From contig SAIX01000113.1 of NCBI GenBank assembly GCA_004028765.1, forward strand, positions 1 through 64,000: a DNA stretch of 64,000 nt, in the 5' to 3' direction. Source of the stretch: Chitinophagaceae bacterium. Lineage in GTDB: Bacteria > Bacteroidota > Bacteroidia > Chitinophagales > Chitinophagaceae. The translations under genes and the position numbers were made by a program. The notes beneath the pieces are model-generated. The model had not been told where the DNA came from, searched no databases, and saw only the letters and a program-made list of their open reading frames with translations. Below, piece after piece: positions 1 through 64,000 of this stretch (positions are counted from its first letter, which is position 1; each line of letters opens with the position of its first letter).

Positions 1-710
1 TTGCATTACTTCCCAAACAAAGACAAACCCTTTTGTTCTCTGCAACCATGCCTGCAGATATCCTGCAATTATCCGATTCATTGCTTACGAACCCGGAAAA
101 AGTTGCCGTAACGCCGGTAGCTTCTACAGCAGAAGCCATTCACCAGGAGTTATATTTTGTAGAGAAAGCAGATAAAAAATCATTACTGATCCATCTGCTG
201 GCAGAGCACCGTATGGGTTCTGTTCTCGTTTTTATGGAAACAAAACATGGAGCAGATAAGCTTTGCAAAACACTCTGTAAAGAAAATATTTCTGCGAAAG
301 CCATCCATGGAAATAAATCACAGTCTGCCAGGCAACAGGCCCTGCAACATTTTAAAAGCGGAGAAATCAATGTATTGGTTGCTACCGATATCGCAGCAAG
401 GGGAATTGATATTGACCAGCTTCCGTATGTCATCAATTATGAATTACCGCATGTTCCAGAAACTTATGTGCACCGGATCGGGCGTACTGGTCGCGCAGGA
501 GCAAATGGCAAAGCCTTTTCTTTCTGCAGTTCAGACGAAAGGGTGCAATTAAAAGATATTCAGAAACTGATCGCAAAACAGATCCCGGTAACCGATAACC
601 ACCCTTACCCGTCAAATGGGAAACTAAATACAACGGTGACGGTAAAAGAGAGATTTGAACATCCTTCCAGAAGAGGAAAAAACACCAGGAACAGGTATAT
701 TTATAAATAA
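1..710 (+). CDS. DEAD-box RNA helicase, RhlE-like (3' part, cut by window start)
   Basis: ATP-dependent RNA helicase acting in RNA unwinding or ribosome assembly in the cytoplasm. The reading frame is open from base 3, so the gene starts left of the window. Visible helicase signatures are motif III (SAT, near bases 39-47), motif V (ATDIAARGIDI) and motif VI (HRIGRTGRAG), which belong to the end of RecA domain 1 and all of RecA domain 2. The tail after the helicase core is short and basic, ending RNRYIYK. The order and sequence of motifs fit the RhlE branch; the exact subfamily cannot be proved without the N-terminal half. A cold-shock-domain gene follows, which would suit a cold or RNA-structure response. 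Confidence 0.9.
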   Translation, partial: ALLPKQRQTLLFSATMPADILQLSDSLLTNPEKVAVTPVASTAEAIHQELYFVEKADKKSLLIHLLAEHRMGSVLVFMETKHGADKLCKTLCKENISAKAIHGNKSQSARQQALQHFKSGEINVLVATDIAARGIDIDQLPYVINYELPHVPETYVHRIGRTGRAGANGKAFSFCSSDERVQLKDIQKLIAKQIPVTDNHPYPSNGKLNTTVTVKERFEHPSRRGKNTRNRYIYK

Positions 711-781
711 TTGTTTCGAAGCAGCATGGCTTGCAGAACAGAAACAAACCGATAATAACCCTTTATTACAAAACCGGTAAT

Positions 782-1228
782 ATGGCAAAATCAAAAGAAA
801 CTTTCGGCAAGAAAGAACGCGAGAAAAAAAAGCAGAAGCAGAAGGAGGAAAAGCTGGAAAAGAGACAGGAAAGGAAACAACAGGGCCAGGCAGGAAAATC
901 GCTGGATGATATGATTGCGTATGTGGATGAGAATGGAAACCTCTCATCAAAACCACCCGAGCCGGGTAAAATGGCAGAGATGGAATATGAGCAACTGTAT
1001 ACCGGCATCCCTGTTCGGGAAGCAGAGGAAACCGACAGGGAAGGACATGTTGATTTTTTCAATGAAACCAAGGGTTTTGGGTTTATCATCGATTCAAAAT
1101 CGAAACAAAGAATCTTTGTACACATGAGCCAGGCCTCCGAGCTCTTACGTGAAAATGACAGGGTCAGCTTTCAAACAGAACGCGGACCCAAAGGGTTAAC
1201 AGCCATCGAAGTGAAAAAAATAAAATAA
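782..1228 (+). CDS. Cold-shock-domain protein with basic, charged N-terminus
   Basis: Predicted single-stranded nucleic-acid binding protein of 148 residues. The N-terminal 45 residues are very rich in Lys, Glu and Gln and probably form a charged helix or disordered arm. The last 60 residues form the cold-shock domain, with RNP1-like KGFGFI and RNP2-like IFVHMS. An upstream in-frame start at 731 adds 17 residues with no similarity to the family, so ATG 782 (MAKSKETFGK) was chosen. It lies 71 bases after the helicase gene on the same strand; helicase plus CSD protein is a plausible RNA-chaperone pair, which is inference from context. Confidence 0.88.
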   Translation: MAKSKETFGKKEREKKKQKQKEEKLEKRQERKQQGQAGKSLDDMIAYVDENGNLSSKPPEPGKMAEMEYEQLYTGIPVREAEETDREGHVDFFNETKGFGFIIDSKSKQRIFVHMSQASELLRENDRVSFQTERGPKGLTAIEVKKIK

Positions 1229-1246
1229 CAACTAATACAAAATTTT

Positions 1247-1501
1247 ATGACACCAGAACAGATCGAAAAATTTTTTACGCAGCTTGATAACAGGGATACC
1301 CCTGTTAAAATCAGTTTCAGAACAAGAAATGCTGTTACAGGGGTTTTTGTTCTCACACCCGATTTCCAGGAATTGAAAACAAAAAATTTCTGGCGCATTG
1401 TTTCCGTAGCCGATTTAAAAAAATGGAAACAATCAAACGACTACAGTGTATGCCGTATGTTCAACGGCGTGGAATTCACAAAACTGCAGGCTGTGGCATA
1501 A
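1247..1501 (+). CDS. Conserved small hypothetical protein (84 aa)
   Basis: I do not recognise a named family. The product is a small soluble protein with no signal peptide or membrane segment, and mixed alpha/beta character: an N-terminal helix (TPEQIEKFFTQL), then alternating polar and hydrophobic stretches including a FWRIVS strand. It starts 18 bases after the cold-shock gene and is followed by a strong terminator, so it is probably the last gene of a helicase-CSD operon. Normal codon use and tight spacing support a real gene; its function is unknown. Confidence 0.7.
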   Translation: MTPEQIEKFFTQLDNRDTPVKISFRTRNAVTGVFVLTPDFQELKTKNFWRIVSVADLKKWKQSNDYSVCRMFNGVEFTKLQAVA

Positions 1502-1534
1502 GCGTTGGGTATCCGCTTACAGGCTTTTAAAATA

Positions 1535-1572
1535 AAAAATGTCAATGCTAGTAAAAGCATTGACATTTTTTT
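1535..1572 (+). terminator. Rho-independent terminator after the CSD operon
   Basis: A perfect inverted repeat with arms 1535-1549 and 1556-1570 and a 6-base loop. The core arm is GTCAATGCT paired with AGCATTGAC, flanked by A-runs on the left and T-runs on the right, so it could work in both directions. It sits 34 bases after the stop of the 84-aa gene. Confidence 0.9.
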
Positions 1573-1664
1573 ATTCCTTGGTTCCGTCATCACTTCTAAA
1601 ATAGCATTGCATCTGCAGCGGATTTCCTGAAAATAGCAGGATATTTGAGGACAGCCTTATCAAT

Positions 1665-3392
1665 ATGAAACGATCTGCTTTTTTCGCCTGCTTCCTGTTT
1701 ATTACAGTTCTGTCAACAGCCCAGCATAAAAACCTATCTGTGGTAAGTGGTTATTATCCGTTACTGCAAAAGAATTTTACGGAAAAAAACGCCTACCAAA
1801 CCGTTGCATTTGTTGAAAAATACTGGCGCATTGCAGGTAATACCGGGTTCAATGCAACGGTATATGAAATTGAAAGGATACTGAAAGCGGCAGGTTTTGT
1901 AAAAGAAATAAAAGGGGAAGCCGATGGCCCGCTCACTTACCGTATTGAAACGAGAAAAATGCGGCGCCCTACCTGGGAGCCGGTATCTTCTTCCCTTACT
2001 ATAGTGGGGGAAACTGTTCCATTGCTTGAATCGGTTACTAACCGTAACATGATCGCCATTAACTCGGCCAGCACTGCGCCTGAAGGGGAAACTGCCGAAC
2101 TGGTTTATCTCGGCAAAGCCACAAAAACCGATTGGGATACGAATGATGTAAAAGGAAAAATTGTTTTTGCCGAAGCCGGTGTAAGCGGCTTATACAACAA
2201 TGCCATCCGCCGCGGGGCACTTGGTGTGCTGGCTTATGCCCTGCCTGCGTATACACAACCTGAAAAAAATATTCACTCGATCCAGTTCAGCGGCATCCCA
2301 TACGACAGTGCCCACGCCAAATGGGGTATTGTACTTTCTTATCATGCGAAAGAAAAACTAAAAGCCGCACTTGCAAAAGGGCCGGTGAAAGTAAATGTGA
2401 AAGTGATTTCAAAAATTTATTCTTCAGATGAACTGACCATTGTGGCCAATGCCCGTGGCATGGCATTACCCGATGAACGTTTTGTTTTCAGCGCACATAT
2501 CCAGGAACCGGGCGCCAATGATAATGCAACAGGCGTAGGCACACTGGCCGAAATGGCAAGGGTTACCGCTACACTGATCAAACAAAATAAATTTTCACCC
2601 AAACGCACCATTACATTTTTATGGGGCGATGAAATTGTTTCAACCCACCGTTATATCCACGATGATTCCGTTCGGGCGAAAGGGATCAAGTGGGGACTAA
2701 GCCTCGATATGGTAGGAGAAGATATCACGAAAACGGGTGGCAGTTTCCTGATCGAAAAAATGCCTGACCCTTCTGCTATCTGGACAAGAGGCAATGACAA
2801 ACATACAGAATGGGGCGGCAGGCCTTTGAGTGAGGCGGAACTTTTCCCGCACTATTTCAATGATTTTTTGCTGAACCGTTGCAGGCAGCAGGCGGTAAAT
2901 AATAACTGGGTTGTAAGTACAAATCCTTTCGAGGGGGGCAGTGACCATACGCCTTTTCTCGATGCAAAAATCCCAGGCTTACTGATGTGGCATTTTACCG
3001 ATCAGTTTTACCATACCGATGGTGACAGGCTCAATATGGTTTCTGCCGCTGAAATGAAAAATGCAGGCATCAGTGCATTGGCAGCAGCCTTTACACTTAG
3101 TGAAGCTGGTGAACAGACCACAACCGGTTTGATTGATGAAATTAAAGTAAATGCACTGGAACGTTTACAAACGGAATATGCGTTAAGTAAAGCCGCTTTG
3201 CAAAATCAAAGTACACCCGATAAAGAACAACATATCCTTTCCGTTTGGTGCGACTGGTATACTACGGCAATTGGTAAGATGACCGATATCTGTACAAGTG
3301 GCCCAACTCCGCTTATTGCAACAAAAATCGAGGATGCAAAAAAAGAAGTGAAGAATAAAATGCAGGAGCTGGTGTCGCTTTTGGGGAAATGA
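1665..3392 (+). CDS. Secreted M28-family metallopeptidase with PA-like insert
   Basis: Predicted exported zinc aminopeptidase or carboxypeptidase of 575 residues. A signal peptide covers about residues 1-20 (cleavage near STAQ). Residues about 130-230 look like a protease-associated insert. The M28 core has the first metal ligands at H278 and D286 (motif AHIQEPGANDN), an acidic pair D322-E323 (LWGDE) where the family usually has Glu-Glu, and a late His in FYHTDGDRL. A GGSDHTPF motif supplies another ligand. The C-terminal 100 residues are helical. The gene stands alone between a terminator and a repeat-rich spacer. The family call is firm; substrate preference is unknown. Confidence 0.87.
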   Translation: MKRSAFFACFLFITVLSTAQHKNLSVVSGYYPLLQKNFTEKNAYQTVAFVEKYWRIAGNTGFNATVYEIERILKAAGFVKEIKGEADGPLTYRIETRKMRRPTWEPVSSSLTIVGETVPLLESVTNRNMIAINSASTAPEGETAELVYLGKATKTDWDTNDVKGKIVFAEAGVSGLYNNAIRRGALGVLAYALPAYTQPEKNIHSIQFSGIPYDSAHAKWGIVLSYHAKEKLKAALAKGPVKVNVKVISKIYSSDELTIVANARGMALPDERFVFSAHIQEPGANDNATGVGTLAEMARVTATLIKQNKFSPKRTITFLWGDEIVSTHRYIHDDSVRAKGIKWGLSLDMVGEDITKTGGSFLIEKMPDPSAIWTRGNDKHTEWGGRPLSEAELFPHYFNDFLLNRCRQQAVNNNWVVSTNPFEGGSDHTPFLDAKIPGLLMWHFTDQFYHTDGDRLNMVSAAEMKNAGISALAAAFTLSEAGEQTTTGLIDEIKVNALERLQTEYALSKAALQNQSTPDKEQHILSVWCDWYTTAIGKMTDICTSGPTPLIATKIEDAKKEVKNKMQELVSLLGK

Positions 3393-3829
3393 ATTGGTTT
3401 GAGGGTTGATTGGTTTATTCGTTTATTTGTTTAAGAGTGGCAAAGTTAGTTTTATCATATTCACCATTGCCGATTCACCACTCACGGATTAGCGGATTAA
3501 TTACTCACCACTGACAACTCACAACTCACCTTTTCACCGCAAAGCCGCAAGGACACGAAGTTTCGCAGGGTGTGGTTAAAAAGGTTAAAAGTGTTAAAGA
3601 GGTTGGGCGTAATCCCCTATTCACCATTCACGGATTAGCGGATTATGGATTGGTTGATTAATTACTCACCACTGCCCACTCACCACTCACCAATTTCACG
3701 GCAAAGCCGCAAAGGTGCGAAGTTTCGCAGGGTTTTGTTAAAGGAGTTAAAATGGTTAAAAGGGGTTTAAAGTGTTCACCATGCTTTGTTCTACTGTTCC
3801 TTCGGCATTCGTTATTCAATGTTCGATTT
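3393..3829. repeat. Intergenic modular repeat array A (two units)
   Basis: This gene-less stretch holds a composite repeat. It starts with a TTGGTTT/TTTATT-rich lead (from about 3395), then a pyrimidine-rich ACTCACCACT segment, then a core beginning GCAAAGCCGCAA at 3539, followed by TTAAA boxes spaced nine bases apart (about 3575-3605). A second ACTCACC segment and core (from 3701) with its own TTAAA boxes follow, so the cores are 162 bases apart. The right end contains ATTCGTTATTCAATGTTCG-like words. The same architecture recurs at array B on the other side of the deacetylase gene. No ORF of credible composition spans it. Confidence 0.85.
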
Positions 3830-4465
3830 TTACTTCCTCTGTTCAATTTTCTCGAACCGGTATCCTTTGTTTGAAAAATATTCCAGCACTTTGGGCAATG
3901 CATAGCTCATGCGATCCCATGCTTTGGTGCTGTCGTGAAAAACAATGATAGAGCCGGGGCGGCTGTGGTATAACACATAACGCAGACAGGCATCCCCGGT
4001 TAGTGTGGTATCAAAATCACCACTGAGCACGTCCCACATGATAGTCTGGAGTGGGGAGTTGGGAGTGAGGAGTTGCATTTTTTTTTGCTGCGATCGCCTG
4101 ATACGGCCATAAGGCGGGCGGAAGAGATCAGAATGAATATTCTGTGCCGCCAGTTGGTAATCGTTTATATATGCCTCATCCGTTACCTTCCAGCCATTCA
4201 GGTGATTCTGGGTATGGTTGCCCACGGAATGACCATCCTGTAAAATACGCTGGTAAATTTCCGGGTACCTCTCCACATTTTTCCCGATACAGAAAAACGT
4301 GGCTTTGGCATTGTATTGCTGCAATGTATCGAGCACAAAAGGTGTTGCTGTCTCATGCGGACCATCATCAAAACTGAGATACAATACCTTTTCCTTTACC
4401 GGTATCCGCCAGGTAAGCCCCGGATAAAAAAGCCTCAGCCAGAAAGGGGTTTTTACGAGATACAT
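3830..4465 (-). CDS. Polysaccharide deacetylase, NodB homology domain
   Basis: Carbohydrate esterase family 4-like protein of 211 residues that should remove N- or O-acetyl groups from a glycan such as peptidoglycan or an exopolysaccharide. Visible motifs are SFDDGP (catalytic base D33, metal ligand D34), HSVGNHTQNH (H84, H88), RPPYG (116-120), WDVLSGD (144-150) and FHDS with H177. No clear signal peptide is present; the N-terminus is hydrophobic but short. Residues about 131-141 (LLTPNSPLQ) are encoded by a repeat-like GGAGTTGGGAGT tract (4046-4075, plus-strand reading), which appears to be an in-frame insertion before the WDV motif. The gene is an island between repeat arrays A and B. Family assignment is firm. 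Confidence 0.93.
   Translation of the reverse strand: MYLVKTPFWLRLFYPGLTWRIPVKEKVLYLSFDDGPHETATPFVLDTLQQYNAKATFFCIGKNVERYPEIYQRILQDGHSVGNHTQNHLNGWKVTDEAYINDYQLAAQNIHSDLFRPPYGRIRRSQQKKMQLLTPNSPLQTIMWDVLSGDFDTTLTGDACLRYVLYHSRPGSIIVFHDSTKAWDRMSYALPKVLEYFSNKGYRFEKIEQRK
4041..4079. repeat. GGAGTTGGGAGT repeat inside the deacetylase CDS
   Basis: A tract resembling GATAGTCTGGAGT followed by GGGAGTTGGGAGTGAGGAGTT lies in frame within the deacetylase gene. A close relative, differing at about seven of 40 positions, lies directly at the stop codon of the ferredoxin-reductase-like gene (37466-37505). Repeats of this composition are otherwise intergenic here. Confidence 0.7.
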
Positions 4466-4898
4466 AAAGTAAAGATATGATTCGTCAGGTGGATTGGGTT
4501 ACTGGTTTATTGGTTTGATTGTTTACTGGTTTAGTAGTGCTGAAGTTGATTTGATCCTGTTAACGATTGACGGATTACGGATTAGCGGATAAATTACTCA
4601 CCACTGACAGCTCACCATTCACGAATTTCTCGCAAAGCCGCAAAGAACGCGAAGTTTCGCAGGGTATGGTTAAAGGAGTTAAAATGGTTAAAAGTGTTAA
4701 AGAGGTTGGGTGTAATTCACCTTTCACGGATTAGGGGATTACGGATTAGCGGATTCATTACTCACCGCTGCCCATTCACCACTCACCAATTTCATGGCAA
4801 AGCCGCAAAGGCATGAAGTTTCGCGAAGTATGTTTAAAAGTGGGCTTCATCTGTTCCTTGCTCTTCTATACTATTGTTCCTTCATCCTTCGACATTCC
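4466..4898. repeat. Intergenic modular repeat array B (two units)
   Basis: Gene-less stretch with the same module order as array A: a TTGGTTT-rich lead (about 4497-4535), a GGATTACGGATTAGCGG word, an ACTCACCACTGAC segment, the core GCAAAGCCGCAAAG from 4632, TTAAA boxes every nine bases (about 4670-4700), then a second ACTCACC segment and a core from 4797. The cores are 165 bases apart, against 162 in array A. The right end carries CCTTCGACATTCC and ATTCGATATTCAAT words and runs into the gltX promoter. The array therefore flanks the deacetylase gene on its upstream side. Confidence 0.85.
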
Positions 4899-4928
4899 TT
4901 GTCCGGTATTCGATATTCAATACTTTTG
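4899..4928 (+). promoter_or_regulatory. Bacteroidota-type promoter of gltX
   Basis: TTG at 4899-4901 and TACTTTTG at 4921-4928 are separated by 19 bases, matching the -33 and -7 (TAnnTTTG) elements of the Bacteroidota primary sigma factor. Only four bases separate the -7 element from the gltX ATG, so transcription should start at or next to the start codon. The -33 element lies in the right edge of repeat array B. Confidence 0.65.
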
Positions 4929-4932
4929 CAGC

Positions 4933-6462
4933 ATGAACCCAAAAGTACGTGTCCGTTTTGCGCCTTCTCCTACCGGTGGCTTACACCTGGGCGGGGTAAG
5001 AACGGTTCTTTTTAATTATCTGTTCGCCCGGAAATATGGTGGTGATTTTATCCTGCGTATTGAAGATACCGACCAGGGGCGGTTTGTTCCCGGCGCTGAA
5101 GAATACATTTTCAATACATTACAATGGTGCGGGCTCGAGCCTGATGAAAGCCCGGTGCATGGCGGACCGTTTGCACCATACCGCCAGAGTGAACGCAAAG
5201 CTTTATACAGGCAGTACGCCGAGCAACTTGTACAATCCGGCAATGCTTATTATGCATTCGACACTCCTGATGAACTCGAGAAAATGCGTGCCGATTTTAA
5301 AACGGCTGAAAACCCATCCCCGCAGTACAATCATTTTATCCGCAGCAGGATGCGGAATTCACTGACGCTGGGAAAAGAAGAAACAGGTAAACTACTTGCT
5401 GCCGGCACCCCGCATGTGATCCGCATCAAAATGCCCGAAAATGAAACGGTAAGTTTTACGGATATGATCCGGGGCGAAGTTTCTTTTCAGACTTCACAGG
5501 TGGACGATAAAGTTTTATTGAAAGCCGATGGAATGCCTACCTATCACCTGGCTGTAGTGGTGGATGACTATCTGATGAAGATCAGTCATGCTTTTCGCGG
5601 CGAAGAATGGTTGCCCTCAGCACCCGTACATCTTTTGGTGTGGAAATATCTTGGATGGGAAAGCCAGATGCCGCAATGGGCGCATCTTCCATTGATATTA
5701 AAGCCGGATGGAAACGGAAAACTAAGCAAACGCGATGGTGACAGGCTTGGGTTTCCGGTATTTGCGATGGACTGGACCGATCCAAAAACCAATGAAACCA
5801 CAATCGGCTTCCGGGAAAGGGGATTTTTACCGGAAGCTTTTGTGAACCTTCTCGCGATGCTCGGCTGGAACGATGGCAGCGATAATGAAATTTTTACGAT
5901 CGATGAACTGATCGAAAAATTTTCGATGGACCGTGTGCACAAAGGAGGCGCCAAGTTTGATTACGAAAAAGCCAAATGGTTCAATCACGAATGGATAAAA
6001 AAATCAGAGGCCAGGTCCCTGGAGGCTGGTGTAAAAAATGAATTTGAGAAAAAAGGAATTGCAGTTACGGATGATGGGCTGCTTTCGAAAGTAATTACTT
6101 TGGTAAAAGACCGCTGTACTTTATTACCTGATTTTGTACAGCAGGGTTCTTTCTTTTTTCAATCGCCTGAAACATTTGATACCGGCGCCATCAAACCCAA
6201 ATGGGATGATAAGAAAAATCTTTTCTTTACTGAACTGATCCGGGCTTATGAATTAAGCACTTTATGGGAATCCCATGATCTCGAAAAAGAATTCAAAGAG
6301 CTGGCTGCAGCCAACCAGCTGAAACCCGGAGACCTGATGTTACCATTCCGCATCATGTTGGTGGGAGGTAAATTTGGCCCGGGTGTATTCGATATTGCGG
6401 CCCTGATCGGCAAAGAAGCAACCATACAGCGGATACAGCATACCCTTTCTTTATTATCGTAA
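4933..6462 (+). CDS. gltX: Glutamate--tRNA ligase
   Basis: Class I aminoacyl-tRNA synthetase charging tRNA-Glu (509 residues). The N-terminus reads VRVRFAPSPTGGLHLGGVR, containing the HIGH-equivalent; a KMSKS-equivalent KLSKRDG lies near residue 262. The anticodon-binding domain follows. The open frame extends upstream to 4813, but those 40 codons are translated repeat array B, and the family begins at MNPKVRVRF, so ATG 4933 is the start. The exact -7 element four bases upstream supports this. A strong terminator follows. Full length and no anomalies. Confidence 0.97.
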   Translation: MNPKVRVRFAPSPTGGLHLGGVRTVLFNYLFARKYGGDFILRIEDTDQGRFVPGAEEYIFNTLQWCGLEPDESPVHGGPFAPYRQSERKALYRQYAEQLVQSGNAYYAFDTPDELEKMRADFKTAENPSPQYNHFIRSRMRNSLTLGKEETGKLLAAGTPHVIRIKMPENETVSFTDMIRGEVSFQTSQVDDKVLLKADGMPTYHLAVVVDDYLMKISHAFRGEEWLPSAPVHLLVWKYLGWESQMPQWAHLPLILKPDGNGKLSKRDGDRLGFPVFAMDWTDPKTNETTIGFRERGFLPEAFVNLLAMLGWNDGSDNEIFTIDELIEKFSMDRVHKGGAKFDYEKAKWFNHEWIKKSEARSLEAGVKNEFEKKGIAVTDDGLLSKVITLVKDRCTLLPDFVQQGSFFFQSPETFDTGAIKPKWDDKKNLFFTELIRAYELSTLWESHDLEKEFKELAAANQLKPGDLMLPFRIMLVGGKFGPGVFDIAALIGKEATIQRIQHTLSLLS

Positions 6463-6480
6463 CCTGTCAGCCATTTATAG

Positions 6481-6512
6481 AAAAGGACCCGATATACCGG
6501 GTCCTTTTTTTA
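6481..6512 (+). terminator. Rho-independent terminator after gltX
   Basis: GGACCCG and CGGGTCC form a perfect 7-bp stem around a 6-base ATATAC loop, flanked by AAAA on the left and a run of seven T on the right. Confidence 0.92.
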
Positions 6513-6535
6513 TTTTACTGCTTCAATCTGTCTCC

Positions 6536-8086
6536 ATGAAGCAAAACAGACAATCCTGGTATATCATTACCGTATTCGCGATCCTGAAATTCAGTGTCGC
6601 TTTTGTTTTGATCCATCCTGCATTTGAGCTTCACCGGGATGAATTTCTCTATCTGGCAGATGCCAGGCACCTGAGTTGGGGATACATTGAAATGCCCCCC
6701 ATGCTCGCACTCCTTGGGCGGATCAGTATATGGCTTGGTGCCACAGAAGCCACGGTTTATGTATGGGGCGGTTTGTTTGGGGCAGCCACACTGATCATTA
6801 CTGGAATGATGGTCATGAAACTCGGCGGTAACCGTTTCGCAGTATTCATTGCCTGCTTGTCCTTTCTGTGCTCGGGCTTTCTCCGCATGCATGTTTTGTT
6901 TCAACCCAATTTCCTGGATGTGTTTTTCTGGACATGGGCCAGCTATCTCATCGTCCGTTGGATACAAACCGACTCCGTAAAATATCTCTATTGGCTGGGG
7001 GTCTGTTTCGGACTGGGTATGCTGGGTAAATATTCCATGGCATTTTATATTCTTTCTTTCGGTCTCGCTGTACTATGTACCAGCAAACGCAAATGGTTAA
7101 GCAGGCCTTCTTTTTATTATGCAATGGCGCTGGGACTATTGATTTTTTTGCCGAACCTCCTTTGGCAGATCCGGCACCATTTTCCTTTTATGCACCACAT
7201 GGACCTGCTGGCGAAACAACAGTTGCAATACAACAGCCGGATGGATTTTATCGTAAACCAGTTGCTGATCGCTTTCCCCTGCTGTTTTGTATGGCTGGGG
7301 GGACTGGCTTACTTACTCATCAGCAAAAGCGGGAGAAAATATATTGCGATCGCGATCATTTATATCGGCATCATCAGCATCCTGCTTTACTTTAATGGCA
7401 AGGGATATTATGCTGCAGCGATTTATCCTTCGTTAATCGCCTTCGGATCGGTGTGGATGGACAAACTTGTTTCACGCAAAAGCTGGAGATGGGTTGCATA
7501 TGCAGGACCGGCATTCATGCTGTTTATCACCTGGCGTATTTTACCCATGCTGCTCCCCTATCAATCGCCCGAAAAACTTGCTGCCTATTATCCGCAGCAT
7601 GCCATCAGCAAACCTGCTTTGATCTGGGAAGACCATCGCGAACATGCGTTGCCGCAGGATTTTGCTGATATGCTGGGATGGAAAGAAATGACAGAAAAAA
7701 CAGCCCGGATCTACCTTGCACTCCCTGATTCGGTTAAACAAACCACAATGGTGTATGGCGATAATTATGGCCAGGCGGCCGCAATGGCTTTTTACGGGAA
7801 GAAACTGGGTTTACCTGAAATATACAGCGACAATGCCAGTTTCGCTTTCTGGCTACCCGATCAGTTCAACTATAAACATTTTCTTTTTGTATGCGCAGAA
7901 CTGCCGGAGGCAGATGATGCTTTTTTTCACCACTGGGGTAAAACAGAGATCCTGGATTCGGTAACCAACCCTTTATCGAGGCAGTACCGCAATAAAATTA
8001 TTTTTTACAGCAACCCCGATGATTCTGTAAAAATCCTGGCCGAAAAAGCAACTTTAAAAGAGAAACTGGAATTCAATTACAGGTAA
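6536..8086 (+). CDS. GT39/PMT-like membrane glycosyltransferase
   Basis: Polytopic inner-membrane protein (516 residues) of the PMT_2/ArnT-like superfamily, which moves sugars from polyprenyl-phosphate donors to acceptors on the outer face of the membrane. The first periplasmic loop carries the family signature ELHRDEFLYLADARHL with the essential acidic residues, followed by WGYIEMPP. About ten hydrophobic segments fill residues 10-350; the last 150 residues are soluble and probably periplasmic. It starts 24 bases after the gltX terminator, and no exact promoter was seen. Acceptor and sugar are unknown; a role in cell-surface glycan or lipid A modification is inference. Confidence 0.85.
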   Translation: MKQNRQSWYIITVFAILKFSVAFVLIHPAFELHRDEFLYLADARHLSWGYIEMPPMLALLGRISIWLGATEATVYVWGGLFGAATLIITGMMVMKLGGNRFAVFIACLSFLCSGFLRMHVLFQPNFLDVFFWTWASYLIVRWIQTDSVKYLYWLGVCFGLGMLGKYSMAFYILSFGLAVLCTSKRKWLSRPSFYYAMALGLLIFLPNLLWQIRHHFPFMHHMDLLAKQQLQYNSRMDFIVNQLLIAFPCCFVWLGGLAYLLISKSGRKYIAIAIIYIGIISILLYFNGKGYYAAAIYPSLIAFGSVWMDKLVSRKSWRWVAYAGPAFMLFITWRILPMLLPYQSPEKLAAYYPQHAISKPALIWEDHREHALPQDFADMLGWKEMTEKTARIYLALPDSVKQTTMVYGDNYGQAAAMAFYGKKLGLPEIYSDNASFAFWLPDQFNYKHFLFVCAELPEADDAFFHHWGKTEILDSVTNPLSRQYRNKIIFYSNPDDSVKILAEKATLKEKLEFNYR

Positions 8087-8112
8087 TTCTTAATTCCTAT
8101 TTCTTAACTCGT

Positions 8113-9105
8113 CTATCCTTGCTTTTCCATTAATCCCATTACGGCAAGCCAATCTGTTTCGTACAGGTCCCGCAGCATTTGTTTATCGGTTTCATCGAGT
8201 TGAACGAGGTGTTCTGTATTCAATGCTACCTGTTCGGGTTTGCGGATCCCAGGGATCACCGTGGAAATTTCAGGATAGCCCAGGATATAACTCAATGCAA
8301 GTCCGGTAGGCGTGGTATCATATTTTTTACAGAGCGGCCACACTTTATCTTCCAGTACCTGCAAAACAGTGCCGGTGATCTGCGGCGTGATGCGGTAACT
8401 GCGGTGATCATCACTTCCAAAAACAGCATCCGGCTTTATTTGCCCGGATAATAACCCAAACTGCAAAGGCATCCTGGCGATCACACCATACCCTGCATTT
8501 GCGGCCTTTGCCAAAATGGGTAAGGCTTTTTGATTGATCAGGTTAAATACCAGCTGAAACCCGTTCCCGAGTGAATGTTCCAAAAAGAATGCTGCTTCCG
8601 GAAAAGGATTGAATGTAATGAGTGATATGCCCCAATAGCGGATCCTACCTTCTTTCTGTAACTGTTGCATGGCCTGTATACATTGACCGTTTTCGAGATG
8701 CTGCATCCGCGCCACATGCAGGTGATGAAAATCGATATGATCGCGTTTCAATCTTTTCAAACTCGCTTCACAGGCCCTGATAATGTAATCGTATGTATAG
8801 TCTATCTCTACTTTATCTGCCCCGGCTTTCTGTCCCACTTTGGAGGCAATGATCACATCCTTCCGGTTACTGATCGTATTGCCCAGCAGTTCTTCTGAAT
8901 GACCCAAACCATAAAAATCCGCTGTATCAAAAAAATTAATGCCTGCATCAAGAGCAGTATGAATGGCTTTTACAGATACTGTATCATCCGAAGGGCCCCA
9001 GCCAATCGGCGTTTTGCCAACAAAAGCAGCACCACCAATTGCCCAGGTACCGAAACCGATTTCACTCACTTTGAGATCTGTATTGCCGAATGCGCGATAG
9101 TTCAT
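8113..9105 (-). CDS. Aldo/keto reductase
   Basis: Cytoplasmic NADPH-dependent oxidoreductase with a TIM-barrel fold, 330 residues. The catalytic tetrad can be read as Asp in FFDTADFYG, Tyr in the same motif, Lys in IIASKVG and His in FHHLH. A C-terminal STVIPGIRKPEQV segment matches the NADP-phosphate binding region of the AKR family. It converges on the GT39 gene with 26 bases between stops and diverges from the B12-binding gene across a 64-base spacer. A TAGGTTTA element (7 of 8 to the -7 consensus) lies upstream at 9124-9131 on the minus strand. Substrate unknown. Confidence 0.92.
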   Translation of the reverse strand: MNYRAFGNTDLKVSEIGFGTWAIGGAAFVGKTPIGWGPSDDTVSVKAIHTALDAGINFFDTADFYGLGHSEELLGNTISNRKDVIIASKVGQKAGADKVEIDYTYDYIIRACEASLKRLKRDHIDFHHLHVARMQHLENGQCIQAMQQLQKEGRIRYWGISLITFNPFPEAAFFLEHSLGNGFQLVFNLINQKALPILAKAANAGYGVIARMPLQFGLLSGQIKPDAVFGSDDHRSYRITPQITGTVLQVLEDKVWPLCKKYDTTPTGLALSYILGYPEISTVIPGIRKPEQVALNTEHLVQLDETDKQMLRDLYETDWLAVMGLMEKQG

Positions 9106-9144
9106 ATTTCATTAATTGGACTGTAAACCTAATCACAATTCGGT

Positions 9145-9152
9145 TAATTTTG
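9145..9152 (+). promoter_or_regulatory. -7 promoter element of the B12-binding gene
   Basis: TAATTTTG matches TAnnTTTG exactly, 17 bases before the ATG. No TTG lies at the usual distance upstream, so the -33 element is weak or absent. Confidence 0.45.
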
Positions 9153-9169
9153 TATGATTGTTATAAGCT

Positions 9170-9583
9170 ATGCGTATGAAAAGACCGATCCGTGTACTGG
9201 TTGCCAAAGTGGGGCTCGATGGCCACGACCGTGGTGCCAAAGTGATTGCAACCGCCTTACGCGATGCCGGAATGGAAGTGATTTATACAGGGCTGCGGCA
9301 AACACCCGAAATGGTGGTAAACGCAGCACTACAGGAAGATGTGGATGCCATCGGTATCAGCATACTCAGCGGCGCTCACATGACAGTGTTTCCAAAAGTA
9401 ATGGCATTGCTGAAAGAAAAAAACATGAACGATGTATTGATAACCGGCGGAGGCATCATCCCTGAAGAAGATATGCAGGCTTTACATGCACTCGGTGTTG
9501 GTAAACTGTTTGCACCTGGTGCCGCTACTTCAGAAATCGTTTCTTATATCACGGAATGGGTTTCTGTAAACAGGTCGTTTTAA
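9170..9583 (+). CDS. Stand-alone cobalamin-binding domain, methylmalonyl-CoA mutase small-subunit type
   Basis: A 137-residue protein consisting only of the B12-binding Rossmann-like domain found at the C-terminus of acyl-CoA mutases. The base-off/His-on signature LDGHDRG gives the cobalt-ligating His, followed by the SILSGAH and ITGGGIIP loops around the nucleotide tail. Related two-subunit mutases (methylmalonyl-CoA or isobutyryl-CoA type) use such a small subunit with a separate catalytic chain, but no mutase large subunit is in this window. Start at 9170 or at the internal ATG 9176. Repeat region C follows directly. Confidence 0.88.
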
Positions 9584-9603
9584 TCCTTTCTTTCTAGCGC
9601 CTG

Positions 9604-9774
9604 GTCGTTTTGTTTGTTGGTTTACTTGTTTTTGGTAGCTGAGTTTATTTGAATCTACTCGCTACTCACCATTTCCCGCAAAGCCGCTAAGGCGCGAAGT
9701 TTCGTGGGATCGTTTATTGGTTTGCTTGTTTATTAGTATATAGGGTGATTTGAACCTATTCACCATTCACCATT
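9604..9774. repeat. Intergenic modular repeat C (single unit)
   Basis: Third copy of the module seen in arrays A and B. A TTTGTTTGTTGGTTTACTTG lead is followed by CGCTACTCACC, then the core GCAAAGCCGCTAAGGCGCG (from 9678) with GAAGTTTCG, then a second TTTATTGGTTTGCTTG lead and CACCATTCACCATT. The TTAAA boxes present in A and B are missing. It lies between the 3' ends of the B12-binding and TRIC genes. Confidence 0.8.
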
Positions 9775-10377
9775 TTACACTTCCGGCAGCCTTACCCTTT
9801 TTCTTTTGGAGAAGATGCGGATACATACCACACTGCACACACAAACAAATAAACCCAGGTTATATTCAATGCCAGCCTTTTTTAAAAGGATGTAGATCAA
9901 CCCGCCGATGGCACAGGCCGTTGCATATAATTCGCCACGCTTGAGGAGGTCAGGTTTTTCTCCGCAAAGAATATCGGCCAGTAAACCACCGAATGTGGCA
10001 GTAATTACACCCATGATAATGGCATACCCATCATTGATATTATAGCTGATACTTTTTTCGATACCCGTAACTGTGAACAACCCGAGCCCGATTGCATCGG
10101 TAAAAAAAATCGTACGGCGGAAACGGATCTGGTCGGTGGTAAAAAAAGAAACAATAATAACGGCACCCACCACCAATGCCAGTGCGATATAATCGTTGAT
10201 CCAGTTTACGGGATGTGCGCCGATCAGCAGGTCGCGTATGGTACCTCCTCCGTAAGCCGTTGCAAATGCAATTACGGCACCGCCAAAAATATCCATGTGA
10301 TGCGTTCGTGCTTTTAAAGCGCCCGTTCCGGCAAAAACGAAAATACCGGTGTACATGAGAAATTGAACCAGGTTCAT
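9775..10377 (-). CDS. Trimeric intracellular cation channel family protein (UPF0126)
   Basis: Small inner-membrane protein of 200 residues with six or seven hydrophobic segments. It carries two repeats of the UPF0126 domain; the first has the family signature GGGTIRDLLIG and the second the equivalent GGLLADILCGE. Prokaryotic TRIC-like proteins form trimeric K+/cation channels, although several members were long annotated as possible glycine or amino-acid permeases, so the substrate is uncertain. The C-terminus is basic (SKRKRVRLPEV). Single-gene unit facing repeat region C with its 3' end. Confidence 0.88.
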   Translation of the reverse strand: MNLVQFLMYTGIFVFAGTGALKARTHHMDIFGGAVIAFATAYGGGTIRDLLIGAHPVNWINDYIALALVVGAVIIVSFFTTDQIRFRRTIFFTDAIGLGLFTVTGIEKSISYNINDGYAIIMGVITATFGGLLADILCGEKPDLLKRGELYATACAIGGLIYILLKKAGIEYNLGLFVCVCSVVCIRIFSKRKRVRLPEV

Positions 10378-10556
10378 GATTCAAGATACAAAAGGTTGCG
10401 AACAGCAAAACCACGTACTGTCAAATAAACAATCAAAATCCCGGACAGTTTTTTTACCCGGTATGATTTACTGTGCAACACTAATTTCCCGGGACACCAT
10501 AACGCTTCTCAAAATATAGTTTGCTGCATTAGCCGTTAGTGTTCCTCTTCCCTGCT

Positions 10557-10564
10557 TACCTTTG
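10557..10564 (+). promoter_or_regulatory. -7 promoter element of the crotonase gene
   Basis: TACCTTTG matches TAnnTTTG exactly, 17 bases upstream of the ATG. A weak TTA lies about 18 bases further upstream. Confidence 0.5.
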
Positions 10565-10581
10565 CAACAAATAACGATACC

Positions 10582-11358
10582 ATGTACAGCAGCCTGCTTA
10601 CTTCTCTCGAAAACGGCATTTTCACCATTACCATTAACCGCCCTGATAAACTGAATGCCTTAAACCGTTCTGTATTTACCGACCTGAACCATGCCTTGGA
10701 TGAAGTGTATGCAAAGCCGGAGATCCGTTCGGTAATTATTACCGGAGCCGGTACAAAAGCCTTTGTTGCAGGTGCCGATATCAGTGAATTCAGCGGGCTA
10801 AGTGTGGAGGAAAGCAAAGCATTGGCCAAAGCCGGGCAGGATACTTTTTTCAGGATCGAAAATGCACCGAAGCCGGTTATCGCCTGCGTAAACGGTTTTG
10901 CTTTAGGAGGAGGTTGTGAACTGGCGATGAGCTGCCATTTCCGCATTGCATCCGACAATGCAAAATTCGGGCAGCCCGAAGTGAACCTGGGTTTGATACC
11001 CGGATACGGCGGCACCCAGCGGCTGGTACAACTGATCGGCAAAGGACGTGCACTTGAATTATTGATGAGTGCAAATATGATTGACGCACCCACTGCCCTG
11101 CAATACGGATTGGTAAACTATGTAGTGGCACAGGAAGAACTACTCACAAAAGCAAAAGAGATCCTCACCACCATCAACAGCAAAGCGCCCATTGCCGTTG
11201 CAAAATGCATTGAAGCAGCCAATGCTGTTTTTAATGAAACCCAAAACGGGTATCTAACCGAAGTGAACGGATTCGGGGATTGCTTCGGAACAGAAGACAT
11301 GAAAGAGGGAACAACGGCATTTCTTGAAAAGAGAAAAGCGATATTCGCCGGGAAATAA
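10582..11358 (+). CDS. Enoyl-CoA hydratase/isomerase (crotonase family)
   Basis: Soluble 258-residue crotonase-fold enzyme, probably hydrating 2-enoyl-CoA in fatty acid or amino acid breakdown. The oxyanion-hole segment GADISEF and the second one, ALGGGCELAM, are present. Both acid/base residues of true hydratases are conserved: E113 in GGGCELA and E133 in GQPEVNLG, followed by PGYGGTQRL. This makes hydratase activity more likely than isomerase or hydrolase activity. It is monocistronic and convergent with the phosphodiesterase-like gene, 15 bases away. An acyl-CoA dehydrogenase at 60053 could act in the same pathway but is far away. Confidence 0.93.
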   Translation: MYSSLLTSLENGIFTITINRPDKLNALNRSVFTDLNHALDEVYAKPEIRSVIITGAGTKAFVAGADISEFSGLSVEESKALAKAGQDTFFRIENAPKPVIACVNGFALGGGCELAMSCHFRIASDNAKFGQPEVNLGLIPGYGGTQRLVQLIGKGRALELLMSANMIDAPTALQYGLVNYVVAQEELLTKAKEILTTINSKAPIAVAKCIEAANAVFNETQNGYLTEVNGFGDCFGTEDMKEGTTAFLEKRKAIFAGK

Positions 11359-11373
11359 AGAATCCTGCATTAC

Positions 11374-12456
11374 TTATTTTAAAACCGACTGCACCGGTTC
11401 TGAAACGGGATGCTCGGCAGTAAAGTTCATACCCAGTATCCTGGCCATCGTTTGTGCAAATTGCTGCTGGTATAATTGGCCGGCTGTTCTCATTTCTCCA
11501 TTCGCTTTAATACCCGGCCCCATTACCGCAAACCAGATTTCATGTGCATCTTCCACAGATTGCCCGTGACTTGTCCATTTGGATTTGGTCTGGTCGCCGC
11601 GGCCATGATCGGTTGTAAAAAGAAGGGCGGTTTTATTTTTGTACTGCGGGTCTGATTGAACAAATTCCCATATTTCTTTTATCCATGCATCCACCTGGTG
11701 CGCCGCATCAAGGTAAGAGCGGTAATGCCTGCCATGTGCATGCTCATCCGTTTCGCCATAAGCAATGTAAAGTACACGCGGTTTTTTGTTGCGCAGGGTT
11801 TCCATCGCGCCATGATGTGTAAAAACATCATAACATTCTTCCATCCATTCATGATGCGAATCATCGAGTAACCGGTTGATCAGTTTTTCATTCGGGTTCG
11901 GGTTATTCCCGCCGAAATGATCATAGGCGGCAACAACAGGTATGCCACTCCTGTCTTCATTCAGTATCCGTTTAAATGCATCCCATGCACCGAACGCGGT
12001 TACTTTGCCCTTATAACCCGGCTGCTGGTTCAGGAATTCCAGGAGCGTGGTATTGGGATTGGCTTTATATTCATTTTTATTGATGAAAGTATCTACATAG
12101 CCACACATAATTTCGCTGTACCCCGGATACGAAAACCAGTAAGGATTTGCCACATCCACACGGTTACCAAGCCAGCGGTTACCATAAATCTGGCCAGTTG
12201 AAGCGACCGTGTTCCACAAAAACGGCATTAATTTTTTCCGCTTTGCGGATGCATCTTCGTCCCAGTATTTATTGAAGAGATAGAGACTGTCGCCCTGGTT
12301 ATAATTTTTATCATTGGCGATCTGTTTGTCCATCCCACCAAAAACTTCCTGCCACCTGAAGCCATCTGTTGTAATGATAATGAGGTTCTCAGCCTGTTGT
12401 GCCGGTAATTGAAAAGAAAAAAAAACGAGTGCCGTTCCAATAAAGAGTTTTCGCAT
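11374..12456 (-). CDS. Secreted alkaline-phosphatase-superfamily enzyme
   Basis: Exported protein of 360 residues with a signal peptide ending near LPAQQA. The fold is of the alkaline phosphatase/nucleotide pyrophosphatase type: first metal site IITTDGFRWQEVF, a SYPGYSEIMCG segment that should supply the nucleophile (Ser or Thr), DEHAHGRHY with a metal-binding Asp and His, TTDHGRGD, and a late His in SHGQSVEDAHEIW. It may be a phosphodiesterase, phosphatase or sulfatase-like enzyme; the sequence does not decide. It starts 23 bases after the fucosidase stop on the same strand, so the two are probably co-transcribed and act on the same glycan. Confidence 0.85.
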   Translation of the reverse strand: MRKLFIGTALVFFSFQLPAQQAENLIIITTDGFRWQEVFGGMDKQIANDKNYNQGDSLYLFNKYWDEDASAKRKKLMPFLWNTVASTGQIYGNRWLGNRVDVANPYWFSYPGYSEIMCGYVDTFINKNEYKANPNTTLLEFLNQQPGYKGKVTAFGAWDAFKRILNEDRSGIPVVAAYDHFGGNNPNPNEKLINRLLDDSHHEWMEECYDVFTHHGAMETLRNKKPRVLYIAYGETDEHAHGRHYRSYLDAAHQVDAWIKEIWEFVQSDPQYKNKTALLFTTDHGRGDQTKSKWTSHGQSVEDAHEIWFAVMGPGIKANGEMRTAGQLYQQQFAQTMARILGMNFTAEHPVSEPVQSVLK

Positions 12457-12479
12457 CGTATTTATTTAAAGATTTGATT

Positions 12480-14603
12480 TTAGTGAAACAGCATCGAAGC
12501 AGGTACTTCCTGTTTGGCCTGGCCTACCGGCTGGTAGCTGAATAACAAGTTATTACTGCCACCGCTGTCGAAGTAACGGATCCGGACCATGTGGTACCCT
12601 TTTTCAAGAAATACTTTTCCTTCCTTTTCATCAAACCCATGGTTGCCATCGTTGTTCACGATTTCCTTTCCATCAATTTCGAGTACGCTTCCATCATCAC
12701 TGCTGATAAAAAAAGTATACCCCATTGTTTTGTCGGCACGAATATATCCTTCAAACACGAGGCCGAATTTATCCTTGCGTTGTTTTTCTGTTAAGGAAAC
12801 GTTGGCCGTAATTCCCTTTTTAACGGGGGCCTGATCTTTGAATACGCCCATGTGCATATTTTCTGCTTCATAGTAATTGTAACGGATACCTGGCTCAGGG
12901 TTATTTACGTTTACAGCTTTCTGCATTGTTAATCCCATTGTTTTAGCCACCGCCGTATCACTGGGCAGGTATACATTCCCTTTGGTAGCCCATGCTTCGA
13001 TGATGGCATCCCCTTTCACGGTTACGGGGGCTGAATATTTTTGCGGGGCTGCCCCATTCAAACTATAAAATATATCTGCCCCTGTTACCGCATTATTCAC
13101 CGTAATGGTTGCGCCCGACATATTTTCCGCATATGCCACATCAATCATCGGCTTACGCAGAAATGCGCCATAGTCCGCAATTTTTACAACATAGGCATAA
13201 GGGCTTTTGATTTTATTGGGATCATATTCGGGAAGATCAATCACTAAGTTGTTGCCTTGCTGGTGTGCCGAAAGCTTTTCGCCTGTTGCGAGAAAACGGA
13301 TATCGCCGAAAGTTTTTGCAGAAACGATCTCCTTTAATACCAGTTTTCTGCCGGATGGATATTTCGGGAAAATCGCATACAGCGAATTCGTGGAAGGGTT
13401 GTAGGTATAAAACACTTCTTTTACCGCATAACCCGGCGATGGATCCACGGTTAATTTCATCATGATGTCTTCCCCCTTTTTTGCTTTGTAATCGCGCTTA
13501 CCTGTACTCCATTGCGAAACCTGTTTCCATCTCGTGGTGTTATAAATCGCTTCGCCATTCACTTTCAGCCAGTCGCCCATCTGCAGCAAACGTTCCTGCA
13601 TAATGGGCGGGATTTTACCATGTTCATCCGGGCCGATGTCGAGCAGAAAATTTCCGCCACGGCTCACTTTATCCAGCAAATGGTAAATCAACGACTGTGT
13701 GGAATTATAATCCCAGGCATCTTCTTCGCGATTGTATCCGTAAGAATATCCCATGCCGCGGCTCTCTTCCCATACATGGTTTTCAAAATCCAGTTCGGGC
13801 TGGTATTCGGGCGTATATACGCCGCCATGTTTGAAACGGATACCACTTCCCCAACGATCGTAGGTTACCACTTTATCTTTTACAGGGCTTTCATTGTATA
13901 ACCATGACAAAAACTCTTTCGACTGCCAGGTATTTTCGCTTTCATCCCAATCGCCATCGGTCCAGAATACATCCGGCTGGTACGTATTGATGAGTTCTTT
14001 CATCTGCGGCCACATATGTTCGGCTGCATACCGCTTATGGTCTGTTTTCCACAAAGGGTTGAACCATTCGTAAAGCGAATAATACATGCCGGCCCTTACC
14101 GAAGTTTTGCGAACCGCCTTAAAGAGATCGCCCAGCAGGTCGCGGTGAGGGCCCGCATCCATTGCATTCCAGGGAAAGCCCCAGGTTTTATTGGCATCTT
14201 TACTGGGCCACAATGCAAACCCATCATGGTGTTTGGAAGTAAGCACAATATATTTTGCCCCCGATTTTTCAAATACTTTCGCCCACTCATCGGGTTGAAA
14301 CAATTCCGCTTTAAACTGATCGGCAAGCTGGTAATAAGTCTGGTTGCCAAACTTTGCAGCATGGTAAGCTTTTTTGGCACTGTCTCCATTCTGCAATCCA
14401 TTCTGGTACCATTCTGCATAACCGCCCTTGGTGGTATAAGCGGGTACTGCATACACACCCCAGTGAATAAAGATGCCGAATTTCCCATCGGTAAACCAGG
14501 AAGGAACGGGGCGCTTGTCGAGCGATTCCCAGGAAGGCTGATAGTTCTGGGCCTGAACAGATACCGTAAAACCGGCCATTGCAATCAATATGTATTTTTT
14601 CAT
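12480..14603 (-). CDS. Alpha-L-fucosidase, GH29, with C-terminal PA14 domain
   Basis: Exported glycoside hydrolase of 707 residues that should release alpha-L-fucose from glycans. Signal peptide about residues 1-18 (SVQAQN). The GH29 barrel covers about 25-380, with FGIFIHWGVY, SKHHDGFALW (125-131) and the nucleophile D216 in FWTDGDWD. A beta-sandwich follows, then a chitobiase-like linker near 500-560 (FYSLNGAAP) and a PA14-like domain over the last 130 residues (FFISSDDGSVLEIDG), probably for carbohydrate binding. GH29 plus PA14 is a less common layout. The downstream partner is the phosphatase-superfamily gene. Confidence 0.92.
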   Translation of the reverse strand: MKKYILIAMAGFTVSVQAQNYQPSWESLDKRPVPSWFTDGKFGIFIHWGVYAVPAYTTKGGYAEWYQNGLQNGDSAKKAYHAAKFGNQTYYQLADQFKAELFQPDEWAKVFEKSGAKYIVLTSKHHDGFALWPSKDANKTWGFPWNAMDAGPHRDLLGDLFKAVRKTSVRAGMYYSLYEWFNPLWKTDHKRYAAEHMWPQMKELINTYQPDVFWTDGDWDESENTWQSKEFLSWLYNESPVKDKVVTYDRWGSGIRFKHGGVYTPEYQPELDFENHVWEESRGMGYSYGYNREEDAWDYNSTQSLIYHLLDKVSRGGNFLLDIGPDEHGKIPPIMQERLLQMGDWLKVNGEAIYNTTRWKQVSQWSTGKRDYKAKKGEDIMMKLTVDPSPGYAVKEVFYTYNPSTNSLYAIFPKYPSGRKLVLKEIVSAKTFGDIRFLATGEKLSAHQQGNNLVIDLPEYDPNKIKSPYAYVVKIADYGAFLRKPMIDVAYAENMSGATITVNNAVTGADIFYSLNGAAPQKYSAPVTVKGDAIIEAWATKGNVYLPSDTAVAKTMGLTMQKAVNVNNPEPGIRYNYYEAENMHMGVFKDQAPVKKGITANVSLTEKQRKDKFGLVFEGYIRADKTMGYTFFISSDDGSVLEIDGKEIVNNDGNHGFDEKEGKVFLEKGYHMVRIRYFDSGGSNNLLFSYQPVGQAKQEVPASMLFH

Positions 14604-14712
14604 GTGGCAGAAAATTGGTTAAATATACTTAACCGCTTGGTGGCAGGATAATTTTATTAGAGAGGATCAGCAATCCATCGTTGCCACTTACCTCCATCAG
14701 GCATCTTTCACT

Positions 14713-14720
14713 TACCTTTG
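14713..14720 (+). promoter_or_regulatory. -7 promoter element of fumC
   Basis: TACCTTTG matches TAnnTTTG and is followed by CGGGGC; it lies 37 bases before the ATG. No well-spaced TTG was found. Confidence 0.45.
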
Positions 14721-14757
14721 CGGGGCAAAATTCCCTTTTCAATCTAAAACCGGACCA

Positions 14758-16161
14758 ATGGAATACCGTATTGAAAAAGACACCATGGGCGAAGTGCATG
14801 TACCGAAAGATGTATACTGGGGCGCCCAAACCCAGCGCAGTATTGAGAATTTTAAAATTGCCCAGGACATCAATAAAATGCCGAAGGAAATCATCCAGGC
14901 ATTTGCTTACCTGAAAAAAGCAGCGGCCCTCACCAATCTCGATGCGGGGGTACTCCCCAAAGAAAAAGCTGACCTGATCGGTGAAGTCTGCGATGAGATA
15001 CTTGCCGGCAAACTCGACGGGCAATTTCCTTTGGTGGTATGGCAAACAGGCAGCGGTACCCAAAGCAATATGAATGTGAACGAAGTGGTGGCATACCGGG
15101 GCCATGTGATCAAAGGCGGGGCGCTTACCGATAAAGATAAATTCCTGCACCCGAATGATGATGTGAACAAATCGCAATCATCCAACGATACATTCCCCAC
15201 TGCGATGCATATCGCGGCTTATAAGATACTGGTGGAAGTAACCATCCCGGGTATCGAAAAACTGCGTGATACCCTGGCGCATAAAAGCAGGGAGTTTATG
15301 CAGGTTGTGAAGATAGGCCGCACGCATTTTATGGATGCCACCCCGCTTACACTGGGCCAGGAAATCAGCGGTTATGTATCACAACTGGACCATGGTTTGA
15401 AAGCGATACGCAATTCACTTGCACACCTCAGCGAGCTCGCATTGGGCGGCACTGCCGTGGGAACCGGTATCAATACCCCGAAAGGATATGATGTGAATGT
15501 TGCCAAACATATTGCCAGCCTTACAGGTTTGCCTTTTGTTACAGCCGAAAATAAATTTGAAGCCCTTGCTGCACACGATGCAATCGTGGAAGCGCACGGC
15601 GCATTAAAAACCGTTGCCGTAAGCCTGATGAAAATTGCGAACGATATCCGTATGCTTTCCTCCGGCCCGCGCAGTGGTATCGGTGAAATCTTTATCCCGG
15701 ATAATGAACCCGGCTCTTCCATTATGCCCGGTAAGGTAAATCCCACACAATGTGAAGCATTGACCATGATCGCCGCACAGGTGATGGGAAATGATGTGGC
15801 GATCAATATCGGTGGCGCTACAGGGCATTTTGAACTGAATGTATTTAAACCGGTGATGATCTATAATTTCCTGCACAGCGCAAGGCTGATCGGCGACGGA
15901 TGCGTCAGCTTTAACGATAAATGCGCAGTAGGCCTCGCACCGATTGAAGCGAATATCAAAAAACATGTTGATAACAGCCTGATGCTGGTAACCGCATTGA
16001 ATACGAAGATCGGTTATTACAAGGCCGCAGAGATTGCACAGAAAGCACATAAAGAAGGAAGCACTTTGAAAGAAATGGCTGTGAAGCTCGGCTATCTTAC
16101 TCCCGAAGAATTTGACCAGTGGGTGATTCCGGGGAATATGGTTGGAGAAATTAAAAATTGA
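14758..16161 (+). CDS. fumC: Fumarate hydratase, class II
   Basis: TCA-cycle enzyme interconverting fumarate and (S)-malate, 467 residues, iron-independent class II type. Family landmarks are [27 protein letters not shown], the [16 protein letters not shown] helix and the mobile signature loop [15 protein letters not shown] near residue 320. These separate it from argininosuccinate lyase and class I enzymes; aspartase is less likely given the loop and the length. The last codons and stop (EIKN-stop) fall in an AATTAAAAATT repeat, which may have reshaped the C-terminus. Confidence 0.95.
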
Positions 16162-16184
16162 TAATTAAGAATTAAAAATTAAGA
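16148..16184. repeat. AATTAAAAATT short direct repeat at the fumC 3' end
   Basis: AATTAAAAATT occurs at 16149-16159, overlapping the fumC stop codon, and again about 21 bases later, with AATTAAG words between. A related AATTCTTAATTCC stretch follows the GT39 stop at about 8087. These are simple AT-rich words found at gene ends. Confidence 0.6.
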
Positions 16185-16218
16185 GACGGGGGGCTGATAG
16201 GTCTTCCGTTTTTTATTT
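16182..16218 (+). terminator. Possible weak terminator after fumC
   Basis: AGACGG can pair with CCGTTT (one G-T wobble) around a loosely paired interior, followed by a six-base T run. The stem is imperfect, so this is tentative. Confidence 0.35.
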
Positions 16219-16267
16219 ATACGCTGCGACTTAAAAAAACCGCTATAACACAAAGCTTTGCTGGAAA

Positions 16268-17671
16268 TTATTTTTTTACCGGGGCGGGTTTGAGTAACTG
16301 AGTATCCGTTACGAGGTTCTCCACATGGTAATTGCCGGAGTCGATCTTTACTTTATTCAAACGCTTCTGTATCGCAGCGAATTCTCCGGATGCAATATTG
16401 TTTTGCCCGAGATAGAGTTGCTGCAGTTTGGGCAGTTTCTCCAGTTGCTGGGCGCCCTTTTCGGTGATTTTTGTGGCTACGAGATTCAGGTATTGCAATT
16501 GTTGCAGCGATAACAAATAAGCGAGTGATTGGTCATCGAGATTGGTGTGTTCAATGCTGATGCGGGTAAGGTTGTCACAACTGCCGATCAGTTTCCAGGA
16601 AGCTGCGGATAAATTGGCATAGCCAAGTTTCAGCCATACCAGTTGCGGCCTGATCTTCGAAAGCAAAGCCACGGTTGCATCATCTGCTTTCGGGATGCTC
16701 ACAAAATTCACGCTTAAAAAAGAACTCTCCGAAGAAACGGGCACCACCGTAATCCCTGCTTTCTGCAAAGTTTCGATCACCGATGCGGAAGCTTTGCTTA
16801 CAGTCCCTTCCGGCAACATGGGTTTTTCCTGTGCTGCTGCTGCAGATTGCAGCGCAAGCAAAATTTCTTTTTCTTTTGGATTTTGAGGGATGTCTTTTAC
16901 TTTTTTCTCAAAATCGCCCTCGCTGATCCACCAGTGCAGTAATAAGATTTCTTTCTCTGTAAGCTGCGGTTTCCCCTTGGGTGGCATATGCTTTTCTTCC
17001 AGCGGGTCCAGTATCACACGTTTGTACAATTCGCTGGCTTCTGCCTTTCCTGGTTCATATATTTTTCCGTCTTTTCCTCCTTTCAATACCCATTCTTTTC
17101 CATCCAGCCGCAAACCGCCTTTTTGTTTTTTTGCATTGTGACAATTGCCGCATTTTTCAATGAGCAGGGGTTGTATCACATCCGCAAAAGCAGCGGCCTC
17201 CTCTACATTGGCAATCGGTTTCCGCATAACCGAGCTGTCAGAATTATTTTTACCGATCCCTTTAATCAGAAATCCTTCTCCATGCGTCAATGTTCCGCCA
17301 AGATGGCCTGTGATCATCACCAAAACAAATACTGTGGTTCCGATAATAATCCTCCAACGCTTTTCCGGCTTCTTTGAAAAATAAAATCCTGCAGCGGATA
17401 CAATTGCGAGTGAGATACCCATCCATTTATGAAGCGATAAAGTTTCCGGGTCATACTCGCCGCTTCCGGAAAGCAGCCACCCGGAAATACAGGATGCAAA
17501 TGCACTCAGTGATCCCAACCCATACGCGATTCGGATCGCGGGAACGATGCCGGCATATTTTTTCCTCGCACGCAGCCATTGCAACACCAATGCAAGCAGT
17601 AAAAACCCGATCGGCAGGTGAACCAGCAAGGGGTGCAGGTGACCTGTAAAATTCAGGAGTGCATCTATCAT
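16268..17671 (-). CDS. DUF2231 membrane protein fused to a c-type heme domain and leucine-rich repeats
   Basis: A 467-residue three-part protein. Residues 1-130 hold four membrane segments of the DUF2231 type (HLHPLLVHLPIGFL at the start, GHLGGTLTHG at the end). Residues about 155-260 are a planctomycete-type cytochrome domain: heme motif CGNCH at 174-178 and a likely distal Met in EKHMPPKG. Residues about 340-440 show leucine-rich-repeat periodicity (LTRISIEHTNLDDQSL, LQYLNLVATKITEKG). This suggests a membrane-anchored electron carrier with a protein-binding surface facing the periplasm. Its start overlaps the stop of the isomerase gene by four bases. The physiological partner is unknown. 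Confidence 0.85.
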   Translation of the reverse strand: MIDALLNFTGHLHPLLVHLPIGFLLLALVLQWLRARKKYAGIVPAIRIAYGLGSLSAFASCISGWLLSGSGEYDPETLSLHKWMGISLAIVSAAGFYFSKKPEKRWRIIIGTTVFVLVMITGHLGGTLTHGEGFLIKGIGKNNSDSSVMRKPIANVEEAAAFADVIQPLLIEKCGNCHNAKKQKGGLRLDGKEWVLKGGKDGKIYEPGKAEASELYKRVILDPLEEKHMPPKGKPQLTEKEILLLHWWISEGDFEKKVKDIPQNPKEKEILLALQSAAAAQEKPMLPEGTVSKASASVIETLQKAGITVVPVSSESSFLSVNFVSIPKADDATVALLSKIRPQLVWLKLGYANLSAASWKLIGSCDNLTRISIEHTNLDDQSLAYLLSLQQLQYLNLVATKITEKGAQQLEKLPKLQQLYLGQNNIASGEFAAIQKRLNKVKIDSGNYHVENLVTDTQLLKPAPVKK

Positions 17672-18603
17672 GATTGCTGGTATCTTTTGCGCAATAACTG
17701 CATCATATATTCATTGATCCCCCATTGATCCGACAAAGCCTGTCGCGTATACGGAAGCGTGGGCATATAATCGGGCGGGCCAAATTCAGTAAGGATGGTA
17801 AGCCGGTTGCTGCCATTTTTTATTTTATGCTGCACCACGGTATCCCACCATTCGAGATGGCGTTTTACCGTTGCCTCCCACTCAGGCGCACGCGGATCGT
17901 TCACCTGCGGGCCTTCGGGATGGCCAATGCGTGCATGCACATGATCTGTTCTGCTCAACGCAAACTGAACGGTTTCTTCCTGGTCGTGCAGCAATGATTC
18001 ATGCACATTACACCAATGCGAAATATCAAGCGTTAAACGCAGGTCGGGGTATTTCTGGAAATACTGTTTCGCCACATGCGCAGCGAACATAATGCGGCTT
18101 CGATGCGATTCATGACAGATGGTTAACCCGGTTTCCTTAGCAAGTTTATTTGTGTATTCGATAAACTTCCCGCTATCAGCGGGCGAAAAAAAATCTCTTC
18201 CGGAATGACAATTGATATACAATGGCCGCTGTATGGTTTGATAAGCCGCACCATCAATCATCGTTCTGAACTGGGCAAAATGTTTATCAGGATCAGCATC
18301 CGAGCCTCCCACCAGAAATCCGATCTCCAACTGGTGTTTCTTCAATGCATCAAACAATTCTTTTTGGGCACCTGCCGTTCCGGGCCACCACATTTCAATC
18401 CCATCATATCCGGCTTTTTTTGCTTTTGCACAAAATGCATCCACTGTTCCGGTAAAGCCCCAGTTGGTTCCCATTACTTTCAATGAGAAACCGGCCGGAA
18501 CCTGGAATGCCGGGGAATAAGCCATCAATTGTTCAAACGGGCTCAATGCAATGGTGCCTAGACTTGCTGTCATAGATAAAAATTTTCGCCTGTTAAATGC
18601 CAT
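17668..18603 (-). CDS. Sugar phosphate isomerase/epimerase-like TIM-barrel protein with Tat signal
   Basis: A 311-residue xylose-isomerase-like (AP endonuclease 2 family) protein. The N-terminus FNRRKFLSMTASLG is a twin-arginine signal, so the folded protein is probably exported. Metal-binding acids of the barrel appear in YDGIEMWWPG, TICHESHRS, LTLDISHWC and ILTEFGPPDY. Homologues in heterotroph sugar clusters isomerise or epimerise keto-sugars. It lies 43 bases after the DUF1501 gene and overlaps the next gene by four bases, so it belongs to the same operon. Substrate unknown. Confidence 0.88.
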   Translation of the reverse strand: MAFNRRKFLSMTASLGTIALSPFEQLMAYSPAFQVPAGFSLKVMGTNWGFTGTVDAFCAKAKKAGYDGIEMWWPGTAGAQKELFDALKKHQLEIGFLVGGSDADPDKHFAQFRTMIDGAAYQTIQRPLYINCHSGRDFFSPADSGKFIEYTNKLAKETGLTICHESHRSRIMFAAHVAKQYFQKYPDLRLTLDISHWCNVHESLLHDQEETVQFALSRTDHVHARIGHPEGPQVNDPRAPEWEATVKRHLEWWDTVVQHKIKNGSNRLTILTEFGPPDYMPTLPYTRQALSDQWGINEYMMQLLRKRYQQS

Positions 18604-18646
18604 ATATTTTCTGTTATCGTTTCAACACATCTTTTCCGCCGTTCCA

Positions 18647-20149
18647 TTAAGCGATGATCTCATTGATCACTTTTCCATGTACATCCGTTAATCGGAAAGG
18701 CCGGCCCTGGAACTGGTAAGTAAGTTTTTCATGATCAAATCCCAGCTGGTTCAGGATCGTTGCCTGGATATCGAATGCGGTGGTTTTGCCACTCACAGCC
18801 GCATAGCCGATCTCATCCGTTTCGCCATAACTCATACCACGTTTTATCCCACCGCCGGCCATCCATATCGTAAATGCTTCGGTATGATGGTCCCTTCCTT
18901 TGAAAGGATTTTTCTTTCCGTCGCGGTTTTCCTGCATAGGCGTACGGCCAAATTCGCCACCCCAAACCACAAGGGTTTCATCAAGCAAGCCTCTTTGTTT
19001 CAGATCGAGCAACAATGCGGTAACGGGTTTATCCATCGAACGGCATTTGTTTACAAAACCATAATCGATCGCGAGGTTTTCATCGGTACCATGGCTATCC
19101 CAGCCCCAATCGAACAGTTGTACAAAACGAACGCCTTTCTCCACCAGTTTTCTTGCCAGCAACACATTGTTGGCAAAGCATGCTTTGCCAGGCCTGGTAC
19201 CATACATTTCATGGATATATGCCGGTTCATCATTTATATTCATCACATCGGGAACCGATATCTGCATGCGGTAGGCCATTTCATATTGCGAGATGCGGGA
19301 TAAAGTTTCAGGGTCGTGGAACTCTTGATAACTCAACTGGTTCACTTCATTGATCGCATCGATCGATGCTTTGCGCAGGTCTCGGTCCATCCCTGCAGGG
19401 TCTTTGATAAACAAAACAGGATCACCTTCACTCCTGCACTGCACACCCTGGTAAACAGAAGGAAGAAAACCACTGCCCCAGACACTTTTACCCGCATCCG
19501 GAAATTTTCCGCCGGAAGTCAATACCACAAAGCCAGGCAGGTTTTGGTTTTCACTGCCCAAACCATACGTAACCCAGGAGCCGATGCTCGGTCTCCCCAA
19601 ACGCGGTGTACCGGTATGCATCAGCAATTGTGCAGGGCCATGATTGAACTGATCGGTTTGTACTGCTTTTAAAAAACTTACTTCATCAGCAACAGTCGCA
19701 AAATGCGGAAGGTGATCGGAGACCCATGCCCCGCTTTCTCCCCGCTGGCGGAACACAGCCTGCGGCCCCATCATTTTAGGGACGCCCCGTATAAAAGCAA
19801 ATTTCTTTCCTTCCAGTAATGATTGCGGGCAATCCTGGCCGTCGAGTTTCATCAGGTCGGGTTTGTAATCGAAGAGTTCCAGTTGTGAAGGTGCACCTGC
19901 CATGTGCAGGTAGATCACCGATTTTGCTTTTGCTGCAAACTGAGGTGCACGCGGCAGTAAAGGATTGGCAGCATTAAAAATATCTGCATCACTGCCAGAA
20001 AATAATCCGTTGCACCCGCCGAGTATCGAACCCATTGCGAGACCACCCATACCCAGGAGGCATTCTTTTAAAAACAAACGGCGGGTTTCGAGTTCGAGCT
20101 GTTTGCTATGCGCTTCGCGAAACAGGCGGTGTTGTTTGTTACTGCTCAT
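18647..20149 (-). CDS. DUF1501 protein, Tat-type lipoprotein
   Basis: A 500-residue DUF1501 member (alkaline-phosphatase/sulfatase-like fold). After a 20-residue charged start come a twin-arginine motif TRRLFLK and a lipobox-like LGGC, implying Tat export followed by lipidation. Conserved stretches include YLHMAGAPSQLELFDYKP, SDHLPHFATVADEV, FDWGWDSHG and GGEFGRTPMQENRDGK, and DHHTEAFTIWMAGGGIK near the end. The biochemical role of the family is not established. In planctomycetes it is normally encoded beside DUF1549/DUF1553 heme proteins, as it is here, six bases downstream. Confidence 0.92.
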   Translation of the reverse strand: MSSNKQHRLFREAHSKQLELETRRLFLKECLLGMGGLAMGSILGGCNGLFSGSDADIFNAANPLLPRAPQFAAKAKSVIYLHMAGAPSQLELFDYKPDLMKLDGQDCPQSLLEGKKFAFIRGVPKMMGPQAVFRQRGESGAWVSDHLPHFATVADEVSFLKAVQTDQFNHGPAQLLMHTGTPRLGRPSIGSWVTYGLGSENQNLPGFVVLTSGGKFPDAGKSVWGSGFLPSVYQGVQCRSEGDPVLFIKDPAGMDRDLRKASIDAINEVNQLSYQEFHDPETLSRISQYEMAYRMQISVPDVMNINDEPAYIHEMYGTRPGKACFANNVLLARKLVEKGVRFVQLFDWGWDSHGTDENLAIDYGFVNKCRSMDKPVTALLLDLKQRGLLDETLVVWGGEFGRTPMQENRDGKKNPFKGRDHHTEAFTIWMAGGGIKRGMSYGETDEIGYAAVSGKTTAFDIQATILNQLGFDHEKLTYQFQGRPFRLTDVHGKVINEIIA

Positions 20150-20155
20150 GCAACA

Positions 20156-22948
20156 CTAATTTTTTGTGATAAATTCGTCCATATTCAGCATAGCGCCTGC
20201 TACAACCGTCAACGCCGCAGTGGCGGGGGAATGATCTGCTGCCATCTGTCTTGTTTTTTCCGGATCGGCATTAAATTTTTTGAATGCCGTTTGATACAGT
20301 TTTTCAAACACCGCCAGTTTGCTTTCACTGATCGGTTGGTACATGGCCAGTTCATACCCTTTACTGATCTGTTTTTTCAGGTCAGTACCCCCTTCGCGCT
20401 GCATGCGTTTTGCAAAATGGCCCGCCATTTCGAGATAAGCGGAATCATTTAACGTAGTGAGCGACTGAAGCGGTGTATTGGTCCGTATCCGCCGCGCGGT
20501 GCATACTTCGCGGGAAGTGCCGTCGAATGTGATCATGGAAGGATAAGGCGCCGAGCGTTTCCAGTAAGTGTACATCGCCCTGCGATACTGGTCGCAGCTA
20601 TCACTTTTTTTCCAGGATGCCCCATTCCAGGGCGACATCCAGATACCATCGGGCTGATAAGGAAAAACACCCGGACCATACATTTTTTCGCAAAGCAATC
20701 CACTCACGGCAAGCGATTCATCGCGTATCTGCTCGGCCGATAAACGAACACGCGGACCTCTTGCATAAAATTTATTGTAAGGATCTTTTTCTGCTTTTGC
20801 TTTTTCCAGTTTCGCATCCTGCCGGTAAGTGGCAGACAATAAAATCTGCCGCATCAGTTTTTTCAGGTCCCAGTTGAATTCATACATCAATTGCCAGGCC
20901 AGATGATCCAGCAAAGCGCGGTGTGTGGGCGGAATACCTTGTGTACCGAGGTCTTCGAGTGTTTCAGCAATGCCCTGCCCAAAAAACTGTTCCCATATCC
21001 GGTTCACAATGGTTCTTGCGGTTAGCGGGTTTCTTTTATCGGTAAGCCACATCGCCAGCCCCAGGCGGTTCCTGGGTGCTTCTGCCGGCATGTTACCCAG
21101 TGACCGGGGCACATCGGGTGTTACCTCTTTTCCTTTTACCAACCAGTTGCCTCTTTCAAAAACATGGGTGCTGCGGAACAATGCTTTTGTATTTTCCATA
21201 ATCACGGGTGTGATGGTTACCTGCTTTGAAAAAATAAGGTCATTGAAATATTTTACCGCACTATCATATCCTGGTTTTCCTTTTCCGGGGAATGGATCGG
21301 TAATAAAAAACCAGTCGAACTGCATACCCGTTTCTTCAGCTGTGGCAAGATTTTTATTCTGGTAAGTGAAGAAAAGATTTCTTCTTCCGGAAGATGCAGG
21401 CAGATCAACCCTCCCCAGTTTCCATGCGCCTTTTGTATCCTCAACCGATACGCTGTTTACAAGCGGCCCATCGGCTTTATCAAAATGGATCACCCATTTG
21501 CCACCGGGTTTCCAGCTTTTGAATTTGTAGACGAGTTGTGTATGGTTTTCAAAATCCACATCCGGTAAACGCGAAACTGCATTGTTCCGCAATACCAGCC
21601 ATTTGGTATCTGTGAGGGCGCTGTTCACCAACTGATCGGCAGCAATGGAATTGATGGCGGGCTGTTCTGTTTTTACAAATTGCACCAGTTCCTTTTCTCT
21701 TGATGCCGCATTCAGGTGCAACCAGTTTTTGAACCGGATAAATTTGATACTGTCTTCTTTGTGATATTCGCGCAGCAAAGGGTAATCATCATAAGTGTCC
21801 TCATCCCTTGTATTGTTGAAGAAAGCCATGAACTTATAATACTCTTCATGGCGGAATGGATCGTAAGGATGGCTATGGCATTGCACACAGGCGAAAGTGG
21901 TTCCCATGATCCCTTCCCAGGTAGTATTCACACGGTCGATCACTGCCGCCGTGCGGAACTCTTCATTATCCGTACCGCCTTCATCATTCGTCATGGTATT
22001 GCGGTGAAACGCCGTTGCGATATATTGTGCATCAGTTGGGTTCGGTAAGAGGTCCCCTGCGATCTGTTCAGTAAGAAACTGGTTATACGGTTTGTTGTCA
22101 TTAAAGGCTTTGATGAGCCAATCGCGGTAACGCCATATCGAGCGCCAGTCGTCCCGTTCATACCCTTTGGTATCCGCATATCGCGCAATATCCATCCACA
22201 TCGCAGCCCATCTTTCCCCGTAATGCGGAGAGGACAGAAGTGTGTCAACCAGTTTTTCATACGAATTGCTACGGGTATCTTTCAGAAAAAAACCGGCGAG
22301 TGATGCGGAAGGAGGCAAACCGGTAATATCGAGACTGGCCCTTCGCAGCAATGTGGCTTTATCGGCTTCATCCGCAGGTTTCAATCCTTCATCGCGCATG
22401 CGCTGGTAAATAAAATGGTCGATATCATTTTTCACCCAGCCACCACCTCCGCTTGTTCCGAAAAACCAGTTATTTACTTTGGGCACTTCCTGTTTTTCCA
22501 CGGGAACATAGGCCCAGTGATCACCCCAAGCAGCGCCCTGCTTGATCCATTTTTTTAAAAGATTGATCTCCTCTTTGGAGAGCGGCGGATGTTTATAAGG
22601 CATCCTTTCTTCCGGATCCTGAAGGGTGAGCCTCCGGATCAGTTCGCTGTGCTCGGGATCACCGGGGATGATGGCAGGCTTGCCGGATTTATTCACAGCC
22701 AATGCATCCGAACGGAACAAAAGACTAAAACCACTTTGCCGTTTTACACCGCCATGACAAGTGATACATTTTTTATTAAAGATGGGTTTGATCTCCGCGC
22801 TGTAATCAACTTTGTGTTCTGTATTGATATAAACAAATCCGCTTGCGGCCAGCACCAGCAAAATAATCACCCAGCTAAGCCTGGCAAGACGGGGGAAACG
22901 CATCGGAATAATTATTTTATTCCCTTCAAAGTAACTATTTTCTGTCAT
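20156..22948 (-). CDS. PSCyt1-DUF1549-DUF1553 heme protein
   Basis: A 930-residue protein with one N-terminal membrane anchor (about residues 25-42) and a heme c motif CITCH at 61-65, with a candidate distal Met in EERMPYKHPPLS. Residues about 150-360 are DUF1549 (ARYADTKGYERD, AFHRNTMTNDEGGTDNEEF, QCHSHPYDP); the C-terminal third is DUF1553 (RTIVNRIWEQFFGQGI, TNTPLQSLTTLND). The family is typical of Planctomycetota and also occurs in Bacteroidota; its reaction is unknown, though the heme suggests periplasmic electron transfer. Start could also be the internal Met16 (MRFPRLARL). First gene of a probable four-gene operon. Confidence 0.92.
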   Translation of the reverse strand: MTENSYFEGNKIIIPMRFPRLARLSWVIILLVLAASGFVYINTEHKVDYSAEIKPIFNKKCITCHGGVKRQSGFSLLFRSDALAVNKSGKPAIIPGDPEHSELIRRLTLQDPEERMPYKHPPLSKEEINLLKKWIKQGAAWGDHWAYVPVEKQEVPKVNNWFFGTSGGGGWVKNDIDHFIYQRMRDEGLKPADEADKATLLRRASLDITGLPPSASLAGFFLKDTRSNSYEKLVDTLLSSPHYGERWAAMWMDIARYADTKGYERDDWRSIWRYRDWLIKAFNDNKPYNQFLTEQIAGDLLPNPTDAQYIATAFHRNTMTNDEGGTDNEEFRTAAVIDRVNTTWEGIMGTTFACVQCHSHPYDPFRHEEYYKFMAFFNNTRDEDTYDDYPLLREYHKEDSIKFIRFKNWLHLNAASREKELVQFVKTEQPAINSIAADQLVNSALTDTKWLVLRNNAVSRLPDVDFENHTQLVYKFKSWKPGGKWVIHFDKADGPLVNSVSVEDTKGAWKLGRVDLPASSGRRNLFFTYQNKNLATAEETGMQFDWFFITDPFPGKGKPGYDSAVKYFNDLIFSKQVTITPVIMENTKALFRSTHVFERGNWLVKGKEVTPDVPRSLGNMPAEAPRNRLGLAMWLTDKRNPLTARTIVNRIWEQFFGQGIAETLEDLGTQGIPPTHRALLDHLAWQLMYEFNWDLKKLMRQILLSATYRQDAKLEKAKAEKDPYNKFYARGPRVRLSAEQIRDESLAVSGLLCEKMYGPGVFPYQPDGIWMSPWNGASWKKSDSCDQYRRAMYTYWKRSAPYPSMITFDGTSREVCTARRIRTNTPLQSLTTLNDSAYLEMAGHFAKRMQREGGTDLKKQISKGYELAMYQPISESKLAVFEKLYQTAFKKFNADPEKTRQMAADHSPATAALTVVAGAMLNMDEFITKN

Positions 22949-23048
22949 TTAGCAAACGCAGCACAAGGCAGATAGAACGAAAACCCATGAAGATCCGGAA
23001 CAACACAGTGCAGTATCGTTTCCCCTATAGTCAAATCCTGTGTAAAGA

Positions 23049-24671
23049 TTAATGCACTTTCTTGCCGCCGAGGTAAGTGGCGCTCACTTTTGTCTGCAAT
23101 ATTTCTTTCTCTGCGATTTTCATCAGGTCTTTATCCAATAAAATAAAGTCTGCTTTTTTACCTGGTTCCAGGCTACCCACTTCTTTTTCGAGGAAGCCTG
23201 CTTTGGCGGCCCAGATCGTCATGCCGCGGATAGTTTCTTCGCGTGTCAATGCATTCTCCGTTTGAAAACCATTTTCAGGATATCCTTTCGCATCTTTCCG
23301 GAATACAGCCGCGAGAAATGTTTTGAAGGGAGAAATATCTTCCACCGGAAAATCGGTTCCCAAAGGGATCCATCCATTCTGTTTCAGCAGTTGCTTAAAT
23401 GCATAACCGCCTTTTAACCGCTCTGCACCCAGCCTTTCGCCAGCCCAGTACATATCACTTGTGGCATGGGTGGGCTGCACGGAAGGAATGATATTGGCCG
23501 AACCGAATAAATCAAAATCATCCGGGTTGATGATCTGTGCGTGTTCAATGCGCCAGCGTTTATCATTTTTCCCTTTCAGGTAAGTATTGTAGATATGCAG
23601 CATACTGCGATTGGCGCTATCACCGATGGCGTGGGTGCACATCTGGAAACCGGTAGCAGCCAGCACTTTCGCAAGCGAATCGTAATGAGAAGGGTTGCGT
23701 AAAAGAAAACCCTGCCAACCCGGTTTATCGGAATAAGGTTGCAGCAAACAGGCACCCCTGCTGCCGAGTGCACCATCCGCGTATACTTTAAATGCGTTGA
23801 CAAAAAGTTTGTCTGTTTTCAGCGGACCAGTTTTCAGGTATTTCGCCAGGTTCTCGTCATTGTCGCTCAGCATCACATACAAACGCATATCCAGCTTACC
23901 TGCTTTCTGCAACGCATTGATGGCATCCACCTCCTTCCAGCCAAGTCCGCAATCGGTGATCGTGGTCAGGCCTTGTGCAAAACAATTTTTTTGCGCGTCC
24001 TGCAGGTATTGTGTAAACATTTCAGGAGTGGGGTCAGGGATCTGGTCGTACACTTTATTATCTCCGTTATCGATGAGCACACCGGTGAGTTTGCCGTTTT
24101 TTGTTTCAATCGATCCGCCGGTGATGGTTTGACCCGCTTTGATACCTGCAAGGTCCAGTGCTTTCTGGTTGGCGATCGAAGCATGGCCATCCACCCTTGT
24201 GATCACAACCGGTTTATCCGGAAACAACTGGTTCAGCAATTCGTTGGTGGGATAGGTTTTTCCCGGCCAGCGGTTCTGGTCCCATCCGCGTCCCTGTATC
24301 CAGGGCAGGTCGGGATGTTGCTCCGCGAATTTTTTTATGCGGTCAACGGTTTCTTCCCAGGTACTGGTCCCAAAAAGATCGGCTGTAAAAAGTGAACGGC
24401 CATATCCCACAAAATGGGCATGCGCATCGATAAAACCAGGATAGATTGCCTGACCTTTTGCGTCGATATTCTCTGCTGCGGTATAGCTGCCGGTGATCTC
24501 ATCATTTTTGCCGGTGGCGACGATCTTTCCGTCTTTAATCGCCATCGCTTCCGCGATCGTAAAAGCAGAATCCACTGTATAGATCACTGCATGGTGTACG
24601 ATAAGGTCGGCGGTTTTTGTTTTACAGGAAGCAAAAATAAAAACGATGGCTGCAATCAGGATCTTGCGCAT
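23049..24671 (-). CDS. YtcJ-like amidohydrolase lipoprotein
   Basis: A metal-dependent amidohydrolase of 540 residues. The start was set at 24671 because MRKILIAAIVFIFASC gives a lipoprotein signal with a lipobox cysteine; the open frame reaches 24713 but adds only 14 unlikely residues. The HxH metal site is in FIDAHAHFVG; further metal ligands lie in MCTHAIGD, RIEHAQI and GTDFPVED. The closing LEPGKKADFILLDKDL is typical of the family. Substrates of YtcJ-like enzymes are mostly unknown N-acyl or cyclic amides. A TATCTTAG element (close to the -7 consensus) precedes it. The AraC regulator gene ends 24 bases upstream of the longer ORF start, on the same strand. Confidence 0.9.
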   Translation of the reverse strand: MRKILIAAIVFIFASCKTKTADLIVHHAVIYTVDSAFTIAEAMAIKDGKIVATGKNDEITGSYTAAENIDAKGQAIYPGFIDAHAHFVGYGRSLFTADLFGTSTWEETVDRIKKFAEQHPDLPWIQGRGWDQNRWPGKTYPTNELLNQLFPDKPVVITRVDGHASIANQKALDLAGIKAGQTITGGSIETKNGKLTGVLIDNGDNKVYDQIPDPTPEMFTQYLQDAQKNCFAQGLTTITDCGLGWKEVDAINALQKAGKLDMRLYVMLSDNDENLAKYLKTGPLKTDKLFVNAFKVYADGALGSRGACLLQPYSDKPGWQGFLLRNPSHYDSLAKVLAATGFQMCTHAIGDSANRSMLHIYNTYLKGKNDKRWRIEHAQIINPDDFDLFGSANIIPSVQPTHATSDMYWAGERLGAERLKGGYAFKQLLKQNGWIPLGTDFPVEDISPFKTFLAAVFRKDAKGYPENGFQTENALTREETIRGMTIWAAKAGFLEKEVGSLEPGKKADFILLDKDLMKIAEKEILQTKVSATYLGGKKVH

Positions 24672-24737
24672 AAAAGAAGTTGTTTGCACTAAGATAAGCA
24701 GGCGGAAGAACAATGGAACAGAAGAATATCCAAAGGC

Positions 24738-25661
24738 TTATTTCAACAGCTCACAAGGTTTCAGGCCAGTATGCTTTTTAAATGCCGCGGAAAAATGCGA
24801 GATGGAAGAATAGCCAAGCAATGCCGATACATCGGTAACGCTCAGGCTTTTTTCGTAGAGCAGGTATTTGGCATGCTCCATCCGCTGTTGCTGGTAAAAA
24901 TCAAAAATGGTGGTGCCGAATACTTCTTTAAACCCTTTTTTCAGGTAGCATTCGTTCATCGCCACTTTACGGCTCAGTTCTTTGATGGTGATGGGGTCAC
25001 CGATATGTTGCAATAAAATTTCCCTTGCCTGGTAAATACGTTCCCTTCCGCTTTCATCTGCAAGAAATTTGCAGGTAAACCCTTCTTCTTTTTCGTCCAC
25101 AAGGCACTCGAGGCTGTAGAGAAGCAACTCATGCACTTTTGCGTTCACAAAAATATTTTCCAATGCACCCGAATAACTGTGGTTCAGTAAACCATCGAGT
25201 ACATTCCGTTTCTTATTGCAGAGAGGGAATATTTTGGTGAATGCATGCGGGTGACGGAAAGCCAGCACTTCATCTTTGCGGCTGGTCAGTTTTACATTGT
25301 GTACAAACTGGTGCAGGAAAGTGGAAGTGAAATGAAAAGTAAATACATCCACTGTCTGGTGTTTGCCACTACAGTTCTGCGTGGGCAATTGGTTACACAT
25401 CCCGCAGCTTCTTTCCTCACAATACCGGTTGCCGGTTGTGCAATACCGCAGTTCGAGGTAATTCTCAGATGGTTTCTTTGTATTGTAATGGTACACCATC
25501 ATACCCGTATCCTCGGCCACCCAGGGATGCTGCGCATAATAACGGCGGATCTGGTACTGGATCGATCCCGGGATATGCTGTTCTTTTTCATACAGCAGGT
25601 CCATGCTGGGTTCGATCCCGCCACGATGCGCCACTTTCAATATGTCCATTACCTGTACCAT
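24738..25661 (-). CDS. AraC-family regulator with N-terminal cysteine cluster
   Basis: Transcription factor of 307 residues. The last 100 residues are two helix-turn-helix motifs of the AraC/XylS family (ITIKELSRKVAMNECYLKKGF and VTDVSALLGYSSISHFSAAF). The N-terminal half has five closely spaced cysteines, C74, C81, C86, C89 and C97 (CEERSCGMC), suggesting a metal-, iron-sulfur- or redox-sensing site; this is inference. Start could be 25661 or the ATG at 25649. It precedes the amidohydrolase lipoprotein gene on the same strand and diverges from gyrB, so the amidohydrolase is a candidate target. Confidence 0.88.
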   Translation of the reverse strand: MVQVMDILKVAHRGGIEPSMDLLYEKEQHIPGSIQYQIRRYYAQHPWVAEDTGMMVYHYNTKKPSENYLELRYCTTGNRYCEERSCGMCNQLPTQNCSGKHQTVDVFTFHFTSTFLHQFVHNVKLTSRKDEVLAFRHPHAFTKIFPLCNKKRNVLDGLLNHSYSGALENIFVNAKVHELLLYSLECLVDEKEEGFTCKFLADESGRERIYQAREILLQHIGDPITIKELSRKVAMNECYLKKGFKEVFGTTIFDFYQQQRMEHAKYLLYEKSLSVTDVSALLGYSSISHFSAAFKKHTGLKPCELLK

Positions 25662-25668
25662 CCGGGAG

Positions 25669-25699
25669 CAAATTTAATGTATAAACATCTATTTCGCAA
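25669..25699 (-). promoter_or_regulatory. Promoter of the AraC-family gene
   Basis: On the minus strand, TTG (25697-25699) is followed after 20 bases by TAAATTTG (25676-25669), an exact -7 element. Seven bases separate it from the ATG at 25661, so the leader is very short or absent. Confidence 0.6.
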
Positions 25700-25808
25700 G
25701 TTGCTGTTTTGTTAACCTGTCACAGAAGGGTCATTTTTAGCTTTACAAAGGACCTGAAAATGGGGAAAAATAGACTTGTTTACAGCCCCGGAAAGGATAT
25801 CTTTTCAT

Positions 25809-25816
25809 TAGATTTG
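25809..25816 (+). promoter_or_regulatory. -7 promoter element of gyrB
   Basis: TAGATTTG is an exact TAnnTTTG match 44 bases before the ATG. A GGAGAG purine stretch about 8 bases before the ATG may help ribosome binding. Confidence 0.5.
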
Positions 25817-25827
25817 CCCGCTATTGA

Positions 25828-27840
<2,013 letters not shown>

Positions 27841-27846
27841 GGGAGG

Positions 27847-27931
27847 TCATGGTTCATGGCATATCGTTCATGGTTGCGTGGGATTCATGTTTTTGGCAAA
27901 AACCATGAATAATGAACCATGAGCTATGAAC
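27847..27931. repeat. Nested inverted repeat downstream of gyrB
   Basis: An inner stem pairs ATTCATGTTTTTG (27883-27895) with CAAAAACCATGAAT (27897-27910), with one bulge. Outside it, TCATGGTTCAT (from 27847) pairs with ATGAACCATGA (from about 27912). The spacer is built from CATGGTT-type words. It could act as a terminator or mRNA-stabilising hairpin, but there is no T-run. Confidence 0.6.
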
Positions 27932-28023
27932 TTACTCCCCCGGCTGAAATTTCAGTTTCCCATAGAAAAAGAGTAGTTTGTGCCCGATTCGATTGCTATT
28001 ACTAACCACTAAATTCAACAAAC

Positions 28024-28230
28024 ATGGACACTTCAAAAATGATCAAAGCATATTGCCTGAAAACAAAGGAGAAAAATGTTCCTATGCAGGACGCCGTTAT
28101 CACCAAAACTGCCAAAGGCGGTTATATGGCCGGCGGGCATGATGGCAAAGGCAATAAAATGGCTGCCATCCTCAGCGAAGCAAAAGCCTTACAGGCCATC
28201 GCCGATGGTGTGGCGAAAAAAGGTTTCTGA
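28024..28230 (+). CDS. Small hypothetical protein (68 aa)
   Basis: Short basic protein with no signal or membrane segment. The first half (KAYCLKTKEKNVPMQDAVI) resembles small zinc-ribbon proteins that begin YCxxCK, but the second cysteine is Thr here, so the metal site appears lost. This likeness is from memory and weak. It has its own strong terminator and a spacer from gyrB, which supports a separate small transcription unit. Function unknown. Confidence 0.7.
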   Translation: MDTSKMIKAYCLKTKEKNVPMQDAVITKTAKGGYMAGGHDGKGNKMAAILSEAKALQAIADGVAKKGF

Positions 28231-28251
28231 CCATACCCGCATCGTTTTACA

Positions 28252-28290
28252 ACAAAGTCCGGCAACACAACTGCCGGACTTTGTATTTTA
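28252..28290 (+). terminator. Rho-independent terminator after the 68-aa gene
   Basis: A perfect 13-bp stem (ACAAAGTCCGGCA with TGCCGGACTTTGT) around a 7-base loop, followed by ATTTTAT. Confidence 0.9.
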
Positions 28291-28370
28291 TACCCGGGTG
28301 AATACACCCATTTTTAAAAACAGGGACCACAGAATAAGGCTTTTACTAATTTTACTGCAAAGAAAAATAC

Positions 28371-28763
28371 ATGATCATCCGGTTGCCATTACGGTTTGAA
28401 GGAAGCAAGGGAGAGAAAATGTTATACGCATTGTTCGACAGCGGTGCGACTTATTCATGCATCAACGATGATATGGCCGAACAACTGGAAGTTGTTACAC
28501 CTATGCATACTCCAATGCGGCTGGCTACAGCGAGCAGCAGTACTTTCATGGAAATAACCAGTCGCTCCACCCTTGATTTTTACCATGAGGATGTTCGGCT
28601 GAGTGATGAATTTATGGTAGTACCTGGCTTAAGTGAAGATGTTATCATTGGCGCCAATACCATGCAGAAATGGCGGCTCAAACTCGATTTTGAAAATGAT
28701 AATGTGATCGTTGACCCGCGGGTTGCCAAAGGGATCCTGATCAACCTTATCCGGAAAGATTAA
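28371..28763 (+). CDS. Retropepsin-like aspartic protease domain protein
   Basis: A 130-residue protein of the retropepsin-like clan. The catalytic triad motif is LFDSGATYSCI, with Asp23, and the second conserved part is EDVIIGANTMQKWRLKLDF, typical of bacterial single-domain members. Such domains work as homodimers. No signal peptide or transposon genes are nearby, so it is not part of a retroelement. The target is unknown. It overlaps the stop of mfd by four bases in convergent orientation. Confidence 0.85.
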   Translation: MIIRLPLRFEGSKGEKMLYALFDSGATYSCINDDMAEQLEVVTPMHTPMRLATASSSTFMEITSRSTLDFYHEDVRLSDEFMVVPGLSEDVIIGANTMQKWRLKLDFENDNVIVDPRVAKGILINLIRKD

Positions 28764-31700
28764 TTGTCTTCTGAGCGTTCACCCACCACATCTCTGTGCA
28801 TCTGCTGCAGGAAGCGATACATGGCTTCCATATCTTTAATACCATCCACCACAAGTAAGAACATTCTGCCCGTTTGTTTCAACCGCGCTTTATTCGTCCC
28901 TGTTTGCAGGTAAGCAAGGATTTTTTTGAAGAGATCAGATTCGAAATACGGAGAGTCGGGACGGTTGATAAAATAACAGCGCAGCGTATCTTCTTTTAAA
29001 GCCATTTTTTCAAACCCAAGGTTTACGGCCATCCAGCGACAGCGCACAGTGGTGAAAAGGTCTTCCACCTGTGATGGCACGGGGCCAAAACGATCCACCA
29101 GTTCCTGGTGAAACACCTGCAAACCGGATTCATTTTCGCAGCTATCCAATCGTGTATAAAGCGACAATCGTTCTGTGATACTTTCCACGTAATCATCCGG
29201 TATCAGTATTTCAAGATCGGTATCAATGGTACAGTCGCTCACAAAATCATCCTGTTTGCTGATCTCTTCTTTAAACAGGTCTTTGAAGGAAGTCCGTTTC
29301 AGTTCGCGTATGGCTTCTTCCAGTATCTTCTGGTACATTTCAAAACCGATCTCAGCCATAAAGCCTGTCTGTTCTCCTCCCAATAAATTTCCGGCACCGC
29401 GGATATCGAGGTCACGCATCGCGATCTGGAAACCGCTGCCAAGGTCGCTGAACTGTTCAAGCGTTTGCAAACGTTTTCTCGAATCAGTTGGCAAAGTACT
29501 CATCGGGGGAGCCAGCAGGTAACAGAATGCTTTTTTATTGCTGCGCCCAACCCGGCCACGCAGCTGGTGAAGATCGCTTAAGCCAAAATGATGGGCATTG
29601 TTTACGATGATGGTATTCACATTCGGGATATCCACCCCGCTTTCAACGATATTGGTGCAAACGAGTACATCATATTTCCGGTCGATAAAATCGAGGATGC
29701 GTTCTTCCAGTTCATGCCCTTCCAGTTGCCCGTGCGCGAAACCGATACTCAGATCCGGGCAAAGCCCCTGTATCAACGCGCACATTTCGGTTAAACCCTG
29801 TACGCGGTTGTGGATGAAGAATATTTGTCCGCCACGTTCCGTTTCATAATAAATCGCATCGCGGATAAAATCATCGTTGAATACATGTACTTCCGTTTGT
29901 ATGGGTTGCCGGTTCGGCGGTGGTGTATTGATGATGCTGAGGTCCCTTGCTCCCATCAAACTGAACTGAAGGGTACGCGGTATGGGGGTAGCGGTGAGCG
30001 TTAAACAGTCAACATTTGTTTTTAAGGTTTTCAGTTTTTCTTTGTGTGCCACACCGAATTTCTGTTCTTCATCGATGATCATGATACCGAGGTTTTTGAA
30101 CTTCACTTCTTTCCCCAGCAACCCATGGGTGCCAATGATGATATCGATCTTTCCTTCTTCCAGTTTTTTGAGTGTTTCTTTTTTTTCTTTGGATGATTTG
30201 AAACGGTTGAGATAATCCACCGTAACGGGAAAGTCTTTTAACCTTTCCTGGAAAGTTTTATAATGTTGAAATGCCAGTATCGTAGTAGGCACGAGTACAG
30301 CGGCCTGTTTACCATCTACGCAAGTTTTAAATGCCGCGCGGATGGCCACTTCTGTTTTTCCAAAACCCACATCCCCGCATACCAGCCTGTCCATGGGGCT
30401 TTCGCTTTCCATGTCTTTTTTTACATCCGCGGTTGCCTTGCTCTGGTCAGGTGTGTCTTCATAAATAAAAGAAGCTTCCAGTTCGGTTTGCAGGTAGGTG
30501 TCGGGTGTATGCGCGAAACCCTGCTGCGCCTTTCGCTGCGCATACAGTTTTATCAGATCGAAGGCGATCTCCTTAACCTTGGTTTTTGTTTTTTCCTTTA
30601 ACCGGTTCCATACATCCGATCCCAGTTTATTCACTTTCGGGACGGAGCCATCTTTACCGGTATACTTGGAAATTTTATGCAGTGAATTGATGTTCACATA
30701 CAGGATATCACTGTCTTTATAAATGATTCGGACGGCTTCCTGCACTTTGCCACTCGCCTCTATTTTCTGCAGCCCGCTGTAAACACCTACGCCATGATCG
30801 ATATGGGTTACATAATCCCCCGGCTGAAGGTCGCGCAGCGTTTTAAGTGTAATGGCTTTATTCTTGTTATACGCCTGCTTTACTTTGTATTTGTGATAGC
30901 GCTGGAATACCTGGTGATCTGTGTAACAAACAACCTTCCGCTCTTCATCGATAAAGCCTTCATGAATACCGGTAGCAACGGGCACGAACTGTATCTCTGT
31001 ATTCAGATCCGCAAAAATGCTGTTCAGTCTTTCAAGCTGCTTAACCTGTTCTGCAAAAAGATAGATGGTGAAACCAGCAGCTTCGTGTGTCTTCAGGTCG
31101 CGGATCAGGAGGTCGAACTGGCGGTTAAACGAAGGTTGTGTCCGTGTTCTGAATTCGATCTCCGTATTTGCCATCTGTGGTTTAAAGCCAAACTCAACCA
31201 CATGTTTACGGTTCAGTTGGTTTTCCAGAACAGAGGAGCCAACAAAATCTTCCGGTTTGATCTCTTTGAGGATGCGGGTTTCATCATCATCCGTCTCCTC
31301 CTGTTTGCCAAAACCCTCTTTCAGCAATTGTAAAAATCCCTGCAGGTCTTCCTCCTGTGTATCAATTTTTTCTTTGATCACATCCCAATCCTTCAGCCAC
31401 ACCACCGTATTTCCTGAAACAAAATCCAGCAGCGAAACTTTCTCTCCTTCTGCGAATTGTGTTTCCACATTGGGGATGATGTTCACCTGTAAAAGTTTCC
31501 GTTCACTCAACTGTGTTTCGGGATCGAAGATGCGGATACTGTCCACATCGTTGCCAAACAATTCCACCCGGTACGGTTTTTCGTTCCCGAAGGAATAAAT
31601 ATCGAGTATCCCGCCACGCAAAGCAAACTGGCCCGGTTCGTACACAAAATCGGTTCGCACAAAACCATACATCACGAATAATTCCATCAGGCTTACCAGG

Positions 31701-32167
31701 TTAATGGTATCATTGGTTTTGATGCTGATGATATTACTGCTGATGGTATCGGGCAAAACCACTTTTTCAAACAACGCTTCCGGGTAGGTAACAATGATCT
31801 TTCTATTCCCGCCGGCAGCCAGTTTCGTGAGCGCTTCCGTACGCAGCATCACATGCGAGGAATTGAGCAGCCTGAAATTTTTACGGTTGCGGAAAGAAGA
31901 AGGAAAATAAAAAAGGTCGAGTGCGTTGGTAAGGTTTTCGAGTGTGTTATGAAAATAAGCCGCTTCCTCTGCATCGTCCAGAACAACAAGGTGGTTCAAT
32001 TGCTGGCAGGAAGGGTGCATAAACACACTGCTCACCACAAATTCGGAACTGCTGCCCTGGAGGTTTTTTAAAAAGATCCGCTGCGGGTCGGCAAAAGAGA
32101 GCCTGTCCACCAACTGAAAAAGATGGGGGGATTGCTGATAATGTTCCAACAATGCATTCAGGTTCAT
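28760..32167 (-). CDS. mfd: Transcription-repair coupling factor
   Basis: DNA translocase of 1135 residues that removes RNA polymerase stalled at lesions and recruits UvrA. The N-terminus is UvrB-like (about 1-330), the RNA-polymerase-binding CarD-like domain near residue 460 reads PGDYVTHIDHGVGVYSG, and the helicase core has Walker A GDVGFGKTEVA near 597, DEEQ near 695 and TATPIPRTLQFS. A C-terminal TRCF domain follows. Full length with no defects. An exact -7 element lies 31 bases upstream of the start. Confidence 0.96.
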   Translation of the reverse strand: MNLNALLEHYQQSPHLFQLVDRLSFADPQRIFLKNLQGSSSEFVVSSVFMHPSCQQLNHLVVLDDAEEAAYFHNTLENLTNALDLFYFPSSFRNRKNFRLLNSSHVMLRTEALTKLAAGGNRKIIVTYPEALFEKVVLPDTISSNIISIKTNDTINLVSLMELFVMYGFVRTDFVYEPGQFALRGGILDIYSFGNEKPYRVELFGNDVDSIRIFDPETQLSERKLLQVNIIPNVETQFAEGEKVSLLDFVSGNTVVWLKDWDVIKEKIDTQEEDLQGFLQLLKEGFGKQEETDDDETRILKEIKPEDFVGSSVLENQLNRKHVVEFGFKPQMANTEIEFRTRTQPSFNRQFDLLIRDLKTHEAAGFTIYLFAEQVKQLERLNSIFADLNTEIQFVPVATGIHEGFIDEERKVVCYTDHQVFQRYHKYKVKQAYNKNKAITLKTLRDLQPGDYVTHIDHGVGVYSGLQKIEASGKVQEAVRIIYKDSDILYVNINSLHKISKYTGKDGSVPKVNKLGSDVWNRLKEKTKTKVKEIAFDLIKLYAQRKAQQGFAHTPDTYLQTELEASFIYEDTPDQSKATADVKKDMESESPMDRLVCGDVGFGKTEVAIRAAFKTCVDGKQAAVLVPTTILAFQHYKTFQERLKDFPVTVDYLNRFKSSKEKKETLKKLEEGKIDIIIGTHGLLGKEVKFKNLGIMIIDEEQKFGVAHKEKLKTLKTNVDCLTLTATPIPRTLQFSLMGARDLSIINTPPPNRQPIQTEVHVFNDDFIRDAIYYETERGGQIFFIHNRVQGLTEMCALIQGLCPDLSIGFAHGQLEGHELEERILDFIDRKYDVLVCTNIVESGVDIPNVNTIIVNNAHHFGLSDLHQLRGRVGRSNKKAFCYLLAPPMSTLPTDSRKRLQTLEQFSDLGSGFQIAMRDLDIRGAGNLLGGEQTGFMAEIGFEMYQKILEEAIRELKRTSFKDLFKEEISKQDDFVSDCTIDTDLEILIPDDYVESITERLSLYTRLDSCENESGLQVFHQELVDRFGPVPSQVEDLFTTVRCRWMAVNLGFEKMALKEDTLRCYFINRPDSPYFESDLFKKILAYLQTGTNKARLKQTGRMFLLVVDGIKDMEAMYRFLQQMHRDVVGERSEDN

Positions 32168-32198
32168 AACCGCGCTAAACTTCCTTCACGAAAGAGCG

Positions 32199-32206
32199 CA
32201 AAGATA
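32199..32206 (-). promoter_or_regulatory. -7 promoter element of mfd
   Basis: On the minus strand TATCTTTG matches TAnnTTTG exactly, with a TTTA about 19 bases upstream as a possible -33 element. Confidence 0.5.
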
Positions 32207-32236
32207 GGTGCTGGCACTGAGCCGGTAAAGAAATGA

Positions 32237-32704
32237 TCAGAAACTCGCTTTGTTGTTTACGGTGATATTGGCTTTGGTGAGTTTTCCCTCCTCCACTTTA
32301 AAAAGCGAAATATTGTTTTCGGTGTCGAACAAATTGGCAAAATATCCATTTCCGAGTTTCACAAAAACAGAATAATTGCCTGCAGGAAGCGAAATTTTAT
32401 AAGCTCCGGTGCTGTCGGTATTAACCGAAGCAACCAGTTTGGTTTTGATGGTCGTATAGATGGTTGGCGATGACGCGTTACGGCTTACCTGGCTGATATG
32501 CGTAGGTTCGTACACGTAAACAATGGTTTGCAGGCCTTTGGGAGAAGGCTTTTCAGCTCCCACCATCGGCATCTGGTTACCCTTTATTTCCGTAACCCTG
32601 CCCGAAAGGCCCTGTGTGATTGAGGATGAATCCGCCTTTTTTGACGATGAACAGGCCATTGTGACCGAAACCGTTACAAAAAGAAAAAAAAGAATGTGTT
32701 TCAT
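32237..32704 (-). CDS. Putative lipoprotein with carboxypeptidase-regulatory-like fold
   Basis: Exported protein of 155 residues. The signal sequence ends in a lipobox cysteine (TMAC at residue 18). The rest contains a single beta-sandwich of the regulatory-like type, seen in DSTGAYKISLPAGNYSVFVK, and a final strand ITVNNKASF. Such domains often sit on surface lipoproteins. No catalytic residues are visible. The upstream -7 like TACTTTCA is only a partial match. It diverges from the subtilase gene. Confidence 0.75.
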   Translation of the reverse strand: MKHILFFLFVTVSVTMACSSSKKADSSSITQGLSGRVTEIKGNQMPMVGAEKPSPKGLQTIVYVYEPTHISQVSRNASSPTIYTTIKTKLVASVNTDSTGAYKISLPAGNYSVFVKLGNGYFANLFDTENNISLFKVEEGKLTKANITVNNKASF

Positions 32705-32787
32705 ACATCAATTTGAAGCCTGAAAGTATCTAATTTAGAGGATATTAGGCCTTTAAAATTTTTGAAGACCGGGCACGGAAAACTCAA

Positions 32788-35700
32788 ATGGTTATGCTGA
32801 AAAAAATCCTTCTCTTCCTCACATTCACCTGCTTAACGACTGCATTGGTGAAAGCACAGATTTCTACCAATACCAGGGTATTAAAACAGGCTTCTATTGG
32901 TTTCAGGGCATCCTTTGAAGCCAACCACCTGAAAGCATTGAAAATGGCGAAGGAAAAAGGCTGGTCGCTAACCATCACCGGCCGCAATGGTGCCAAAGCC
33001 TTCCTGATGGGTGTGGATGATTTTGGCTATCCATTATATATCGGTACAAACAGCAATGCTATCGCCGCCGCCACAACCGGAGCCAGTAAATTATGGCCGG
33101 GGGGTGCCAGCGGGCTTGGTCTTTCCGGAAGTACAGCCGCTTTGAAAAATAAAATCGGCGTATGGGATGGCGGGGCAGTACTTGGTTCGCATGTGGAACT
33201 GACAGGCCGGGTAACACAAAAAGACAACCCGTCCACTACGGAAGACCATGCAACCCATGTAACCGGGACCATGATCGCTTCGGGGGTAAATCCAAGTGCC
33301 AAAGGGATGTCGTTTGGCGCACAGGGTATTGTTGCCTACGATTTTAATAACGATTATTCCGAGATGGCCAATGAAGCGGCCAATTTGTTGTTATCGAACC
33401 ATTCTTATGGACAGATTGCCGGATGGAATTATAACGATGCACAAAGCCGTTGGGAATTCTGGGGCCGTTCAACCGATACCGAGGATTATAAATTCGGATA
33501 CTATGATGACAAAGCGCAGATGCTGGATTCAATTGCATACAATGCCCCTTTTTACCTGATCGTAAAAGCTGCGGGAAATAACCGGGTGTATAACGGACCA
33601 GCCGTAGGCTCTCCTTACTTCCGTTACAATGCCAGTGGGGTGATGGCTTCGGCAGGCAACCGCCCTGCAGGTATCAGCAGTAACGACAGCTACGATTGTA
33701 TCTCCTCAGATATCGGTGCAAAAAATATTCTTTCTGTGGGAGCTGTCAGCGGGATACCCTACGGCTATACCCGTCCGGAAGATGTGGTGATGTCGAGTTT
33801 CAGTTCCTGGGGGCCAACTGATGATGGCCGTATCAAACCCGATGTAGTGGCCGATGGTGTGAATGTATTATCGAGCATTGCGAAATCGACAAATGCTTAT
33901 GATTATGAAAGCGGTACTTCGATGGCAACACCCAATACTACCGGTTCCCTGTTTCTTTTGCAGGAATATTACTCAAAACTGAAGAGTGGATCTTTTATGC
34001 GTTCGGCCACTTTAAAAGGGCTGGCTATCCATACCGCCAATGAAGCGGGTATCGCACCGGGACCGGATTACCAGTACGGCTGGGGTTTATTGAATGTTGA
34101 AAAAGCTGCAGCTGTTATCACCGCAGCGGTTCCATCCAATAATGCAAGCACCAGTGCACATCTTTTGTATGAGAATACATTGAACCAGGGACAAACCGCC
34201 ACTTTCACGGTAGTGGCGAGTGGGAAAAGCCCGTTGCAGGCAACCATCTGCTGGACCGATCCCAAAGGTTCAGTTGACAAAGTGAATGTTTTGAATAACC
34301 GAGCCAAAAATCTTGTGAACGATCTGGATATCCGTATTACCAGGGGCGGCAGTTCTCCCAGAACCTATCTACCCTGGACACTCGATGTAAATTTCCCTGC
34401 CGCTTCAGCTGTACCCGGAGATAATATCACGGATAATGTGGAAAGGATTGATATCGACAGCACAGTGCCTGGCCAGACTTATACGATCACCGTTTCACAT
34501 AAAGGAACCCTTGCACGCGGGCCGCAGGCTTACTCTTTGCTCGTTAGTGGTGTGGGTGGAACGGCATTCTGTACTTCTGCATCAGGTGGCGGCGGTGCAA
34601 GGATCGACAGTGTAAGTTTTAAAAATATCCAGTTCGCCAATACAGCCGGTTCAAAAACCTATACGGATAACACCCGTCTTATCGCGAATATCGAACCCTC
34701 CGAAACCATACCTGTGAGAGTAAGGGTAAGCACCGCTGATGCCACCACCAATACTAGGTTTGTAAAATTATTTATTGACTATAACAATAATGGCGTATTC
34801 GACAGTAATGAACTGGTGGCTACCAGTTCCCTGCTCAACTCGGCTGCACAAACATTTACTGCCAATATTACCACTCCTTCCTCGCTTGCCGTTGGATCGC
34901 TTTGCCTGATGCGCGTCATCGTTCAGGAAGCCGCAACCAATACCGACGTAACTTCCTGCGGCACGTATGGAAAAGGAGAAACACAGGATTACGTTTTAAA
35001 AGTGGTAAATCCTTCAAATGATATCGCGGTAAGCAATATCATTTCGCCGGCCGCTGCCGACTGTTCCAATGATGCTCAGTACCTCACAGTGGAAGTACGG
35101 AATAACGGTTCCAATACGCTCAGTAACATCCCTCTCACGGCAACTGTTGGAAGCGGCGGCACAACGCTTGCAACAATGGCCTTTACATTGCCCGGTCCCA
35201 TTGCTCCGCTTACCAGTATGCAGTACACCTTCCAGAAACCATTTGCCACCAACGGAGGTACTACTTATACCATCACAGCAACAGCCAGCCTGGCAACAGA
35301 CCAGAACCCTGCCAACAATACATTGGTGGGTACCATTGTTACAGCCAGCAAGCCCGCAGCTATTACGGCAGTTGGAAATATTTGTAATGGAACAACCGTA
35401 AACCTGAAAGTGACCAATGCGGATCTGTCTAATTATTACTGGTACACTTCTGCAACATCCACCACACCTTTTGCAACCGGTCCATCTACTACAACCACTA
35501 CTATCACAACCGATAAAACGTATTACGTAGCGAAGGAAGCACATATCAGTGTGGGGCCAACAGATAAAACAAAACTCACTAACAGCGGAGGTTACAATAG
35601 TTTTTCGTTCAACTATGTAAAGATCAATAATGCAGTGCCCGTTACCATAGAAAGCGCTAGGTTATATATTGGGAACCCCGGTAAGATCAAGTTTACACTT

Positions 35701-36603
35701 GCCAACCTGCTTTCAGAAACCAGTTCAGGTTATCAGTATTCCCAATTGGCTTCCACTACGCTCGATGTATATCCAACCACCCCCAACCCCGGCCCCAACA
35801 GCACCGGTAATTCAACCAACGATACTGGCGCAATCTACGCATTGAACCTGCCGGTCACTGCTACAGGAGATCATATCATTATCATCGAATGTATGCCCGG
35901 TTATGGCCGCAGCGACAGTGCCACCATATTCAGGAATAATAATATCGCCAACCCTGCAGCCACTTACCCGATCGGGTCATCCAGTATCATGACGATAACA
36001 GGAAACAGCGCGCACAATTCAACCGGGCAGCAGGATGGATCTTTCTATTATTTCTTCTATGATATGAAAGTGAATACACAGGCCTGTGTGAGCGACAGGT
36101 TGCCGGTGGTAGTGGCTGCAGCGCCAAAACCTGTGATCACACAACAGGCCGATTCGCTCGTAAGCAGTATTGCAAAAGGGAACCTCTGGTATCTCAATGA
36201 CACCATTATTTCCGGGGCCAATAAAGCGAGTTACAAACCCACGCGTTCGGGTAAATACAAAGTGATCGTAACCGATTCGCTCGGTTGCCAGACCAGTTCT
36301 GACGCTGTTACTTTCACGGTTACAGCCACTATCGACCAAACAGCCAGAGAGATCAACCTGCAGGTTAGTCCTAATCCAAATAATGGAACCTTTAATCTGT
36401 CGTTTGAAGTAAATACGAAAGCTGATCTTTCGATAGAACTGCTGAGTGCTTCGGGCCAGCGGGTATATAACAGTAATTATTCCAGTTTCAGCGGCAAGTT
36501 TTCGAAACAGTTACAGATAGACAATGTGGCTTCTGAATTTTACCTGCTGAAGATCCAGCATAATAAGAAAACTTATCTCCAAAAGATACTGATCCAGCGG
36601 TAA
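32788..36603 (+). CDS. Secreted S8 subtilisin-like peptidase with T9SS sorting domain
   Basis: A 1271-residue exported protease. Signal peptide about residues 1-24. The S8 triad is D127 (GVWDGG), H154 (DHATHVTG) and S378 (GTSMATP), with oxyanion Asn264 (AAGNN). After the protease come a GEVED-like domain (FKNIQFANTAGSKTY, FIDYNNNGVFDSNE), a CARDB-like domain (EVRNNGSNTLSNIPL), an Ig-like segment and, at the end, a type A T9SS tail (SPNPNNGTFNLSF to YLQKILIQR). It should reach the surface through the type IX system, whose regulator PorX is also in this window. A second Met lies two codons in. Confidence 0.92.
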   Translation: MVMLKKILLFLTFTCLTTALVKAQISTNTRVLKQASIGFRASFEANHLKALKMAKEKGWSLTITGRNGAKAFLMGVDDFGYPLYIGTNSNAIAAATTGASKLWPGGASGLGLSGSTAALKNKIGVWDGGAVLGSHVELTGRVTQKDNPSTTEDHATHVTGTMIASGVNPSAKGMSFGAQGIVAYDFNNDYSEMANEAANLLLSNHSYGQIAGWNYNDAQSRWEFWGRSTDTEDYKFGYYDDKAQMLDSIAYNAPFYLIVKAAGNNRVYNGPAVGSPYFRYNASGVMASAGNRPAGISSNDSYDCISSDIGAKNILSVGAVSGIPYGYTRPEDVVMSSFSSWGPTDDGRIKPDVVADGVNVLSSIAKSTNAYDYESGTSMATPNTTGSLFLLQEYYSKLKSGSFMRSATLKGLAIHTANEAGIAPGPDYQYGWGLLNVEKAAAVITAAVPSNNASTSAHLLYENTLNQGQTATFTVVASGKSPLQATICWTDPKGSVDKVNVLNNRAKNLVNDLDIRITRGGSSPRTYLPWTLDVNFPAASAVPGDNITDNVERIDIDSTVPGQTYTITVSHKGTLARGPQAYSLLVSGVGGTAFCTSASGGGGARIDSVSFKNIQFANTAGSKTYTDNTRLIANIEPSETIPVRVRVSTADATTNTRFVKLFIDYNNNGVFDSNELVATSSLLNSAAQTFTANITTPSSLAVGSLCLMRVIVQEAATNTDVTSCGTYGKGETQDYVLKVVNPSNDIAVSNIISPAAADCSNDAQYLTVEVRNNGSNTLSNIPLTATVGSGGTTLATMAFTLPGPIAPLTSMQYTFQKPFATNGGTTYTITATASLATDQNPANNTLVGTIVTASKPAAITAVGNICNGTTVNLKVTNADLSNYYWYTSATSTTPFATGPSTTTTTITTDKTYYVAKEAHISVGPTDKTKLTNSGGYNSFSFNYVKINNAVPVTIESARLYIGNPGKIKFTLANLLSETSSGYQYSQLASTTLDVYPTTPNPGPNSTGNSTNDTGAIYALNLPVTATGDHIIIIECMPGYGRSDSATIFRNNNIANPAATYPIGSSSIMTITGNSAHNSTGQQDGSFYYFFYDMKVNTQACVSDRLPVVVAAAPKPVITQQADSLVSSIAKGNLWYLNDTIISGANKASYKPTRSGKYKVIVTDSLGCQTSSDAVTFTVTATIDQTAREINLQVSPNPNNGTFNLSFEVNTKADLSIELLSASGQRVYNSNYSSFSGKFSKQLQIDNVASEFYLLKIQHNKKTYLQKILIQR

Positions 36604-36629
36604 ACCCCTGGCAACGAAAACGATTGCAT

Positions 36630-36660
36630 AAAAAGGCAGCGGGTAACCGTTGCCTTTTTG
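36630..36660 (+). terminator. Rho-independent terminator after the subtilase
   Basis: AAAAAGGCA pairs with TGCCTTTTT, enclosing an inner CGG-GTAA-CCG hairpin, and ends in a T run. Confidence 0.85.
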
Positions 36661-36741
36661 TTTGGGCGTAGTACCTTTACCTCAACGGCGTGGGTTACCC
36701 GTACCGTGAGATTGCCTATTAAGAAACCAAAACCCTTGCAA

Positions 36742-37470
36742 ATGTTAGAACCCTGGCGTACTGGTAAAGTGATCAGAATTGAAGATGCAACTGCCCAAAC
36801 CCGTCGTTTCTGGATACAGGTTCCGGAACTGGAATCCTTCGATTTCAAAGCCGGACAGTTCGTAACCCTCGATCTTCCCATCCACGAACAGAAAAACAAA
36901 CGCTGGAGAAGTTATTCCATCGCGTCAGCACCTGATGGCACCAATATTTTTGAACTGGTGATCGTATTACTCGAAGGTGGCCTTGGCACCACGTATCTTT
37001 TTAACGAAGTAAGCGTTGGCAGTGAATTGCTGCTGCGCGGCCCGCAGGGTAAATTCGTTTTACCCGAGCCTGTTACCGAAGATGTTTACTTTATCTGTAC
37101 CGGTACCGGCATCGCACCATTCCGTGCGATGGTGCATAATCTTCACAAACAAAAACTGCCGCACCAGAACCTGCACCTCATTTTTGGCTGCCGTAAATTT
37201 TCGGACGGCCTTTACGTAGATGAACTAAAACAACTTGAAAAAGATGAGCCTGGTTTTTTCTTCCATCCTTGCTATTCCCGCGAGGAATCGGTACCGGAAG
37301 GTGCCTATAAAGGATATGTGCACCAGGTATATGAATCATTAACGCAAAACGGTAAAATACCTGCCCGTTTCTATCTCTGCGGCTGGAAGAATATGATCGA
37401 TGAAGCCAAGCAACGCATCCAGGCAATGGGGTATGACAAGAAGGCGATACACCTGGAGTTGTATGGATAG
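36742..37470 (+). CDS. FAD-dependent ferredoxin/flavodoxin-NADP reductase-like protein
   Basis: A 242-residue reductase of the FNR superfamily. The FAD site is WRSYSIASAP, and the NAD(P) site is CTGTGIAPFRAM followed by FGCRKFSDGLYVDE and the closing YLCGWKNMIDEAK. The open frame starts at 36658 inside the preceding terminator, so ATG 36742 (MLEPWRTGKV) was chosen, which is where family similarity begins. It has no fused 2Fe-2S domain and would need an external electron partner. A repeat tract begins at its stop codon. Confidence 0.88.
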   Translation: MLEPWRTGKVIRIEDATAQTRRFWIQVPELESFDFKAGQFVTLDLPIHEQKNKRWRSYSIASAPDGTNIFELVIVLLEGGLGTTYLFNEVSVGSELLLRGPQGKFVLPEPVTEDVYFICTGTGIAPFRAMVHNLHKQKLPHQNLHLIFGCRKFSDGLYVDELKQLEKDEPGFFFHPCYSREESVPEGAYKGYVHQVYESLTQNGKIPARFYLCGWKNMIDEAKQRIQAMGYDKKAIHLELYG

Positions 37471-37505
37471 TCTGGAGTTAGGAATTGGGAGTTAGGAGTT
37501 GAGAT
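37466..37505. repeat. GGAGTTAGGAGTT repeat at the FNR-like gene end
   Basis: Begins GATAGTCTGGAGTT at the stop codon and continues AGGAATTGGGAGTTAGGAGTT. It closely resembles the tract inside the deacetylase gene at 4041-4079. Confidence 0.65.
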
Positions 37506-37571
37506 ATTTGATATCGTGGCTTTAAATTTCTGATTCTTCTTATATCGCTGTGTATCCGAAATCATCTGTGG

Positions 37572-38222
37572 TTATTGGTACGGTTTTTTTGCGATGGTAA
37601 TGTAATAATCAAAAATAGCTTCCCTTTTAAAACGTATTCGTTTGCCTATCGTTAATCCGCGGCGGGTAAGAAAAGAATCATATTCATCTATCGATAGCTG
37701 AACAGGATGTAATGCATCACCCGGAAACAGCTGGAAGATTTTTTTTAAAATCTTATACCGGTGTGCATCTGTTGAAATTACCAGGAAGCCTCCCGGTTTT
37801 AATGCTTTTACAAGATTATTGTAACAGAGGTCAATATCATTTACATGGTTGATGGCGTTTATGCTGAAGATCAGGTCGTATTGATTTTCCTCATCGAGCT
37901 TTTCCATCATCTCATTCCGGAAACTTGTCCAGTGATATTGCAAAGGCCGGAAATGATCAAGCGATCTGTATTTATCAAGTAACGGGTCGATCGCAACAAC
38001 TGTATTACCTTCTAATGCCATAAAAATACCGGCCGGGCCACAACCAGCATCCAATATTTTCAATTTCGCAGGAACAGGGATTTCCGGTTTGATTTGTTTT
38101 AAAAACCGGTCCCAGTAGCTCATTTTTTGTTGCAGGTATCCAGCAACATCTTTCTTTCCCAGGTATTGTTTCCACCACCTGATCTCGAGGCTTTGCGCCA
38201 GTTTCCATTTCAAACCTGCCAT
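37572..38222 (-). CDS. Class I SAM-dependent methyltransferase
   Basis: A 216-residue methyltransferase. The SAM-binding motif I is ILDAGCGPAGIF, motif II-like acidic TVVAIDPLLDKY, and the post-motif region YDLIFSINAINHV followed by LKPGGFLVI. The acceptor could be a metabolite, a quinone precursor or a phosphonate-like compound; the sequence does not say. It starts 20 bases after glyS on the same strand, suggesting co-transcription with the synthetase. Confidence 0.88.
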   Translation of the reverse strand: MAGLKWKLAQSLEIRWWKQYLGKKDVAGYLQQKMSYWDRFLKQIKPEIPVPAKLKILDAGCGPAGIFMALEGNTVVAIDPLLDKYRSLDHFRPLQYHWTSFRNEMMEKLDEENQYDLIFSINAINHVNDIDLCYNNLVKALKPGGFLVISTDAHRYKILKKIFQLFPGDALHPVQLSIDEYDSFLTRRGLTIGKRIRFKREAIFDYYITIAKKPYQ

Positions 38223-38242
38223 ACTACTATCGCGTGGATTGG

Positions 38243-39688
38243 TTATACAATCTGTTCAAGCACGAGATCTTTCACCTTACTCATCAGTACCCGTTCCTGC
38301 TGCATGCTGTCGCGGTAGCGGATGGTTACGGTATTGTCTTCTTTTGTCTGGTGATCGATGGTAATACAGAAAGGGGTGCCCACTGCATCCTGGCGGCGGT
38401 AACGTTTACCGATCGCATCTTTCTCCTCGTAAAAGCACTTGAAATACGGTTTGCATTCATCCATCAGTTCACGTGCAATTTCGGGAAGGCCGTCTTTTTT
38501 GGTAAGCGGCAGGATCGCCAGTTTTACCGGGGCGATTTTTGGCGGGATATGCATCACCACACGGCTGTCGGTACTGCCATCTTCTTTGCTGATGGTTTCT
38601 TCCTTATAGGCATTTGAGAGGATCAGGAGGAACATACGGTCGAGGCCGATCGATGTTTCGATCACATAAGGCACATAATTCTGGTTGATCTCAGGATCGA
38701 AATACTGCAGCTTCTTTTTACTGTACAACTGGTGCTGTGTAAGATCAAAATCGCTGCGCGAATGAATGCCTTCCACTTCTTTAAACCCGATCGGGAATTC
38801 AAATTCAATATCGCAGGCCTCTTTTGCGTAATGCGCCAGTTTCACATGATCATGGTACCGGTATTTCTCTGCGGGGATGCCGAGGCTGAGATGCCATTGC
38901 AGGCGGGCTTCTTTCCAGTACTGGTACCATTCACCTTCTGTACCGGGGCGTACAAAAAACTGCATTTCCATCTGTTCAAACTCGCGCATACGGAAAATAA
39001 ACTGGCGCGCCACGATCTCATTGCGGAATGCTTTACCGGTTTGCGCAATACCAAAGGGGATTTTCATCCGTGCAGATTTCTGCACATTCAGAAAATTTAC
39101 AAAAATACCCTGTGCCGTTTCCGGGCGCAGGTAAATGGTATCCGATTCATCGGCCACCGAACCCAGTTGGGTGGAGAACATGAGATTGAACTGGCGGATA
39201 TCCGTCCAGTTTCCCGTTCCGCTTACACTGCATACAATTTTATGATCGGTGATCAGTTGTTTCAATGCCGCGAAATTTTCTGCAGCAAGTAAAGTATCCA
39301 TCTGTGCGATGAGTGCATCGGCAGCAGCAGTATCTCCTTTTTCTTTGAGTTCGTCCGCCTTTGCTTCGATAAGGTGATCAACCCGGTAACGTTTCTTACT
39401 GTCTTTATTATCGATCATCGGGTCGCTGAAATTATCAACATGCCCGCTGGCTTTCCAGGTAGTGGGATGCATAAAAATCGCCGCATCCACCCCAACGATA
39501 TTTTCATGCAACTGTGTCATACTTTTCCACCAGTAATCGCGGATATTTTTCTTCAATTCGCTTCCATACGGGCCATAATCGTATACGGCGCTGAGCCCGT
39601 CATAAATTTCACTGCTGGGAAATACAAAGCCATATTCTTTGGCATGCGAAATGATCGCCTGGAACTGATTGTCTTGCTGTATACTCAT
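38243..39688 (-). CDS. glyS: Glycine--tRNA ligase (class II, single-chain)
   Basis: Class II synthetase charging tRNA-Gly, 481 residues, of the dimeric eukaryote/archaea-like type. The N-terminus reads KEYGFVFPSSEIYDGL; catalytic motif 2 appears in RPETAQGIFVNF, with GKAFRNEIVARQFIFRMREFEQMEMQFF after it (a run of residues near 210-240), and motif 3 in ETSIGLDRMFL. The C-terminal anticodon-binding domain ends in the tail MSKVKDLVLEQIV. A -7 element lies seven bases before the ATG. Confidence 0.95.
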   Translation of the reverse strand: MSIQQDNQFQAIISHAKEYGFVFPSSEIYDGLSAVYDYGPYGSELKKNIRDYWWKSMTQLHENIVGVDAAIFMHPTTWKASGHVDNFSDPMIDNKDSKKRYRVDHLIEAKADELKEKGDTAAADALIAQMDTLLAAENFAALKQLITDHKIVCSVSGTGNWTDIRQFNLMFSTQLGSVADESDTIYLRPETAQGIFVNFLNVQKSARMKIPFGIAQTGKAFRNEIVARQFIFRMREFEQMEMQFFVRPGTEGEWYQYWKEARLQWHLSLGIPAEKYRYHDHVKLAHYAKEACDIEFEFPIGFKEVEGIHSRSDFDLTQHQLYSKKKLQYFDPEINQNYVPYVIETSIGLDRMFLLILSNAYKEETISKEDGSTDSRVVMHIPPKIAPVKLAILPLTKKDGLPEIARELMDECKPYFKCFYEEKDAIGKRYRRQDAVGTPFCITIDHQTKEDNTVTIRYRDSMQQERVLMSKVKDLVLEQIV

Positions 39689-39695
39689 AACGCCG

Positions 39696-39703
39696 CAAAA
39701 ATA
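39696..39703 (-). promoter_or_regulatory. -7 promoter element of glyS
   Basis: TATTTTTG on the minus strand is an exact TAnnTTTG match, seven bases from the ATG, predicting a near-leaderless mRNA. No TTG was found at a normal -33 distance. Confidence 0.5.
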
Positions 39704-39827
39704 GGCTTTTCAGCTTGCCCGGCGAAACAGGCAAAACGGAAGAAGAGAAAGCCCTGAACAAGCGTTCATCCAAAAAATCCGGCACGAATCACCAAAAAAA
39801 TTAGCTTAGTTGCCCAAAACAATTACC

Positions 39828-41222
39828 ATGTTTAAAAAAACAGTTCTTATCCTTCTCTGCCTGCCTTTTTTTGCATCCTCTCAGCAGGTAACTGAATATC
39901 CGAATGATTATTTGTCGCCCGCTTTTCATGCAGGCCGGCGTGCCGCACTTCGTGAACTGATGCCGAAGGGTTCTGTTGCCATTCTATTTGCCGCACAGGT
40001 ACGGAACCGCAGCAATGATGTGGATTTTGATTACTCACAGAACAGGAATTTTTATTACCTGACAGGACTGACAGAACCCAATGCGATGCTGGTTTTATTC
40101 AAAGAACCGGCAACCCTGCTCGGTAAAACCGGTACCGAATTTATTTTTGTGGAGCCCCGTAACCCGCAAAGAGAAATGTGGACGGGTAAAATACTTGGTG
40201 CGGAAGGAGTAATGGAGCGGTTGAAATTTGAAAATGTTTTTACAAACGATAAGTTTCAATACAACACCATCGATTTTTCAAAAACAGATTCCGTGTTTAC
40301 AGGGCTGTATGCAGAAAATATCCTCTCGAAATATTATGGCCGCAATGGAATGGATCCATTATCAAAAATGGCTTCGCTGGTTGACAGTGCCCTCGTACAA
40401 AATAAAAAACCAAACGCCTATAACCGGTTGTCCGGCATGTTGCGCGGGTTACGATCGATAAAACAACCTGAAGAAATTACACTCATCGAAAAAGCGGTCA
40501 GCATCAGTACACAGGGGCACAATGACGTAATGCGTGCGGCAAAACCCGGCATGACGGAATACCAGGCGCAGGCCATCATGGAATATCATTTTAAAAAGAA
40601 CGGATCAGAGTACCCCGGTTACCCGAGTATCAATGGATCGGGCGAGAATACCTGCATTTTACATTATGAGACAAACCAGCGACTTACAAAAGACGGCGAC
40701 CTGTTACTGAGCGATTGCGCAGCCGAGTACCATGGCTATAGTGCCGATGTTACAAGAACGATACCGGTGAACGGGAAATTCAGCCCGGAGCAAAAAATGA
40801 TTTACGAACTGGTACTTGCTGCACAGGACTCTGCCTTCCTCCAATGCAAAGCAGGTAATAATTCGAGCGATCCGCATCGTGCTGCTGTAAGGGTAATTAC
40901 TGAAGGACTGAAAAAACTGGGTATCATTTCCACCGACCAGGAAGTAAGGACTTATTTCCCGCATGGCACATCGCATGGTTTAGGGCTGGATGTACATGAT
41001 CCCAACCCGATGAAACTACAGCCCGGTGCAGTGTTTACCGTTGAGCCGGGAATTTATATTCCACCGGGAAGCAAATGCGATCAAAAATGGTGGAATATCG
41101 GTGTACGGATAGAAGATGATATCCTGATCACCGAAACCGGATATAAAAATCTTTCCGCCGGCAGCCCGAGAACAGTTGCAGAGATCGAAAAAATGATGAA
41201 ACAGAAAAGTATTTTTAAATAA
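39828..41222 (+). CDS. Secreted Xaa-Pro aminopeptidase (M24B)
   Basis: Exported metallopeptidase of 464 residues that should remove N-terminal residues before proline. Start was placed at ATG 39828, giving the signal peptide MFKKTVLILLCLPFFASSQ; a TTG at 39810 is possible but would precede it with an odd hexapeptide. The pita-bread domain shows the metal ligands Asp in LLLSDCAAEYHGYSADVTRT (two Asp), His in FPHGTSHGLGLDVHD, Glu in FTVEPGIY and Glu in VRIEDDILI. Full length. A terminator follows that is shared with the convergent MazG-like gene. Confidence 0.92.
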   Translation: MFKKTVLILLCLPFFASSQQVTEYPNDYLSPAFHAGRRAALRELMPKGSVAILFAAQVRNRSNDVDFDYSQNRNFYYLTGLTEPNAMLVLFKEPATLLGKTGTEFIFVEPRNPQREMWTGKILGAEGVMERLKFENVFTNDKFQYNTIDFSKTDSVFTGLYAENILSKYYGRNGMDPLSKMASLVDSALVQNKKPNAYNRLSGMLRGLRSIKQPEEITLIEKAVSISTQGHNDVMRAAKPGMTEYQAQAIMEYHFKKNGSEYPGYPSINGSGENTCILHYETNQRLTKDGDLLLSDCAAEYHGYSADVTRTIPVNGKFSPEQKMIYELVLAAQDSAFLQCKAGNNSSDPHRAAVRVITEGLKKLGIISTDQEVRTYFPHGTSHGLGLDVHDPNPMKLQPGAVFTVEPGIYIPPGSKCDQKWWNIGVRIEDDILITETGYKNLSAGSPRTVAEIEKMMKQKSIFK

Positions 41223-41240
41223 GCTATTGTTCTTTAAAAT

Positions 41241-41272
41241 AAAAAACTCCGCTGCTCAGCGGAGTTTTTTAT
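41241..41272. terminator. Bidirectional terminator between pepP-like and MazG-like genes
   Basis: ACTCCGCT pairs with AGCGGAGT around a GCTC loop, with A and T runs on either side. The left gene ends at 41222 and the stop of the right gene (41256-41258) lies inside the hairpin, so it serves both strands. Confidence 0.9.
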
Positions 41273-41582
41273 TTTCCAGGTGCCGGCTGCCATCGCGCAT
41301 ATTTTTTTTCTCGAAATTTTTCTGCAGCGCTTCGGTAAGGTTTACGCCTGTTTGGTTGGCGAGGCAGATCAATACCCATAATACGTCTGCCATTTCATCC
41401 GGCAACTCTTTTCCTTTATCCGATTCCTTGAAAGACTGCTCGCCATATTTCCGGACCATGAGTCGGCTCAACTCCCCTACTTCTTCCATCAGGATACCGA
41501 GATTGGTAAGCTCCGAAAAATAACGGACACCTATTGTTTTGATCCAGTTATCTACCTGTTGTTGTGCTTCTTCAATGGTCAT
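41256..41582 (-). CDS. MazG-like nucleotide pyrophosphohydrolase
   Basis: All-alpha NTP-PPase of 108 residues that would hydrolyse a nucleoside triphosphate to monophosphate and pyrophosphate. Metal-binding acids are in LMEEVGELSRL and LPDEMADVLWVLICLANQ. It probably acts in nucleotide-pool cleansing. It starts seven bases after the globin stop on the same strand and ends inside the terminator. Confidence 0.9.
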   Translation of the reverse strand: MTIEEAQQQVDNWIKTIGVRYFSELTNLGILMEEVGELSRLMVRKYGEQSFKESDKGKELPDEMADVLWVLICLANQTGVNLTEALQKNFEKKNMRDGSRHLENKKLR

Positions 41583-41589
41583 GATAAAA

Positions 41590-41979
41590 TTATTTAGCGT
41601 GGCCGATGCCGCCGTGAATGGTTTTTATTTTCATAACTGTTGCGATAGAGGTTGCCCGCTGTTTTATTTTCTCCGCATGATCGCCCTCATACATTTCGTT
41701 AACGGTTTCAGTGAAAAGGGATACCCATCGGTTAAAATCGGCATCTGTAAAAGGAACCATCTGGTGTATTTTTTCATGCGCCTGCATTACATTTCCCGGG
41801 TAAGCAGTTTTTTCAAAGATCACAGACTCCCAGAAATTTGTGATCAAAGGGATGTGTTTATCGAGATCGAGCGGTACCACTTCTGTAAAATAATGCCCGA
41901 TCCTGTCATCGGCAAGTGCTTTCTTATAAAACCTTACCATTAAAGCTTCAATATCCGCACGGGTCTGGAGATCAGGCAT
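41590..41979 (-). CDS. Group III truncated hemoglobin
   Basis: Small globin of 129 residues. Group III features are the early FYKKALADDRIGHYF helix pair, the KHIPLITNFWESVIF segment and a proximal-His candidate in AHEKIHQM (probably H72, with H68 nearby), followed by DFNRWVSLFTETV. Members bind oxygen, NO or other ligands; the role here is unknown. Downstream is the MazG-like gene, probably co-transcribed. TAATTTTA upstream on the minus strand is one base off the -7 consensus. Confidence 0.88.
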   Translation of the reverse strand: MPDLQTRADIEALMVRFYKKALADDRIGHYFTEVVPLDLDKHIPLITNFWESVIFEKTAYPGNVMQAHEKIHQMVPFTDADFNRWVSLFTETVNEMYEGDHAEKIKQRATSIATVMKIKTIHGGIGHAK

Positions 41980-42217
41980 GGTTGTCTTTTGATCTTTCGG
42001 TTATAAAAATAAAATTACAGTTTCCCATTCGTTGATACAATGTGAAGGTACTTGAAAAGTGTATGATCATTCTTCTTCCCCCTGATCCATTTCGCAGGAG
42101 AAGAGAGGAGCAAAAGAGAAAAAGAGATGCGTAAGAGTTACCTGTTCACCGGGTGTCAGCTTACGATTGCGTACCCGTTGGTGCATTCAGTGCATCAGTC
42201 GCAAAATTGTAAAAAAT

Positions 42218-44344
42218 CTATGCGACTTTTTTCCAATTCAACCGTACCGAATTCACCGCCAGTACCACATCACTTAAACCCATCACAAGTGCACCGAAAC
42301 CGGGATTGAGAAAACCGAATGCAGCAACCGGTATCGCAACAATATTATAGGCAAAGGCCCAGAAAAGATTTTGCTGGATGGTAAGATACGTGTGCCTGCC
42401 CAACCCAAGCGACAAAGGCAATTGCTGTATTCCCTGCCGCATCAGTACCACCTGTGCACTCTGCATCGCGATCTGTGAGGCATCGCTTAATGAAATACCT
42501 ACTGTTGCTTTGGCAAGTGCAGGTGCATCATTGATGCCATCGCCCACCATTGCGGTTGGGGCAATATGGTTCAGTTCAGCGATCTTATTGAGTTTTTGCT
42601 GGGGTGTTTGTTCGGCATACACTTCATCAATACCCAATGCTGCCGCAACCTGATTACATTTTTCCAGCAGGTCGCCACTGAGTAAAATCGTTTTGATACC
42701 CTGTTGCTGTAAACGGCTCACCACTTTTTTCGCTTCTTCCCTTATTTCATCTGCCACATCAATCGTGCCGGTGAGACGGCCGTTTTTCAGGAGGTAAATA
42801 TTATGTGTATGATCGCTCGTAACCTGCCCGGCCATTTTCCAGGAGCCGGCAAGGTATTCATTCCCTTCTTTATCGGTGGCTTTCATCCCCATGCCTTTTA
42901 TTTCTTCTATTTTGGCCCAGCGTACTTCGTTTTTTGTTTTCCATTCCCTGACAACCGCTTTTGCAATGGGGTGGGTGGAGTATTTTTCGAGAGAGTAGGC
43001 AAGCCGTTTAAAATCTTCTTCGCCTGTACCGCTGTCCTTCTCTATCTCAAATGCAGTTATTGCAAAATGCCCGGTAGTAAGTGTACCCGTTTTATCAAAC
43101 ACCACCTGGCGGATGCTCTTGAATAACTCGAGGCTTTTTGCATTTTTAAATAGTACCCCGTTTTTCGCGGCACGACCCATACCCACTGCAATGGCTGCCG
43201 GTGTAGCAAGCCCCATGGCGCAGGGACATGAGATCACCAGCACTGCAATGGCCCTTAACAAACTACTGCTGAAGGCAATATTTCCAATAAAATAATTTCC
43301 GAGAAAAGTAACCACTGCAATACTGATAACCGTTGGCACAAATATGGCGCTGATCTTATCCGCCAGTTGCTGTATGGGTGGCTTTTCGGATTGTGCTTCT
43401 TTAACGAGTTTCAAAATATTCGCGAGTACCGTATCTTCCCCAACAGCCGTTACATAGGTTTTTACTGTGCCTGTTTCGAGCAGGCTGCCACCGATAAGTT
43501 TATCATTCATTTTTTTCTCAACCGGTACGCTTTCACCCGTGATAATGGCTTCATTTACGCTGGCTTCGCCCCAGAGTATTTTACAATCCATCGGAACGGT
43601 TTCGCCTGTTTTGATCAGCAGCAGGTCGCCCACTTTTAAACCCGTGCTCTCCACAGGAAAAATATGTTCCTCGTGCTTGTCATCGTACGCGATCATATTC
43701 GCCATTACTTTCCGGCTGACGGCCAGTTTACGCAAAGCCGCCTGCGTGGTTTCAACCGATTTGTCTTCCATCCAGTTGCCAAGAAATACAAGGGTGAGGA
43801 TCGTTGCAGTGGTTTCATAGAAAAGAAATTCATCCGGCCTGCCTGAGAGAAATGTTCCGTACAAACTATATACAAATGCCGCAACCGCTCCTAATGCGAT
43901 CAGCACATTCATATTCGGGATCCCTTTCAGGATACTTTTGAATGCACTTCTTCCAAAAAAATCCATACCCACAATAAATACCGGAATGGTGAGCCCCAGC
44001 TGCACATAAGGGTTCATCAGGAAATGGATATGAACACCCGGTAACAGGTGCAGCATCATCGGGAGCGTGAAAATGAAACAGAAAGCAAAGCGCTGAAAAT
44101 GATTGGTGAAGATTTTTTTCCGTGGCGCGATGTTTTGTTCACCGGTTACCACATGATAACCCAACCCTTCGATGCCTTTTGAAATTTCCTGTTTGTTTTT
44201 TTGTTCATCCAGTTCAAAACTCACTTCACCACCGATAAAATTCACTTTTACTTCTTTCAGTCCTTTTCCCTGCAGGTATTTATCGATTGTAAGAGCACAA
44301 TTGGTACAACTCATTCCCTCTACTTTCCAGTTCACTTTTTCCAT
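42218..44344 (-). CDS. copA: Copper-translocating P-type ATPase
   Basis: Inner-membrane Cu(I) exporter, 708 residues. The single N-terminal metal-binding domain has GMSCTNC. The membrane copper site is SCPCAMGLATP near residue 374, the phosphorylation site DKTGT near 415, an HP motif (THPIAKA) and GDGINDAP near 599. Eight membrane segments fit the P1B-1 type. The open frame reaches 44587, but that part overlaps the divergent tsaE gene and has no family similarity, so ATG 44344 (MEKVNWKVEG) was used. An exact -7 element lies 18 bases upstream. Confidence 0.94.
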   Translation of the reverse strand: MEKVNWKVEGMSCTNCALTIDKYLQGKGLKEVKVNFIGGEVSFELDEQKNKQEISKGIEGLGYHVVTGEQNIAPRKKIFTNHFQRFAFCFIFTLPMMLHLLPGVHIHFLMNPYVQLGLTIPVFIVGMDFFGRSAFKSILKGIPNMNVLIALGAVAAFVYSLYGTFLSGRPDEFLFYETTATILTLVFLGNWMEDKSVETTQAALRKLAVSRKVMANMIAYDDKHEEHIFPVESTGLKVGDLLLIKTGETVPMDCKILWGEASVNEAIITGESVPVEKKMNDKLIGGSLLETGTVKTYVTAVGEDTVLANILKLVKEAQSEKPPIQQLADKISAIFVPTVISIAVVTFLGNYFIGNIAFSSSLLRAIAVLVISCPCAMGLATPAAIAVGMGRAAKNGVLFKNAKSLELFKSIRQVVFDKTGTLTTGHFAITAFEIEKDSGTGEEDFKRLAYSLEKYSTHPIAKAVVREWKTKNEVRWAKIEEIKGMGMKATDKEGNEYLAGSWKMAGQVTSDHTHNIYLLKNGRLTGTIDVADEIREEAKKVVSRLQQQGIKTILLSGDLLEKCNQVAAALGIDEVYAEQTPQQKLNKIAELNHIAPTAMVGDGINDAPALAKATVGISLSDASQIAMQSAQVVLMRQGIQQLPLSLGLGRHTYLTIQQNLFWAFAYNIVAIPVAAFGFLNPGFGALVMGLSDVVLAVNSVRLNWKKVA

Positions 44345-44362
44345 TGTTCTGTGTTTAGGATA

Positions 44363-44370
44363 CAAAAATA
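44363..44370 (-). promoter_or_regulatory. -7 promoter element of copA
   Basis: TATTTTTG on the minus strand matches TAnnTTTG, 18 bases upstream of the copA ATG. No clear operator was seen. Confidence 0.5.
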
Positions 44371-44449
44371 CAAAGTGCCAAAGGGGCAGATTATCGAAAT
44401 CGGAATTATTAATACAGCATTGTTTCAAAAACCATCCCGGCAGGGCCTT

Positions 44450-44457
44450 TATCTTTG
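44450..44457 (+). promoter_or_regulatory. -7 promoter element of tsaE
   Basis: TATCTTTG matches TAnnTTTG and is separated from the ATG (44462) by exactly four bases, predicting a leaderless mRNA. Confidence 0.6.
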
Positions 44458-44461
44458 CGGC

Positions 44462-44881
44462 ATGGATGCCATTTTTACCCTCAGCGGGATAAAGCCTGTA
44501 GCCCGCGCTCTTTGGAAAGAAGCCTCTAAACATTCCGTATGGGCTTTTCATGCCGGTATGGGAACGGGTAAAACCACTTTTATCCATGCGTTATGTGAAG
44601 AACTCGGTGTAAAAGATACGATCGCGAGCCCCACATTTGCCATCATCAATGAATACAAGGGCAGTATGGTATCAACTATTTTTCACATGGACTGGTACCG
44701 GCTCTCATCAGAAGAGGAAGCAATTGGTGCAGGTGTGGAAGACTGCCTGCTTAGCGGGAACCTCTGTTTGATTGAATGGCCCGAAAACGCGGCCGGTTTA
44801 CTGGATGAAAAAACATTTCATATCCACATGGAAGTGCTCGATACAGAAACCAGACGGTTGTACACAGGAAATGAACCCTGA
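44462..44881 (+). CDS. tsaE: tRNA threonylcarbamoyladenosine biosynthesis ATPase
   Basis: Small ATPase (139 residues) needed with TsaB, TsaC and TsaD to make the t6A modification at position 37 of ANN-decoding tRNAs. The Walker A loop is GMGTGKTTF, the switch-like region is SPTFAIINEY, and the later HMDWYRL and LIEWPENA segments are characteristic. The open frame extends to 44201 opposite copA, but the family starts at MDAIFTLSG, and the promoter four bases upstream supports ATG 44462. Alanine dehydrogenase follows 105 bases later. Confidence 0.93.
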   Translation: MDAIFTLSGIKPVARALWKEASKHSVWAFHAGMGTGKTTFIHALCEELGVKDTIASPTFAIINEYKGSMVSTIFHMDWYRLSSEEEAIGAGVEDCLLSGNLCLIEWPENAAGLLDEKTFHIHMEVLDTETRRLYTGNEP

Positions 44882-44986
44882 CACCCAAAACCGTTTCTGT
44901 TTTTGATTTTTGATTCCTCACTTTTAAGTGATCCTCCCTCTTTCTTCTATAAATAAAGTAACTTTAAGTATCTACAATTAACCGCT

Positions 44987-46198
44987 ATGGCAAGCAAACC
45001 CACTATCAGTCCCTCGATTACCTATGAAACACTGGAAGAGGTACTGGATGTAAAACCACAGGGAGCCAGGTTGCATATCGGTATCCCGAAAGAGATCGCT
45101 TTCCAGGAAAACCGCATTGCATTAACACCGGAAGCCGTTGGGGTACTGGTGGCCAATGGCAACCAGGTAGTGGTGGAACACAAAGCCGGTGAAGGCAGCC
45201 ATTATTCCGACAAGGATTATGCTGAGGCCGGGGCCAGGATCGTATACGACAGGGCCGCGGTATTTCAATGCCCTTTTTTGATAAAGAGCGCACCGCCGGT
45301 GGAAGAAGACATGCCACTGCTGCAAATGAACCAGACCATCGTTTCCCCCATTCATCTTTCGGCATTAAAGAAAGAGTACATCGAGAAAATGATGGAGAAA
45401 CGCATTACCGCATTAAGTTTTGAAAATTTTAAAGACGACAGCGGCACATATCCCATCGTTCGCAGTATGAGTGAAATTGCGGGAAGCGCGGTGATGCTGA
45501 TCGCCGGGCAATACCTAAGCAGTTTTAATAAAGGCAAAGGCGTGTTATTAGGCGGTATCAGCGGCATCCCTCCCACCAAAGTTGTGATCATCGGTGCAGG
45601 CATTGTTGGTGAATTTGCCACACGCAATGCGCTCGCCCTTGGCGCATCGGTAAAAGTGTTCGACAACAACGTATACCGGCTGAAACAGTTGCAGAATAAC
45701 CTGGGCCAGCGCACCTGGACCAGCGTGCTCGAACCGCGCATACTTGCCAAACAATTAAAAACATGCGAAGTGGCCGTGGGCGCTTTGAGCAACGAATATG
45801 GCAGGGCGCCGGTAGTGGTAACCGAAGAAATGGTTGCGGCCATGCGGCCCGGTAGTATCATCATCGATGTGGCGATAGACAGGGGCGGATGTTTTGAAAC
45901 CTCGGAGCTCACGAGTTATGAAGAGCCTACTTTCCTGAAACACGATGTGATCCATTACTGTGTGCCCAATATTCCCAGCGGTTTTGCACGTACAGCAAGC
46001 CAGGCCATCAGCAATGTACTGATGCCCCTGATGCTCGAGATCAGTGATGAGGGCGGCATGGAAGAAATGGTTTGGCACAAGTTTAACCTGCGCGAAGGCA
46101 TTTATATGTTCAAGGGGGCATTGACCGATTTTTATATCAGCCAGCGTTTCGATCTCAAATACACCGACCTGAACCTGCTCATCGCAAGCCGGCGCTGA
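44987..46198 (+). CDS. ald: Alanine dehydrogenase
   Basis: NAD-dependent enzyme converting L-alanine to pyruvate and ammonium, 403 residues. The N-terminal catalytic domain shows HIGIPKEIAFQENRIALTP and the Rossmann part VVIIGAGIVGEFATRNALALGA. Late motifs are VDVAIDRGGCFET and YCVPNIPSGFARTAS. This length and order match alanine dehydrogenase rather than transhydrogenase alpha chains. A TAACTTTA upstream is one base off the -7 consensus. Confidence 0.92.
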   Translation: MASKPTISPSITYETLEEVLDVKPQGARLHIGIPKEIAFQENRIALTPEAVGVLVANGNQVVVEHKAGEGSHYSDKDYAEAGARIVYDRAAVFQCPFLIKSAPPVEEDMPLLQMNQTIVSPIHLSALKKEYIEKMMEKRITALSFENFKDDSGTYPIVRSMSEIAGSAVMLIAGQYLSSFNKGKGVLLGGISGIPPTKVVIIGAGIVGEFATRNALALGASVKVFDNNVYRLKQLQNNLGQRTWTSVLEPRILAKQLKTCEVAVGALSNEYGRAPVVVTEEMVAAMRPGSIIIDVAIDRGGCFETSELTSYEEPTFLKHDVIHYCVPNIPSGFARTASQAISNVLMPLMLEISDEGGMEEMVWHKFNLREGIYMFKGALTDFYISQRFDLKYTDLNLLIASRR

Positions 46199-46223
46199 TC
46201 GTGCAAATTCAAATAAAGCGGGT

Positions 46224-46817
46224 ATGTGGGTAAAATATTGCTATGTTTTTATCGCTGCAATGCTGGTGGATATCGTACCGCTGCCATTACCACCGGCATT
46301 TGTGGTGATGGTATTCCTGCAATTGTATTATCACCTGGATGTATGGACCGTAATATGGGTAGGCGTGGCGGGTTCGATGCTTGGCAGGTACGCACTAACC
46401 TTGTATATCCCGAAAATCGCGGCGCGTTTATTCAATCCCGATAAAAATGCGGATGTACAATACCTTGGAAAAAAACTGAAAGAAAAAGGATGGAAAAGCC
46501 AGCTGGCCATCCTTACGTATTCACTGTTGCCACTTCCCACCACACCATTATTTATTGCAGGAGGAATGGCGCGTATGAAACCCATCAGCATCATCCCCGC
46601 TTTTTTCGTAGGTAAATTCACCAGCGATGCCGCAGCCGTTTTTATGGGGAAATATGCAGCGGAAAATGTTACAGGTATCCTCGATGGCATAATATCCTGG
46701 CAAAGCATATCGGGTTTGGTACTGGGACTATTATTAATCACAGCCTTACTTTTTATCGACTGGCGAACATTTCTCGAACAGAAAAAGATCCGGATCAATG
46801 TTAAGATCTGGAAATAA
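46224..46817 (+). CDS. VTT-like (DedA/SNARE-associated) membrane protein
   Basis: A 197-residue inner-membrane protein with about five hydrophobic segments. The re-entrant-loop signatures of this superfamily are recognisable in GVAGSMLGRYALTLYIP and YSLLPLPTTPLFIAGGMARM. Proteins of this type move or scramble lipids such as undecaprenyl phosphate. It starts 25 bases after ald, so they are probably co-transcribed. Assignment is by motif resemblance and moderately sure. Confidence 0.7.
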   Translation: MWVKYCYVFIAAMLVDIVPLPLPPAFVVMVFLQLYYHLDVWTVIWVGVAGSMLGRYALTLYIPKIAARLFNPDKNADVQYLGKKLKEKGWKSQLAILTYSLLPLPTTPLFIAGGMARMKPISIIPAFFVGKFTSDAAAVFMGKYAAENVTGILDGIISWQSISGLVLGLLLITALLFIDWRTFLEQKKIRINVKIWK

Positions 46818-46903
46818 TTTTCCCGCTTTTAGGATACAACACAAAGCCACTGAGAAGCAGGAATTTTGCGGAGGGTTACAGGGATATGCATTTCGCTGTA
46901 TTC

Positions 46904-47113
46904 CTATTCCAGTTCCACGCAATCAAATCCATTGTTTTCCAAAACACTGATCACGTCAGATGCGGAAGCATGCACGCTTTCCACCCGTAAAATCCTGTCG
47001 CAATCCCCGAGATCAAAATTCCATTTAGCGGGATGCAAAAGATGATCGAGACAGGGCTGCAAAAATTTTGCGTCCTGCAGGTTGTTCACACTGGTTTTAA
47101 AAACAAGTACCAT
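46904..47113 (-). CDS. Small hypothetical protein, HMA-like fold
   Basis: A 69-residue protein. Its pattern, an N-terminal strand (MVLVFKTSV), helix, strand (RILRVES), helix and final strand (GFDCVELE), resembles heavy-metal-associated domains, but it lacks the CxxC metal motif. Cysteines C21, C38 and C65 are spread. Function unknown; the structured composition suggests a real gene. Confidence 0.65.
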   Translation of the reverse strand: MVLVFKTSVNNLQDAKFLQPCLDHLLHPAKWNFDLGDCDRILRVESVHASASDVISVLENNGFDCVELE

Positions 47114-47172
47114 AGACTGATTTATACAATAACAGCCAGGATCGTTTAGTGAGAACGACCCTGGCCAGGAAA

Positions 47173-47670
47173 CTAAAAACTCATATCATCCGCACTCGGT
47201 CCATACGTGCCGGGAATGGGAATATCCAGCAGGCGCAGGTAAACGCCCAGTTGGGCGCGGTGATGGATGATCTGGCTGAACGACATACGGATCGCATCGC
47301 GCTTGGGGTCGCTGCTGAAAACCTGTTCACCACTGCGCATGGTCCATATTTCATCAAGTGTATTTTCATTTCCGGCAGCAAGGTCTTTGCGGGCCTGTTC
47401 AATATTTTCTTCGAGATAAGCGATCAGGGCTGCAGTATCATTGATCTCTTTGGGTTTGTATTCTTCTACGGCAAAATCAAGCCCTGATGTATTCAGCACC
47501 ATTCCGAACCAGAGTGGTATCTCGGCAATATGCGTAGCCAGTTGGCGGATACTCATACTTTTGGGATGCGGGCGCCAGTCGTACCGGTCGTTGGGTATGA
47601 TCGAAAGCATTTTGCGCATCACGATGGCCTCCCTTTCAAATTCTTTCTGAAACTGTTGTAAATGTGTCAT
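47173..47670 (-). CDS. DinB-family protein
   Basis: Four-helix-bundle protein of 165 residues in the DinB/YfiT-like superfamily. Metal-binding histidines are expected in the conserved positions; HIAEIPLWF and IIHHRAQLGVYLRLL supply His residues, and YGPSADDMSF is the usual closing segment. Many members bind a divalent metal and some act as thiol transferases, but the substrate is unknown. The start is ATG 47670 (MTHLQQFQKEF); the longer open frame adds ten residues only. Confidence 0.88.
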   Translation of the reverse strand: MTHLQQFQKEFEREAIVMRKMLSIIPNDRYDWRPHPKSMSIRQLATHIAEIPLWFGMVLNTSGLDFAVEEYKPKEINDTAALIAYLEENIEQARKDLAAGNENTLDEIWTMRSGEQVFSSDPKRDAIRMSFSQIIHHRAQLGVYLRLLDIPIPGTYGPSADDMSF

Positions 47671-47744
47671 GGTTTTTGGTTTAGAAAACAAAGAAACCAC
47701 GGGGTTATGACAACCCTATGTCAACAGCAAAACAGGAACCTGAA

Positions 47745-48695
47745 TTATTTTTTGAGTGATTTTTCCAGCAGCCGGATATTTTCCTGCACTTTCCGGGTTA
47801 ACTCAGCAGGTGTGATGATCTCTGCCTGGTCGCCAAACAATAAAAACCATTTTGCAAAACCCGTGAGAGAGGCAGTTAGGAAAGTCATTTCCATCATTCC
47901 GCCGATGTCTTCCTGGGAAACAAACCCGTTATAAAATTTTTGTTCACCCAGGTATTTGAGGATCTCTTTTTTTACCCTGATCACAACTTTGTGTAGTTCT
48001 TTTTCTTTTGACACTTTGTTCAGGAAAGAACGCAGTGCCGGGTGTTCTTTGTTGAATGAAATGGTGGTTATGGAAAGATACCTGATATGATCAACCCTGA
48101 AATGGCGGTAATCTTTGCGGAGCATACACCAGGCGATGAGATACCAGTAACGGCCCATAAAGAAAATACCTACGGGTTCGATATTCCGGTTGGTTTTTTC
48201 CTGCGAGTGTTCGGCGAAATAATCAATATTAAGTACTTTTTTATCGGCGATGGCTTTCAATATCTGTTGCAGGTAAGCGGAATCATTTTTTGTTCCAGAA
48301 AAATAAGGGCTTTCCACAACGGCGATATGTTCTTCCATATTTTCGAGATGGTCTTTTTCGGAAGAACGCAATACGGCTTTGATTTTATAAAGCGCGGCCT
48401 GGTACTGGTTGCGCGTGGAAGTATCTGTTAATTTCTCCACCAGTTTTTCAGCGGTAAGCAAAGCAGTGGCTTCTTCCTGTGTAAACATAACAGGCGGCAA
48501 ACAGTAACCTTCCATGAGTGAGTAACCCTGGCCCGCTTCTCCAATTACGGGGATCCCGGCTTCTTCGAGTGTTTTTATATCGCGGTAAACGGTGCGCAGG
48601 CTGATGCCAAACCTGTCGGCAATTTCCTGCGCTTTTACCAGCCGCTTCGATTGCAACTGGATAAGGATAGTGGTGATACGGTCAAGGCGGTTCAA
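47745..48695 (-). CDS. WYL-domain transcriptional regulator (YafY-like)
   Basis: Regulator of about 316 residues. The N-terminal winged helix reads RLVKAQEIADRFGISLRTVYRDIKTLEEAGIPV, split by a wing GEAGQGYSL. The WYL domain follows (IEPVGIFFMGRYWYLIAWC), then a C-terminal extension. I chose TTG 48695 because family members begin MNRLDRITTIL; the ATG at 48746 would extend the protein by 17 residues and overlap the upstream gene by 26 bases. Such regulators often sense ligands or DNA damage signals. It is the last gene of the minus-strand envelope run. Confidence 0.8.
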   Translation of the reverse strand: MNRLDRITTILIQLQSKRLVKAQEIADRFGISLRTVYRDIKTLEEAGIPVIGEAGQGYSLMEGYCLPPVMFTQEEATALLTAEKLVEKLTDTSTRNQYQAALYKIKAVLRSSEKDHLENMEEHIAVVESPYFSGTKNDSAYLQQILKAIADKKVLNIDYFAEHSQEKTNRNIEPVGIFFMGRYWYLIAWCMLRKDYRHFRVDHIRYLSITTISFNKEHPALRSFLNKVSKEKELHKVVIRVKKEILKYLGEQKFYNGFVSQEDIGGMMEMTFLTASLTGFAKWFLLFGDQAEIITPAELTRKVQENIRLLEKSLKK

Positions 48696-48720
48696 AGTGC
48701 GATCAATCTTCTTACAAATA

Positions 48721-49257
48721 TCAGGAATCCTGCAGGTAGTGATCAATGGCTTTTGTAAAGCTCCGGTTGAGTATCCATTTGTGCAGGTATGCTGTCAGTA
48801 AAGTGGCAACGATCCCGAAGAAAGGTATGGTGAAGGAATCCTGCTGGTCTTTTCCAGTAAAAAATTTCACCGCCCCGATAATCAAAAACCCAAGCCCGGA
48901 AATCCAGAAATAACGCGCCGGCCATTCTATCGGGACCATCCGGTTAAAGTCATTCCGTGTATAATAATATTTACTGGTGGCCTGGTCAATAAACCCGATC
49001 ACGCTATGCTCTAGCAATATCACCGATACATTTTGCTCCTGGTAAACAGGCAGGTTACGGCCCTGAATCGTGATTTGCCAGCGGGTGCCATCGGTAGCAT
49101 TATTGAACACAACATCAGTATACAGAACAGATCGTACCGGAAAATTTCCCCATCCACCTCTTGTTTCTGAATACTTATCGGCATGAATAACCGTCGCGCT
49201 TTTCAACTCTAGCAAAAACTCATTTTTACCAAAGCGGATCATGGTTTGCATTTGCAT
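48721..49257 (-). CDS. Hypothetical membrane protein (178 aa)
   Basis: I do not recognise this family. About the first 105 residues are soluble and beta-rich (KSATVIHADKYSETRGG, GTRWQITIQGRNLPVY). Two membrane segments follow, near residues 115-130 (YFWISGLGFLIIGAV) and 145-160 (IPFFGIVATLLTAYL), with a basic loop between and a short cytoplasmic-looking tail. It starts three bases after the preceding 95-aa gene, so translation is probably coupled. A role in the envelope is suggested only by context. Confidence 0.65.
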   Translation of the reverse strand: MQMQTMIRFGKNEFLLELKSATVIHADKYSETRGGWGNFPVRSVLYTDVVFNNATDGTRWQITIQGRNLPVYQEQNVSVILLEHSVIGFIDQATSKYYYTRNDFNRMVPIEWPARYFWISGLGFLIIGAVKFFTGKDQQDSFTIPFFGIVATLLTAYLHKWILNRSFTKAIDHYLQDS

Positions 49258-49260
49258 AAG

Positions 49261-49548
49261 TCAGGCGTCTTTATTGAGAAAATACAATTCAGCGATCACT
49301 GTATTCTTTTCATGGGTAGCATTTTCAGCTATTTTCTTACAGATGGCATCGCATTCCGCTGCCGCAGCTTTTTTATCAGTATGCCCGTTCTGAATGAGCT
49401 GTTCCAGTTCAATCTGCCGGCGCAAAACTTCCGAGATCAGAAAGGAATTGGCAATGGTGCGGGCCATCAGGAATTCCATTACATGGCCAGCATTCAGGTT
49501 AAACCCTTTGCCATCATTGAGCAATTGCTCGATATTGGGATCGCTCAT
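49261..49548 (-). CDS. Hypothetical helical protein (95 aa)
   Basis: Small soluble all-helical protein with no signal or membrane segment. The composition (LMARTIANSFLISEVLRRQIELEQLIQN) suggests two or three amphipathic helices and possible coiled coil. Cysteines C66 and C70 are Cx3C spaced. It begins nine bases after the M23-like gene and ends three bases before the next gene. Function unknown. Confidence 0.65.
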   Translation of the reverse strand: MSDPNIEQLLNDGKGFNLNAGHVMEFLMARTIANSFLISEVLRRQIELEQLIQNGHTDKKAAAAECDAICKKIAENATHEKNTVIAELYFLNKDA

Positions 49549-49557
49549 AAAATTTTT

Positions 49558-50499
49558 TTAGAGGTTGAATTTCTTTTTTTCTTTTTTGGTGAGTTCTGCC
49601 GCTACCAGTTCTTTCGGGTGCTTTGCTTCATACACCATACCGATTGGCAGGCGGGCATATTTTTCAGTTTCTGAAACATAAAAATAAAGCGGCTGATAAA
49701 GATAGGCACTGTTAGGAGGTGCGGTTGATGCATCTGCGTTTCTGTCAGCAAGCGCCCTTTTTTCGTCGAGATAATTCACCGAGAAAAGCAAAGTGTATTT
49801 TTCAGCGGCTTTGTTAAATATTGCAATAGGCTGACCGGGGATAACCGTTTCTCCCGGCGCCACCAGCAATTGGATGGGGGCGAGAAACTGGTAGCGCGCA
49901 TTGGTTCCGTCGCGTTGTTGTATCTCAACCTGGTTCCGGTCTTTTTTATAAGCCTGTGAAAATTTTTCACCTTCTTTTACCGCATCATTCACCGCTACCA
50001 CAGTTCCTGCACGTGCAGCGCAGATGGTATCGCCCTGGTGGTATTGAAAGCCCGTGGAATAAAATTCATCATCTGTTTTCTGACCAAGGTCTTTTGAGAG
50101 AAGCGATACACCTGATACGCGCACCCGGGCGCCTTCAGTAGCGGGAATCAGGTAAGCAGAACTGGTATCAGGTCTTTTTCTTTGTGCAATACCTGCGAAA
50201 TAGGTATACCGGAAATTATAAGAAAACGTGACAGCATTTTTATCGGGTGTAAGCCGCGCCACCTCCCTGCGGCCGCGATATACGGTGATCAGTGCACCAT
50301 CGGCATTGGTATTGCTTCGATAACCGCTGATGGTAGGGAAAGATAACTTCAAAGTATAATCACCATCCGCGCGGCTGTCGGCATAAATACTGATGCTCCT
50401 GTCGATGTTCTGTTCAGCCGTACAGATGACCAGTCTTTCCTGCGGGTAAGCAGTTAAAAAAGTAAACAGGCATAAAAGGGTTACCAGCGTTGGTTTCAT
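49558..50499 (-). CDS. M23-like exported protein, catalytically inactive
   Basis: Exported protein of 313 residues; signal peptide about residues 1-20 (TLLCLFTFLTAYPQ). The region GFQYHQGDTICAARAGTVVAVND resembles the start of the LytM/M23 peptidase fold, and FLAPIQLLVAPGETVIPGQPIAIF resembles its end, but the HxxxD and HxH zinc ligands are missing, so peptidase activity is unlikely. Such degenerate LytM proteins often regulate amidases or bind peptidoglycan. The start at 50499 follows the signal peptide; the frame extends 8 codons further. Confidence 0.75.
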   Translation of the reverse strand: MKPTLVTLLCLFTFLTAYPQERLVICTAEQNIDRSISIYADSRADGDYTLKLSFPTISGYRSNTNADGALITVYRGRREVARLTPDKNAVTFSYNFRYTYFAGIAQRKRPDTSSAYLIPATEGARVRVSGVSLLSKDLGQKTDDEFYSTGFQYHQGDTICAARAGTVVAVNDAVKEGEKFSQAYKKDRNQVEIQQRDGTNARYQFLAPIQLLVAPGETVIPGQPIAIFNKAAEKYTLLFSVNYLDEKRALADRNADASTAPPNSAYLYQPLYFYVSETEKYARLPIGMVYEAKHPKELVAAELTKKEKKKFNL

Positions 50500-50585
50500 G
50501 GTATGGCATAGATTTGTTATCAATAATACTGCGAATCTTACTAATCAGTACCGGGGAAAAAACGGTAATTAATAATCGGGGGAGA

Positions 50586-51263
50586 TTATTTAAAATCGGT
50601 AATGGAGATCTTTTCATTACAGAAATCCATTTCATTGATATCATTGCTGCTAACGATTACCAGTTTATCGCTGCAATATTTTTCAATCAGCCTGTGGTAT
50701 AACGCATAGCCGGCTTTATCGAGATTGGTGCAGGGCTCATCCAGTAACAGCACAGGTACATCCGAAAAAACTGCCTGTGCCAGTTTTACACGCTGTTTCA
50801 TCCCGCTGCTGTAGTAACGGATCTGTTTGTCCATCGCATTTTCTAGCCCTATTTCAGAGAGGATATCTTCCACAGCAACCATTGTCATCAACTGTTTAAA
50901 ACTGCTGTGAAAGGAAAGAAATTCACGGGCACTCATTTCTTCGATCAGGTCCAGATAGGGCGCCGCCATTGAAAGATAACGGTAACATTGTTCTCCCTCT
51001 GTTTCCGTACCACCCTCTCCCCCATATTGCATTTTTCCTTCGCTGAGTTGCAGGCTTCCGCTGATGGCCTGCAGCAAAGTGCTTTTACCACTGCCATTGG
51101 GGCCGGTGATGGCGTACGATCTGCCGGGATAAAAAGAAATATTTACATGACGGAATATCCAGTCGCGGTTAAACCTTTTGCCGGCATCCGTCAATACAAT
51201 ATTGCTCAATCTGTAAGAAGGGTTCTTTTGCGTTGCGATATCCTGCTGTGGGTTGGTATGCAT
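50586..51263 (-). CDS. ABC transporter ATP-binding protein
   Basis: Nucleotide-binding subunit of 225 residues. Walker A is GPNGSGKST, the signature reads YSSGMKQR (a variant of LSGGQ), Walker B is VLLLDEP and the switch His is absent, with IVSSNDINEM instead. An unusual glycine/glutamate-rich insertion (YGGEGGTETEGEQ) lies after the Q-loop region. No permease is encoded nearby, so its partner is elsewhere or it works as a soluble ABC protein. It lies 15 bases after lpxA. Confidence 0.88.
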   Translation of the reverse strand: MHTNPQQDIATQKNPSYRLSNIVLTDAGKRFNRDWIFRHVNISFYPGRSYAITGPNGSGKSTLLQAISGSLQLSEGKMQYGGEGGTETEGEQCYRYLSMAAPYLDLIEEMSAREFLSFHSSFKQLMTMVAVEDILSEIGLENAMDKQIRYYSSGMKQRVKLAQAVFSDVPVLLLDEPCTNLDKAGYALYHRLIEKYCSDKLVIVSSNDINEMDFCNEKISITDFK

Positions 51264-51278
51264 TTGCGGAGAAAGCGA

Positions 51279-52076
51279 TTAATCTTCATCCGTGGCGCCT
51301 TTTACAAAGCGCTTGATGATGCCACGGCCGCTTTCGCGGATAAAAGTTACGATCTCATCTCTTTCATCAGAGGCGGGCAGTTCTTCTTCAATATATTCTA
51401 GGGCCTGGGTCGTATTCATGCCTTTGTTGAAAATAAAACGATAGATATCGAGGATATGATTGATGCGCTGCAGTTCGAAGCCCCTGCGTTTTAATCCCAC
51501 GCTGTTCACCCCTCCGTAGCTGAGCGGGTTGCGAACGGCTTTGATATATGGCGGAACATCTTTACTTACCAGGCTGCCCCCGGCAATATAAGCATGCTGA
51601 CCAATGGTAACAAACTGGTGCACCGCACTCACCCCAGCGATCCATGCCCAGTCGCCCATGGTTACGTGACCTGCTATCTGCACACTGTTACTGAGTACAC
51701 AGTTACTGCCGATGATACAATCGTGGGCAATATGGCTGTAGGCCATGATAAGACAGTCATCCCCCACCGTGGTTCTCCATCGGTCGGTGGTTCCACGGTT
51801 GATGGTTACGAATTCACGGATGGTGGTATTGTTGCCGATCTCCACCGTTGTTTTTTCACCGGCAAATTTCAGGTCCTGCGGGATACCGCCGATCACCGCA
51901 CCGGGAAATACGCGGCAGTTTTTACCAATACGCGTACCATCCATGATCGTTACATTACTGCCGATCCAGGTTCCTTCGCCGATCTGCACATCGCCATGGA
52001 TCACCGCAAATGGGTCGATCTTCACATTCGGGGCCACTTTGGCGTTGGGGTCGATATAGGTATAAGGATGTGTCAT
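51279..52076 (-). CDS. lpxA: UDP-N-acetylglucosamine acyltransferase
   Basis: First enzyme of lipid A synthesis, moving a 3-hydroxyacyl chain from acyl carrier protein to UDP-GlcNAc; 265 residues. The left-handed beta-helix is made of hexapeptide repeats (IGEGTWIGSNVTIMDG, IGKNCRVFPGAVIGG), with the catalytic region SHIAHDCIIGSNCVLSN. The C-terminal helices contain SYGGVNSVGLKRRG, typical of the enzyme. Start ATG 52076 (MTHPYTYIDP) was preferred over 52112, which adds residues not in the family. It follows the LpxC/FabZ gene. Confidence 0.95.
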   Translation of the reverse strand: MTHPYTYIDPNAKVAPNVKIDPFAVIHGDVQIGEGTWIGSNVTIMDGTRIGKNCRVFPGAVIGGIPQDLKFAGEKTTVEIGNNTTIREFVTINRGTTDRWRTTVGDDCLIMAYSHIAHDCIIGSNCVLSNSVQIAGHVTMGDWAWIAGVSAVHQFVTIGQHAYIAGGSLVSKDVPPYIKAVRNPLSYGGVNSVGLKRRGFELQRINHILDIYRFIFNKGMNTTQALEYIEEELPASDERDEIVTFIRESGRGIIKRFVKGATDED

Positions 52077-52097
52077 TGTCTGGATTTTTTTTCTTCG

Positions 52098-52167
52098 ATC
52101 ATGGATCGTCAATTATCAATCGTCAATAAATGAATCAATCATTGTATACAAATTGACGATCCACGAT
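52098..52167. repeat. Inverted repeat between lpxC/fabZ and lpxA
   Basis: ATCATGGATCGTCAATT (52098-52114) and AATTGACGATCCACGAT (52151-52167) are inverted, matching at 16 of 17 positions across a 36-base spacer, which itself holds ATCAATCGTCAAT words. A cruciform or RNA hairpin could form in the leader of lpxA. Confidence 0.7.
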
Positions 52168-52184
52168 TAACGTTCAGGTCTGCC

Positions 52185-53594
52185 CTATCCCTGTCTCTTC
52201 ACTACCTGTGCTACGAGGTCGGCTTCGGTTGCCACTTTTCCGCCAACATATACTGTTCCCCGCATTTCACAGATACCTCGGCGGATCGGGCCGGTGAATT
52301 CCATTTTTAACACCATGGTATCGCCCGGGCGTACCATCTGTTTGAATTTACAATTATCGATCTTCAGAAAATAAGTGTCGTAAGTTCCCTCCGGCATCGA
52401 ATTGATGCAGAGGATACCGCCTGTTTGTGCCAGGGCTTCTATCTGCAACACACCGGGCATTACCGGGTTGCCCGGGAAGTGGCCAGGGAAAAACCATTCG
52501 TTATAAGATACATTCTTGATACCAACAATATACGTGTCTGTCAGTTCAATGATTTTATCCACCAGCAAAAACGGGTGCCTGTGCGGAAGTGTTTTTTCTA
52601 TTTTCTCCAGTGTAAAAACCGGTGGCATGGCCGGGTCGTATACAGGTACATCTTTTACATGCCGGTTCTTTTTGATATACTGTTTGATCTTTTTTGCAAA
52701 CTCCACATTGGTGCTGTGCCCGGGCCGGTTAGCAATGATGCGTGCTTTGATGGGGTAACCGATCAGCGCAAGATCGCCGATCACATCAAGTAGTTTATGA
52801 CGTGCCGGTTCATTGGGGAAACGCAGTTCGAGGTTATTGAGATAACCTTCGCTTTTTACTTCGATCTTATCGCGCTTGAACACTTTGGCAAGTCGGCTCA
52901 TTTCCGAATCGGTCACTGGTTTATCCACCACCACGATCGCGTTATTGATATCGCCGCCTTTGATGAGGTCGTTATCGAGCAGCATTTCAAGTTCATGAAG
53001 AAAGCAGAAGGTACGGCAGGGTGCGATCTCTGTCTGAAAATCCTTAATGGTTTTCAAGCCTGCATGCTGCGTGCCGAGAACGGGGCTGTTGAAATCGATC
53101 AGCGTGGTGATCTGGTAATCCATGGAAGGAAGGGCAACCATCTCTACCCGTTTACTGTCGTCATAATGATAAATGTTTTCATCGATGCTGTACCAGGCCT
53201 TGGTGGCTTCCTGTTCCAGTACACCTGAATCCTGTATCAACGCGATAAAAGGAGCCGAACTGCCATCCATGATGGGGATCTCGGGGCCGTTCAGTTCAAT
53301 CAGCACATTGTCTACACCCATTCCCACCAGGGCTGCCAGCACATGCTCAACGGTGCTTACTTTGGCATCGCCCACCTGCAGGGTGGTACCACGGCTTGTA
53401 TCGGTAACAAGGTCACAATCGGCTTTGATCACCGGCTGGTTGGGCAGGTCAACCCGCTGAAACTGGATTCCAAAACCGGGGTTAGCCGGCCGCAGTGTCA
53501 TATCTACGAGAACACCGGTATGCAGACCCGTTCCGCTGATGCTGATGGGCCCGCTGAGGGTGTGCTGTTTGTCGGGATTGAAATGATTATCCAT
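52185..53594 (-). CDS. lpxC-fabZ: Bifunctional UDP-3-O-acyl-GlcNAc deacetylase / 3-hydroxyacyl-ACP dehydratase
   Basis: Fusion of LpxC (about residues 1-310) and FabZ (about 325-469), seen in Bacteroidota. LpxC deacetylates the second lipid A intermediate; zinc ligands are H84 ([10 protein letters not shown]), H266 and D270 ([14 protein letters not shown]). FabZ removes water from 3-hydroxyacyl-ACP; the HPFLLVDK segment, catalytic His372 ([11 protein letters not shown]) and Glu386 ([11 protein letters not shown]) are present. Linking the two ties fatty acid and lipid A synthesis. It stands between lpxD and lpxA with a 144-base leader that holds a -7 element. Confidence 0.96.
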
Positions 53595-53694
53595 TCGTAT
53601 CTCTTTTGGGATGCGTTTCCCGCCGTGGCGGGATATACACCTTATTTTCGTTACCTGTACGCTTCTGGCTACCAGTTAACGGCAATTGATCGGG

Positions 53695-53702
53695 CAAAAA
53701 TA
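53695..53702 (-). promoter_or_regulatory. -7 promoter element of lpxC/fabZ
   Basis: TATTTTTG on the minus strand is an exact TAnnTTTG match, giving a leader of about 100 bases that contains a CCCGCC/GGCGGG palindrome at 53619-53632. Confidence 0.4.
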
Positions 53703-53738
53703 AGCTATCGGGCCCGTTTAATAGTGGAAATCGGTTGT

Positions 53739-54782
53739 TTACTGACCGGAACGGAGCTGTTCCAGCATTTTTTCAAGTTCTTTAACCCTTTTTTCAAGAT
53801 CGGGGAGGTTGCGAAGCATCACTTCGTTGCGGAGGGAGGCTGAAAAATCCTGCGCCGGGGTGCCATTGAAGGAACGGTTGGGTTCTTTGATGGATTTGGT
53901 AACCCCGCTCTGTGCATTGATTTTGGTGCCATCGGCAGTTGTGATATGCCCCGCGAAACCCACCTGCCCGCCGATCATGTTGCGGCGGCCGATCTTGGTA
54001 CTGCCGCTCACACCGGTAAGCGCTGCGATAACCGAATGGGCGCCCACTTCAACATTATGCGCCACCTGTATCAGGTTATCGAGTTTTACACCTGTACGGA
54101 TAATGGTTGAACCCATCGTAGCGCGGTCGATGGTGGTATTGGCGCCGATCTCAACATGGTCTTCAATCACCACATTACCGATCTGCGGCACTTTCTGGTA
54201 ACTGCCGTCGGCCTGGGGCGCAAAACCAAAACCATCACTGCCGATCACTGTGCCGGCATGGATGATCACGTGGCTGCCGATCACACAATCGAAATATACT
54301 TTAACACCTGCATGCAGGATCGTATTATCACCGATCCTGACATTATCACCCAATACCACACCGGGGAAAAGTTTTACATTTTTCCCGATGGTTACATTCT
54401 CACCGATATACACAAAAGCCCCAACAAAAATATTTTCGCCGTAAGTGGCTGAGGAAGCGATAAAACTGGGTTGTTGTATCCCCGTGAGTTGTTGTGTGCG
54501 CAGTTCCTGGTATTTGGTAAGCAGGGTGGCAAATGCTGTGTATGGATCTGCAACACGGATCAATGTGGCATGCACAGGCTGTTTTAATTCCAGCGTATTG
54601 CTGATGATCACAACGGATGCATTTGTTGTATACAAATATTCCTCGTATTTGGGGTTGGCGAGAAAGGACAATTGCCCCCCTTTTGCTTCTTCAATCTTTC
54701 CAAATGAGGTTACCACCACCGTGGCATCGCCTTCTGTATTGCCGTTAATAAGCAGGGCTATCTGTGCCGCGGTGAATTGCAT
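53739..54782 (-). CDS. lpxD: UDP-3-O-(3-hydroxyacyl)glucosamine N-acyltransferase
   Basis: Third step of lipid A synthesis, adding the N-linked acyl chain; 347 residues. The N-terminal uridine-binding part is about residues 1-100. The hexapeptide beta-helix follows (YGENIFVGAFVYIGENVTIG, GDNTILHAGVKVYFDCVIG), with the catalytic His in IQVAHNVEVG, then a C-terminal helix ending LEKMLEQLRSGQ. It lies 52 bases after the HD-domain gene on the same strand, as in many Bacteroidota lipid A loci. Confidence 0.95.
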   Translation of the reverse strand: MQFTAAQIALLINGNTEGDATVVVTSFGKIEEAKGGQLSFLANPKYEEYLYTTNASVVIISNTLELKQPVHATLIRVADPYTAFATLLTKYQELRTQQLTGIQQPSFIASSATYGENIFVGAFVYIGENVTIGKNVKLFPGVVLGDNVRIGDNTILHAGVKVYFDCVIGSHVIIHAGTVIGSDGFGFAPQADGSYQKVPQIGNVVIEDHVEIGANTTIDRATMGSTIIRTGVKLDNLIQVAHNVEVGAHSVIAALTGVSGSTKIGRRNMIGGQVGFAGHITTADGTKINAQSGVTKSIKEPNRSFNGTPAQDFSASLRNEVMLRNLPDLEKRVKELEKMLEQLRSGQ

Positions 54783-54834
54783 AGGCCGGTGTTTGATGCA
54801 GGAATATCAGGGTCGTGTATAACCCGGTTATTGT

Positions 54835-56049
54835 TTATGTTAAAGTACAAATGTAAAATTTTTTGACAGGGGCGGAAAGGTTTTGATGGATCAGTGCATT
54901 ATCTATCTGCGAAATATCGCGGATGGTGCCATCCTTAAAAAAAATATGGATCCGCTCGTCCTTTGTCTGGTACAGGGTGTTTGAAGCTTCTCCCGTAAAA
55001 CAGAGATAGTTGCCTGCACCGGTTTCGATACCAAATTTTTTGCGTGCATCTTCCCGGCAGGTTTGTACAAATGTTTCCTCAAAAGGCGTGGCCTGTATCC
55101 TCGTTTTATAGAGTTGCCGGTTCAGCAGGCGGGTACATAAAAGCGATAAAACAGGATCGGGATGGCGGCTCCATCGTTTAATGGCATGCATTACATCATG
55201 GTCGTCGATGGCGCAGAATTTTTCGAGCGCTTCCGCATTCATCTCCCCCGAAAAATCGCCCACAAAAAAATCGAGCGGCGATAAAGTACGCAAGGCAGCA
55301 TCATCAACTGTATAAATCTCTCTTACCCTGTCCAGTATTTTTACCAGCATTTTTTCCGCGGCGAGTACGGTTTTGTGGAGATATACCTGCCAGTACATTT
55401 GCCTGCGTGCCACGAGGAATTTTTCCACGCTGTAGATCGCTTTTTCTTCCACCATCAGGTTACCATCATGTACCACCAGCATTTTCAGGATACGGTCGTA
55501 CCCGATCACACCCTCACTCACACCTGAAAAAAAACTGTCACGGCTCAGGTAATCCATCCTGTCCACATCCAGTTGCCCGCTGATGAGCTGGTGCAGAAAA
55601 GGTTTGTGGTATTGATCGGTGAATATTTGTATTGCGAGTGATAATTGCCCTTCGAGTTCTTCATTCATGCGTTGCATGATCCGGATCGAGAGGTCTTCAT
55701 GGTTCACACCCTTTACGAGCACATGTTCCAGCGCATGCGAAAACGGGCCGTGACCAATATCATGTAAAAGGATGGCTGCTTTTACAGCAATTTCCTCTTC
55801 TTCTGTAATAACAACTCCCTTACTCCGCAACTCAGCAACGGCATTGCACATCAGGTGATAAGCGCCGAGCGAATGGTGCAGCCTTGTATGCACCGCACCC
55901 GGGTAAACCAGTTGTGCCATCGCCATCTGGTGGATACGGCGAAGACGCTGGTAATACGGATGGGAAATGATCGCGAAGATCAATGGATGCTGGATGGTGA
56001 TAAAACCATATACCGGGTCGTTGATGATTTTTCTTTTCGGGTTCGTCAT
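54835..56049 (-). CDS. HD-domain phosphohydrolase
   Basis: Cytoplasmic HD-superfamily protein of 404 residues, related to the YdhJ/SAMHD1-like group of nucleotide triphosphohydrolases. Metal-binding motifs are TRLHHSLGAYHL (H59), LLHDIGHGPFSHALEH (H96-D97) and MDYLSRDSFFSG. Substrate unknown, though dNTP or a cyclic nucleotide is plausible. I recall this gene upstream of lpxD in many Bacteroidota. It diverges from porX across a 214-base spacer. Confidence 0.88.
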   Translation of the reverse strand: MTNPKRKIINDPVYGFITIQHPLIFAIISHPYYQRLRRIHQMAMAQLVYPGAVHTRLHHSLGAYHLMCNAVAELRSKGVVITEEEEIAVKAAILLHDIGHGPFSHALEHVLVKGVNHEDLSIRIMQRMNEELEGQLSLAIQIFTDQYHKPFLHQLISGQLDVDRMDYLSRDSFFSGVSEGVIGYDRILKMLVVHDGNLMVEEKAIYSVEKFLVARRQMYWQVYLHKTVLAAEKMLVKILDRVREIYTVDDAALRTLSPLDFFVGDFSGEMNAEALEKFCAIDDHDVMHAIKRWSRHPDPVLSLLCTRLLNRQLYKTRIQATPFEETFVQTCREDARKKFGIETGAGNYLCFTGEASNTLYQTKDERIHIFFKDGTIRDISQIDNALIHQNLSAPVKKFYICTLT

Positions 56050-56263
56050 GCCTGTTGTGGATTTGTTAAATCATTCCCTGCCAGGGCCTGTAAAAATACA
56101 AATTAGAAAACCGATGGGCGGAAACAAATAGATTTACAGGTAACAAACCTTTTGCCACTCCAATCAGCCGCTATCGGGTTATTTCTACACAGGTTCCTTA
56201 CTTTTAATCACTGTTTGGCATTCCTGCTCCGCAGATTCGCAATGCCGGCAATAAACCGCAACC

Positions 56264-57835
56264 ATGGCTGTAGCAAAAATCGTTTGGGTAGATGATGAGA
56301 TCGAAAGCCTGCAATCGCAGAAGCTTTTCCTGGAACACAAGGGATATGAAGTAACCACACTTACCAATGGATTTGATGCCATTGAATATGTAAAGAATCA
56401 CCCCGTGGATGTGGTTTTGATGGATGAGACCATGCCGGGCATCACCGGGCTCGAAACATTGGCACGCATCAAGGAAGTGAATACAAGGATACCGGTGGTA
56501 CTGATCACCAAAAACGAAACGGAGAACCTGATGGATGATGCGATTGGCAGCCAGATCGCCGATTATCTCATCAAACCGGTTAACCCTAACCAGGTATTGT
56601 TATCCCTGAAAAAGATTATTGATAACAAGCGCCTCGTTGCAGAAAAAACCACTACTGCGTACCAACAGCAGTTCCGCGAACTGTTTATGGCCCTGAACAA
56701 TAACCCGGATTACAACGAGTGGATGGAGCTTTATAAAAAACTTGTTTTCTGGGAACTGGAGATGGAAAAAAGCGACAGCCCCGAAATGCGCGAAGTGTTC
56801 TACACACAGAAACAGGAAGCCAATACCGAGTTCTGCAAATTTGTTTCGAAAAATTATACTTCCTGGCTGGATCCCAAAAGTTTTTCGGCCCCGATCATGA
56901 GCAATCACCTGGTGCAGTTCAAGGTATTGCCGCATCTTGAAAAAGGCACGCCTTTATTTTTTATCCTCATCGATAACCTTCGTTACGACCAGTGGAAAGC
57001 GATCGAACCCATCTTCGCCGAAAGTTTCCGGGTGCTGGAAGAAGAAACTTTTTATTCGATCCTTCCCACTGCCACACAATATTGCCGCAATGCCATTTTC
57101 GCGGGTTTGCTGCCGATCGAGATCGAAAAACAATTTCCGCAGCAATGGAAAAACGATGATGATGAAGGCGGGAAAAACCTGCACGAAGAAGATTTTCTGC
57201 GCGCACAGTTAAAGCGTTTGAAAAAAGACGATATCCGTTTCAGTTACCATAAAATAGTAAACCATGAAGATGGCCAGCAACTTGTGGGCAATATCCATAA
57301 CCTGCTGAACAACGACCTCAACATCATCGTGTACAATTTTGTGGATATGCTGAGCCATGCGAGAACAGAAATGGAAGTACTGAAAGAGCTTGCCAGCGAT
57401 GAAGCAAGTTACCGCAGCATCACCCGCAGTTGGTTTGAACACAGCCCCCTGTACCAGGCTTTGAAAAAGATCGCAGATAAAAAAGTGAAACTGGTGCTGG
57501 CAACCGATCATGGAAGTGTGCGAGTGAACACACCGCATAAGGTGGTTGGCGATAAACAAACCACTTCCAACCTGCGCTACAAACACGGGCGCAACCTGAA
57601 TTTTGAAGCAAGGGACGTGCTTGCCTTCCGCGATCCCAAAGAAGCGGGATTGCCGGTTCCGAATGTAAATTCCTCTTTCATTTTTGCAAAAGAAGACGGC
57701 TTCCTTTGTTACCCGAATAATTACAATCACTACGTAAACTATTACCGCAACACATTTCAGCATGGCGGTATCAGCCTGGAGGAAATGATCGTTCCCGTTA
57801 TCAAAATGGCGAGTAAATCGGTAGAGCCCTCCTAA
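56264..57835 (+). CDS. porX: PorX-type response regulator with PglZ domain (T9SS regulator)
   Basis: Two-component regulator of 523 residues controlling type IX secretion in Bacteroidota. The receiver domain has D10/D11, phospho-acceptor D54 (VLMDETMPG), T82 and K104 (LIKPV). A helical linker follows, then a PglZ domain of the alkaline phosphatase superfamily: D237 (LIDNLRYD), T271 (LPTATQY) and TDHGS. In PorX this domain is a phosphodiesterase on oligonucleotides. The receiver-PglZ architecture is specific to PorX and does not imply a phage-defence (BREX) function. The upstream TACTTTTA is one base off the -7 consensus. Confidence 0.93.
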   Translation: MAVAKIVWVDDEIESLQSQKLFLEHKGYEVTTLTNGFDAIEYVKNHPVDVVLMDETMPGITGLETLARIKEVNTRIPVVLITKNETENLMDDAIGSQIADYLIKPVNPNQVLLSLKKIIDNKRLVAEKTTTAYQQQFRELFMALNNNPDYNEWMELYKKLVFWELEMEKSDSPEMREVFYTQKQEANTEFCKFVSKNYTSWLDPKSFSAPIMSNHLVQFKVLPHLEKGTPLFFILIDNLRYDQWKAIEPIFAESFRVLEEETFYSILPTATQYCRNAIFAGLLPIEIEKQFPQQWKNDDDEGGKNLHEEDFLRAQLKRLKKDDIRFSYHKIVNHEDGQQLVGNIHNLLNNDLNIIVYNFVDMLSHARTEMEVLKELASDEASYRSITRSWFEHSPLYQALKKIADKKVKLVLATDHGSVRVNTPHKVVGDKQTTSNLRYKHGRNLNFEARDVLAFRDPKEAGLPVPNVNSSFIFAKEDGFLCYPNNYNHYVNYYRNTFQHGGISLEEMIVPVIKMASKSVEPS

Positions 57836-57881
57836 ACCAATTATGTGGATAAATGAAACCCCGATTCAGCCGCATGCTTGC

Positions 57882-57889
57882 TAATTTTG
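57882..57889 (+). promoter_or_regulatory. -7 promoter element of the 90-aa gene
   Basis: TAATTTTG is an exact TAnnTTTG match, 34 bases before the ATG at 57924. Confidence 0.45.
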
Positions 57890-57923
57890 AACAGTTAGCA
57901 AATAAAATTGACGCAGAAAGATT

Positions 57924-58196
57924 ATGAAGTACACACAAACCACGCTCGACAAACTGGGAAATATACTTGAAGAATCCGGCTATATCGTTCGGTATGAAAG
58001 AGGCACTTTTCAAAGCGGCTGGTGCCTGCTGGAAGCAAAAAAAATTGTGGTATTGAATAAATTCCTCAGCGTTGAAGGCCGTATCAATACCCTGATGGAA
58101 ATCATCCCGCAACTTGCCGTTGATTTTGACAAACTCACACTCGAGTCGCAGAAATTATACGAAGAGGTTGTAAAAAAATCGGCCGCGGAAGCCTGA
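57924..58196 (+). CDS. Conserved hypothetical protein (90 aa)
   Basis: Small soluble protein with the clear pattern GYIVRYERGTFQSGWCLLEAKKIVVLNKF, then a helical second half (INTLMEIIPQLA, LTLESQKLYEEVVKK). I know this sequence type from other Bacteroidota genomes but no function for it. The beta-hairpin with a single Cys (SGWCLLE) is its most striking part. It is 36 bases from the next gene, a metallo-hydrolase, and the pair is likely conserved. Confidence 0.8.
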   Translation: MKYTQTTLDKLGNILEESGYIVRYERGTFQSGWCLLEAKKIVVLNKFLSVEGRINTLMEIIPQLAVDFDKLTLESQKLYEEVVKKSAAEA

Positions 58197-58220
58197 TCTT
58201 TTTCCGAACCTTATTTCTCT

Positions 58221-58228
58221 TAGATTTG
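58221..58228 (+). promoter_or_regulatory. -7 promoter element of the MBL gene
   Basis: TAGATTTG matches TAnnTTTG and is exactly four bases from the GTG start (58233), predicting a leaderless mRNA. Confidence 0.6.
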
Positions 58229-58232
58229 GTTC

Positions 58233-59009
58233 GTGATTACGCCGCCCCTAACCATTACTTTTCTTGGCACCGGCACGAGCTCAGGTGTTCCCATGATTGC
58301 CTGCTCCTGCGAAGTGTGCCGCTCTGCCGATCCCTGTGATAAACGTTTGCGCAGCAGTATCCTCGTACAGTCGGCCAGCACCACATTTGTGGTGGATACC
58401 ACGCCGGATTTCCGTTACCAGATGCTGCGCTCCGATACCCGGCACCTGGATGCGGTTTTGTACACACATCCGCATAAAGACCATATCGCCGGGCTCGATG
58501 ATATCCGCGCCTATAATTATACGATGAAACAGGCCATGCGGGTGTATGCCAATTCGCTTACGGAAGAAGCATTGCGAAGGGATTTTTACTATGCGTTTGC
58601 AGATAACAAATATCCGGGAGTGCCCGAACTGGAACTGATCACCATCGATGATACTGCTTTTACTATTGGCGATATCCCTGTGATCCCTATTGAAGTGATG
58701 CACCTGAAAATGCCTGTGCTTGGTTTCCGGTTTGGCGATTTTACCTATATCACCGATGCCAACCGTATTGAAAATGCAGAGAAAGAAAAGATCAAAGGTT
58801 CGCGTATATTGGTATTGAATGCGCTGCGTCGTGAGCCGCATATTTCCCATTTTACCCTGTCTGAAGCAGTGGAGCTTGCTAACGAACTGGCTGTACCCGA
58901 AGTGTATCTTACGCATATCAGTCACCAGTTAGGCACCCATCGCGCCATCAATGCAGAATTGCCGGCACATATCAGGCTGGCGTACGACGGGCAACAATGC
59001 AGTTTGTAA
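58233..59009 (+). CDS. PhnP-like metallo-beta-lactamase-fold hydrolase
   Basis: Phosphodiesterase-like hydrolase of 258 residues with a GTG start. The N-terminus is LTITFLGTGTSSGVPMIACSC, followed by the cysteine-containing loop CSCEVCRSAD that in PhnP binds a structural zinc. The main metal site is THPHKDHIAGLDD with further ligands in TDANRI and LTHISHQLGTH. PhnP hydrolyses cyclic phosphates, but no phosphonate genes are here, so the true substrate is unknown. The GTG is supported by the promoter four bases upstream and by the family start. Confidence 0.88.
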   Translation: MITPPLTITFLGTGTSSGVPMIACSCEVCRSADPCDKRLRSSILVQSASTTFVVDTTPDFRYQMLRSDTRHLDAVLYTHPHKDHIAGLDDIRAYNYTMKQAMRVYANSLTEEALRRDFYYAFADNKYPGVPELELITIDDTAFTIGDIPVIPIEVMHLKMPVLGFRFGDFTYITDANRIENAEKEKIKGSRILVLNALRREPHISHFTLSEAVELANELAVPEVYLTHISHQLGTHRAINAELPAHIRLAYDGQQCSL

Positions 59010-59042
59010 ACCCCTTTGAAAACGCGAACCAAAATTTGCGTT

Positions 59043-59909
59043 ATGAAAAGGTTTCTTAAAGATTATTTCCGGTTCAGCAGGAAGGAAAGACGCGCACTGT
59101 TTTTCCTTGTCGCTTTAATAGTAGTGTTCCTTGCAGCACCGTATTTATACCCCGGGAAAAAAACGGAATTTACGAGAACAGCAGGTATCCCCCAGGAAAA
59201 AAACATCCCTGATTCAGTCCGCGGGGATTTACCGATCCGCAACGAAAACAGCACTGTACTTTTTGCATTTGATCCCAATCTTGCGGGTGAAGAAACCTGG
59301 CGCAGGCTTGGTGTGCGTGAAAAAACAATCCAAACCATTTTACGCTACCGTTCCAAGGGCGGCCGTTTCAGGGAACCTGCCGATCTCAGGAAGATATGGG
59401 GCATGTCAACTGCTGATGCCGACCGGCTGATGCCTTATGTACATATCCCGGAAACATCTGCTTCTCAAAAAATAAAAAAGATTGAGCCCAGGCAAAAATC
59501 GATGACGGTATCCCCGATCGATATCAATCGGGCTGAGGTTGCCGAATGGCGCAGTTTGCCCGGTATCGGTGATGTACTGGCTGCCCGCATTGTTTCCTAT
59601 CGCGAAAAGATCGGTGGTTTTACAGGGGTGGAGCAGATCGCAAAAGTGTATGGTATCAAAGACAGTATCTACCAGTTGATAAAACCCCTGCTTTTTGCAG
59701 ATCCGGCGGCCATTCCGCTTTTACCGCTGAACCGTGCCCCTGCCTGGCAGATGACAAACCGTTTATCCATCTCACCCGCCCAGGCCAGGGCCATTGTGGC
59801 TTACCGCGAAATCAATGGCCCATTCACCGCTGTTACCGATCTGAAAAAAATCGTTTTTCTGCAGGATTCTGTTTACCGTCGGATTGCTCCCCTGGTATCA
59901 GTTGACTAA
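59043..59909 (+). CDS. Membrane-anchored triple helix-hairpin-helix protein (ComEA-like)
   Basis: A 288-residue protein with one N-terminal membrane segment (about 18-35, LFFLVALIVVFLAAPYLY) and three helix-hairpin-helix units: FRE-PADLRKIWGMSTADADRLMPY (about 115-135), DINRAEVAEWRSLPGIGDVLAARIVSYR and the last ISPAQARAIVAYREINGPFTAV. Such modules bind DNA non-specifically; a single ComEA usually has one pair. Start ATG 59043 (MKRFLKDYFRF) rather than 59016. It follows the hydrolase closely (33 bases). A role in DNA uptake is possible but not shown. Confidence 0.85.
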   Translation: MKRFLKDYFRFSRKERRALFFLVALIVVFLAAPYLYPGKKTEFTRTAGIPQEKNIPDSVRGDLPIRNENSTVLFAFDPNLAGEETWRRLGVREKTIQTILRYRSKGGRFREPADLRKIWGMSTADADRLMPYVHIPETSASQKIKKIEPRQKSMTVSPIDINRAEVAEWRSLPGIGDVLAARIVSYREKIGGFTGVEQIAKVYGIKDSIYQLIKPLLFADPAAIPLLPLNRAPAWQMTNRLSISPAQARAIVAYREINGPFTAVTDLKKIVFLQDSVYRRIAPLVSVD

Positions 59910-59929
59910 GATTTTATCCAGGATTTAGA

Positions 59930-59960
59930 TTGGGTGGTATCTAAGATTCAGCTATTTTTG
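59930..59960 (+). promoter_or_regulatory. Promoter of the acyl-CoA dehydrogenase gene
   Basis: TTG (59930-59932) and TATTTTTG (59953-59960) are 20 bases apart, matching the Bacteroidota -33/-7 consensus. The leader is about 90 bases. Confidence 0.55.
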
Positions 59961-60052
59961 CCACTGTTGCTAACGAACGATTGTTTGTTTTAGGGGGTTG
60001 CCAGGCTGGATTACTGTTCCATGGCAACCTTCGTCTATTAGAAACCATTTAT

Positions 60053-61192
60053 ATGCATTTTCAAACTGATGAAATAACCCTGCAGGTAGCGCAAACTGCC
60101 CGTGATTTTGCCCGCCAGCATATTTTACCCCATGTAATGGAATGGGACGAAACACAGGAATTCCCGGTTACTCTTTTTAAAGAAATGGGCAAACTGGGTA
60201 TGATGGGTGTACTGGTGCCCGAGGAGTATGGCGGGGCCGGTCTGGGCTATTTTGAATACAATGCAATTATCCAGGAAGTGGCCAAAGTCTGTGGTTCGAT
60301 CGGGCTGAGCCTGGCCGCACATAATTCGCTTTGCACCAATCATATCCTCAGTTTTGGAAACGGGGAGCAGAAGAAAAAATGGCTGCCCAAATTGGCAACT
60401 GCCGAATGGATCGGCGCATGGGGCCTCACGGAACCCAATACCGGGAGCGACGCGGGGAATATGAAAACAACTGCAGTAAGAGAAGGCAATGATTGGATTC
60501 TGAATGGTACCAAAAGCTGGATCACCCATGGCCGCTCAGGAGATATCGCTGTGGTGATCTGCCGAACCGGCGAGCCGCGCACCAGCGGTAATTCCACTGC
60601 TTTTGTGGTGGAAAGAGGGATGCCGGGTTTTTCAGGTGGTAAGAAAGAAAACAAACTCGGTATGCGCGCCAGCGAAACCGCTGAAATGATATTTGATAAC
60701 TGCCGCATACCCGATGCCAACCGGTTAGGTGAAGTGGGCGACGGGTTCCGCCAGGCAATGAAAATACTCGATGGGGGCAGGATCTCAATCGCAGCCCTCT
60801 CGGCGGGTATCGCAAAAGGTGCTTACGAAGCTGCACGTCAATACGCAAATGAACGATACCAATTCGATCAGCCCATCTCAAATTTCCAGGGCATCAGTTT
60901 CAAACTGGCGGATATGGCTACCGAGATCGCTGCAGCCGACCTGCTGATCAGCCAGGCCTGTGATCTTAAACAAAGAGGCGAAAAAGTGACAAAGGAAAGC
61001 GCGATGGCAAAATACTATGCCAGCGAAACAGCAGTGAAAACGGCTACCGAAGCAGTACAGGTATTCGGCGGGTACGGTTATACAAAAGATTTTCCGGTAG
61101 AGAAATACTATCGTGACGCAAAATTGTGTACTATTGGTGAAGGAACTTCAGAGATCCAGAAACTGGTGATCGCCCGTGAAGTTCTCCACTAA
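60053..61192 (+). CDS. Acyl-CoA dehydrogenase
   Basis: FAD-dependent dehydrogenase of 379 residues that introduces the 2,3 double bond in acyl-CoA. The N-terminal helical domain begins QTDEITLQVAQTARDF; FAD-binding signatures are WGLTEPNTGSDAGNMKT and KSWITHG; the catalytic base is E363 in IGEGTSEIQ near the end. The length and position of the Glu fit short/medium-chain or butyryl-CoA type enzymes. The open frame starts at 59981, but ATG 60053 (MHFQTDEIT) is where the family begins. Confidence 0.93.
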   Translation: MHFQTDEITLQVAQTARDFARQHILPHVMEWDETQEFPVTLFKEMGKLGMMGVLVPEEYGGAGLGYFEYNAIIQEVAKVCGSIGLSLAAHNSLCTNHILSFGNGEQKKKWLPKLATAEWIGAWGLTEPNTGSDAGNMKTTAVREGNDWILNGTKSWITHGRSGDIAVVICRTGEPRTSGNSTAFVVERGMPGFSGGKKENKLGMRASETAEMIFDNCRIPDANRLGEVGDGFRQAMKILDGGRISIAALSAGIAKGAYEAARQYANERYQFDQPISNFQGISFKLADMATEIAAADLLISQACDLKQRGEKVTKESAMAKYYASETAVKTATEAVQVFGGYGYTKDFPVEKYYRDAKLCTIGEGTSEIQKLVIAREVLH

Positions 61193-61219
61193 ATGTTTTT
61201 TCGATTGCTTGCTTATAAG

Positions 61220-61246
61220 AAGGCCCCCTTTTCAGGGGGCTTTTTC
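61220..61246 (+). terminator. Rho-independent terminator after the acyl-CoA dehydrogenase
   Basis: GCCCCC pairs with GGGGGC across a TTTTCA loop, followed by five T. Confidence 0.88.
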
Positions 61247-61308
61247 ATGGCTTTATTGGCATTAATTGCTTTATTTACAGTAATTTTCTACACGATACCG
61301 ACTATACT

Positions 61309-63234
61309 GTGACCAGCACTTCGCGTTTATACCTTTTTGTTTTTCTGTTTGCTGTTTTCCTGGCCGATCCCGGGCATGCCGCTGTTGATAGCCTGCCGGG
61401 TGTTCCGGAAATCAAAAAAGTCGACTCACTCAATGCACTTGCCTTCAACCAGAAAAGATCGGACGTCGCCAAAGCCCTCAACAATCTTTTTGTGGCAGAG
61501 AATATAGCGCAATCTGCCAATTACCAGAAAGGGCTGGCCATCACCTATCTTTATGAAGGGGGAATTTATCACCAGAACGGGTACGACAAACGCGCACTTT
61601 CCACCTATTATAAAGCACTGCAGTTATTCAAATCGCTCCGCGATACACTGAACATTGCAAGAGCAAGCCAGCAGATCGCTTCTTCCTTGCAGGCCGATGG
61701 AAAGATCGACGAGGCACTACAGTTATTCAATGAAACGCTTGCCGTGTATACATCACTGGGCAAAAAGGAAGAGATCGCAAATGTGAAGAATAATATGGGG
61801 GCACTTGATCTTGATCTGAAACAGCTAGACAAAGCCGGTCAGTTATTTCGTGAAGCATTATCCATCAGCACAGCCATCCATTATCTTTATGGTGAAAAAA
61901 AAGCATATTATAACCTGGGCCTGCTGGAAGAACGGAGGCAGAATTATACCGGGGCCGAAGCCTTTTACCGCCAATCGCTTGCATTAGACCGGCAGTTAAA
62001 AGACAAATACGGGGCAGCGCTGAACCATATCCAGCTTGCATCTATCCAGCAGAAACAGCGCCAGCATGATAATGCGATCCTCGCTGCAAAAGAAGCCTAT
62101 ACGAATGCTGCTTCGCTCCCTGCTTTTAACCTCATGAAAGATGCCGCCACACGGATACAGGATGCTTACCGCGAAAAAGGGGATATGCAGATGGCGATGC
62201 AGTGGCAGGATACATTGGTAAGCGTGATGCGTCAGCAATTCGATAATGAAAAAGAATATGCGTTGAATTTTATCGATGTGATCAAAAACCAGGATGCAAA
62301 AAATACCAATGCCGAAAAAGACCTTGAAAAACAGAAACAGGTTCAGAAAGAGCAGCTGCTGATCATCACCGTTGGAACCTTTATCCTTATCGTAGTTGCC
62401 GTGCTCGCCGTGCTTGCATTGGTGAACTACCAGCGCCAGCGTTTCTTTGGCAAGGAGTTGAAACAGAAAAATGAGATCATCGAAAAAAATTCTGCTTCAC
62501 TCGATCAGCTCAACAAAGAGATCTCTCACCAGAATATCTTACTGGAAGAAGATAACAAAACCAAGAACAAACTGCTTTCCATCATCTCGCACGACCTTCG
62601 TACCCCTTTGGTGAATACAAAGGGTGTGCTGAACCTTGTGAACCAGGGAATGGTTCCGCCGGAAGAAGCTGACCGCCTGCTGCAATTACTCGAAACGCAA
62701 TACCTCGGCACCACTTCACTGCTTGATAACCTGCTGTTCTGGATCAAAGGGCAAATGGATGGCAAGCCGGACGATAAAGTAAAAGTGGGTCTGCAGCATC
62801 TGGTAAAAAGCCTGGAAGAAGAACACCGGATGCCATTAACCAAAAAGAAGATCATTCTGCGCAACCAGATCAACCGCGACCTTTCCGTTGTTACAGAAAA
62901 AGAAATGATCCGCATCGTTTGCCGTAACCTCATCAGCAATGCAATCAAGTTTACCAATGACGGTGGTTTTATAGAAGTGAGTGCGCATATCGACGAACCC
63001 AAACAACTGTTATATCTGTCCGTAAAAGATTCAGGCATCGGCATGAGCAGGGAAGCCATTGAAAAAGTAAACGCCAAGCAGTATTATAACACCACCGGTA
63101 CTTCATTCGAAAAAGGCAGCGGCTTTGGCCTGATGCTTTGCCGCGACCTGATCACCAAAGCAGGTGGTGAATTGGAGATTGAAAGCGAACCCGGTAAGGG
63201 AAGCACCATCACCATCATCATGCCTGTGGCCTAA
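61309..63234 (+). CDS. TPR-containing sensor histidine kinase
   Basis: A 641-residue kinase. A GTG start gives an N-terminal signal (TSTSRLYLFVFLFAVFLADPGHAA); the periplasmic part is five or six TPR repeats (about 40-320, for example LSTYYKALQLF, AGQLFREALSI, AEAFYRQSLAL). A coiled linker and a membrane segment (about 350-372, LLIITVGTFILIVVAVLAVLALV) follow, then a dimerisation helix with phospho-acceptor His in IISHDLRTPLV and an ATPase domain (NLISNAIKF, DSGIGMS, GSGFGLMLC). No response regulator is adjacent, so it is an orphan kinase. A link to PorX is possible, not shown. Confidence 0.92.
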   Translation: MTSTSRLYLFVFLFAVFLADPGHAAVDSLPGVPEIKKVDSLNALAFNQKRSDVAKALNNLFVAENIAQSANYQKGLAITYLYEGGIYHQNGYDKRALSTYYKALQLFKSLRDTLNIARASQQIASSLQADGKIDEALQLFNETLAVYTSLGKKEEIANVKNNMGALDLDLKQLDKAGQLFREALSISTAIHYLYGEKKAYYNLGLLEERRQNYTGAEAFYRQSLALDRQLKDKYGAALNHIQLASIQQKQRQHDNAILAAKEAYTNAASLPAFNLMKDAATRIQDAYREKGDMQMAMQWQDTLVSVMRQQFDNEKEYALNFIDVIKNQDAKNTNAEKDLEKQKQVQKEQLLIITVGTFILIVVAVLAVLALVNYQRQRFFGKELKQKNEIIEKNSASLDQLNKEISHQNILLEEDNKTKNKLLSIISHDLRTPLVNTKGVLNLVNQGMVPPEEADRLLQLLETQYLGTTSLLDNLLFWIKGQMDGKPDDKVKVGLQHLVKSLEEEHRMPLTKKKIILRNQINRDLSVVTEKEMIRIVCRNLISNAIKFTNDGGFIEVSAHIDEPKQLLYLSVKDSGIGMSREAIEKVNAKQYYNTTGTSFEKGSGFGLMLCRDLITKAGGELEIESEPGKGSTITIIMPVA

Positions 63235-63398
63235 GCTTCATCGTTCTGTTTGCTGCCTGCAGCAAATATCTGGTCAACAGCGCCGCCCAGCATCGGGAAT
63301 TTTTCTTTCACAAAATTGGCAATGGTTTCAATGGCTTTTTGTGCCTGGCCTTCATTCAAACCGGCTTCTTTCACCAGTTTTTCGATCAGTTCATTCAT
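63231..63398 (-). CDS. Small helical protein (55 aa), DUF2267-like
   Basis: Two- or three-helix protein: NELIEKLVKEAGLNEGQAQKAIETI, then FVKEKFPMLGGAVDQIF. This pattern resembles small DUF2267/DUF2780-type domains, known only as short proteins; the assignment is tentative. ATG 63398 was chosen over the longer frame from 63455, since the added residues do not match. Its stop overlaps the kinase stop by four bases in convergent orientation. Confidence 0.7.
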   Translation of the reverse strand: MNELIEKLVKEAGLNEGQAQKAIETIANFVKEKFPMLGGAVDQIFAAGSKQNDEA

Positions 63399-63505
63399 AA
63401 AAAAGGTATGGATTGGGGAGATGATTGTTTCTGCAATATTAGCAGGCATCAACAAAAAAGCGACAGGAAGTTATTCCCATCGCTTTCAATAAGGTGAATA
63501 TATGA

Positions 63506-64000
63506 TCAGGCTACTTTCAATACACTCAGTTTGCTTTTGCTGAACATGCGTTCGGCATAATCGAGCGTGATATGCAATTGCGTGGTATCCGTTCCCGGCA
63601 GTTCAAACATGGCATCTGTGAGAATACTTTCGCAGATACTGCGCAAACCACGCGCACCCAGTTTGTATTCAAGGGCTTTTTTTACCATAAAGTCGAGCAC
63701 AACATCATCGATCACCAGTTCAATTCCTTCAAGTTCGAATAAACGGGTGAACTGTTTGGTGAGCGAGTTTTTAGGTTCGGTAAGGATATTGCGGAGCGTT
63801 TCCTCATCCAATGGGTTCAGGTGGGTGATCACCGGCAAACGTCCGAGCAATTCAGGGATCAGCCCGAAACTTTTCAGGTCCTGCGCATTGATAAACTGCA
63901 ACAGGTTTTTGCGCTGTGCCTCCTGTTCTTCTTTATTCACACTGAAACCAATGGCATTGGTGTTTACCCTTCTTGCGATCACTTTATCGATACCGTCAAA
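63506..64000 (-). CDS. clpX: ATP-dependent Clp protease ATP-binding subunit ClpX (3' part, cut by window end)
   Basis: C-terminal part of the AAA+ unfoldase that feeds ClpP. The frame is open to the last base and continues beyond the window. Signatures are RRVNTNAIGF, the GLIPELLGRLPVI stretch, sensor 2-like YKLGARGLRSICESIL, and the C-terminal helical domain. The position and motif order identify ClpX rather than HslU or Lon. The Zn-binding N-terminal domain lies outside the window. Confidence 0.95.
   Translation of the reverse strand, partial: FDGIDKVIARRVNTNAIGFSVNKEEQEAQRKNLLQFINAQDLKSFGLIPELLGRLPVITHLNPLDEETLRNILTEPKNSLTKQFTRLFELEGIELVIDDVVLDFMVKKALEYKLGARGLRSICESILTDAMFELPGTDTTQLHITLDYAERMFSKSKLSVLKVA

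Follow-up and report, generated by a model that had tools for sequence, protein, structure and literature searches.

An in-frame array of a dispersed heptameric repeat in a loop of a NodB-type deacetylase gene from a Chitinophagaceae bacterium

Introduction

Repeats built of seven-nucleotide units have been described in several bacterial lineages. The closest described systems are the heptameric repeats of Xanthomonas (GGGAATC) and Nostoc (GGGGAYT), which, in the cited sections of their report, are dispersed, mostly intergenic, and arranged singly or as inverted pairs (PMC4692102). The same sections put the share of heptamers that at least partly overlap an open reading frame (ORF) at 11% in Xcc and 7% in Xac, and in Nostoc they count 68% as intergenic. 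The TAACTGA heptamers of Beggiatoaceae, Cyanobacteria, and some Bacteroidetes are described, in the part of the source used here, as patchy, with strain-specific paths and few copies in ORFs (PMC4679880). Repeats of another kind, the Rickettsia palindromic elements, are about 150 bp long and lie in frame in unrelated genes, with a conserved peptide, according to the cited part of PMC10969869. The route by which dispersed heptamers spread is unsettled in the cited portions of PMC4692102 and PMC4679880.

Here we describe a heptad tract inside a protein-coding gene of a Chitinophagaceae bacterium (assembly GCA_004028765.1). The gene lies in a stretch of 64,000 nucleotides, positions 1 to 64,000 of contig SAIX01000113.1, that we refer to as the window. 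By its arrangement, the tract is a dispersed heptameric repeat. Like the Xanthomonas and Nostoc families, as far as the cited sections of PMC4692102 describe them, the family consists of 7-nt units on both strands that are dispersed and mainly intergenic, with a minority in genes; it differs in that its core has GG runs only, its host belongs to the Bacteroidota, and one coding site carries differing motifs across lineages. The published families have quadruplex-forming G-runs of at least three and prefer four units; in the arrays described here GGGG occurs only where the spacer happens to be GG. With the TAACTGA heptamers the family shares an organization in arrays, a patchy distribution, and few copies inside ORFs, but the motif is another one, and the main species in the cited part of PMC4679880 carries its heptamers mostly just upstream of start codons. 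The Rickettsia elements, as presented in the cited part of PMC10969869, resemble it in being repeats that sit in frame in unrelated genes. They differ in their length of about 150 bp and their conserved peptide, against a one-armed tract of about 35 nt; the tract is therefore not an element of the Rickettsia type by size or symmetry, and is similar in effect. Among the matches listed from the open-access literature, no title dealt with heptads of Sediminibacterium or with heptads within NodB or gltX genes.

Results

The host gene (3830..4465, minus strand) encodes a CE4/NodB-type polysaccharide deacetylase of 211 residues, as judged from its ORF, a profile match to PF01522 (E 1.5e-28), and a fold whose best PDB match is the CE4 peptidoglycan deacetylase fold of 4l1g_A (TM 0.82). 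The CE4/NodB motif set FDDGP, HxxGNH, RPPYG, W, D, and H is present. Residues F32 D33 D34 G35 P36, H79, and G82 N83 H84 are invariant over 46 homologues, as are R116 P117 P118 Y119 G120, W144, D150, H177, and D178. Fold and motif residues are those of the CE4/NodB deacetylases 4l1g and 2c1g, from which the protein differs in a longer, repeat-derived helix-to-strand loop.

The tract is a heptad array at 4041..4075, which on the plus strand reads ATAGTCT, GGAGTGG, GGAGTTG, GGAGTGA, GGAGTTG, the last four units (4048-4075) being GGAGTNN heptads. The two-base spacers vary from unit to unit (CT, GG, TG, GA, TG). On the coding strand the units are CAACTCC, TCACTCC, CAACTCC, CCACTCC, and AGACTAT; the four heptads are read as QLLTPNSPLQ, residues 131-140, and AGACTAT codes the T after Q140 and part of an I. 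The ORF is intact across the tract. A first-pass annotation of the window had claimed an intergenic-type repeat lying in frame in the deacetylase, and this stands, with the frame and the catalytic motifs both preserved; its placement at residues of about 131-141, read as LLTPNSPLQ, was right as to the region and is corrected here to the exact span. It had also set the tract next to a catalytic motif, which is true in sequence. An AlphaFold2 model built from 46 sequences (mean pLDDT 96, and 88 over residues 131-140) puts the tract at the end of a helix (124-133) and in the loop (134-139) before a strand (140-142), a position that would explain why it is tolerated. Going by the fold type, this loop would lie on the barrel face opposite the active site, and the protein would tolerate the tract because the loop is away from that site. 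The deacetylase is expected to be active, and any function of the tract itself is expected to be slight or absent.

A second array of the same family (37467..37501, plus strand) overlaps the stop codon of an FNR-like gene and runs into intergenic space, with units ATAGTCT, GGAGTTA, GGAATTG, GGAGTTA, GGAGTTG. TRF reports periods 7 and 14 at both tracts, 32 of 36 positions are identical between 4040-4075 and 37466-37501, and GATAGTCTGGAGT occurs exactly twice in the window. The near-copy that had been noticed at 37466-37505 is thus present, but other arrays match the tract as well. A blastn search with the NodB tract (E up to 1e-6, about 0.86 Mb of the genome, overlaps counted) matched the array in a pseudouridine synthase gene over 37 nt at 89% and an array at L244 over 53 nt at 83%, and the 37-kb tract was absent from the matches at that cutoff in that sample. 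We therefore rejected the 37-kb tract as a special partner of the NodB tract, the more so as the degenerate unit AGTCT stands before 7 of 45 arrays. The L244 array (14368-14419) lies close upstream of an ATG and has the same GACTATC end as both window arrays; this end is perhaps a terminal unit of the family.

The tract is a member of a repeat family, and chance resemblance was rejected. The 19-mer GGAGTNNGGARTNNGGAGT, with at most one mismatch, has 121 matches in the 3.7-Mb genome (65 forward, 56 reverse) and its reversed control has 0. Synonymous-codon shuffling of the deacetylase gene attained the observed lag-7 score in 0 of 1000 trials. A loose 12-mer with 2 mismatches was not above chance in the window (10 matches against 11.8 expected). 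The family has a core of GGAGT plus two variable bases and is dispersed, degenerate, and present on both strands, mostly between genes, in arrays that stand singly or as inverted pairs. Two contigs (C118, L077:5-100, and C121, L078:1-96) begin with 14 perfect GGAGTTA units, from which it seems that the assembly breaks at long arrays. The heptad pattern had 0 matches in 24 other genomes of the genus, a set outside which lie G152 and G219, the genomes of L170 and L171, which are the closest by NodB. It occurs in 4 of 15 genomes from other families of the order, with 100 matches in G035, 7 in G033, 3 in G032 (against 4 for the reversed control), and 2 in G026. With 100 matches in a genome of another family and none in the 24 of the same genus, the repeat family is patchy.

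Heptad periodicity is concentrated outside genes. In the window and 20 further stretches we counted 54 lag-7 tracts in non-coding or edge sequence (50.8 kb) versus 5 in coding sequence (409 kb), with tracts scoring at least 16/21, coding sequence defined as ORFs of at least 120 codons, and tracts of 1-3-nt units dropped. The five coding tracts are the NodB tract, two arms in LpxB, and two tracts near ORF starts that may not be truly coding. Lag 8 gave 16 non-coding or edge tracts and 0 coding ones, and no other lag between 4 and 13 exceeded 7 tracts in either class. A second sample, with coding sequence defined in the same way and the same kinds of tract dropped, gave 9 non-coding lag-7 tracts (25.4 kb) versus 1 coding tract (226 kb), which lies near an ORF start. 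Neither sample is random: the first is made up of contigs known from pattern matches, and its rates may be high; the second takes odd-numbered contigs with several of the known arrays left out, and its rates may be low. The stretches from G041, G324, and G326 mostly surround earlier pattern matches, and no rates were drawn from them. Spacer use also differs between the two settings, TA filling 48 of 109 spacers in intergenic arrays versus 1 of 18 in coding arrays (Fisher p 0.0013), a comparison that excluded the C102 array and both contig starts made of perfect GGAGTTA units. Whichever strand is read, a TA spacer makes a stop codon in one register out of three.

Among the matches listed, which were 100 of the 121 and a few more, we examined 41 array places (40 scanned for at least three units, plus the one on C102), and 5 of these, NodB included, keep an open frame within a gene or a fused frame. 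This share is near the ORF-overlap share published for the Xanthomonas heptamers, as given in the cited sections of PMC4692102. The amidohydrolase gene on C101 carries QLQTPNSKLQTS in frame with a lag-7 score of 21/21, against at most 14 in 15 homologues. On C102, LpxB (L248:11665-12861) holds an in-frame, two-armed array of about 100 nt in which GGAGT and ATTCACC heptads are mixed, and the protein is about 20 residues longer than the solved LpxB 5w8s. The pseudouridine synthase on C109 has its array in frame in a linker. On C107 (L055:906-1907), a single open frame spans DUF6787, a two-armed heptad array, and PurN; this may reflect a fusion, or else two genes whose spacer is open by chance. 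Nine more arms stand in open frames of at least 80 codons, but at most 47 nt from the frame end, and were not counted among the five. The encoded peptides are alike (QLLTPNSPLQ, QLQTPNSKLQ, KLLTPNSAV, KLQTPNSLLQ) because the heptad itself dictates them. A view of the NodB tract as an event without precedent is not supported, given these four further cases and the intragenic heptamers and in-frame elements already published in the cited parts of PMC4692102 and PMC10969869.

The deacetylase gene is bracketed by two composite intergenic blocks. The one downstream of the gene (3393..3840) is made of ACTCACC heptads, ATTGGTTT octads, and CGCAAAG and GGTTAAAA units; the other, in the gap between the deacetylase and gltX (4486..4925), has the same unit order and is 78% identical over 347 nt. 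Units resembling CGCAAAGCCGCAAAG, GGTTAAAA, and TTCGNNATTC also occur in both, in the same order. The left block matches 13 sampled sequences of this genome, the window included.

The length of the NodB loop is unexceptional. Measured from PPYG to MW, it has 22 residues in the window versus 20 in L170 and L171, the closest relatives found (74% identical). Thirty other loops from the genus range from 15 to 30 residues, 22 of them being 20 or 21 residues long, and 51 of 67 loops parsed from 80 named relatives have 17-20. All 114 loops parsed from 138 loci span 12-43 residues (the other 24 loci gave no parsed loop and were dropped from length counts), and 110 of the 114 are without a heptad score. 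Against the 15-residue loops of L008, L012, L177, and L180, the gain of the window loop would be 7 residues. The loop had been thought longer than in homologues, and these lengths give no support for a notable difference. As to whether relatives share the loop, its length is near-equal, while its composition is shared by none of them, a different heptad-like tract in L080 excepted. With no relative found above 74% identity, the ancestral site cannot be reconstructed at the DNA level, and it is uncertain how large the change was and which way it went. Four heptads amount to 28 nt, a length that would shift the frame, so either the tract took the place of some of the loop or compensating changes came after it. 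A gain of two residues and a length that is no multiple of three lend no support to whole heptads having been cleanly inserted. L171 reads E-T-I-M-W where the window protein reads Q-T-I-M-W, so T-I at the tract edge is probably native, and N-P-x-L is present in the loops of L170, L171, and L080. Two related genomes (L003:1501-2148 and L081:2501-3145) have a 30-residue loop with PPYPFSPxG and without heptad character.

In three other lineages, one of them weakly supported, this NodB loop carries heptads of a different motif, and the site is not unique. L080 (loop of 20 residues) has an AACYCGC lag-7 tract, L084 (43 residues) has GGAAGCY followed by ACTCACC, and L122 (Pedobacter suwonensis, 33 residues) has a two-armed AAGTCYN array. 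Among 138 NodB ORFs, with the loop found in 123, there are 5 lag-7 tracts in the loop (4 genes) and 3 elsewhere, against 1 in the loop and 10 elsewhere for lags 4-6 and 8-13 pooled; the threshold here and for gltX was at least 15/21, with tracts of 1-3-nt units dropped. Lag 14, which gives 5 tracts in the loop and 3 elsewhere (for gltX, 4 in the segment described below and 2 elsewhere), was taken as a harmonic of 7. In one case the local motif belongs to a family abundant in its own genome: AAGTCYN has 50 matches in the genome of L122, of which the site accounts for 4, and no more than 3 in any of nine others. Its reversed control has 108 matches in G329, which are explained by the GTTNCAG family of that genome. 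For L080 the corresponding case is weak, since its genome has only 4 matches to AACCCGC, of which two come from the locus, and synonymous shuffling gives weak support, attaining the observed lag-7 score in 53 of 1000 trials. The degenerate AACYCNN has 39 matches versus 11 for its reversed control in the L080 genome, 14 versus 20 in that of L084, 1 versus 2 in G010, and 166 versus 4 in G000, where it matches NNACTCC units. Strict GGAAGCT has 4 matches in the genome of L084, all in its own NodB and adjoining gltX genes; for ACTCACC the reversed control is invalid, the reversed pattern being nearly the same repeat. The NodB gene of L175 scores 14/21, below threshold, with 0 of 1000 synonymous shuffles as high. 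When the heptad trait is placed on a tree built from 115 NodB proteins minus the loop, four changes are required. This tree is weak, though, and its strongly supported branches are compatible with a single origin.

A second coding site is in gltX, which adjoins the deacetylase gene in the window (4933..6462, plus strand, with an inferred start). The codons after HEWIK show no clear heptads by eye in the window's gltX and are the site of lag-7 tracts in several relatives. In 6 of 26 gltX ORFs a lag-7 tract falls in the 60 nt that follow HEWIK; 4 tracts lie elsewhere, and lags 4-6 and 8-13 give 0 tracts in this segment. The gltX gene next to NodB in L084 (L084:109-145) has in-frame GGAAGYY heptads with its length unchanged. 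Motifs at the site differ between relatives, and 16 of 17 have a HEW-to-VKER span of 43 residues. The L112 motif GTTNCAG has 232 matches in its own genome, where it is among the commonest non-coding heptads of the first-20-contig stretches, and at most 4 in each of nine others. The L091 motif TTTGARG was rejected as an own-genome family, with 5 matches there, two of them at gltX, and 8 in another genome. Thus at two recurrent sites (NodB in L122, gltX in L112) the motif is the abundant family of its own genome, and at L091 gltX it is not. Synonymous shuffling, which covered only the 9 of 23 gltX genes with a segment score of at least 13, attained the observed score in 0 of 500 trials for L084 and L112, 1 for L090, 3 for L091, 6 for L080 and for L094, 18 for L191, 24 for L097, and 35 for L111.

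Two periplasmic binding proteins, orthologues from G041 and G324 (L221:10941-11915, L226:5438-6238), whose genes came from stretches placed near earlier pattern matches, carry different heptads at the same place and align at 58% identity with 0 gaps over 258 residues. The gltX and binding protein sequences point to rewriting without a change of length, as far as an amphipathic protein pattern, which confounds this comparison, allows. In-frame lag-7 tracts are also present in AnmK (L225:9869-10996) and a glutamine amidotransferase (L223:10677-11270) of G324.

Discussion

We think it likely that the NodB tract is an array of a lineage-specific, dispersed, degenerate heptad family that arrived by slippage or recombination in a tolerant loop. 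Slippage, or a short recombination with dispersed arrays, would have brought the repeat to the loop between helix and strand, native near-heptad codons of the N-P-x-L type probably having seeded it. Part of the loop would have been replaced, leaving it longer by about two residues. Selection would remove arrays with TA spacers in the stop-making register, as well as those that shift the frame.

An alternative, which we consider unlikely, is that arrays at these coding sites are ancestral and that the dispersed heptads of each lineage rewrite their motif by gene conversion with length kept. It draws on the gltX genes, 6 of 26 of which have a lag-7 tract in one shared stretch of 60 nt (4 tracts lie elsewhere) where lags 4-6 and 8-13 give none, on the constancy of the 43-residue HEW-VKER span in 16 of 17 despite differing motifs, on the match between the L112 motif and its own genome's family, and on the binding proteins, which align without gaps although their heptads differ at a shared position. 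Against this, the heptad-bearing NodB loops have lengths of 22, 20, 43, and 33 residues and need four changes on the 115-row tree, weak as it is, and the L091 motif is not its genome's family. The gltX signal itself may be partly protein-made, since a hydrophobic residue every 3-4 positions favours a 7-residue period, and some shuffles of L111, L097, and L191 score as high. We also regard it as improbable that the NodB tract came from a small mobile element, palindromic and RPE- or MITE-like, that inserts into genes. Two-armed arrays do fold as hairpins (z -6.1 for C107, -3.5 for the L122 loop, -2.1 for LpxB), and the extra residues of LpxB relative to 5w8s would fit an insertion; the NodB tract, however, is one-armed, its folding is matched by 28 of 200 shuffles (z -1.1), and 28 or 35 nt is no multiple of three. 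With folding not beyond chance, a hairpin role for this tract is unsupported.

The same lack of structure beyond chance bears on the suggestion that the tract is functional or phase-variable and regulates the gene through slippage or nucleic-acid structure, to which we give little credence. Gain or loss of one 7-nt unit would indeed shift the frame, but phase-variable contingency repeats are recognized by perfect units, those of the NodB tract are imperfect and would slip slowly, and 110 of 114 loops do without a heptad score altogether. Least credible of all is that the NodB loop is an ordinary one whose likeness to the repeat is accidental. Loop length is variable and N-P-x-L does occur in some relatives; four exact GGAGT cores spaced by 7, the empty reversed control across 3.7 Mb, and the failure of all 1000 shuffles are hard to reconcile with it. 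We therefore retain arrival of a dispersed heptad array in a tolerant loop as the preferred reading.

What is possibly new here is the recurrence of heptads at the same coding sites with differing motifs and, in gltX, without change of length. A broader proposal, which we hold tentatively and with considerable doubt, is that in Chitinophagaceae and their kin the NodB loop, gltX after HEWIK, and the binding protein are repeatedly rewritten into the heptad dialect of each genome by a homogenising process, with gltX and binding protein lengths kept and the motifs evolving in concert. Orthologous sites with differing motifs, two of which tested as the genome's own, offer alignable before-and-after material with the reading frame as a ruler, and could tell insertion, slippage, and conversion apart. 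The in-frame heptads of the NodB loop are in this respect a small natural test of how repeats enter proteins. A repeat can be the source of peptides such as TPNS, KLEVGSW, and SPLTTHHSP in proteins of this kind, which are thus not necessarily functional motifs.
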